A DNA stretch of 38,363 bases from Acidobacteria bacterium 13_1_40CM_65_14 (GTDB lineage Bacteria > Acidobacteriota > Vicinamibacteria > Vicinamibacterales > CAVVIG01): NCBI GenBank assembly GCA_001917905.1, contig MNEX01000118.1:1-38363 (forward strand). Direction: 5' to 3'. Shown piece after piece: positions 1 through 38,363 of the stretch; position 1 is the stretch's first letter; the number at the start of each line of letters is the position of its first letter. A program made the position numbers and the translations under genes. The notes below the pieces were generated by a model, which was not told the origin of the DNA, did no database searches, and saw nothing but the letters and a program-made list of their open reading frames with translations.

Positions 1-5
1 GAAGG

Positions 6-998
6 TCAACGGTCACGCGATAGAACGTAATCGGGCAGCGCGAGAAGAGCGTCGCGTTCGGCGCTTGGCGGGAAGGCCGACAATGGTTTCTTCGCGCGCT
101 CGGCGTACTCGACCGCCTTGCGGTACGCGTAATCGATCGACGCGTGCTCCTTCAGGCTGCGCAGGAGCTGGCTCCACTGGTCCTCGGTCACGTTGTGCGA
201 CGCGATGATGTCGCGGACGATGCGCGAACCGGCGCCGTCGTTCTGCTGCCGCAGCAGGTGGATGAGCGGCAGCGTCACCTTACCCTCGCGCAAATCGCTG
301 CCGATCGGCTTGCCGACCGCCTGCGCGTCGCCGGTGAAATCCAGCAGGTCGTCGACGAGCTGGAACGCGACGCCGAGGTTGAAGCCGTACTCGCGCAGCG
401 CCTGCTCGCGGTCGCTCGTCACCTTGCCGAGCATGCCGCCGATCTGCGCGCAGCCGCCGAACAGATACGCGGTCTTGCGGCGGATGATGTCGAAGTGCTC
501 GTCCTCGCTGATGTCGGCGTCGCCGTTCTTCGTCAGCTGATACAGCTCGCCTTCGATCATGTGCAGCGTGACGTCGCACAGCAGCCGGATGATCTCCAGC
601 GCGTCGTGCGTCAGCGCCAGCGCCATCGACTTGATGTAGAGGTAATCGCCGAGAAGCACGGTGATGTCGTTGCCCCAGCGCGAGTGCACCGCCAGGCGGC
701 CGCGCCGCAGATCCGAGTCGTCGATGATGTCGTCGTGGACCAGCGTCGCCGTGTGGATGAACTCGACGACCGCCGCGTAGAGGATCGCGCGATCGCCCTC
801 GTATCCCGACAGGCGCGCCGACATCAACAGGACGGCGGGCCGCACGCGCTTGCCGCCGCTCGTCTGGATGTATTTGCCGATGGTCGGGATCAGCTCGACC
901 TGCGATTGGACGTGCCGCCCGAATTCCCGATCCACTTTCTCGAGATCGGCGCGAATCGGCTCGAAGATGTGCGACAGCGCAGACGAGGTGTTTTTCAC
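6..998 (-). CDS. Polyprenyl (octaprenyl/farnesyl-type) diphosphate synthase
   Basis: ORF with GGKRVRP, LVHDDIIDDSDLRRG and FQLVDDLLDF motifs of trans-isoprenyl diphosphate synthases. Confidence 0.95.
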   Translation of the reverse strand: MKNTSSALSHIFEPIRADLEKVDREFGRHVQSQVELIPTIGKYIQTSGGKRVRPAVLLMSARLSGYEGDRAILYAAVVEFIHTATLVHDDIIDDSDLRRGRLAVHSRWGNDITVLLGDYLYIKSMALALTHDALEIIRLLCDVTLHMIEGELYQLTKNGDADISEDEHFDIIRRKTAYLFGGCAQIGGMLGKVTSDREQALREYGFNLGVAFQLVDDLLDFTGDAQAVGKPIGSDLREGKVTLPLIHLLRQQNDGAGSRIVRDIIASHNVTEDQWSQLLRSLKEHASIDYAYRKAVEYAERAKKPLSAFPPSAERDALLALPDYVLSRDR

Positions 999-1021
999 GG
1001 CGTTTTTCGGCTAGGACTCTA

Positions 1022-1810
1022 TCACGGCCGGAAGAGCGTGTGGAAGTTGGCGGAGGTGCGCGCGGCCATGTCGGCCGGGGCGAGGCCGTGCAGGTCGGCG
1101 AGGGTGTCGACCACGCGCGCGACGTACGCCGGCTCGTTGCGCTTGCCGCGATGCGGCACCGGCGCGAGGAACGGGCTGTCGGTTTCCGTCAGCAGTCGAT
1201 CGACGGGGACGCGGCGTACGGTTGCCCGGAGATCGCCCGCCCGTGGGAACGTGATGATGCCGGCCAGTGAAATGTAGAAACCCAAATCGAGCCCCGCGCC
1301 GGCCAGCGCGTCGCTGCCGGTGAAACAGTGCAGCACGCCACGGACTTGACCATCCTCCCCGGCGCCCTCCTCGCGCAGGATCGCGAGCGTGTCCTCGTCG
1401 GCCTCGCGCGTGTGGATGACGATCGGCCGCTGCAGCTCGCGCGCGAGCCGCACCTGGCCGCGAAACACCGCCTGCTGCACGTCGCGCGGCGAGAAGTCGT
1501 AGTGGTAGTCGAGGCCGATCTCGCCGATGGCGCGCGCCGAGGGCGTGGCCGCGAACTGCTCGCGCACCACGGATACGGCACTCTGCGGATCGTCTGAGAA
1601 TTGATGCGCCTGATGCGGATGCACGCCAATCGCGAATCGCGTGTCCGGCCAGAGCTGTTCGAGGCGCGCGGCCTGTTCCGCTTCCTTCGCGTTGCCGCCC
1701 TCGAGGATCACCATCACGCGCTGGAGGCCGGCGTCCTTCGCGCGCGCGACCACTTGATCCAGATCCTTCGCGAACGTCTCATCCGCGAGATGGCAATGAC
1801 TATCAATCAC
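1022..1810 (-). CDS. tatD: TatD family metal-dependent hydrolase/DNase
   Basis: MIDSHCHLADETF..., GEIGLDYHYDFSP, VIHTREADEDT, LLTETDSPFLAP; GTG start. Confidence 0.95.
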   Translation of the reverse strand: MIDSHCHLADETFAKDLDQVVARAKDAGLQRVMVILEGGNAKEAEQAARLEQLWPDTRFAIGVHPHQAHQFSDDPQSAVSVVREQFAATPSARAIGEIGLDYHYDFSPRDVQQAVFRGQVRLARELQRPIVIHTREADEDTLAILREEGAGEDGQVRGVLHCFTGSDALAGAGLDLGFYISLAGIITFPRAGDLRATVRRVPVDRLLTETDSPFLAPVPHRGKRNEPAYVARVVDTLADLHGLAPADMAARTSANFHTLFRP

Positions 1811-1873
1811 GTCGCCATGGTAGCCTGCCGGGCGTCCACCGCGTTTGGCAGCCCTATTGTGCTCTCAAATTAC

Positions 1874-1968
1874 CTCGCCACCACGGGGGACACCGAGGAT
1901 AGGAGGTTCAAACCTGTTTCAAAACGGAATTTTTCCTCCGCGTCCCCCGTGTCCTCCGTGGTGGAGAG
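1874..1968 (+). repeat. Family A palindromic element, copy A1
   Basis: ctcgccaccacgggggacaccgagga ... tcctccgcgtcccccgtgtcctccgtggtggagag; loop matches the reverse complement of the 15124-15219 copy. Confidence 0.85.
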
Positions 1969-2029
1969 CTTACTTGTGCGGCGCACTCTCAAGCCTGCCG
2001 GGCGCCAGCCGCCACGAGAGCGGCGGGGC

Positions 2030-2522
2030 TCAGTACACGTCGAGATCGTTTCCGACGACGACCTTGCCCTTGTAGGTCAAATCTGGAAGGCCGACGTGTG
2101 ATCGGAGTGGAGGTGCGTGATGAACGCCGTGTTCAGCCTGCCGACGGCGAGCGCGGCGACGCCTTTCTCGAACGCTTCGGTCGCACGTCTGACGATGCCC
2201 GGTCCGGCGTCGACCAGATAGGTGGCGTCGTTGACGACGATCGCCGTCGCGGGCCCCGAACGGCGCGGATCGGCTCGCGGCGTCCCGGTACCCAGGAGCA
2301 CGACCTGGGTGTGACCCTTTGCGGGGTTGTCTGGTTGCCGGGCCTGGGCGGGCTGCAGCGCGATCACCGCCAACGACACGTAGTGGGTCAGTTTGAAGCA
2401 ACCGCGGAGCTCGCAGAGCCCGCAGAGATTTGGTTTCTCAGCGATCTCCCCGCGCTCCGCGGTTGCTTTTCCGGTCGAATGTGAGTCGACCCACTACCCA
2501 ACGACACGATGACTGCGCGCAT
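2030..2522 (-). pseudogene. Remnant of MBL-fold metallo-hydrolase: interrupted by a palindromic insertion, frameshifted, probably internally deleted
   Basis: Minus-strand N-term ...VVLLGTGTPRADPRRSGPATAIVVNDATYLVDAGPGIVRRA...HLHSDHT, then a frame change at the HxHxDH motif to ...GLPDLTYKGKVVVGNDLDVY*. The pre-insertion ATG (2520-2522) is separated from the body by 2381-2497. Confidence 0.8.
2381..2497. mobile_element. 117-bp MITE-like palindromic insertion (family D) flanked by 11-bp direct repeat CCAACGACACG
   Basis: Inverted outer arms gtagtgggtc/gacccactac, inner arms gcaaccgcggagc/gctccgcggttgc; direct repeats at 2370-2380 and 2498-2508. Confidence 0.85.
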
Positions 2523-2529
2523 ACGCTCG

Positions 2530-2670
2530 CTCCTAGCCTACTTCTCGGTGAAAAATGCAACATAGAAGACTCGAAGACGCGAAGAACCTCTGGTACAAGA
2601 AAAGCATTCTCTTCGTGCCTTCGTGCCTTCGTGCCTTCGTGGTTGCGTTTAGTTTAGCTAAGCCTAGGAC
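2530..2670. repeat. Family E palindromic element (8-nt unit cttcgtgc x4 on the right arm)
   Basis: tcctagccta...atgcaacatagaagactcgaagacgcgaag / cttcgtgccttcgtgccttcgtgccttcgtggttgcg...taagcctagga. Confidence 0.8.
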
Positions 2671-4130
2671 TTCGGGGCGCGAGCGGATTGCAGCCGCTCG
2701 AACGCGGTCAATGCCGATTCGAGATCGGATTTGAGACGCGCTTTCGTCGCTGAATCGGCGAACGCGTACTCGATCGAATTGCGCACCATGCGCTTGAGCG
2801 TCGGATAGTCGAGATCCTGTTCTTCGACCGCCTTCAGGTATTCTTGCGTGTGGCTCGAACGCGCGACGCCCATGTCGTCGGTGACGAGCGTCACGGGCAC
2901 GCCGTGCTGCAGATACATCCGCAGCGGATGCCGCTTCCCTTTCACGCCCAGGATGTGATCGTTGCTGCTCAACGCGATCTCGACGAGCACTTTCTTCGCC
3001 GCCATGTCGCGCAGCAGCGCGAACGGGTCGTCCTCGTTGAAGATGTCGACGCCGTGGCCGATGCGCGCCGCGTGGCCGTTCACCACCGATTCCCTGATGT
3101 GGAACCGCAGCGCGTCAGGCGGCACGAGGCCCTCGGTCAGCTCACCCGCGTGCAGCGTGATCGGCACCGTTGGATACCGCGCGTGCAGAAAATCGAGCAT
3201 CGACATGTGCAGGCGGAAGTTACCGAGCGCATTGGGATCGTCCTCGGCCTGGACGAGATTCAGCGACACGACCGGCGTTGCGGCGCTCGCGAGCTCGAAG
3301 CCCGCCAACATCAGCGCGAACACCTGCGCCAGTGCGCCGCCGCGCCCGACTTGGGCGATGTAGCGCACCGTGACGCCGCAACCCGCGTCCTCGGCGGGCG
3401 TTCCACACTTCAGCAGATCGCGACGGCGTGCCTCCGCTTTCGTCAGCCGATCGAGCGCTTCTGCCTTCACCGCGGCGCTGAACTTCCCGCCGTCCATGAT
3501 CCGATCGCGCACCTGCGGAAGCAGCTGCGTTAGCGGAATGGTCGCATCCCAGGCCACGTTCTGCGACGCCGCGAACGCGGCGGTACCAGCCGGGGTCAGC
3601 ATCAGCTCGAGGTAGCTCACGCGTTCTGCCGCGGCACGCGACGTCACGTCCGCCAGCATCTCGCCGGTCTTGCTGGAGGTCGATCCGAACTTCGCGAACG
3701 CCTGAAAGAAATGATCGTGACCGTTGACCGTCTCCGGCCAGTGACGCATCGACAGCGCATCGATCGCCTGGTTGTACAGCGCGGAGTACGTCGACTGGTT
3801 CTCCATCACGTCGGCGAGCGGAACCTGCGGCGTCTTCCCATCGCACGCGACGATCGCGATCGCCGTCGTCGCGAGGCAGAGCTTGTCGTCGGCGCCCCAG
3901 CGAAGGAACTTCTCGGCGTAGACGGCGCCGGACAGGTGATTGTGGAGGTCGCCGCCTTTCGGCATCTCGCGGAGAAACGCGAGCAGCGCCAGCGGATCGT
4001 TGCGGATCGCGGCGAATCGCTTCGCGGTCGCCGCCTCCGCGCTGTCGGCGCGAGCCGTGCGCTGCGGTTGGGCCGCCGTTCCAACGATTGCGAGAACGAG
4101 AACGACAGCAGTGACGCTCAGACGTCGCAT
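2664..4130 (-). CDS. Secreted adenosine deaminase family protein
   Basis: Signal peptide; MPKGGDLHNHLSGAVYAEKF, ITLHAGE, IGHGVDIF, VTLVTDDMGVARSS. Confidence 0.9.
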   Translation of the reverse strand: MRRLSVTAVVLVLAIVGTAAQPQRTARADSAEAATAKRFAAIRNDPLALLAFLREMPKGGDLHNHLSGAVYAEKFLRWGADDKLCLATTAIAIVACDGKTPQVPLADVMENQSTYSALYNQAIDALSMRHWPETVNGHDHFFQAFAKFGSTSSKTGEMLADVTSRAAAERVSYLELMLTPAGTAAFAASQNVAWDATIPLTQLLPQVRDRIMDGGKFSAAVKAEALDRLTKAEARRRDLLKCGTPAEDAGCGVTVRYIAQVGRGGALAQVFALMLAGFELASAATPVVSLNLVQAEDDPNALGNFRLHMSMLDFLHARYPTVPITLHAGELTEGLVPPDALRFHIRESVVNGHAARIGHGVDIFNEDDPFALLRDMAAKKVLVEIALSSNDHILGVKGKRHPLRMYLQHGVPVTLVTDDMGVARSSHTQEYLKAVEEQDLDYPTLKRMVRNSIEYAFADSATKARLKSDLESALTAFERLQSARAPKS

Positions 4131-5662
4131 TACCGCTCAATCCGCACGAGCGCGACGCCGTGGGCGTCAACGTCTGTCGCATACCCCGCGTCGAGGCGTC
4201 CGAGATCGCGACCGGTCCACAGGTCGCGGACCGCGTGTGCTCCTTGATGAAGTCCGAGCTCGGACCAGCGCACGGTGATGCGCGCCGGCGACTGGCCGCG
4301 GTTGAACAATCCGACGGCGTGCGCGCCGGACTGGAGCGGCTTGTCCCAGACTTCAATCACGCCGTCCGCGCGAATCCGGTGACCCTGGCGTCCGAGCGGA
4401 TCCTGATCGACGGCGATGATCTCGCGGTTGGTGAGAATCGCGATCGTCTCCGGCGACATGCTGCGCAGATCGTTGCCCGCGAGCAGCGGCGCGGCGAGGA
4501 GCGCCCACAGGCTCATGTGCGTCCGATATTCGGTGTTGGTCATGCCGCCGTTGCCGATCTCGAGCATGTCCGGATCGTTCCAATGTCCGGGACCCGCATG
4601 CGGCGCGAGCGCGTCCTGACCGAAGCCGATGCGCGTCATCGAGTCCCACGAGTCGCCGATGTCGCCGGTCGTGCGCCAGAGATTCCCGCCGACCTGCGGT
4701 CCCCAGGTCCAGACGTTGTTGCGACCGTACTGACACAAGCTGTAGACGATGTCGCGTCCCGAGGCGCGCAGCGCGTCGCCCATCTTCTGATACACGGCTT
4801 GCATCTCGTCGTCTTTGTAGATCCGGCCCGCACCGCACCAGTCGTACTTCAGGTAATCGATGCCCCACGCCGCGTAGGTTCGCGCGTCCTGCTCTTCGTG
4901 ACCGTAGCTGCCTTCGTAGCCCGCGCACGTGAGATGACCCGGCGACGAGTAGATGCCGAGCTTCAGGCCTTTGCTGTGCACGTCATCGGCAAGCGCTTTC
5001 ATGTCCGGGAATTTCCGGTTCGTGAGGATGCGACCGGAGGCGTTGCGTCCGGCTTCCCACGTGTCGTCGATGTTCACGTACGTGTAGCCCGCCGCTTTCA
5101 TCCCGCTCGACACCATCGCGTCCGCGATCGCTCTGACCGTCGCAGCGTCGACGCGCCCGCGGAAATGATTCCAACTGTTCCAACCCATCGGCGGCGTCCG
5201 CGCGAGGCCGTTGTCCGGCACACGATGCAGCGCCGGCGGCTCGAGACGCGCGGGCAGATCGCCCGCCGTCGCCGATCCGCGCGACGCGGTGAGCGACTGC
5301 GGATTCTGACTCGGCCGTGTGACGGTGATTGCGAGTGATATTTCCTGACGGGTCGCGCGGTACTCCGCTCGCCGTTCGTTCGGCGGCCGGCCGGTGACGA
5401 CGGCGAAGGTCGCGTTGTCGCCGATCACCGTGCCGTCGACGATCGGTTGTTCGTTGGTCGGATTGATGACGCGGCCGGTCAGTGTCGATCCGCGCTGCTC
5501 GAGCGCGAACACGGTTTCCCGAAACGTGCCGTCGCCGTTGTCCGCTCGCACGACCCATCGTCCTGTGAACGGCCCGGCGTTCGCAGAATTCTGGGTTCGC
5601 GCGAGTGTGGCGACGGTGGTTGCGAGCAGAACGAACAGGCAGGCGACGGCGATTTTTTTCAT
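4130..5662 (-). CDS. GH27 alpha-galactosidase with N-terminal beta domain
   Basis: Signal peptide; LARTPPMGWNSWNHF, YVNIDDTWEAGR, GIDYLKYDWCG, GPGHWNDPDMLEIGNGG; TAATG overlap with the downstream ADA-family gene. Confidence 0.93.
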   Translation of the reverse strand: MKKIAVACLFVLLATTVATLARTQNSANAGPFTGRWVVRADNGDGTFRETVFALEQRGSTLTGRVINPTNEQPIVDGTVIGDNATFAVVTGRPPNERRAEYRATRQEISLAITVTRPSQNPQSLTASRGSATAGDLPARLEPPALHRVPDNGLARTPPMGWNSWNHFRGRVDAATVRAIADAMVSSGMKAAGYTYVNIDDTWEAGRNASGRILTNRKFPDMKALADDVHSKGLKLGIYSSPGHLTCAGYEGSYGHEEQDARTYAAWGIDYLKYDWCGAGRIYKDDEMQAVYQKMGDALRASGRDIVYSLCQYGRNNVWTWGPQVGGNLWRTTGDIGDSWDSMTRIGFGQDALAPHAGPGHWNDPDMLEIGNGGMTNTEYRTHMSLWALLAAPLLAGNDLRSMSPETIAILTNREIIAVDQDPLGRQGHRIRADGVIEVWDKPLQSGAHAVGLFNRGQSPARITVRWSELGLHQGAHAVRDLWTGRDLGRLDAGYATDVDAHGVALVRIER

Positions 5663-5719
5663 ATCGTGTGCCTCGATCGTTGTGAAAGCTGTAGCGCAGG
5701 CCGCCCTACTCGAGGCCAG

Positions 5720-7912
5720 CTAACGCACGCGACTACCTGGCGGAGGCGGGTCTTCGAACGTCACCACTTTGGGATGCCCGCCGTCGGGACTTGCGGCGAG
5801 GACCATGCCGTCCGACTCGATGCCCATCAGCTTCGCGGGCTTGAGATTGAAGACGATCACGACGGTCTTCCCGACCAGCGCGTCAGGCTCGTAGGCTTCG
5901 GCGATCCCGGCGACGAGCGTGCGATGCTCGGTTCCAGCGTCGACCTGGAGCTTCAGGAGCTTGTTGGACTTCGGCACGCGCTCCGCAGCGAGCACTTTCG
6001 CGACGCGCAGCTCCACCTTCATGAAGTCGTCGATCGAGATGCGGTCGCTCACCGGTGCGGGACTCGGCGGCGGCACCGGCTTCGCGCCCGCCGCGGTCGG
6101 CTCGGGCGAAGCTTGCGGATTGGTCGGTACGAGCGCCGGCGCTCCGGCCAGCGTCGGCGGGACGATGGGAGATTTTCTCTGCTCTTCGCTCACGGGTGTG
6201 GACTCCTTTTTATTCGCGCGGGGCCCCACCCCCGCGCCAGACGCGCTCGCACCGTTTTCCAACGCTCGCGGGGCCCCACCCCCGCTCGCCTCGCTCGCGC
6301 CTTCGCGCTCGCTCGAGCCGCGGGCGCTGTGCTCGCGCGTATCTGGAACAGAACGTCCCTGATCGCCGACCGCGGCAGTGGTATCACGTCGGGGCCACAG
6401 AGGGCCTTCTTGCAGAAGCGCGCGCTCGCCGTCCGCGCGCCAGCGACCATCGCGATCGAGATTGAGGCCTTCGACGCTCGCGCCGACGCGCCTGAGAATC
6501 TCGCGACTCGATGACGGCATGATCGGCTCGAGCAGCACGGCAGCCAGTCGAATGGCTTCGGCCGTGTCGAAGAGCACCTGCGTGAGGCGATCGGCCGACG
6601 CCGGATCCTTCGCCAGCGTCCACGGTGCGGTCGCGGCGATGAACTCGTTGGTCGCGTCGATGAGACGGTACGCAGCCGCGGCGCCTTCGTGCAGCGCGAA
6701 GGCGTCCATGGCCTTGCGATAGTCGACGACCACCTGCTCGCCGAGGCGCACGAGCTGATCCGACGCGGCAGCGGCCGGGCGCACGACGCCGCTTCGGTAG
6801 CGTCCCGCCATCGCCGACACGCGGCTGACGAGGTTCCCGAGATTGTTCGCGAGGTCGACGTTGTAGCGCTCGTCGTACCGCTCCCACGAGAAATCGCCGT
6901 CGCCGCCGAACGCGATCTCCTTGACGAGGTACAGCCGCAGCGGATCCTGTCCTTGCGGTCCGAGACGATCGGCCGCTTCGATCGGATCGATGATCGTGCC
7001 GAGCGTCTTACTCATCCGCTGCCCGTTCATCGTCATGAACCCGTGACCGAAAATCTGCCGCGGCACCGGCAGCTTCGCGCTCATGAGCATCGCCGGCCAG
7101 ATGACGGCGTGGAACCGCGTGATGTCCTTGCCGACGACGTGAAGATCCGCAGGCCACCAGCGCTCGAACATCTGCTGGGCCTTGTCTCCAGAGGCGCCCA
7201 GGCCGACCGCCGACGCGTAGTTGATCAACGCATCGAACCACACGTACACGACGCTCGACCGATCCCATGGCAGTGGAATGCCCCACGACTGCCCGGCGCG
7301 GCTGACTGAGATATCGATCAGACCGCCTTCGATGAGTCGCAGGATCTCGTTGCGGCGCATGTCGGGCTGCATGAACTCGGGATGCGCCCGGAAGTGATCG
7401 AGCAGCGGCTGCTGATATTTCGAGAGCCGGAAGAAGTAGTTCTTCTCGCGGATCCATTCGGGCTTCAGCGTCGGGTGGAGAGGACAGTTGCCGTCGACGA
7501 GATCCTTTTCCTGCTTGAACTCTTCGCAGCTGACGCAGTACCAGCCTTCGTACACGCCCTCGTAAATGTCGCCGGCATCGTAGATGCGCTGCGCGATCTC
7601 GGTGACACCGGCCTTGTGCCTCGGTTCGGTCGTGCGGATGAAGTCGTCGAAGGAGACGTCGAGACGCTTCCACGCGGTCCTGAACACCTGCTCCATCTGG
7701 TCGCAGTACGTGAGCGGATCGAGGCCCTGCTCGACCGCCTGCTTGTACACGTTCTGCGAATGCTCGTCGTTGCCCATCAGGAAACGCGTGTCGAAGCCCG
7801 CGAGGCGCTTGTAGCGCGCGATGACGTCGGCGCACACCTTCTCGTAGGCCGTCCCGAGATGCGGCCGGCTGTTGACGTAATCGATCGCGGTCGTCAGGAA
7901 GAATCGTTTCAC
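5720..7912 (-). CDS. metG: Methionyl-tRNA synthetase with C-terminal tRNA-binding domain
   Basis: VKRFFLTTAIDYVNSRPHLGTAYEKV, FGHGFMTMNGQRMSKTLGT; C-term DFMKVELRVAKVLAAERVPKSNKLLKLQVDAG. Start taken as GTG 7910-7912, overlapping the larC stop. Confidence 0.95.
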   Translation of the reverse strand: MKRFFLTTAIDYVNSRPHLGTAYEKVCADVIARYKRLAGFDTRFLMGNDEHSQNVYKQAVEQGLDPLTYCDQMEQVFRTAWKRLDVSFDDFIRTTEPRHKAGVTEIAQRIYDAGDIYEGVYEGWYCVSCEEFKQEKDLVDGNCPLHPTLKPEWIREKNYFFRLSKYQQPLLDHFRAHPEFMQPDMRRNEILRLIEGGLIDISVSRAGQSWGIPLPWDRSSVVYVWFDALINYASAVGLGASGDKAQQMFERWWPADLHVVGKDITRFHAVIWPAMLMSAKLPVPRQIFGHGFMTMNGQRMSKTLGTIIDPIEAADRLGPQGQDPLRLYLVKEIAFGGDGDFSWERYDERYNVDLANNLGNLVSRVSAMAGRYRSGVVRPAAAASDQLVRLGEQVVVDYRKAMDAFALHEGAAAAYRLIDATNEFIAATAPWTLAKDPASADRLTQVLFDTAEAIRLAAVLLEPIMPSSSREILRRVGASVEGLNLDRDGRWRADGERALLQEGPLWPRRDTTAAVGDQGRSVPDTREHSARGSSEREGASEASGGGAPRALENGASASGAGVGPRANKKESTPVSEEQRKSPIVPPTLAGAPALVPTNPQASPEPTAAGAKPVPPPSPAPVSDRISIDDFMKVELRVAKVLAAERVPKSNKLLKLQVDAGTEHRTLVAGIAEAYEPDALVGKTVVIVFNLKPAKLMGIESDGMVLAASPDGGHPKVVTFEDPPPPGSRVR
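6210..6320. repeat. GC-rich repeat in the metG linker, cg(c/t)cgcggggccccacccccgc repeated
   Basis: cgcgcggggccccacccccgcgcc and gctcgcggggccccacccccgctcgcc, in frame in the linker before the tRNA-binding domain. Confidence 0.7.
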
Positions 7913-9243
7913 GAGTGGCTCACGCCGTACGCCTGAATCGCCATCGCCTGGACCTCTTTGACGGAGAGATTGTTGGCGGCGGCCAGCGTCGCGCAGTCGT
8001 CGAACTCGGGCGTGGCGTTGACGATGCGGCCGTCGCGACGCGCGATCTTGAAACGGACGGCGCCAAGCGGCGTCTCGACCGCGACGATCTCCCGGTCGAG
8101 GCACTCCCGCTCCACGTCGTAATGCCGGAGCCCGATCGTCGTTGTCTCACGGAAGATGACGTCGGCCATCCGCGCTCGCGTGTCCGGCGACGCAATCACC
8201 GTGAGCAGCGTGCCTGGACGGTTCTTCTTCATCTGCACCGGCACGTAGAACACTTCGAGCGCACCGGCCGCATAGAGCTGGTCCATGACGATGCCGAAGA
8301 TCTGCGGGTTCATGTCGTCGATCTCGCACTCGATGACGGTGACGCGTTCGGCCTGAGACTGCTCCGCTGCGCGGCCAATCAGCACGCGCAGGACGTTGGG
8401 CGTCGCCGGATCGTCGCGGTCACCGGCGCCATATCCGACGCGTTCGATCGACATCGACGGCACCATTCCAAACGATGTTGCGAACGTTGTCGCAATCAGC
8501 GCGCCGGTCGGCGTCACCAGTTCCTTCTGAACCGCGCCGCTGTAGATGGGTGCGTCGCCCAGCAAGCTCACGGTCGCCGGCGCAGGAACGGGAAACAGTC
8601 CATGCGCCGAGTTGACCATTCCGCCGCCGACGTTCAGCGGTGAGCAGACGACGCGATCGGCGCCGACCCATTCCATGGCGAACACGATGCCGACGATGTC
8701 GATGATCGAGTCGAGGGCGCCGACTTCGTGGAGGTGGACCTGCTCGACCGGCATCTGGTGAATCGCGGCCTCGACTTCACCAAGCCGCTGGAACATCGCC
8801 TTTGCGCGCGCGCGGCCCGTCGCGGACAAGCTCGACCCGTCGATCAACGCGAAAATCTCAGGCAAGCTTCGATGCGCATGCGGACGCTCATGCTCATGGT
8901 GCTGGGCGGATGCTCCAAGGTGCTGGGCGGATGCTCCAGGGTGCTGGGCGGATGCTCTAGGGTGCTCGCCTGAGCCTGCAGGGTGCTCGGCGGATGCTTT
9001 AGGGTGCTGGGCGTGATCGTGATAGTGCTCGGTGGATCCTTTAGCGTGCTCGTGAACGTTGAACTTGATCGCCGACACGCCGGCGCGCAGGACGCGGTCG
9101 GCGTGGATGTGCGCGTCGCCGAGCGCGAGGCTGCCGAGCGCGCGCTTCAGCTCGTCGAGCGGCAGGCCGGCGTCGATCAAGGCGCCGAGCGCCATGTCAC
9201 CGGAGATGCCGGAGAAGCAGTCGAAGTAGAGAACGCGGGACAT
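7909..9243 (-). CDS. larC: Nickel-pincer cofactor biosynthesis protein LarC
   Basis: MSRVLYFDCFSGISGDMALGALIDAGLP, VHLHEVGALDSIIDIVG, ECEIDDMNPQIFGIVMDQL. Confidence 0.94.
   Translation of the reverse strand: MSRVLYFDCFSGISGDMALGALIDAGLPLDELKRALGSLALGDAHIHADRVLRAGVSAIKFNVHEHAKGSTEHYHDHAQHPKASAEHPAGSGEHPRASAQHPGASAQHLGASAQHHEHERPHAHRSLPEIFALIDGSSLSATGRARAKAMFQRLGEVEAAIHQMPVEQVHLHEVGALDSIIDIVGIVFAMEWVGADRVVCSPLNVGGGMVNSAHGLFPVPAPATVSLLGDAPIYSGAVQKELVTPTGALIATTFATSFGMVPSMSIERVGYGAGDRDDPATPNVLRVLIGRAAEQSQAERVTVIECEIDDMNPQIFGIVMDQLYAAGALEVFYVPVQMKKNRPGTLLTVIASPDTRARMADVIFRETTTIGLRHYDVERECLDREIVAVETPLGAVRFKIARRDGRIVNATPEFDDCATLAAANNLSVKEVQAMAIQAYGVSHS
8890..9045 (-). repeat. 21-bp coding tandem repeat giving a His-rich heptad in LarC
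   Basis: HPKASAE HPAGSGE HPRASAQ HPGASAQ HLGASAQ HHEHERPHAH; DNA ~21-bp unit ctgggcggatgctccarggtg. Confidence 0.85.
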
Positions 9244-9278
9244 CAGTTGGTCTTTCGCAGCTCGCTAGCAGCCACTCG

Positions 9279-9428
9279 CTGCTGAATCGGTACGGGCTCG
9301 GTCACAACGATGAACGCAAAGCGCGCAAAGCGCGCAAAGAAAACCAGATGAAGTGAATTCTTTGCGGTCATTGCGGTCTTTGCGTTCCAGGTCGTTCGGG
9401 TTCTGTTTCAACGAAGACGCTCCACTAG
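9279..9428 (+). repeat. Family B 150-bp dispersed palindromic element, copy B1
   Basis: Ungapped 150-bp match (about 126/150 by hand) to the reverse complement of 24937-25086; internal cgcaaagcg units. Confidence 0.9.
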
Positions 9429-10093
9429 AGTCGTCCCGATTCCTTGAAGCTGCAGTACTGCACGTCGCCGAGGATGACGTGATCCACCAGGTCGATGCCC
9501 ATCAGCACTCCCGCCGACACGAGCCGGCGCGTCAGATCGATATCATCGGCGCTCGGCGTCGGATCGCCTGACGGATGATTGTGGAACGCGACGATCGCGG
9601 TCGCGCCGCCGAGCACCGCCTCGCGAAAGACGTCCCGCGGCTCGACGTGCGACGTGTTCAGCGTGCCGCGCACCAGCACGGTCGTGCGGATCACCCGATG
9701 CTTGGTGTCGAGCAGGATCAACCCGAACTGCTCGATCGCGCGGCCGCCGAATCGCGGCAGCAGATACAGCGCCGCGGCATTCGGACTGAGCAGCTGCATC
9801 CGCTCCGCCGGCGCCTGCGCCAGCGTCCGGCGACCCAACTCGAGCGCCGCCAGGATCTGCGCCGCCCGCGACTGGCCGATGCCGGCGACGCGCGCCAGAT
9901 CGTCGCCGCTGCAGCGCGTCAGACCATGCAGACCGTCGTAGGTCGCGAGCAGTGCGTTGGCCAGCTCCAGCGCGCTGCCGTGTCGCCCGCCGTGCGCGAT
10001 GATCAGCGCCACCAGCTCGTTGTCGCCGAGCGCCGACGCACCGTGGTGCCACAGCTTCTCGCGCGGCCGATCGTCAAGCGACAGGTCTTTCAT
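9425..10093 (-). CDS. radC: RadC/JAB domain DNA repair-type protein
   Basis: DRPREKLWHHGASALGDNELVALII, FHNHPSGDPTPSADDIDLTRRL, DHVILG. Confidence 0.95.
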   Translation of the reverse strand: MKDLSLDDRPREKLWHHGASALGDNELVALIIAHGGRHGSALELANALLATYDGLHGLTRCSGDDLARVAGIGQSRAAQILAALELGRRTLAQAPAERMQLLSPNAAALYLLPRFGGRAIEQFGLILLDTKHRVIRTTVLVRGTLNTSHVEPRDVFREAVLGGATAIVAFHNHPSGDPTPSADDIDLTRRLVSAGVLMGIDLVDHVILGDVQYCSFKESGRL

Positions 10094-10122
10094 CGTACTA
10101 CAGCCGACGTATACTTGAATCG

Positions 10123-10704
10123 ATGTCCGCTCGCCGTCTGCTGCTCTCCTTCGCCGTCGCGGCGGCGTTGATCGGCGCGGCATGCGGCGATCCGCCCGAC
10201 AAGGAAATCCAGCAGGCACAAGGCGCGATCGACGCGGCGCGCGCCGCCGGCGCCGATCAGTACGCGACCGCCGAGTTCACCGCGGCGCAGGAGGCGCTCA
10301 AGCGCGCGAACGACGCCGTCGAGCAACGTGACTACCGGCTCGCCCTCAACCATGCGCTCGACGCCCGCGAGCGCGCGCAGAACGCCGCCAAGGAAGCCGC
10401 GGATCGGAAAACGACCGCCCGCAGCGAGGCCGAGCGCGCCCTGCTCGATGCGATGACCGCGCTGAACGACGCTCACACGAAGCTCCGCGCCGCGGAGACC
10501 GGTCGCGCGCCGGTCAAGACAGTCGTCACGGCGCGGCGCGTGATCACGGACGGCGAGGACACTGTGCAAAAAGCGCGCGCGGCGTTCGATGGGGGGGACT
10601 ATCTCACCGCCAAGACGACGATGGTGGGAACAACCGAGCGTCTGAAGGCCACGGCGCACGAACTCGAAGCCGCCACGCCGAATAGCAACCGCCGGCGTCG
10701 CTGA
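10123..10704 (+). CDS. DUF4398-like lipoprotein
   Basis: MSARRLLLSFAVAAALIGAACGD lipobox; helical YATAEFTAAQEALKRANDAVEQRDYRLALNHALDARERAQNAAKEAADRK. Confidence 0.8.
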   Translation: MSARRLLLSFAVAAALIGAACGDPPDKEIQQAQGAIDAARAAGADQYATAEFTAAQEALKRANDAVEQRDYRLALNHALDARERAQNAAKEAADRKTTARSEAERALLDAMTALNDAHTKLRAAETGRAPVKTVVTARRVITDGEDTVQKARAAFDGGDYLTAKTTMVGTTERLKATAHELEAATPNSNRRRR

Positions 10705-10760
10705 AGACCGGGCAAATTCTGCTCAGGGTCAGGACGCCCGGATAGGCAGAATCCGCCAAT

Positions 10761-10860
10761 CATTACTAGTCGTACTCAAGCCTGACTTCAGCCTGACTTC
10801 AGCCTGACTCGAGTCAGGCTCCAGCCTGACTGCAGCCTGACTTCAGTCCGACTTCAGCCA
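10761..10860. repeat. 11-nt quasi-tandem repeat (cagcctgactt) with a perfect 20-bp palindrome (family G)
   Basis: cattactagtcgtactcaagcctgacttcagcctgacttcagcctgactcgagtcaggctccagcctgactgcagcctgacttcag; agcctgactcgagtcaggct is self-complementary. Confidence 0.9.
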
Positions 10861-11634
10861 GGTGCCGTCGAAGAGGACCTCGGCCCAGCCGGTCAGATAG
10901 ACGCTGTCGCCGCGCCACTCGACGCGTTGCGTGCCCCCGGGCGCCGTGACCTGGGCGTCCCGCGCGGCGCCGCCGAACGCCGACGCGGCAATCAGCGACG
11001 CGCACGATCCCGTTCCCGACGACTGCGTCGGCCCGACCCCGCGCTCCCAGATCAGGATCCGCACGGCCTCGCGCGACTCGACCTGGGCGAACTCCACGTT
11101 GGTCCGCTCGGGAAACATCTCGTGACGCTCGAGCGCGGCGCCAAGACGCTGGAAACGCTCGCGATCGGGCAGCGCGCCGAGCACGACCGCCTGCGGATTG
11201 CCGAAATCCATCACCACAATCTGAAACGATTCACCCGCGGCCGCAATCGGCACCTGGCGCAGATTGCGCGGAAGGCCCATCTGTGCCCGAAACGTCTGGC
11301 GCGATCCCGATTGCCCGGTTCTGGTCAACCGTTTGGGCCCGGCCTCCGTCTGAATCGTGAGCTCGACGTTCGCGCGGCTCTCGTCTCGCAGCAACAGCGC
11401 GCCGAGCCCGCGGACCCCGTTGCCCGACACCTCCGAGCGGCTCCCGTCGGCGTTGAACAGGCGCATCGATGCGCCCTCCGCCGTCGGTTCGTAGACGATC
11501 AGGCCGTCGGCGCCGGCGCCGGCATGACGATCGCACAGCGCGCGCGCGAGGAGATCGAGCGCGAGAACGCCGACGTCGCCGTTCAGGACGTAGAGGAAAT
11601 CGTTCCCATAGGCGTGAGCTTTGGTGAACCGCAT
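10843..11634 (-). CDS. dapF: Diaminopimelate epimerase
   Basis: MRFTKAHAYGNDFLYV, RLFNADGSRSEVSGNGVRGLGALL, NVEFAQV, ERGVGPTQSSGTGSCASLIAA. Confidence 0.94.
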   Translation of the reverse strand: MRFTKAHAYGNDFLYVLNGDVGVLALDLLARALCDRHAGAGADGLIVYEPTAEGASMRLFNADGSRSEVSGNGVRGLGALLLRDESRANVELTIQTEAGPKRLTRTGQSGSRQTFRAQMGLPRNLRQVPIAAAGESFQIVVMDFGNPQAVVLGALPDRERFQRLGAALERHEMFPERTNVEFAQVESREAVRILIWERGVGPTQSSGTGSCASLIAASAFGGAARDAQVTAPGGTQRVEWRGDSVYLTGWAEVLFDGTWLKSD

Positions 11635-11640
11635 CAAAGA

Positions 11641-11786
11641 AATCTCCACCACAGAGGACACCTCATTGCGGATTGAGGATTGCGGAATGCGGATTGATTG
11701 CGGATTCAATCGAACGATAAATCCGCAATCCGCAATCCGCAATTCGCATTTACGTGCCGTCCCCCGTGTCCTCCGTGGTGGCGAGC
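11641..11786. repeat. Family A palindromic arms enclosing a second palindrome (family H)
   Basis: Outer ctccaccacagaggacac / cgtcccccgtgtcctccgtggtggcgag; inner ttgcggattgaggattgcggaatgcggattg...aatccgcaatccgcaatccgcaattcgcat. Confidence 0.85.
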
Positions 11787-11791
11787 CTCGT

Positions 11792-12550
11792 TCATTTCTT
11801 ACAGAACGCGAGGAGATGCCAGCCGAACCGGCGGACGAGCGGACGCGGCAGCGCATTGAACGTGCCGACGAACGCGCCGTTGTAGATCGCGCCTTTCCAC
11901 CCTCCGTGCAGCCGCGACTTGACCGGGAACCGCTCGGGCACGATGCGGACGTCGCGGAACCCGGCGAGCAGGCGGCGGAACTCGCCGAGGCTGAACTTGA
12001 GGATGACGGGCGCGTCCTCGTGCTCGAGGCCGACCTTCATCAGCTTCGACAACGCGTTCAGCCACGAAATGCGGTTGTAGACCTGGAAAATCGCCTCGCC
12101 GCCCGGCTTCAGCACGCGCCGGCACTCGTCGACCAGGCGTTGCGGCTGCGCGGTGTACTGCACGACGCCGTGCGCGAACACGAGGTCGAACGTGTTGTCG
12201 GCGAAGGGCAATTGCTCGCCGTTGGCCAGCTCGAACCGGCCGCGAAGCCGTTGCTGCTCGAAGTTCGTGCGTGCCAGGCCAACCGCCGACTGGGACACGT
12301 CGACGCCGGTCACCTCGGCGCCGCCCTTTGCGAACCGCGCGAGATCGACCCCCGCACCGCAGCCCACATCAAGAACCGTTCGGCCGTGATAGCCGTCAAA
12401 GTCCACGAGCCGAACCAGATGATGCAGCTTCTCGAAGTGGTACCGGTCGAGGTCGTCGAAGAATCCACGCGACCCCGGCGGCTGCGTCGAGACATCGAGA
12501 TCGTGGATATGCGCGTTCCAGTACTCGCGGACCTCTTCAATCGTCGCCAC
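11792..12550 (-). CDS. Class I SAM-dependent methyltransferase
   Basis: GRTVLDVGCGAGVDLARFAKGGAEVTGVDVSQ; RVLKPGGEAIFQVYN. Confidence 0.92.
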   Translation of the reverse strand: MATIEEVREYWNAHIHDLDVSTQPPGSRGFFDDLDRYHFEKLHHLVRLVDFDGYHGRTVLDVGCGAGVDLARFAKGGAEVTGVDVSQSAVGLARTNFEQQRLRGRFELANGEQLPFADNTFDLVFAHGVVQYTAQPQRLVDECRRVLKPGGEAIFQVYNRISWLNALSKLMKVGLEHEDAPVILKFSLGEFRRLLAGFRDVRIVPERFPVKSRLHGGWKGAIYNGAFVGTFNALPRPLVRRFGWHLLAFCKK

Positions 12551-12564
12551 GCATCACACTATAA

Positions 12565-12648
12565 CCGCAGCTCTCAGCTGGCAGCTTTCAGCTAAAACCC
12601 GCGCTGGACGCATGAGTGCTGATAGCTGACCGCTGAAAGCTATAGGAT
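12565..12648. repeat. Family F palindromic element (7-nt CAGCTNN units)
   Basis: ctataaccgcagctctcagctggcagctttcagctaaaa ... gctgatagctgaccgctgaaagctatag. Confidence 0.8.
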
Positions 12649-12655
12649 CCCCACA

Positions 12656-14296
12656 ATGATCCGCGACCTGGATCTCCTGACGGCTTCGACCTCCGACGTC
12701 CTCGACATCCTCGTGGTCGGCGGCGGCATCTATGGGCTGACGATCGCGTACGACGCGGCGCAGCGCGGGTTGAGTGTGGCGCTCATCGAGCGCGACGACT
12801 TCGGCAGCGGTGCGTCATTCAATCACCTCCGCACCATTCACGGCGGCCTCCGCTATCTGCAGCATCTGGACCTCGCGCGCGCCCGCGAGTCGGTCCGCGA
12901 GCGCCGGACGCTCGCGCGCATCGCCCCGCACGCGGTCCGGCCCCTGCCCTTCGCCGTGCCGCTCTATCGATCGCTCGTCCGCGGCAAAATCGCGATGCGC
13001 GCCGGCTTTCTCGTCGATCGCGTCGTCGCGTTGGGACGAAACCGCGGCGTCATCGCCTCCAACAAGCTGCGCGGCGGGCGAGTGTTTGGCCGCGGTCGCT
13101 CGGCCCAACAATTTCCGGGTCTCAAGCGTCGAGGGCTGACGGGCGCCGCCGTCTTCCACGACTACCTCATGACCGAACCCGATCGGCTCACGTTCTCGTA
13201 CGCGATCGCGGCAGGCGAGCTCGGCGCCACGCTGGCGAATCACGTCGAAGCGGTCTCGCTGCTCACGGAGAACCGGCGCGTGGTCGGCGTCCGCGCCCGG
13301 GACGTCCTCGGCTCCCGCGAGCTCGACATCCACGCGCGCGTCACCGTGAATGCCACCGGAGCCGGCATCGATCGCTTACTCACGCCGCTCGGTCTGGCGA
13401 CCGGCATCCCGATGCTCAAGGCCATGAATCTGGTCACCAGGCGCGATGCCGGCGACGAAGCGCTCGGCGGCCGCGCCCCCTCGGGCCGCAATTTCTTTCT
13501 CGTGCCGTGGCGCTATCGGGCGCTGTTCGGGACGTGGGAATCGGATCGCGCGTGCGACCCGGAAGACAGCGGCGTCAACGAAGCCGACGTCGCCTCGTTC
13601 ATCGCCGAGCTCAATCAGGCGTTTCCCGCGCTCGACCTCACGCTCGCCGACGTCACGCTCGTCCACCACGGCGTCGTGCCGGCCATCGCGCATGGCGATC
13701 GTGTGTCGTTGCAGGGCCACGATCAGATTCGGGATCACGCCGCCAACGGTGTCGAAGGCCTGGTGACGGTATCCGGAGCGAAATACACCACGGCCCGCGC
13801 CGTCGCCGAACGCGTGACGACGCGCCTGATGTCGAAGCTGCAGCAAAAGCCGGTGGCGTCTCGCACCGCCTCGACGCCGCTCCCGGGTGGCCACATCCGC
13901 GACGTCGGCCTGGCCATCGCGGACGCGCGGCGCGAGCACGACGAAGGTCTGCCGACCGACACGATTCCGCATCTCATCGCGGCCTACGGCTCGCGGTTTC
14001 GTGACGTGCTCGACCTGGCCGCCGATCGACCCGACTGGCGGACGCGCCTCGCGAAGGACTCGCCGGTCATCGGCGCCGAGCTCGTGCATGCGGCGCGGAA
14101 AGAAATGGCGCTCACGCTCGCCGACGCGGTGCTCCGCCGGACGCCACTTGGCGCGCTTGGCGATCCGGGAGACGTCGCGCTGGAGCGAGCGGCGACGATC
14201 GTCGGGACGGAGCGGCGCTGGTCCGACGATCGTCGTCGCGACGAAATCGCGGCGGTGCAGCGTCTCTACGGCACCTTGAACGCGTTGAAGACGTAG
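12656..14296 (+). CDS. glpD: FAD-dependent glycerol-3-phosphate dehydrogenase
   Basis: DILVVGGGIYGLTIAYDAAQRGLSVALIERDDFGSGAS, TIHGGLRYLQHLDLARARESVRERR, VTVSGAKYTTARAVAERV. Confidence 0.9.
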   Translation: MIRDLDLLTASTSDVLDILVVGGGIYGLTIAYDAAQRGLSVALIERDDFGSGASFNHLRTIHGGLRYLQHLDLARARESVRERRTLARIAPHAVRPLPFAVPLYRSLVRGKIAMRAGFLVDRVVALGRNRGVIASNKLRGGRVFGRGRSAQQFPGLKRRGLTGAAVFHDYLMTEPDRLTFSYAIAAGELGATLANHVEAVSLLTENRRVVGVRARDVLGSRELDIHARVTVNATGAGIDRLLTPLGLATGIPMLKAMNLVTRRDAGDEALGGRAPSGRNFFLVPWRYRALFGTWESDRACDPEDSGVNEADVASFIAELNQAFPALDLTLADVTLVHHGVVPAIAHGDRVSLQGHDQIRDHAANGVEGLVTVSGAKYTTARAVAERVTTRLMSKLQQKPVASRTASTPLPGGHIRDVGLAIADARREHDEGLPTDTIPHLIAAYGSRFRDVLDLAADRPDWRTRLAKDSPVIGAELVHAARKEMALTLADAVLRRTPLGALGDPGDVALERAATIVGTERRWSDDRRRDEIAAVQRLYGTLNALKT

Positions 14297-15111
14297 GTGA
14301 AGCCGCCGGTGAATCCGATCGTCGGATCGATTGACGTGAGCCCGAAGAACACGCCAGCATCCAGCCGCACCGATCCCTGAGTAAAACGGCCACCGAGCTT
14401 GAGGAGGCCGCGCGACTCCGTCCCCGGAAAGGCATCGCCGGACCGCGTCGACACACGTCCGTTCAGCTCGCCGACGAGCTCCGCCTGCTGCGTCATCGCG
14501 CGGGCGAACGACAACCCGTACAGGAACACGTCGTTCTGGTGATTCCCCTGGACCGGATCGGAGAGGATGCCGGCGCCGATATTGGCGACGACGCGGATCG
14601 ATTCGACGGTTTTCGCGCCGAGGAGCGACCCGTAGAAATCCATCGTGTCGAGACCGAGGCCGCTCTCGTTGCTGGCGTTGGGCAGCTTGGTCGCGAATCG
14701 CAAACCGAACGCCGGCCGGCGCTCGCCTTCCGGAAGCAGCCGGATCTTGGTACCGACGATGACGTCCTCGATGTCGCTCGTGCTGTCGCCCGTTGCCGTG
14801 ACCAACGAGGCCAGCGGCGCCTTCGCGTTGCGCTCGTTGATTGTCAGGCGATCGTGCAAGCCGCCGTCGATCTGGAACTCGGCAATCGAGCTGATCCCGA
14901 AGCTGAGGCCAATGGTCGGCACGCGCAGAAGATTGCCTTTCAAGCCCGACGCCGGGTACTGCGCGTTGTGGGCCCAGTCGAACCCGCCCTCGACGAGGAT
15001 GCGTCCCGCGCCGACGGTTTCGGGATCTTCGGTGATGAGCGGACGTTGCTGAGCGAGCGCGGAGGTAGCGATTGCGAGTACCGCGAGCACGAACACAAGA
15101 CGACGAATCAT
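14266..15111 (-). CDS. Secreted/outer-membrane beta-rich protein of unknown function
   Basis: Signal peptide; RPLITEDPETVGAGRILVEGGFDWAHNAQYPASGLKGNLLRVPTIGLSFGIS...; 31-bp convergent overlap with the glpD 3' end. Confidence 0.8.
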   Translation of the reverse strand: MIRRLVFVLAVLAIATSALAQQRPLITEDPETVGAGRILVEGGFDWAHNAQYPASGLKGNLLRVPTIGLSFGISSIAEFQIDGGLHDRLTINERNAKAPLASLVTATGDSTSDIEDVIVGTKIRLLPEGERRPAFGLRFATKLPNASNESGLGLDTMDFYGSLLGAKTVESIRVVANIGAGILSDPVQGNHQNDVFLYGLSFARAMTQQAELVGELNGRVSTRSGDAFPGTESRGLLKLGGRFTQGSVRLDAGVFFGLTSIDPTIGFTGGFTYVFNAFKVP

Positions 15112-15121
15112 CGGATCCTCA

Positions 15122-15220
15122 CCTCTCCACCACAGAGGACACGGGGACGCGGAGGAAGAATCCTGTTTTGTCGGCAGGTTTGAACCTCCGTGTCCTCTGT
15201 GTCCCCTGTGGTGGAGAGTT
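15122..15220 (-). repeat. Family A palindromic element, copy A3
   Basis: Reverse complement ctctccaccacaggggacacagaggacacggaggttcaaacctg...cttcctccgcgtccccgtgtcctctgtggtggagag matches 1874-1968. Confidence 0.87.
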
Positions 15221-15225
15221 CATCA

Positions 15226-15675
15226 TCAAAACCGTTTCCTGCTGTCCAACAGCAACGTGACGGGGCCGTCGTTGACCAGCGACACCAGCATCATCGCCTG
15301 AAACTCGCCGGTCGCGACCTTCAGGCCGTTCGCCTGCAGCTCGCGCACGACGTCTTCGTACAGCGGCTTGGCAATCCGGGGCGGCGCGGCCTCGTCGAAC
15401 GACGGCCGGCGACCTTTCCGGCAATCGGCCGCGAGCGTGAACTGCGAGACGACGAGCACCGAGCCGCCGACGTCCTGGACGGATCGATTCAGATGTCGCG
15501 CCTCGTCTTCGAAAACACGCAGCTCTCGGATTTTTCTTGCGATGTATTCCACGTCGGCTGGACCGTCGCCCTGCTCGACGCCGACCAACACCAGCAATCC
15601 TTGCCCGATCTCCCCCACGGTGCGGTCGTCGACGGTGACTTTGGCGGACAACACTCTTTGGACGACGGCTCTCAT
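15226..15675 (-). CDS. dtd: D-aminoacyl-tRNA deacylase
   Basis: [79 protein letters not shown]. Confidence 0.95.
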
Positions 15676-15681
15676 GGAAAG

Positions 15682-15846
15682 GTCCGGCGAACCGCCTCCG
15701 CCAAGGCTACGGCGGTCAAGAAGCCGGACACGACAGATTCGATCAGCGAGTCCGGCTCAAGCCGGACGCCACCGAATCAATGGAGTGCGATTCGCTGGTG
15801 TCCGCCTTCTTGACCGCCGTAGCCTCGGCGAAGGCGGTTAGGCGGA
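15682..15846. repeat. ~165-bp inverted repeat with ~50-bp arms (family L)
   Basis: gtccggcgaaccgcctccgccaaggctacggcggtcaagaagccggacac versus reverse complement of 15797-15846 gtccgcctaaccgccttcgccgaggctacggcggtcaagaaggcggacacc. Confidence 0.88.
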
Positions 15847-16621
15847 CCGTGGCGCGAAGCTCGCCTGGCGGGTTGAGGCGTGTGTCGAGCAGATGCCGTG
15901 GCGCGACGTTCGACAGCGCCTTGAGCATCGACTGCTTGACGCCGGGATGCTCGCGCTCCAATTCCATCAGCAGACGCTTGGTCCGCTGCCGCTGCAGACT
16001 GAGATCGCCACACGCGGGACAGCAGCAGCCGATGATCGGCAGCTCGCACTCTTTCGTGTACGCGCGCGCTTCGTCTTCGCCCACGTACACCAGCGGCCGA
16101 ATGACCACGTGCTCGCCATCGTCGGACACGAGCTTGGCGGGCATCGCCTTGAGCGAGCCGGCGAAGAACAGGTTCAGCAGCAGCGTCTCGATGAAGTCGT
16201 CGGCATGGTGGCCGAGCGCGATCTTCGTGGCGCCTGTCTCTTTGGCGATCCGATACAACACGCCGCGGCGGAGCCGTGCGCAGAGGGAGCAAGGCGTCGC
16301 GCCCTCGTCCAGGATGTCCTCGATCGCTTCGCCGATGCCGGTGTGCTCGATGCGATAGTCCCAGCCGCGCGCCTTGCACGTCTGCGCGATGAGCCCGTGC
16401 TTGTATTCCTTGTAGCCGGAGTCGACGTTCACCGCGACGAGCGAGAACGTCACCGGTGCACGCTGGCGCAGCACATCGAGCACCTGCAGCAGCGCCCAGC
16501 TGTCCTTTCCGCCCGACAGACCGACCATGATGCGATCGCCGTCCTGGATCATCTGGTAGTCGACGATCGCCTTGGTCGTCTTCTTCGCGAGCCGCGCTTC
16601 GAGATCGCTGCGATAACCCAT
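15743..16621 (-). CDS. ttcA: tRNA 2-thiocytidine biosynthesis protein TtcA
   Basis: [20 protein letters not shown] (PP-loop), [40 protein letters not shown]. Repeat-encoded C-terminal tail. Confidence 0.92.
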
Positions 16622-16810
16622 AAGAGTCGATTCTAGACCACAAGCTCGCCACCACGGCGGAGTCGATTCTGCACCACGAGCTCGCCACCATGGCGGAGTC
16701 GATTCTGGACCACAAGCTCGCCACCACGGAGGACGCGGGGGACACGGGGCGAGAGCTGTACTGGATTTCACCCCGTGTCCTCCGTGTCCCCCGTGGTGGC
16801 GAGTTCCTCA
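16622..16810. repeat. 36-bp tandem repeat (~3 copies) followed by family A palindrome A4
   Basis: agtcgattctgcaccacgagctcgccaccatggcgg-type 36-mers, then ctcgccaccacggaggacgcgggggacacgggg...ccccgtgtcctccgtgtcccccgtggtggcgag. Confidence 0.9.
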
Positions 16811-16821
16811 GTCGCGGAGAG

Positions 16822-17862
16822 CTAGATGAGCAGCAGGCGCTGCACTGCGACGTTCCAACTCATCGCCGCTGCGCGGACGGCGGCGTTCGTGCCGAGGCGC
16901 TCGGCCAGACGCCGGTCGTCGCTCAGTCGCGCGAGCGCAATCGCGACAGACGCCGGCGTGGGCTCGCACACCACGCCGGTGTCATCGTCCTTGACGAGCT
17001 CGGTCGGTCCCCCGCTGTCCGCGCACGTGACGACGGCTTTACGCGCCGCGAACGCCTCGACGGTCACGAACCCGAAATCCTCGGCGAGCGGGGTGAAGCA
17101 GACCGCTCGGCACCGCGCGAGATGATCGAGCATCGTCTCCTCGTCGACCTGGCCGGTGAAGGTAATGCGATCGGCGACGCCGAGCGTGCGCGCGAGTTGC
17201 TCGAGCTCGCGCCGCTGCTCCCCTTCCCCGGCAATCACGGCTTTGACGTGACGGGCCGAGGCGTCGGCGAGCGCGCGAACGAGGAGATCGACGCGCTTGT
17301 GCCGCGTCAACCGCGAGACGGCGAAGATGTAGTCGCCGTACCCGTCACAGCGATACGCACGCGGCGGCGGCGGCGGATAGACGACGTCCGCGCGGATGCC
17401 GAGGTCGGCAGCCAGCCGGCGCTGAATCGTCTGCGACTGCGCGACCACACGCGTCACGTTGCGCGTCAGCAGCCAGCGGTCGGCCGTGCGGATCGTCACT
17501 TTGCGGAGGCTCTCCTTCACAAGATTGGGAAACGAGATCGACGCGGTGAGCTGCGGCCACAGGTCGTAGTACTCGCGCATGGTGTGATTCAGCCAGCACA
17601 CGTGCTTCGGATGGCGGACCGCGTAGCTCGGATAGCGAAGGCTGATGACTTGATCCACGCGCCGGCCATCGGTCATGGAGACGTCGGTCCGCCATGTCGC
17701 CCAATACGCCGACGCTTGACGGCCGAATCCGTGGTCGGGCGTGATCACAAGGTGAGCGTCGTGTCCCGCGGCACGCGCCGCCTCAACCAACGAACGGCCG
17801 ATGACGAGATGTCCGCCTTCGACCGATGGCGGGCTGGACGTGACGACGGCGAGAACGGCCAT
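16822..17862 (-). CDS. Glycosyltransferase family 4
   Basis: YIFAVSRLTRHKRVDLLVRAL, AVIAGEGEQRRELEQLARTLGVADRITFTGQV, EDFGFVTVEAFAARKAVVTCADSGGPTELV. Confidence 0.93.
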   Translation of the reverse strand: MAVLAVVTSSPPSVEGGHLVIGRSLVEAARAAGHDAHLVITPDHGFGRQASAYWATWRTDVSMTDGRRVDQVISLRYPSYAVRHPKHVCWLNHTMREYYDLWPQLTASISFPNLVKESLRKVTIRTADRWLLTRNVTRVVAQSQTIQRRLAADLGIRADVVYPPPPPRAYRCDGYGDYIFAVSRLTRHKRVDLLVRALADASARHVKAVIAGEGEQRRELEQLARTLGVADRITFTGQVDEETMLDHLARCRAVCFTPLAEDFGFVTVEAFAARKAVVTCADSGGPTELVKDDDTGVVCEPTPASVAIALARLSDDRRLAERLGTNAAVRAAAMSWNVAVQRLLLI

Positions 17863-17877
17863 TCAGGATCGCTCGGC

Positions 17878-17944
17878 TAGCTCTCCACCACGAAGGACGC
17901 GGAGGACAGGAGGAAAGCATGGGAGAGTGAACGTGGAGAGTTCT
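17878..17944. repeat. Degenerate family A element, copy A5
   Basis: ctctccaccacgaaggacgcggaggacaggagg...cgtggagag; one arm eroded. Confidence 0.6.
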
Positions 17945-17961
17945 GGCACCTGCGCGAAATG

Positions 17962-18768
17962 CTACGCACGACCGCTGCGCGAGCCGACGACCCGGGCTGG
18001 AATCCCCACCGCAATCGTGCCGGCCGGCACGTTCTCGCGAACCAGGGCCGCGGCGCCGACGACGGCGTGATCGCCGATAGCGACGCCGTCCAGGATTTTC
18101 GCGCCCGCGCCGATCCACGCGCCGTCGCCGATCGTCACGCCCGCCGACACGCGGGGCTGCGAGATGACCGCCTTCGCCGGATCCGAGAAGTCGTGGTCAC
18201 CGCCGATGATGTAGCTGTAGGCCGCAATCAGCACGTTGCGGCCGATGGTCACGCGGCTCGCGGAAAAGACTTCGCAGTTGAATCCGAGGTTCGCGCCGTC
18301 GGCCACCTGGATGTCGCCGTTCTTGCACGAGAGAATCGTGTTGCGGCCGATGAACACGCCGTTACCGATTCGGATCCCCAGATTGGTGTCGCCCTTGGCG
18401 TCGACGAGGCAGTTGTCGTCGATGACCACGTTGCTGCCGATGTGAATCTTGTGCGGATGGCGCAGCACGACGTTCTGTCCGAACACGACGCCGCGCCCGC
18501 ACGATCCAAGCAGCCAGGGATACATCATTTGGCGCATCGCGAGGCCAGCCGCGCCGGCGAGTCCCTGGCACAACATGACGACCAGCTCGTACTTCGCGAG
18601 CGCGGCGAAGCCTGGACGGCCGACGACCAAATCCTGGTACTTGTCGCGGCTCGATCGCCCCGGCGCAAAGATCTGCTCCTGCGCTCTCGCGATGTCCGCG
18701 GTCGACACGGCTCCGGTCTTCGCGCCGCTGTTCGTCGTCGGATCGTCGTTGACGTTAAAGCCAGCCAT
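17962..18768 (-). CDS. Left-handed beta-helix acyltransferase (CysE/LacA/LpxA-like)
   Basis: Hexapeptide repeats: KIHIGSNVVIDDNCLVDAKGDTNLGIRIGNGVFIGRNTIL...TIGDGAWIGAGAKILDGVAIGDHAVVGAAALV. Confidence 0.9.
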   Translation of the reverse strand: MAGFNVNDDPTTNSGAKTGAVSTADIARAQEQIFAPGRSSRDKYQDLVVGRPGFAALAKYELVVMLCQGLAGAAGLAMRQMMYPWLLGSCGRGVVFGQNVVLRHPHKIHIGSNVVIDDNCLVDAKGDTNLGIRIGNGVFIGRNTILSCKNGDIQVADGANLGFNCEVFSASRVTIGRNVLIAAYSYIIGGDHDFSDPAKAVISQPRVSAGVTIGDGAWIGAGAKILDGVAIGDHAVVGAAALVRENVPAGTIAVGIPARVVGSRSGRA

Positions 18769-19678
18769 GTTCGCGATACCAGTTCAGCGTGCGAGTGATG
18801 CCTTCGCGCAGACCGACGCGCGGCGCGTACCCAAGCTCGTGACGCGCACGCGAGATGTCGAAGGCGCGGCTCTTCGTGAAAAAGTCGACACGGCGACGAT
18901 GGATCGGCGGCTCGATGCCGAGCGGCGTGCACAGCGCTTCGCACGCCGCACCGGCGATCACCTCCCCGCCGGCCAGGATGTAGGTGCGATTGGCGGCCGC
19001 GGCATGCTCGCCGCACAACCGGAACCCTTCAACCAGATCGTCGATGTAGGTCAGATGGTAATAGATTTCGCCGCTGCCGAGCGTGATCCAGCGGCGGCGG
19101 GCGACGCCGCGAAACAGCCTCAGAAGGCGCCGATCGCCGGGGCCGTAGATCCCGGTTGGGCGCGCGATCGTGACCTCGACGCCGGTACGCGCGCCGGTTT
19201 CGCGGGCCAGTCGCTCCCCTTCGAGCTTCGTGTCTTGATACACGTCACCCGGCTTGAGCGGCGCGTCTTCGTTGGCGGGTGGGCCCTCGACGTCGCCGTG
19301 CACGCCGACGGTGCTGCAGTGCACGACGCGGCGGACGCCACCGCGCGCGGCCGCCTCGATCAGGGCGCCGACAGCCGTCGCGTTGACCGCGCGATACGCC
19401 TCGGCCGGCAGGCCGGCCTGCCTGTAGATGGCGGCGATGTGATAGACGAGGTCGACGCCGGCCGTCGCGGCGCCAAGGGCCTGAGGGTCGCGCAGGTCGC
19501 CAGGGACGATCGTGATGCCGGCGCCGGCCAAGGTGGCCAAGGTGTCAGACACGTGTCTGACACCGGTGTCAGACACCTGGCCGCGGACGAGGGCGCGGAC
19601 GTCATGCCCGCGCGCCGCGAGCGCCCGCGCGAGGTGACCGCCGGTGAATCCGGTGGCGCCGGTTACGAGGATGCGCAC
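18755..19678 (-). CDS. NAD-dependent epimerase/dehydratase
   Basis: MRILVTGATGFTGGHLARALAARGHDVRALVRG, DLVYHIAAIYR, YQDTKLEGERLARE. Contains an in-frame palindrome-encoded VSDTGVRHVSDT. Confidence 0.92.
   Translation of the reverse strand: MRILVTGATGFTGGHLARALAARGHDVRALVRGQVSDTGVRHVSDTLATLAGAGITIVPGDLRDPQALGAATAGVDLVYHIAAIYRQAGLPAEAYRAVNATAVGALIEAAARGGVRRVVHCSTVGVHGDVEGPPANEDAPLKPGDVYQDTKLEGERLARETGARTGVEVTIARPTGIYGPGDRRLLRLFRGVARRRWITLGSGEIYYHLTYIDDLVEGFRLCGEHAAAANRTYILAGGEVIAGAACEALCTPLGIEPPIHRRRVDFFTKSRAFDISRARHELGYAPRVGLREGITRTLNWYREHGWL
19541..19577. repeat. REP-like palindrome in epimerase CDS (family J, copy 1)
   Basis: Perfect 24-bp palindrome ggtgtcagacacgtgtctgacacc followed by ggtgtcagacacc. 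Confidence 0.92.
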
Positions 19679-20424
19679 CGTTCGGCGCAGACGGTCACCG
19701 GCGAGCCAAACAGGCGCAGCAGGCCGGCGCGATCGAGGACCTCTTCGGAGAATTCCGTGAACCGGCGCGATCCAATCGCGCGGTGCAACTGCATGGGCAT
19801 CGCGAACTGACGATGGACCGAGCGGACCCGGAACCCGTTGCGCGCGAGTTGGCGCCTGATGGTCCGGTGCGTGAATACGCGATAGGCTTCGGTGCGTCCA
19901 CCGGCGGCATGCACCGCGCGTCGCGTCAGCGAGTGCAGCATCGCCGCGCTCGTCGCGGACGGGTAATCGAAGATCACCAGCCGCTCGGCCACGCGACAGA
20001 GCTCACGCATGCATTGCCGCCAGTCCGGCGCGTGCATCAGCACGCGCAGACAGACGGCGGCGTCGAAGGTCCGGTCGCCGAACTTCAGCGCGTGCGCGTC
20101 GCCACGCTGAAAATTCACTTTCACGCCGCTGTCGGCGGCGCGCCGCCGGGCGACCTCGAGCATCTCCTCGGACGCATCCACCGCCGTGACCTTCGCGCCG
20201 CCGAGCGCGAGCATCAGCGCTGCGCGTCCCGCGCCGGTGCCGACGTCGATGATGGTCCGGTCCTTGATGCGCCCGATCATGTTCGCGAGCACGCGCACCT
20301 GTGTACTCGAGACGAGCTCGCCAATCGGTCCGCCGAACCGGCGATCCTCGAAGGACCGCGCCATGGCCTTGTCGGCGTACATGGTGTAGCTGTAGTGCTG
20401 CTGGGGATTCGGTCGCTTGCTCAC
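19663..20424 (-). CDS. Class I SAM-dependent methyltransferase
   Basis: DRTIIDVGTGAGRAALMLALGGAKVTAVDASEEMLEVARRRA. Confidence 0.9.
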   Translation of the reverse strand: MSKRPNPQQHYSYTMYADKAMARSFEDRRFGGPIGELVSSTQVRVLANMIGRIKDRTIIDVGTGAGRAALMLALGGAKVTAVDASEEMLEVARRRAADSGVKVNFQRGDAHALKFGDRTFDAAVCLRVLMHAPDWRQCMRELCRVAERLVIFDYPSATSAAMLHSLTRRAVHAAGGRTEAYRVFTHRTIRRQLARNGFRVRSVHRQFAMPMQLHRAIGSRRFTEFSEEVLDRAGLLRLFGSPVTVCAERCASS

Positions 20425-21644
20425 GCCACATCCTCGGTGTCAGACACGTGTCTGACACGTGTCTGACACCTGGTCGGTGCGGCGAGGGCGTCACAGGCCT
20501 GGCGCGTGCGTTCGAGATACGCCTCGTAGCTGTACTTCGCGTCGGCGAGCTGTCGGGCCCGGCGGCCAATTGCGGCGGCGCGGTCCACATCCGTCATCAC
20601 GGCGAGAATCCCGTCCGCAAATGCCTGCGGCGTCGCGCCGGTGAGGATCGCGGTGTCGTCGCTCAAGACCTGCGTGTGCGTCAGCAGTCGGGTTGCGACG
20701 ATCGGTTTGCCGGACCGCAGATACTGATAAATCTTCAGGGGCGTGTTCGTGCCGCGCGAGCGCGGCGAGACGAGCACGTCCGCCGCCAGCAGATACGCGG
20801 GAATCTCCGAGGCTGGCCGCTCACCCGCGAAGATCGTCACAGCGTCGATGCCCGCCGCGCGCGCCTGCGCGCGCGCGCGCTCGATCTGATCCGGCTTGCC
20901 GCCGGCGAGCACGAGGCGCGCGTTCGGCCGCGCGCGCTGCACGATGGCCATCGCGTCGAACAGCAAGTCGAGTCCCTGATACGCCTCGAACGTCCCGGTA
21001 TAGAGGATCACCGGCGTCGACGGCTCGACTCCGAGTGCGCCGCGGACGTCTGAGGCCTGCGCCGGCGTCGCCTGATCCTCGGTCGATCCCGGCGCATTCT
21101 CGATGAGCACCGTCTGCGCGTGCGGTTCGATCGCGCGCACGGTGTCCTCGAGCGACGGGCAAATGACGATGACGACGCGCGAGCGGCGGATCATGAAGCG
21201 CTCGATGCCGAGAAACGCGCGGCGGATGAGCCGCGACCGGCTGAACGCGAAGTTCGTCAGCTGCTGCGGCAGGCTCGAGTGCATGTCGTAGAGATGCGGC
21301 ACGCGCAGCAGCGCGGCGAGCGCCGCGCCAATCAACCCGCCTTCTTCGTGCGAGTGGATGGCGTCGTACCGTGCCGACAGCACACGGCGGATCGCCGTGA
21401 GCGTGAGCAGCGCGTTGAGCGGAATCTTCGCGAACGAGGGACCGATCTTCACGCCGCGCAGAAACGGCGGCCGCAGACTGCGGAACACACGCAGTCCCGG
21501 CATCGCCACATCCTGGCCGAACGGATAGGTGACGAGATCGACGTAGTGGCCGAGCGCGGTCATGGCACGGATGCGATGAAACTCACTGAACGGCGTGCCC
21601 CGCGGTTCGAAGAACGGCTCGGGTGCGATCATCAAGATGCGCAC
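20421..21644 (-). CDS. Glycosyltransferase family 4
   Basis: VRILMIAPEPFFEPRGTPFSEFHRIRAM, VILYTGTFEAYQGLDLLFDAM, RSGKPIVATRLLTHTQVL; GTG start inferred (ORF open to 21665). Confidence 0.9.
   Translation of the reverse strand: MRILMIAPEPFFEPRGTPFSEFHRIRAMTALGHYVDLVTYPFGQDVAMPGLRVFRSLRPPFLRGVKIGPSFAKIPLNALLTLTAIRRVLSARYDAIHSHEEGGLIGAALAALLRVPHLYDMHSSLPQQLTNFAFSRSRLIRRAFLGIERFMIRRSRVVIVICPSLEDTVRAIEPHAQTVLIENAPGSTEDQATPAQASDVRGALGVEPSTPVILYTGTFEAYQGLDLLFDAMAIVQRARPNARLVLAGGKPDQIERARAQARAAGIDAVTIFAGERPASEIPAYLLAADVLVSPRSRGTNTPLKIYQYLRSGKPIVATRLLTHTQVLSDDTAILTGATPQAFADGILAVMTDVDRAAAIGRRARQLADAKYSYEAYLERTRQACDALAAPTRCQTRVRHVSDTEDVA
20436..20470. repeat. REP-like palindrome in the GT4 3' end (family J, copy 2)
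   Basis: ggtgtcagacacgtgtctgacacgtgtctgacacc, translated in frame as RCQTRVRHVSDT. Confidence 0.92.
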
Positions 21645-21677
21645 GGTCGTGTGATTTTCCCACAAAAACGTAGTAAA

Positions 21678-22679
21678 GTGACGCTTCTTCCTGTGTCACG
21701 CGTCGCCGCCTACCTTTCCAGCGCGTCCTCCGTGCATCGTCACGTCATCCTGGCGGCGAAGACTGCCGTCAGCGTCGTGCTGCTCGCGCTGCTGTTCTCG
21801 CGCATCGAGGTGGGACGTCTGTGGGCCACCGCGCGCCAGGCCTCGTTGTGGTGGTTGGCGATGGCGCTCCTGCTGCTGTTGATCAACACGCTCGCGGCCA
21901 CCTGGCGATGGCTTGTGCTGCTTCATGCGCAGGACATCACCATCGCCCGCCGACGCTTGTTCGGATCGTTTCTGGTCGCGTCGTTCTTCAACAACTTTCT
22001 CCCGAGCAACATCGGCGGCGACGTCATCCGCATCCGCGACACGGCGAAAGCGGCGGGATCGAAAACGCTGGCCACCACCGTCGTGCTCGTCGATCGCGGC
22101 CTTGGGCTGCTTGGCCTCGTGCTGGTTGCCGCGCTCGGCGCGACCGCCGCGGGCAACGCGCATCACGCGACGCCGCCCATCTGGCCCATGTGGCTGTGGG
22201 TCGGATTCCTGATCACCGCGGCCGCATCGGCGCCCGCCGTCCTAGCGCCCGACGGCTTCGGACGCCTGCTGCAGCCGCTGACGGTGTTTCATCCTGAATG
22301 GGTCGGCGAGCGCATCGACACCCTCACGTCTGGGCTCGCGCGCTTCCGCGAGCGGCCGAGAGCGCTCGCGGAGTGCTTCGGCGGCGCGGTCTTCGTCCAG
22401 GGCTCACTCGTCGTCTTTTACTTTGTGGTCGCGTACGCGCTGCACCTGAACGTGTCGATGTGGGACCTCGCGGTCATCGTACCGGTGTCCTTCGTCGTGC
22501 AACTGCTACCGGTGTCGGTCAACGGCTTCGGCGTCCGCGAAGCGACGTTTACGTTTTACTTCGCACGCATCGGCCAGCCCATTGAATCGGCGCTCCTCGT
22601 CTCGCTCGTGGCGCAGGCGCTCGTGATGTTGTTCTCCCTCCTCGGCGCCGCAGTTTACGTCGCGCGTCATCATCAGTAA
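21678..22679 (+). CDS. Lysylphosphatidylglycerol synthase TM region / AglD-like flippase family protein
   Basis: Multi-TM; NNFLPSNIGGDVIRIRDTAKAAGSKTLATTVVLVDRGLGL, LPVSVNGFGVREATFTFYF; GTG start inferred. Confidence 0.85.
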   Translation: MTLLPVSRVAAYLSSASSVHRHVILAAKTAVSVVLLALLFSRIEVGRLWATARQASLWWLAMALLLLLINTLAATWRWLVLLHAQDITIARRRLFGSFLVASFFNNFLPSNIGGDVIRIRDTAKAAGSKTLATTVVLVDRGLGLLGLVLVAALGATAAGNAHHATPPIWPMWLWVGFLITAAASAPAVLAPDGFGRLLQPLTVFHPEWVGERIDTLTSGLARFRERPRALAECFGGAVFVQGSLVVFYFVVAYALHLNVSMWDLAVIVPVSFVVQLLPVSVNGFGVREATFTFYFARIGQPIESALLVSLVAQALVMLFSLLGAAVYVARHHQ

Positions 22680-22689
22680 TCCTCGTTCG

Positions 22690-22735
22690 ACGTTAGCCTG
22701 ACTGTTGTTCCGCGTCAGTCTGACTTCGCCCGGCT
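22690..22735. repeat. Short family G-like palindrome
   Basis: gttagcctgactgttgttccgcgtcagtctgactt, same word as 10761-10860. Confidence 0.55.
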
Positions 22736-22804
22736 TTGGCCGATTGCCCGAGGATATCGCTCCATCCCACCCGGCGCGACCGTTGCTACGACAACTCCCA
22801 TCCC

Positions 22805-24940
22805 GTGAACCGGATCCCCTGGGTTGTCATTGCGGCGGCGATCGCTGTGCAGGGCGAAGCGCGGCTCGGCGTCGCTCGCGCCCAGTCGCCGGCCGGCGAA
22901 TACGCGCGGACCGCCACGGTCACCTCGCTGACCGGTCTGCGCGCCGACGTCACGTGGAATCCTCTTCGCGTCACCGTCCGCGAGCCGGCCACCGGACGTG
23001 TCGTCAGCCAGCTCGGAGCGAGCGGGATTCCCGCGCTGTTTTTTGAGAGCGACGCCGGATCGCGCGCGATCCAGGGCGATCCGATCGTCGAACGCACGAC
23101 GCTGAACGGATATCGCGCGACGTATGCGCTCGACGCTGGCCGGCGCGCCGAGGTCGAGCTGCAGTGGACGCCGGCGGAGACCCTGCTCGTCACGCTGCGG
23201 TTCGAACCAGACGGCGAGATCCGGCGGCTCGGCGCGCAGCTGCCGGTCGCATCCGACGAGCACTTCGTCGGTCTCCTCGAACGCACCGTCGACAATCCGG
23301 CGGCCGACGGCCGGCCGCTCTCGGCGGCACTCGATCTCCGCGGCCAGACCGTCTCGATGTTCGTGAAGCCGACTCACAGTCTGTATCTGCCGTTCTACCT
23401 GTCGTCAGCCGGGTACGGCGTATTCGTCGAGGGCACGTGGCCCGGCGTCTTCGATCTCGCGGCGTCGCGCGGCAACACGACTGCGTTTTCGTTCGAAGGA
23501 CCGGAGCTGAAATTCCACGTCATTCCCGGTCCCGATCCGGCGGCGATTCTCGGCCGCTACGTGCAGGTGGCCGGCCGCCCGCTCGTCCCGCCGAAATGGG
23601 CGTTCCTGCCGTGGCGATATCGCGACGAGCACGTGAACCTTCCGCGCTTCTACGACGGCACGGCGTACTCCGGGCCGTACAATTCGCAGGTCGTCGAAGA
23701 CGTCCTGATGCTGCAGGCGCTCGACATCCCGCTCGGCGTGTACTGGATCGATCGGCCGTGGGCCGTCGGACACGAGGGCTACGACGACTTCACGTGGGAT
23801 CGCAGGCGCGTGCCGAACCCGGAGCGGATGATTCGCTGGCTCGACGACAAAGGGATCAGATTCCTCCTCTGGCTCGCGCCGTGGATTCAAGGCTCCATCG
23901 TCGACGAGGCGAAGCGGCGCGGCTTCCTGATGCCGGATCTCGCGTCACAGAACGACCACTCTCACGTCGACTTCACCAATCCCGGCGCCACTGTGTGGTG
24001 GCAGGACTGCGTGCGTACGCTCGTGGACGCCGGCGTTGCCGGGTTCAAGCTCGATCGCGGCGATGAGGAAGTGCCAGGCCGCGTCGATCTCCGCACGGCG
24101 GATGGACGAACGACGCGTGAGGTGCACAACGACTATCCGCGGCTCTACGCCGGCGCGGCGCATCAACTCCTCACCGCTCGGCGTCCGGACGATTTCATCC
24201 TGATGGCGCGCGCGGGATATACCGGGAGCCAATCGCTGGCCGCCTTCTGGGCCGGCGACTCGAGCACGTCGGAATGGGGTCTGCGGCAAGCGATCATCGC
24301 CGCGCAGCGCGCCGCCGTCATGGGATTCTCCCTCTGGGGCACGGACATCGGCGGGTACGGCATGAGACTCGATCGCGAAGTGCTGGCGCGCTGGATTGCC
24401 TTCGGCGCGTTCACGCCGATCATGCAGGTCGGCCCGACAGAGAACCGCGGCCTGTGGGACATGCCGACCGAGCCGCGGTACGACACGGAGCTCATTGCGA
24501 TCTGGCGCCTGTACGCGAAGCTCCACACCGCGCTGCAAAACTACAGCGTCGCGCACGCGCTGATCGCGCGCGAGACGGGCGTGCCGATGATCCGGCCGCT
24601 TTTCCTCGCCTTCCCTGACGATCGCCGGGCGTGGGACACGTGGGAAGAGTTTTTCTACGGCGACGACATTCTCGTCGGCGCGATCTGGCGGAAAGGTCAA
24701 CGTGCGATGTCGGTCTATCTTCCGGAGGGCGACTGGCTCGACATGTGGAATCCGACCCGCCTCGTCAGCGGACCGATCACGCTGACCGTCGACTGCCCGA
24801 TGTACAAGATTCCGATCTTCATTCGGCCACGCGCGGCGACGGCGAGGGCCATGGGCGACTTGAACGCGCTGTGGGACGACTCACTGAAGCGGGCGCGCGC
24901 GAAACCGGATCTCGCGGGGCTGGCCGCCGCGATCCACTAG
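22805..24940 (+). CDS. GH31 alpha-glucosidase/alpha-xylosidase-like
   Basis: Signal peptide; GVYWIDRPWAVG, GVAGFKLDRGDEE, FWAGDSSTSEWGLRQAI, GFSLWGTDIGGYG. Confidence 0.9.
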   Translation: MNRIPWVVIAAAIAVQGEARLGVARAQSPAGEYARTATVTSLTGLRADVTWNPLRVTVREPATGRVVSQLGASGIPALFFESDAGSRAIQGDPIVERTTLNGYRATYALDAGRRAEVELQWTPAETLLVTLRFEPDGEIRRLGAQLPVASDEHFVGLLERTVDNPAADGRPLSAALDLRGQTVSMFVKPTHSLYLPFYLSSAGYGVFVEGTWPGVFDLAASRGNTTAFSFEGPELKFHVIPGPDPAAILGRYVQVAGRPLVPPKWAFLPWRYRDEHVNLPRFYDGTAYSGPYNSQVVEDVLMLQALDIPLGVYWIDRPWAVGHEGYDDFTWDRRRVPNPERMIRWLDDKGIRFLLWLAPWIQGSIVDEAKRRGFLMPDLASQNDHSHVDFTNPGATVWWQDCVRTLVDAGVAGFKLDRGDEEVPGRVDLRTADGRTTREVHNDYPRLYAGAAHQLLTARRPDDFILMARAGYTGSQSLAAFWAGDSSTSEWGLRQAIIAAQRAAVMGFSLWGTDIGGYGMRLDREVLARWIAFGAFTPIMQVGPTENRGLWDMPTEPRYDTELIAIWRLYAKLHTALQNYSVAHALIARETGVPMIRPLFLAFPDDRRAWDTWEEFFYGDDILVGAIWRKGQRAMSVYLPEGDWLDMWNPTRLVSGPITLTVDCPMYKIPIFIRPRAATARAMGDLNALWDDSLKRARAKPDLAGLAAAIH

Positions 24941-25086
24941 TGAAGCGTCTTCGCTGAAACAGTACCAGGACCACAAGGAACGCAAAGACCGCGATGACCG
25001 CAAAGAAGCAACTTCACGTGGCTTTCTTTGCGGGCTTTGCGCCCTTTGCGTTCATCGTGATGGCCGTGCCGTTACTGATTCAGCAG
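24937..25086 (-). repeat. Family B 150-bp dispersed palindromic element, copy B2
   Basis: Reverse complement matches 9279-9428 without gaps; sharp edges CTGCTGAATC...CACTAG. Confidence 0.9.
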
Positions 25087-25102
25087 TGACCGGGCACGAG
25101 CT

Positions 25103-26482
25103 TCAGCGCACGAAGAACACGGTGAACGTTTCCCAGAGGCCGGCCGACGGACGATTGACCGCGGCGCGCCCGCCACCGCCGCCTTCGGCGGTGAGATACC
25201 ACGCACCGTCGTTCACGCGCATCCTGATGCCGTCTCCCGGCCGGACCGCGCCGCCTCCAGGTTTTTCGACGAGGAACGTTTCAAACGCTCCGATCTTCTC
25301 CCCGACCGCGCGCAACGATCCGCCGCCACCGCCAACGGCCTGGAAATAATGCGTCTCGTTGGCGGTGCGGAGCGCCACGCGATCGCCGTCGACGATCGGC
25401 CCTCCCGCGAGCACGCTGACCGTGAACGTCTCATATGGACCGGCCCCGAGTCGATCGGCGTTCACGTCGTCGCCGCCGCCGCCCTCCGCCACCACGTAGT
25501 TGATTCCGTTGCTCGTCCGGAGATTGACGCGAGGGATCAGCGAATTCACGAAATTCCGCTCCGGCTCGGGCTCTGACTCGATCAGGCTCTGAAAGAGCGC
25601 GTCCGGTCGATCACCTTGGATGTTGGTGTGAAAACACCACGCGGCCGCTCCCGCCAGCTTCGCGTTGATCATCTGCTCCCGATAGTTCGCCGAGCTATAG
25701 CTCGACGGAAAGTACGGATATCGTGTCGGCATCGGTTCCTGGAGGTACGCCGGCTTGCCGTTGGCTCTGAGCGCGCCGACGACCAGCTGCACCCATGAGG
25801 ACTCGTAAAAGGCCCCCGTGCGCGGATCGTGGTATGCGGTCACATCGAGTCCGGTTTGTGCGGCGAAGGCGGACGCAAACGCCGCCGTGTCTTCGGAGCT
25901 GTTCGACGCCGTCACGATCCGGCTGGCATGAACGCTCTTGATGCCGGCTCGAATGCTCGCCACGTCGCCCGCGCTGAGCGGCTTGCCGAACGGGCCATAG
26001 ACGTTGCGCTCGTTCTGGATGTCGAACAGCACGCCGTCGTAGTCCCGCAGCTCGGCGGTTGTCGCGAGGATGGCGTCGCGGAAGCGCGCGGCGTCCAGTC
26101 CGGGAATGTGTTCCGCGGTGAACGACACATCCACGACAAGATGCTCGTCGCGCGCGCGGTCGAGAATGAACCGGAGCGTCGACAAGCCCTCCGCGCTCAG
26201 CGAGCCGTCGCGCTTCATGAGCTGCACCGGCCCCGTGTTCAGGTTCGGCCAGATGCGTACGCCGTCAAAACCTTTGCTGCGGACGTACTTCAGGTCGGCC
26301 GTCACGTTGACCGCATTCATGGCCGCGAAATACGAAATGAAGGTCACAAACCTGGGCGTGCCGTCGATCGCGAACCGATCGCCCTGGATCGACAGACGCT
26401 GCGCGTGAGCGGTGGCGGACCAGCAGAATGTGAGGAAGATGAAAACCAGTCGCGGGAGTCGGCGACGAACCAGGATCTCCAT
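25103..26482 (-). CDS. Secreted TIM-barrel (cellulase/GH5-like) protein with C-terminal fascin-like beta-trefoil repeats
   Basis: QRLSIQGDRFAIDGTPRFVTFISYFAAM, FDIQNERNVYG; three NxxYxxAEGGGGG...AGxxETFTV repeats. Confidence 0.8.
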   Translation of the reverse strand: MEILVRRRLPRLVFIFLTFCWSATAHAQRLSIQGDRFAIDGTPRFVTFISYFAAMNAVNVTADLKYVRSKGFDGVRIWPNLNTGPVQLMKRDGSLSAEGLSTLRFILDRARDEHLVVDVSFTAEHIPGLDAARFRDAILATTAELRDYDGVLFDIQNERNVYGPFGKPLSAGDVASIRAGIKSVHASRIVTASNSSEDTAAFASAFAAQTGLDVTAYHDPRTGAFYESSWVQLVVGALRANGKPAYLQEPMPTRYPYFPSSYSSANYREQMINAKLAGAAAWCFHTNIQGDRPDALFQSLIESEPEPERNFVNSLIPRVNLRTSNGINYVVAEGGGGDDVNADRLGAGPYETFTVSVLAGGPIVDGDRVALRTANETHYFQAVGGGGGSLRAVGEKIGAFETFLVEKPGGGAVRPGDGIRMRVNDGAWYLTAEGGGGGRAAVNRPSAGLWETFTVFFVR

Positions 26483-26516
26483 GGGGCCTCCCAAGATCGG
26501 AGTATGGCATATCCAG

Positions 26517-28145
26517 CTACGGTGGGAATCCGGCGATTTCGTATAGCCGTGTGAAATCATCCCGGTACAGCAGCCTCAGATATGGCGCGAACTCCTCGAG
26601 GCGTGCGAGGACGTCGTGACGATTTTCGGTGTTGAAGCCGTACATGTGGAACACGGCGTATCGCACGCCGTTCGGCTCGAGAATCTTCAGCGCGTCGTGG
26701 CTCGGGAACGTCGCGAGCACCATCACGTTCTGGTAGAAATCCGGCGGGATGTAATCGCTGTAGCCGTTGACGAGCGGAAACCAGTGACTCGTCGACGCCA
26801 GCATGTACTTCGTGTGCTGATACAGGCCTACCTGCGGATAGAAGAACGGCATCTCGATCACCGGCGCGCGCGGCAGCGTGGCGAGGATGCGATACACGGG
26901 CTCGACCGCCGGCGCATCGGGAATGTTGAGCGGCACGAGGAGCTCCGCGGCCGCGAACGCCGCGATGACGCTGCCGGCGAGGGTCGCCCGCCGCAGCCGC
27001 GGTAAGAGCGTCGCCAGCGCCGCGCCCGCGAGCACCGAGAGCCCGAACGCGACGATGACCCCGAATCGGCCCGGTGCGCGCATCAAGGCGAATACCGGCA
27101 CGACGCGATAGAGCACGCGGTAAAGACCGGCGGCGGGCCCGAACGACGCCCAGAACGCCAGCGCCGCGAGTCCGCCGTACAACACGGCGATCTCGCCGCC
27201 CCGCATGCGTCTCGCCAGCCAGACGCCGGCGACGCCGAACGTCAGCGCGATGATTCCGGGAAAGATCACTTCGACGCCCCATGGCGGCAGAAAACGCAGC
27301 AGCCACGCGTGCGCGTACGACGAGCTGGCGAGATACGCGCTCCAGTTCGCGGAGTACGCGCGCGCGTCGCTCAGCGATCGGCCGAAGCCAAGATTCCGCT
27401 GGAGCGAGACGTACGGCAGAAACGGTGGGACGACGAGCGCCAGAGAGACGACCGCCGCGGTCGCGACCGCGGTCCAGTACGCGCGATCGGTCCAGCGCCG
27501 CCCCGTCGCCGCGACCACCAGCACGGCGAAGCCGATCATCAGCGTCACGAACACGCCGTAGTAGCCGCAACAGATGGCTTGCGCCGCCATCACCGCGCCC
27601 AGCACGGCTCCGCGACCGAGCGTGGGTCGATCCGCCATGCGATGGAATGCGAGCATGCTGAACGGCAGGCCGGCGATCATCAGCAGCTGGATGTGCGCGG
27701 TGTGCGCGAAGAGATACGGACAGAACGCAAAGCAGACAGCCGACACGGCAGCGGCGCGCCGGTCGTGCGTCAGATAGCGCACGAGGTAGTACGTGCCGGT
27801 GGCCGTCAGCATGAACGCGAGCACGACGACCGTGTTGTGCGCCGCGTAGGGATTGCCGCTCGTCAGCCAGTACGCCGGAACGGCCATCGCGCCGGCGCCG
27901 AGATTGTTCTCCGAGTATGCGAGCGTGCCGAGATGTGGATAAAAGATGTTGGCGTCGAAGACGTGCCGTGGATCCAGCACGAGCGTGCGCGCCACCCAGG
28001 CGACGTTCCAGATCGACAACTGACCATCGCCGTTGTCGACGCGGCCGACGCGACCGATCTTGAACGCGAGCGGATACGTGAATGCGGCGGCGAGGATCGC
28101 GCTGATCGCGAGGACCGCGGCCAGCTCCCCGCGGCGTCGAATCAT
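26517..28145 (-). CDS. Multi-TM GT-C/mannosyltransferase-like membrane protein
   Basis: Multiple hydrophobic segments; RVDNGDGQLSIWNVAWVARTL, RAPGRFGVIVAFGLSVLAG; ATGA overlap with the next gene. Confidence 0.8.
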   Translation of the reverse strand: MIRRRGELAAVLAISAILAAAFTYPLAFKIGRVGRVDNGDGQLSIWNVAWVARTLVLDPRHVFDANIFYPHLGTLAYSENNLGAGAMAVPAYWLTSGNPYAAHNTVVVLAFMLTATGTYYLVRYLTHDRRAAAVSAVCFAFCPYLFAHTAHIQLLMIAGLPFSMLAFHRMADRPTLGRGAVLGAVMAAQAICCGYYGVFVTLMIGFAVLVVAATGRRWTDRAYWTAVATAAVVSLALVVPPFLPYVSLQRNLGFGRSLSDARAYSANWSAYLASSSYAHAWLLRFLPPWGVEVIFPGIIALTFGVAGVWLARRMRGGEIAVLYGGLAALAFWASFGPAAGLYRVLYRVVPVFALMRAPGRFGVIVAFGLSVLAGAALATLLPRLRRATLAGSVIAAFAAAELLVPLNIPDAPAVEPVYRILATLPRAPVIEMPFFYPQVGLYQHTKYMLASTSHWFPLVNGYSDYIPPDFYQNVMVLATFPSHDALKILEPNGVRYAVFHMYGFNTENRHDVLARLEEFAPYLRLLYRDDFTRLYEIAGFPP

Positions 28146-30106
28146 CGAGGCACTGCGGTGAAGGTGATCAACACGCCCAGGTTGCGGGGATCGGTCGAAC
28201 CGGGATCCTGCAGCTGCGGCGTGAACCCTTCAGTCGAGCGCGCCGACAGCAGGTAGGAATAGCTTTTCAGTGCGCGCACGCCGCTGGCTGGCACGTCAAA
28301 CGTCACCGGCTTGCCCGGCACGATGGGGATGTCTGACTGGCTATCGCCCATCGACACGAGGAAGCTCGTTTGAATCGGCGACTGCGCGATGATCGTCAGG
28401 TGGTCGATCGGCCATTCGGATCGCACGATGATATCGGCGCGGCCGTCGCCCGCGATCCAGATCCCCTGCTTTCCTGTTGCGGCGTCGACAACCTCAGGCA
28501 CATACGCGTGTTGATCCAGAAAATACAAGAGCACGTCCGCGTACCAGATGTGCGTGCGCGGAGTATCCAGCATGATCGGCAAGTCGTTCGCCATCGTCAG
28601 CTCGACCGGCAGCCGGCGAGCGAAGCCGCGCTCGGCGATCGTGTACGGAGACTTCGCGGCGTAAAACGGATTCACGAGCATCTTGGCCGTGAACAGCGCG
28701 CCGCCGAGCCACGCGATCACGGCAGGCGCCGTTGACGTCAGCGGCGGGGTGAGAAACAGCAGCATCGCGTACTGGCTCATGAAGTAGCGATTCCCCGGCG
28801 GCCCACCGCCGCCGCTCCACGTGTACGGCGCAATGATCAGCCACCCGAGCGCCGATGCGACGACCGCGAGGAACGTGAACACCCGCCACGGCCGCCAGCG
28901 GTCGCGCGACGCGAGCCAGCGCACGAGACACACCACGCCGGGAAAGAAGTACGGGATGAATCCGAAATGCCGGCCGACAAAAAAGTACTCGACGTTGCGG
29001 GCGAAGCGCGCCGGGAACTCCGACGGCTCGAGCACGTTCTCGAGGTCGGCGTCGTTCGTGCTCATCTCGGTGCCCTTCTGGTCCCACGCGCGTTCGGGTG
29101 AGCCGTCGAAGGGGAAATGTCCGACAAACGATTTGCGGTCGCCGCCCTGATAGTTGAACTCTCCTGTGATGAGCGCATTCGTCCAGTAGAGTCCGAGCGT
29201 CGTGATGGTGAAGACCGCAGCGACGACCAGACCGGTGACGTACTGTCGGCGCCACCACCACCAGAGCACGATCGGCCCGATGAGGAGGGCGTGGGTGATC
29301 TTCGAATACGCAGCGATTCCGATCAGGATCGCCGCGACGATGTCGCTGCCGACGCCGGTCAGGAAGCTTCGCTCGCCGGGAGGTGCGACCTCTTTATAGA
29401 GCCAGAGGAAATAGGCGAACGAGACGAGCGCGAAGTTGAAGATCTCCGGCAACAGAAAGACCGCATAGACGGGGACGCACGCCGCTGCGACAAACGCCAG
29501 CGTGAACGCGAGGGCTGGACCCGGTCGTGACCGGGCCGCGAGAAACGTGTAGCCGCACACGCAGACGCCGAAGAGCAGCAGCACGTTGAGGACGAGAAAG
29601 CCGTTGAGGCCCAACAGCCGGACGAAGGGCGCGGCAACGATCGGATAGATCATCGCCTTGCCGAAGTAGAGGCGATCGCTGCGAACGTCGGGTGTCTTCG
29701 TCAGATGAAGAAACGGCGGCGCGGCATCGACGCGCACGCGCAGGCGTTTGCCGCGCTTGAGGAAGATGCCGTCGGGACCCGAGCGATACAGTCCGAAGTA
29801 CCGCTCGAGGTCGCGCCGCTCATAGCTGAGATTGCGATCGTACGCGAGGCTCAGCGCCATCGTCACGTACGTCGCCTCGTCGCTCTTCACGCCGTAGCCG
29901 TTCTTCACGACGTCGACCGACATCGCGGCGGCGAGGGCAACGACGAGAAGTACCGCGGCGGTGATGGTGGCACCGCGTGCGCGCGGTGACGGTGGCGCGG
30001 CGACAGCGGACGCCGGATCGTTTGGCGTCGAGCTCGTCAGGCTCGACACTCTCGACGTTCCTGGCGTTCCTAACGTTCCTGACGTCCCTAACCGGGGCAC
30101 GCGCAC
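28142..30106 (-). CDS. Multi-TM GT-C-type membrane protein
   Basis: Many TM segments; NGYGVKSDEATYVTMALSLAYDRNLSYERRDLERYFGLYRSGPDGIFLKRGKRL. Start uncertain (GTG 30106 or 30100); N-terminus lies in a repeat. Confidence 0.78.
   Translation of the reverse strand: MRVPRLGTSGTLGTPGTSRVSSLTSSTPNDPASAVAAPPSPRARGATITAAVLLVVALAAAMSVDVVKNGYGVKSDEATYVTMALSLAYDRNLSYERRDLERYFGLYRSGPDGIFLKRGKRLRVRVDAAPPFLHLTKTPDVRSDRLYFGKAMIYPIVAAPFVRLLGLNGFLVLNVLLLFGVCVCGYTFLAARSRPGPALAFTLAFVAAACVPVYAVFLLPEIFNFALVSFAYFLWLYKEVAPPGERSFLTGVGSDIVAAILIGIAAYSKITHALLIGPIVLWWWWRRQYVTGLVVAAVFTITTLGLYWTNALITGEFNYQGGDRKSFVGHFPFDGSPERAWDQKGTEMSTNDADLENVLEPSEFPARFARNVEYFFVGRHFGFIPYFFPGVVCLVRWLASRDRWRPWRVFTFLAVVASALGWLIIAPYTWSGGGGPPGNRYFMSQYAMLLFLTPPLTSTAPAVIAWLGGALFTAKMLVNPFYAAKSPYTIAERGFARRLPVELTMANDLPIMLDTPRTHIWYADVLLYFLDQHAYVPEVVDAATGKQGIWIAGDGRADIIVRSEWPIDHLTIIAQSPIQTSFLVSMGDSQSDIPIVPGKPVTFDVPASGVRALKSYSYLLSARSTEGFTPQLQDPGSTDPRNLGVLITFTAVPR
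30030..30092. repeat. 9-nt quasi-tandem repeat (nnCGTTCCT) at the N-terminus of a GT-C gene
   Basis: gacgttcct ggcgttcct aacgttcct gacgtccct aac; translated GTSGTLGTPGTSRVSS. Confidence 0.75.
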
Positions 30107-30134
30107 ATAATAGAATACCCACGTCCGATTCCCT

Positions 30135-31250
30135 ATGACACCGCGAGCTCCTTTCGCCGAGCGTGGCGGCGCCCTGCGCGGCCTCGTCGATCTCGCCACC
30201 GGTTGCTATCCGTCATTCGTGTTTGGTGGATCGCTCGGCGGCGTGCTGCCAGTGTTTCATTTCCACGATGTGACGCGCGAGTGGCTCGAGCCGCGTCTGC
30301 AGTACCTCGTCGAGAACGGCTACCGTACGGTCACGTGCGACGAGATTGCGCGTCTGGTCATCGACGCCACGTCGCCCGGTCCGCGCGCGGTCGCGCTGAC
30401 GTTCGACGATGGCTGGGCGAGCGCATGGAGCGTGGCGACACCGCTGCTGAAGCAGTATCAGTTGAAGGCGATCCTGTTCGCGATCCCTGGTCGCATCGTG
30501 GACGGCGAGCGACTTCGCTCGGCTGAAAGCCTCGCGCTCCATGACGATCCATTTGTCACGTGGCCCGAGCTCCGCGAGATGCATGCGAGCGGCGTCTGGG
30601 ACGTGCAGTCGCACACGCGGTCGCACGCGATGATTTTCAGCGACTCCGAGACCATCGGGTTCGTCACGCCGGACTACCGGCGGGAGCCGCTGCTCGAGCG
30701 TCCGCTGACGACGGTCAACGGCGTCGCCACGTTTCTGCAGCCAGACGCGCTGGGAACACCGTTGTACCTCCAGCGGTCGCGGATGTCGGATGCGCGCCGT
30801 TACTTGTCCGGCGAAACCGCCGCCGAGCGCTGCCGCCAATACGTGGCTCGCCACGGCGGCGTGCGCTTCTTCGATCGGCCGCGGTGGAGGCAAGAGCTGC
30901 ATGCGATCGCCGAAGACGAAGGGACGGAGCGCGAGCGCTTCGAAACAGACGAAGCGCGCGCGGCAGCGATTCGAGCAGAACTGGCGGAAGGGCGCACCCT
31001 CTTGAACGAGCGCTTAGGAACGACGACGGTCCGCCACGTCGCGCTCCCGTGGGGCATCGCCGGCGAGACGACCCGCCGAGCCCTCGCCAATACTGGTCAC
31101 GAGCTCGCCTTCGCCGAGCGTCCGCTGAAACGACGCGGCGTTCACCCCGGCGACGACCGCTATCAGCTGATGCGCCTGAACGGAAAGTTCCTGACCTGCT
31201 TGCCGGGGCAAGGACGAAAGTGGTTTTTGACGACAGTTTGGCTCGGCTAA
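30135..31250 (+). CDS. Polysaccharide deacetylase
   Basis: PVFHFHDVTREWLEPRLQYLVENGYRTVTCDEIARL, ALTFDDGWASAWSVATPLLKQY, WDVQSHTRSHAMI. Confidence 0.92.
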   Translation: MTPRAPFAERGGALRGLVDLATGCYPSFVFGGSLGGVLPVFHFHDVTREWLEPRLQYLVENGYRTVTCDEIARLVIDATSPGPRAVALTFDDGWASAWSVATPLLKQYQLKAILFAIPGRIVDGERLRSAESLALHDDPFVTWPELREMHASGVWDVQSHTRSHAMIFSDSETIGFVTPDYRREPLLERPLTTVNGVATFLQPDALGTPLYLQRSRMSDARRYLSGETAAERCRQYVARHGGVRFFDRPRWRQELHAIAEDEGTERERFETDEARAAAIRAELAEGRTLLNERLGTTTVRHVALPWGIAGETTRRALANTGHELAFAERPLKRRGVHPGDDRYQLMRLNGKFLTCLPGQGRKWFLTTVWLG

Positions 31251-31375
31251 AGAGCTTGTGACGAAATACGACGTTGAACGCAGAACTCGCAGAACACGCA
31301 GAAAGACCTTAAGTATTTTTTCTCTGCGGGTTCCGCGGTTTCTGCGTTGTACGTGATTTCTTCACACGCTCTTTA
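31248..31375. repeat. Family C palindromic element with full-length arms
   Basis: taaagagcttgtgacgaaat...cgcagaactcgcagaacacgcagaaa / tctctgcgggttccgcggtttctgcgttg...atttcttcacacgctcttta. Confidence 0.88.
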
Positions 31376-31424
31376 AAGCCGTCGCCCTACGATCGTGGGG
31401 GCCAGGCGTAGGCGAAGGCTTTAG
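31375..31424. repeat. Hairpin abutting family C
   Basis: aaagccgtcgccctacg ... cgtaggcgaaggcttt. Confidence 0.75.
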
Positions 31425-31438
31425 CCGAGCGATCAACG

Positions 31439-32539
31439 ATGCCGAATTTTCCAGACGACGTCGATGTTGCGATCGTCGCGCACAACAACCTGGCGATTCT
31501 TCCTGCGACGCTGACGTCGCTGGCCGAGGCCGGCTGTCCGCGCGATCGCATCACCGTCGTGGACGTGGCCAGCACCGACGGCACCGGCGAGTGGATTGCG
31601 CGCGAGTGGCCGGGCGTGCGCGTCCGGCGATTATCGAAGAACGAGGGGCCGAGCCCGGGCCGTAACGTCGGCATCACGGAGGCGTCGCGAAGATTTGTCC
31701 TGTTGATGGACGCCGACGTCCACATTCAACCTGACACCGTGCAGCGGTTGCACGCCGCGATGATCGCCGATGCGACCATCAAATGCGGCAGCCCGATCGT
31801 CGTGCACGCGAACCGGCCGGATTTGATTCAGTACGCCGGCGGCGCGATGCACTATATCTGCGAGGCGGTCAATCCCTGGCTCGATCGGCCGCTCGCCGCG
31901 CGCGGCCTCGACGCGCAGGACATCGGCGCCGCGCCCACGTGCGCGCTGCTCCTCGATCGGCAGACCTCAATCGAGATCGGCCTGTTCGACGAGCGATACT
32001 TCATCGGCAAAGAGGACGGCGACTTCACGCATCGCATCAAGATGGCCGGCTACAAAATGATGGAGCTGCCGCAGGCGCTGGTCCTGCACAACAGCCGGCC
32101 GCGCGGGTCGTGGCTCTTCTACTATCAAATCCGCAACCGCTGGCACTTCATCCTCAAGAACTACCAGGTGCGGACGATCATCGGCATCATCCCGCCGCTG
32201 CTCATCTACGAGCCGTTGCAGCTGATCGTGCTCGTCGGCAAGGGCCATGGGTGGACGTACCTGCGCGCGGTCGGCGGACTCCTGGCTATGCTGCCCACGC
32301 TGCCTCGCGATCGCGCGCTCGCACGGCGCATCCGCCGCAAGGCCGACCGTGATCTGTTGATCAGCGCGCCGATGGTCGTGCGCGACGATCTCGCCAAGCA
32401 CGTGATCGTCAACCGGGGCAAAGCGATCTACGAACGGTTTCTCGATGCGTACTGGAAGCTGCTGAAGCCGCTGCTTGCGCGGAGCGGGGCGAAGGGGTCC
32501 CCGCGAAGCGTGGCCGGGGGGCAGGGGCCCCCGGAGTGA
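31439..32539 (+). CDS. Glycosyltransferase family 2
   Basis: VDVAIVAHNNLAILPATLTSLAEAGCPRDRITVVDVASTDGTGEW, GPSPGRNVGITEASRRFVLLMDADV. Confidence 0.93.
   Translation: MPNFPDDVDVAIVAHNNLAILPATLTSLAEAGCPRDRITVVDVASTDGTGEWIAREWPGVRVRRLSKNEGPSPGRNVGITEASRRFVLLMDADVHIQPDTVQRLHAAMIADATIKCGSPIVVHANRPDLIQYAGGAMHYICEAVNPWLDRPLAARGLDAQDIGAAPTCALLLDRQTSIEIGLFDERYFIGKEDGDFTHRIKMAGYKMMELPQALVLHNSRPRGSWLFYYQIRNRWHFILKNYQVRTIIGIIPPLLIYEPLQLIVLVGKGHGWTYLRAVGGLLAMLPTLPRDRALARRIRRKADRDLLISAPMVVRDDLAKHVIVNRGKAIYERFLDAYWKLLKPLLARSGAKGSPRSVAGGQGPPE
32485..32535. repeat. GC-rich palindromic repeat in the GT2 3' end
   Basis: ggggcgaaggggtccccgcgaagcgtggccggggggcaggggcccccgg; in-frame tail GAKGSPRSVAGGQGPPE. Confidence 0.6.
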
Positions 32540-33750
32540 TGATGTCGAAAGCCCGTGTGCGCGTGCTCGTCATGACGACGTACTACCACCCGGTGATCGG
32601 CGGTGTGGAAACACACGCGCGTCAGCTCGCGACGCACCTGCATCGACGTGGATTCGGCGTGAAGGTCGTCACCAAGCGGATCGGCGCTGACGATCCGACT
32701 GAAAGTCGCGTCGATGACATCACGGTGTTTCGCGTCGGTCCCGCCGGCGATCGCCGCGCCAGCGGCAAATGGAGGGCGATTCCGTCATTCCTCTCACAGA
32801 CGCTCGCACTGAAGGACGACGTCGACGCGATCGTCTGCATTGACTATCGTGGCATCGGCGTCGCCGCGGTCATGGCGGGTCGTCGTCTCGGACGACCTGT
32901 GGTCCTGCAGGCGGCCACGGCCGGCGTGCTCGCCAGCGCCAGCGCGAACGACGTCTCCGGCGTTCCAGCCGAGAACCCGCTCGTCCGGCTCGTGAAAGCG
33001 CCCGCCCGCGCGGTGTATCGCGGCGGCGATCACTTCGTCTGCATCGGCCGCGACATCGAGCGCGAAACGTTGAACGCGGGCATCCCGCGCGATCGCGTGC
33101 ACTATCTGCCCCATGGCGTCGATGTGCAGCGCTTCAGGCCGGCAACCGATCACGAGCGCACGACGATCCGACAACAGGAAGGCTGGCCGGTCGATCGGCC
33201 GGTCGCCTTGTTCGTCGGTCGCTTGAGCACGGAGAAAGGCGTGCTCGATGTCCTCGAGGCGTGGCGGATGCTCGGCGATGGGCGGGCGTGGCTGGTGCTC
33301 GTGGGTCCCGACATGCCGGCGCATCCGTGGGATGCGGGCGCCAAGGCGCGCGCCTTCGTCAAAACACACCAATTGCAGGATCGCGTCCGGCTGTACGGAC
33401 CGTCGACCAATACGGCGCGCCTCTACCGCGCGGCCGATCTGTTCGTCCAGCCGTCGCACTTCGAATCGTTCGGCATTTCGGTCATCGAGGCGATGGCGAG
33501 CGGGGTGCCAGTGGTCGCCGCGCAAGTCGGCGGCATGCGCGACTTCCTCGTCGACGGCCAAAACGCGCTGTTGCACGAGGCACGATCGCCGATGTCGATC
33601 GCGCGCGCGCTTCGACGGGCGCTCGACGACGCGGGCCTGCGCACGCAACTCGCGACGGCCGGGCTGCAGACCATCCAGGAACAGTTCGACGAAGAGGCGT
33701 TGCTCGATCGCTACGCGGCCCTGATCGAATCCGCGGTTGCGCAACGCTGA
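32536..33750 (+). CDS. Glycosyltransferase family 4
   Basis: YYHPVIGGVETHARQLATHLHRRGFGVKVVTKR, ALFVGRLSTEKGVLDVLEAW, HFESFGISVIEAMASGVPVVAAQVGGMRDFL. Confidence 0.95.
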   Translation: MMMSKARVRVLVMTTYYHPVIGGVETHARQLATHLHRRGFGVKVVTKRIGADDPTESRVDDITVFRVGPAGDRRASGKWRAIPSFLSQTLALKDDVDAIVCIDYRGIGVAAVMAGRRLGRPVVLQAATAGVLASASANDVSGVPAENPLVRLVKAPARAVYRGGDHFVCIGRDIERETLNAGIPRDRVHYLPHGVDVQRFRPATDHERTTIRQQEGWPVDRPVALFVGRLSTEKGVLDVLEAWRMLGDGRAWLVLVGPDMPAHPWDAGAKARAFVKTHQLQDRVRLYGPSTNTARLYRAADLFVQPSHFESFGISVIEAMASGVPVVAAQVGGMRDFLVDGQNALLHEARSPMSIARALRRALDDAGLRTQLATAGLQTIQEQFDEEALLDRYAALIESAVAQR

Positions 33751-34955
33751 TGTTTCGCAACATGGCGTACGCCGGGGTCTCCGCCGCGAGCGCCGGCCTC
33801 CTTCTCATCTTGTTCATCGCCGCCGGCCGGACGCTCGGCGACGTCGAGTTCGGCAAGTTCTCCTTCGCGCTCGCGCTCGGCACGATCTTCGAGACGCTGA
33901 TGGATTTCGGCCTGCATCAGGTGACGATCCGCGCCGTCGCGCGCGACCGGTCGCAGGCCACGGCGCTCCTGCATCACACACTCGGCATCAAGCTGGTCTG
34001 GACGACCGGCGCGCTCGTCGCACTCGTGGCGACGGCGACGATCCTTCGCTCCGAGTGGGACGTCCGGCTCGCCTGCTATCTCCTCGGCGGATCGCTCGTG
34101 CTCCGCTCGTACATGCTCACCATCCGTGGCGTCCTGCAAGGACTGGAACGCTTTGGATGGGACAGCTTCGTCGTCGTCACGGACCGCGCGATTCTTCTCA
34201 TCGTTGGCGTGGCGGCGCTCGCAGCCGGCGGCGGACTACGAAGTCTCGCCATGGCATTCGTCGTCGCGCGCGGCGTCGCGCTCGCGCTGTCGGCGTGGAT
34301 GACGCACACCCATCTGGGCGGCCTCGGCCTCCGCTTCGACCGCGCGATCTGGCGGGAGCTGCAGACGACGGCCCTGCCACTTGGATTCTTCCTCGTCGTC
34401 TTGAATCTGTATTCGTACGTGGACGCCGTGATGCTCGGCGTCATGCGGACCGACGTCGAAACGGGTCTCTACACGGCCGCGTACCGCGTGTATGAAGGCC
34501 TGAGCTACGCGCCGTCTGTCATCGCCGCCGTGCTCACGCCGCGGTTGTCCGCGCTCTTTGTGTCCGATCGCATCCGGCATCGACGGCTGGCCCTCGTGGG
34601 CCTCGCCGGATCGACGGCGCTCGCCGTGGCCGTCGGCACGGTGGCCTATCAGTTCGCGACGCCGCTGATGACGCGCCTCTTCGGCGAAGATTTCGCCCCG
34701 GCCGCCGCGCCGTTTCGTATCCTGTGTGTCGGTCTTGGGTTCGTGTTTGCGATCTGGGTGCTGCACGCGATTGCGATCTCCGTCAACCGCGAGCGGCTGC
34801 TCCTGACAACCGGCATCATCGGACTCGTGGTGAACGTCGGCTTGAATTTCTATTTGATTCCGCATCAGGGTGCGAGCGGCGCCGCGCTCGCGACGGTCGC
34901 GGGTGAGGGCGTGAGCCTCGTGGTGCTCGTCATCGGATTGTGGACCCACATGTGA
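33750..34955 (+). CDS. Wzx-type polysaccharide flippase (oligosaccharide/MOP family)
   Basis: MFRNMAYAGVSAASAGLLLILFIAAGRTLGDVEFGKFSFALALGTIFETLMDFGLHQVTIRAVARDRS; TGATG overlap with preceding gene. Confidence 0.9.
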   Translation: MFRNMAYAGVSAASAGLLLILFIAAGRTLGDVEFGKFSFALALGTIFETLMDFGLHQVTIRAVARDRSQATALLHHTLGIKLVWTTGALVALVATATILRSEWDVRLACYLLGGSLVLRSYMLTIRGVLQGLERFGWDSFVVVTDRAILLIVGVAALAAGGGLRSLAMAFVVARGVALALSAWMTHTHLGGLGLRFDRAIWRELQTTALPLGFFLVVLNLYSYVDAVMLGVMRTDVETGLYTAAYRVYEGLSYAPSVIAAVLTPRLSALFVSDRIRHRRLALVGLAGSTALAVAVGTVAYQFATPLMTRLFGEDFAPAAAPFRILCVGLGFVFAIWVLHAIAISVNRERLLLTTGIIGLVVNVGLNFYLIPHQGASGAALATVAGEGVSLVVLVIGLWTHM

Positions 34956-36571
34956 CTCGTCTTCGTGTCGCGCTGTTCCTTTTGCTGTTCGCGTCGTACG
35001 CGTACTTCTACCAGGCCGGCGGCTGGAATCAGAACTCGCGCTTCAATCTCGTGCGCGCGATCACGAACGACCGCTCCCTTCAGGTGGATCCCTATCACCG
35101 GAGTACCGGCGACCAGGCGCTCTTCGACGGCCACTACTACTCCGACAAAGCGCCGGGATTGTCATTTGCGGCGCTGCCGATTGTCGCGATCGCGCGCGTG
35201 GTCCTGCACGCGCGCGGCGGCGACGCCGAGTCGTACGAGGGCATCGCACTGCTGTCGTGGCTCGCGACGGTTTTTACCGCCGGCCTGTTCACCGCGCTTG
35301 CTGCGGTGACGCTGTTCAACTTGTGCCTCGAGCTCGACGCCACACCCAGCGGCGCGCTGTTCGCGGCGCTCACCTTCGGCCTCGCCACGCCGATGTGGCC
35401 GCTGGCCACGCTGTTCATTGGCCACGCGTTCTCGGCGGCGTGTCTCGTGTTCGCATTCGCCGCGGCGACGCGGATTGGAGTCGTTCGGCTAACCGCCTTC
35501 GCCGAGGCTAGCTTCAGCGAAGGCGGAAGCTTTACGCGGAGGTGGAAGCCTTCCCGCCTCCGCTCGCCTGCGAAGACAGCGAGCTCCGCCGAGGCACGCC
35601 GAAGCGTCTTCGGCGCGAAGGCGGCGCGCTACGAAGCCGGTCTTGGCCTCGTCGTCGGCCTTGCCGCGGGCTGGGCTACGGTCTCGGAGTTCCCGGCTGC
35701 CGTTCCGGCCGTTGTGCTCGCGATCTACGCAGCCATCAACGCCTGGCCGCTCGGGCGGGAGCGCGCGCTGAGGATTCTCGGTGCGCTGGTCGCGGGCGCG
35801 GCCGCGTGCGCCGCAGTGCTGATGGCGTATCAGTACGCGTGTTTTGGGTCGCCGTTTCACATCGCGTACTCGAGCGAACAGTCAGGATTCGAAGGCATGC
35901 AGACCGGCGTCTTCGGGATCCACGTTCCGAGCATTGCCGCGCTATGGCGGATTCTGTTCGGCCGGTACCGCGGCCTGCTGCCACTCGCGCCGGCGCTGAT
36001 GTTTGCACCTCTTGGATTGATCGCGATGATTCGGACGCCTGCACGGCGGGCAGCCATCGTCGCGATGATCATCGCCGTGTATTACGTCCTGCTGAATGCG
36101 AGCTACACCTACTGGGAGGGCGGCTGGTCGTACGGGCCGCGACATCTCTCACCGGCGATTCCGTTTCTCTGCCTCGGCCTCGCGAGGCTCTGGACGATCG
36201 CGCCGCGTTCCGCGCGCGCAGTTCTCGCCGGCTTCTCGGCGTACGGCGCGGCGCTGTCGCTCGTCGGGGCCGCGACGATGGCGCAGCCGCCGGCGTCGTT
36301 TCAGCGACCGTTGACCGAGCTCTTGTTGCCCGCGTTTCGCGACGGGGATCTGTCGCTCAACACACAGCGGTTCACCGACAGCGGAGCGAGCGCCCTGCGC
36401 GCCCACGTCGATCCGAAAGCGGCGTGGAATCTTGGCATGAAGGCCGGGTTGGACGGTCACGCCAGTCTGATTCCGCTGGCGATCGTCTGGCTAGTGGCGA
36501 GTCTCCTCGGATTCACCACCGGGCGGCTTCGTTGTCGCGGCCCGAAGATCGTCGTCGATGGCTTGTCGTGA
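34940..36571 (+). CDS. Multi-TM GT-C-like membrane protein with palindrome-encoded insertion
   Basis: MDPHVTRLRVALFLLLFASYAYFYQAGGWNQNSRFNLVRAI; insertion [49 protein letters not shown]. Confidence 0.82.
   Translation: MDPHVTRLRVALFLLLFASYAYFYQAGGWNQNSRFNLVRAITNDRSLQVDPYHRSTGDQALFDGHYYSDKAPGLSFAALPIVAIARVVLHARGGDAESYEGIALLSWLATVFTAGLFTALAAVTLFNLCLELDATPSGALFAALTFGLATPMWPLATLFIGHAFSAACLVFAFAAATRIGVVRLTAFAEASFSEGGSFTRRWKPSRLRSPAKTASSAEARRSVFGAKAARYEAGLGLVVGLAAGWATVSEFPAAVPAVVLAIYAAINAWPLGRERALRILGALVAGAAACAAVLMAYQYACFGSPFHIAYSSEQSGFEGMQTGVFGIHVPSIAALWRILFGRYRGLLPLAPALMFAPLGLIAMIRTPARRAAIVAMIIAVYYVLLNASYTYWEGGWSYGPRHLSPAIPFLCLGLARLWTIAPRSARAVLAGFSAYGAALSLVGAATMAQPPASFQRPLTELLLPAFRDGDLSLNTQRFTDSGASALRAHVDPKAAWNLGMKAGLDGHASLIPLAIVWLVASLLGFTTGRLRCRGPKIVVDGLS
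35486..35632. repeat. Family L-related palindromic sequence inside CDS
   Basis: cggctaaccgccttcgccgaggcta (24/25 identical to the ttcA 3' arm), then gaagcttccgcc-type inverted words. Confidence 0.75.
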
Positions 36572-36618
36572 CGAGTACCCAATCAGCTTATACGGACCGC
36601 TAGAAACCGGCGTTGCGC

Positions 36619-37683
36619 TTATCGGCGCCGGATCAGGAACCCGCCGGTCACCATCGCGCGCGGATCCCACGTCAGCGTCGGGGGCAACTCGAGGGTCTGC
36701 GTAATCGACTTGAAGAAGGTGTCGGCGATCCGTTGATAGCCGGCGGCGGTCGGATGCAAGCCATCGAAGTCGATGAGGGTGGTCGTGTCGCCGTTGAAGG
36801 CCGGGTATACGTCGACGAGCGTCACGCCTTCGGCCGCAGCCAGCGATCGCAATCGATTGTTGTACGGCTCGACGAACGCGGCGGCGTTGCCTCGGCGCGG
36901 ACAGCATGCGAGCGGGTTCTGCGGCGGCAGCGTGGCCAGGAATACGCGAAGCCCCCGGCTCTTTGCATCGCGTACCATGAACTGCATCGCGGATACTGCG
37001 GGATCCACGGCCTTCGCTTCTCCGAACAGGAGATCGTTGGCGCCCTCCATCAGCAGCAGAACTTCGTAGCCGGCTCCGGCGAGCACGCCCGACAAACGGC
37101 TCCGGCCTTGGATCGCCTGTTCGCCGCTGAGACCCTGATTGCGCACGAACGGCGTCTGCGCCGTGTAGCGGCCGACCAACGCGACCTCGAGACGGCGAGG
37201 ATACGCAGACCCCGGGTCGACGAGGAATCCGCCGGTAAACGGATTGAGGCCAAGACCGGGAATCTCGCCGGTGGTCATGCTGTCGCCGAACGCGACGACT
37301 CGCGTGAGGCTGATCCTTGGCGGTGATGTGACGGTGATCGTGAACGTGCAGGGCGCGGTGCGTTGGCGCGCATCGGTCGCAAGGCACGTGACGGTCGACG
37401 TCCCGACCGGAAACGCCCCACCGCTCTGCGGGGTGCAGCTCACGGTGACTGGCGGCGCGCCGGAGATGGCCGTCGCCTGACCGTAGACGACGACCGTGGG
37501 CTCACCGCGCAGCGACGCCACGGTCACCGGCTGCGGACACGTAATCTCGACGGCGGCCGGATCCGGCGGCGGCGGTGGCGGCGGAGTCGGAGTGTTCGGA
37601 CCAGTGCAGCGCAGCGTCGCGGTCGCCGCGAGAAGAATGAGGAGAGTCGAGAAGCGGCCTGTTCCGGGCAACCTTCGAACCAT
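36619..37683 (-). CDS. SGNH/GDSL hydrolase with N-terminal Ig/HYR-like domain
   Basis: Signal peptide; VVAFGDSMTTGEIPGLG, LLLMEGANDLLFGE, DFDGLHPTAAGYQRIADTFF. Confidence 0.88.
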   Translation of the reverse strand: MVRRLPGTGRFSTLLILLAATATLRCTGPNTPTPPPPPPPDPAAVEITCPQPVTVASLRGEPTVVVYGQATAISGAPPVTVSCTPQSGGAFPVGTSTVTCLATDARQRTAPCTFTITVTSPPRISLTRVVAFGDSMTTGEIPGLGLNPFTGGFLVDPGSAYPRRLEVALVGRYTAQTPFVRNQGLSGEQAIQGRSRLSGVLAGAGYEVLLLMEGANDLLFGEAKAVDPAVSAMQFMVRDAKSRGLRVFLATLPPQNPLACCPRRGNAAAFVEPYNNRLRSLAAAEGVTLVDVYPAFNGDTTTLIDFDGLHPTAAGYQRIADTFFKSITQTLELPPTLTWDPRAMVTGGFLIRRR

Positions 37684-37759
37684 TACTAGTCAGGCAGCAG
37701 TCAGGCACGAGACAACATTACTAGTCAGGCAGCAGTCAGGCATGAGACAACATTACTAG
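37681..37759. repeat. 35-bp tandem repeat (2.3 copies) carrying the GDSL gene start codon
   Basis: cattactagtcaggcagcagtcaggca(c/t)gagacaa x2 plus cattactag. Confidence 0.93.
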
Positions 37760-37779
37760 CGTGGCCGCGCGCAAAAAGC

Positions 37780-37878
37780 AAAAGGCCGAAGGCTGCGACA
37801 TACTCGCACGCCCTCGGCCTCTCTCTTCGCCCTTAGCCCTACGCGTCTTGCCCTTAGCTCGAAGCCCTAAGCCCTGAC
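37780..37878. repeat. Nested palindromic/tandem intergenic sequence
   Basis: aaggccgaaggctgcgac...cgcacgccctcggcct, then cccttagccctacgcgtcttgcccttagctcgaagccctaagccctga. Confidence 0.6.
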
Positions 37879-37881
37879 TTG

Positions 37882-38363
37882 TTACTCGCGCCAGAGGAAC
37901 GGCGGCCAGCTGCCGCCGCCGTCGCCGGGCCACGGGATGAGCACGACGCCGGTGCGCTCGTGGATTGGCGCGTTGTTGTCGGCGCGCGTCGAACCAGCGG
38001 CCACCATGAACCCGACCGTCTCACCACGCGCCGGAACGTAACCGGTCAGCGGGGCCCACGACGAGTTGTAGAACCAGCCGCGGGAGATCTCAGAAGGGGC
38101 GCCGAGCCCCTTGTCGGTCTGGCACGGACGTAGACGCTCGCCGCCGGTGCCGTACCACTGACCGCCGATCTTCTCGAAGATCCAAATCGTCGACTCCTGC
38201 AGCGCGCCGCCGATATCGACGCCCGGCCAGCCGCAACGCTTCGTGTGGTCGATGTGGAAGGTGCCGCCGCTCATCGCCAGCGACGTAATGGACGAGGTCA
38301 CTGGCCAGCCGCGAACGTCGGGACTGCCGCCGACGATGCGAACCTTGCTGAGCGCGAAGTCAC
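37882..38363 (-). CDS. Hypothetical protein, 5' end beyond window
   Basis: Frame stays open to the window end (DFALSKVRIVGGSPDVRGWPVTSSITSLAMSGGTFHIDHTKRCGWPG...). Confidence 0.7.
   Translation of the reverse strand, partial: DFALSKVRIVGGSPDVRGWPVTSSITSLAMSGGTFHIDHTKRCGWPGVDIGGALQESTIWIFEKIGGQWYGTGGERLRPCQTDKGLGAPSEISRGWFYNSSWAPLTGYVPARGETVGFMVAAGSTRADNNAPIHERTGVVLIPWPGDGGGSWPPFLWRE

Follow-up and report, generated by a model that had tools for sequence, protein, structure and literature searches.

A probable IS630-family MITE placed at stop codons in an acidobacterial genome

The two copies of a dispersed repeat, herein B1 and B2, within the window (the whole stretch of 38,363 nucleotides analyzed) are very probably copies of a non-autonomous mini-transposon of the IS630 family (Tc1/mariner superfamily), a MITE with about 158 bp between its TA dinucleotides. 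IS630-derived MITEs are a kind already known; in the searchable literature, no published description of this family was found, and the words of the repeat also matched nothing. Less ordinary are the exact placement at stop codons, the orientation bias and a core common to palindromes within genes. The clade of the parent transposon can now probably be named for a repeat which alone resembled an unexplained structured element.

The segment 9279-9428 of the window and the reverse complement of 24937-25086 were found to match at 126 of 150 positions without gaps, exactly the count made in the initial annotation. Among the inverted pairs of the window, this one is the longest (153 nt, 84%), and the repeat stands well above chance, with more long matches in its own genome (E down to 1.6e-43). 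In the adjoining 40 bases beyond the match, the identity is down to 14/40 and 12/40. Both edges had been taken as sharp: this was correct for the right edge, which is exactly the terminal CTAG (9425-9428), while the left edge had been placed 14 bp too far in. After alignment of all copies, the true left start was located at the CTAG at 9265 in B1 and at a mutated CTCG (25097-25100) in B2. With this correction the size is about 164 bp (Table 1), larger than annotated owing to decay of the left end. The sharpness of the edges is attributable to transposition, the terminal inverted repeats abutting the TA in CTAG.

Table 1. Positions of B1, B2 and the adjacent genes within the window
Feature	Position	Strand	Evidence
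Full element copy B1, C-TA-[158 bp]-TA-G	9265..9428	+	Alignment of all copies; empty orthologous site in 5 relatives
Left-end TA of B1, presumed target duplication, inside CTAG 9265-9268	9266..9267		
Left terminal inverted repeat of B1, diverged in B1	9268..9292	+	
Core palindrome of B1: three CGCAAAG words, then a loop and the inverted words, with CTTTGCGTTC at the end	9312..9387	+	Fold; invariant columns
Right terminal inverted repeat of B1	9401..9425	-	
Right-end TA of B1, presumed target duplication; shared with the radC stop (TAG on the - strand)	9426..9427		
Full element copy B2, with CTCG by mutation at its left end	24937..25100	-	
Core palindrome of B2	24978..25053	-	
Right-end TA of B2, supplying the TA of the TAG stop in the GH31 gene	24938..24939		
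radC-like gene, TAG stop in the terminal CTAG of B1	9425..10219	-	
larC-like (nickel insertion) gene, start 22 bp from the left end of B1	7909..9243	-	
Glycosyl hydrolase family 31 gene, TAG stop in the terminal CTAG of B2, start codon uncertain	22736..24940	+	
Convergent gene, end 3 bp from the left end of B2	25103..26560	-	DUF7910 match only, weak

A genome-wide search of the own assembly (G000; 6.3 Mb, 342 contigs, 87% complete) yielded about 25 full or near-full copies, together with shorter matches limited to the central hairpin, and the proposal of a dispersed, defined unit exceeding its hairpin was borne out by these many further copies. Set in one orientation, all the copies fall into subfamilies with a common plan. 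At the extreme ends, (C/T)TAG prevails on the left and CTAG on the right: 14 of 21 copies have CTAG or TTAG as the left end, the right end is CTAG in most, and TA is present at both ends in most. Many copies are thus CTAG/CTAG, and others are TTAG/CTAG or mutated. Adjoining the TA within (C/T)TAG are imperfect terminal inverted repeats of about 25 nt (for example, left TAGTGGCGTGTCTCGCCTGAATCAGTA; right, read inward, TAGTGGAGTGTCTTCGTTGAAACAGTA), the left and right repeats being mismatched at about one-third of positions. Inward of the terminal repeats lie less conserved arms and then the core, with the layout GAACGCAAAG NN CGCAAAG NN CGCAAAG - loop - CTTTGCGG..., ending CTTTGCGTTC. The interior is this palindrome, and no transposase gene is carried.

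Direct evidence from sequence comparison shows the ends of the MITE to be IS630 ends, and they match those of one IS630 clade of the same bacterial order. A degenerate terminal-repeat pattern was detected in named genomes on six contigs, including one of a Luteitalea MAG (L081, 5202-6302), in which two terminal repeats in inverted orientation, 1.1 kb from each other, enclose a 350-aa frame encoding a transposase of the IS630 family (NF033545, E 2.2e-75; PF13358, E 1.4e-26). The left CTAG of this IS is located at the stop codon of a ferredoxin gene. For avoidance of circularity, relatives of the L081 transposase were collected by protein homology alone from 162 genomes of the order, and their loci were scanned with a profile built from the MITE ends, the TA being left out. 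At five loci (L083, L084, L085, L086 and L093), the top two profile matches were exactly both termini of the IS, with scores of 17-31 bits, the next best reaching no more than 8, and at L087 one IS end was matched. The IS630 elements with matching ends also stand in CTAG, with TA at the ends. In the order's more distant IS630 elements (about 40% identity), the ends give no strong match to the MITE profile, and the IS630 genes found via PF13358 in three relatives (G010, G011 and G016) were rejected as the parent, as their ends did not match. The preference of IS630 for TA in 5'-CTAG-3' is given in the title of Tenzen and Ohtsubo (1991), as listed among the references of PMC2170065, and TA is duplicated by ISY100, a member of the IS630 family (PMC2170065).

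Within the own genome, the terminal-repeat pattern (3 mismatches allowed) gave only the known copies and no autonomous IS; a DDE_3 (PF13358) gene or a close IS630 homolog was found neither in this 87% complete genome nor in its congener. The autonomous partner may have been lost or may be unassembled. The plasmid and phage collections gave no match. MITE-like sequences with the same IS630-type ends and different interiors were observed in another Acidobacteria MAG (L080, about 3752-3980) and in a Planctomycetota MAG (L079, about 2930-3080), and thus the ends and the interior of the element are separable.

In 10 of the 18 full copies, a long frame (711 to at least 1500 nt) enters from the right and its stop is the TAG of the right terminal CTAG; these copies are L001 (B1, radC), L003, L004 (B2, GH31), L005, L006, L008, L009, L012, L013 and L017. 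At L007, where CTCG replaces the right CTAG, the frame runs on to an in-frame TGA, the next codon of the element. The left terminal tetranucleotide is the stop of a comparably long frame only at L002 (669 nt), with shorter left-end frames at L007, L009 and L012. Taken over loci L001-L017, the coincidence with a stop was seen for 10-11 copies at the right end versus at most 1-4 at the left end. This bias of right over left is not predicted by a palindromic target.

For nine copies, the two flanks were joined with the element removed and used as queries against five relatives of the family; the alignment of the loci compares this genome with those relatives. At the radC-larC locus of B1, the element is absent in all of G001, G006, G010, G011 and G016; the radC gene in these relatives stops at the corresponding codon position or beside it, with TGA or TAG there and TAG here. 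The relatives' stop is also in the same place at L003, L005, L006 and L013. Because the orthologs at these five loci, including B1, have the stop at the same place, the insertions hit pre-existing gene ends and did not truncate the genes. The Pfam domain of RadC at B1 is matched to residue 262 of 264. At the L003 site, G006 carries an uninserted CTAG stop. In some relatives, other repeats, among them other hairpins, are found at these intergenic positions.

We propose that an IS630-type DDE transposase would excise the element in trans and join it to TA, preferentially within (C/T)TAG, the TA presumably being duplicated upon insertion. The gene would then keep C-TA, and the first base of the element, G, would restore the TAG. 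The exact placement of such repeats at gene ends could be explained in this way, the target CTAG containing the stop and the insertion rebuilding it. As CTAG would be tolerable mainly outside coding sequences and at TAG stops, copies would be retained at gene ends by tolerance and not by attraction. The end tetranucleotides are not identical in about half of the copies, and for this reason the TA duplication as an exact event is unproven copy by copy.

The CTAG at the ends of the B1/B2 family is also the target of MITEPsy1 of Pseudomonas syringae, a MITE of about 100 nt which is assigned to the IS5 family and duplicates CTAG or YTAA (PMC3189936). It is nevertheless very improbable that the family is an IS5-type MITE with a 4-bp target duplication, because its terminal repeats match those of IS630 elements and are unrelated to those of MITEPsy1; moreover, copies with TTAG on the left and CTAG on the right (L002 and L013) seem to fit a 2-bp TA duplication, for which later mutation is not needed, better than a duplication of four bases. 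Another mode of transfer, in which a Y1 (HUH) tyrosine transposase mobilises the palindrome in single-stranded form as in REP/RAYT or TIRYT systems, would agree with the strongly palindromic core, with one Y1_Tnp gene (L051) in the genome and with the description of acidobacterial TIRYT genes having long terminal repeats (PMC3733652). We give this mode hardly any credence, since the paired terminal repeats adjoining TA match IS630 termini and since the assembled side of the L051 gene, the other side being cut by a contig end, is without element repeats, while other short palindromes are located near this gene and near its relatives. The L051 transposase was accordingly rejected as the mobiliser, no flanking CTAGTGG...TGAATCAGTA repeats being present on the assembled side.

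The remaining alternative is a structured RNA or a regulatory or terminator element retained at the 3' ends of genes because of a host function, in keeping with the strong predicted fold (-51 and -68 kcal/mol) and with the exact start of about half of the copies at a stop codon, predominantly in one orientation. This is highly unlikely in view of the following. RNAalifold analysis of 18 full copies gave 35 pairs, of which only one showed a two-sided change, in a single sequence; positive covariation was not seen among these copies, and the compensatory substitutions sought in the stem are essentially nil. Both arms hold their core words almost without variation, an observation that is neutral as to a structural role. 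The full copies are mostly 158-167 bp with small indels, and one is 178 bp (L025), so the exact length is not conserved; the constraint on length or structure that had been read from the ungapped divergence was thus not upheld by either the lengths or the pairs. In addition, there is no Rfam match within the window, the stem is not followed by a run of T in the element sequence, and the orthologous B1 locus is without the element in five relatives. The element may have acquired an effect on host mRNA later.

As an IS630-derived MITE, the element can be compared with several known systems. Its ends match the terminal inverted repeats of one clade within the family of IS630 and ISY100 (NCBIfam NF033545), and it shares with IS630-family IS elements the TA inside CTAG at the ends and the bacterial order; in contrast to the IS of 1.1 kb, it is about 158 bp in size, with a palindromic interior and no transposase gene. 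Nezha, RUP and Correia elements are bacterial MITEs of the IS630/Tc1-mariner type. Reviewed in PMC10969869, these are likewise short, non-coding, multi-copy and mainly intergenic, with terminal repeats and a TA target, but the B element differs in the sequence of its terminal repeats, its placement at CTAG stop codons and the CGCAAAG core.

The CGCAAAG core is not restricted to the MITE. Bare CGCAAAG palindromes without IS630 ends are present in the own genome at L026, L030, L102, L106-L109, L115, L117 and L118, and the core is found with quite different outer arms (TGTGAAAGAATCACGTT...) at L027-L029, L103, L111-L114, L116 and L119; a similar form with arms is also present in the relative G011. 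One palindromic core is therefore common to mobile units with different ends. The triple CGCAAAG word occurs 111 times in G000 (54+57) and 0 times in the control orientation, and is sporadic outside the own genome, a phylum-wide sample of 297 genomes having it in only 8. Two bare palindromes are located in frame inside genes, adding, relative to the relatives, net 48 nt at L030 (1507-1572) and net 54 nt at L115 (168-232, in a gene that is Sir2-like by sequence), both multiples of three. For the bare-hairpin sites L117, L106 and L026, the alignment gave no clear junction. The L030 gene appears to carry a second palindrome of the CGCAGAG type. When translated, the palindrome gives a Lys-Ala run followed by a hydrophobic Phe-Ala/Leu-Ala run, and at L102 and L106 its place is within or close to an N-terminus resembling a signal peptide.

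Rickettsia palindromic elements occur inside genes. By description, the dispersed bare CGCAAAG palindrome resembles these elements as well as the REPs found inside genes (PMC3733652); the B element differs from both in having IS630 ends in addition. It is conceivable, although we consider it rather doubtful, that the element is a composite mobile unit, in which a self-spreading palindrome, able also to enter genes in frame, became enclosed by IS630 ends and was re-amplified as a stop-codon MITE with a preferred orientation, possibly shaping the 3' ends of host mRNA. The shared core offers a tractable entry to the question of how the numerous CGCAAAG/CGCAGAG/CACGGAGG hairpins in Acidobacteriota genomes spread.

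Several other repeats were noted in the course of the analysis. Another hairpin family, with CCACCACGGAGGACACGG arms, is located in the window at 1874-1971, 11642-11786, 15114-15227, 16717-16803 and 17879-17915, the copy at 11642-11786 having a second palindrome (ATTGCGGATT...) nested inside. A 21-bp tandem repeat (GGTGCTGGGCGGATGCTCCAA) at 8877-9055 in the larC-like gene encodes a repetitive insert. Short clusters of palindromic or direct repeats belonging to other families (AGCCTGACTTC; CATTACTAGTCAGGC; GGTGTCAGACACGTGTCTGACACC) are present at 10768-10866, 37681-37770, 19540-19574 and 20436-20471, and some of these resemble repeats beside Y1 transposase genes. In the congener G001, CGCAGAACTCGCGGAACTCGCAGAG hairpins are abundant, being found at about 40 places.
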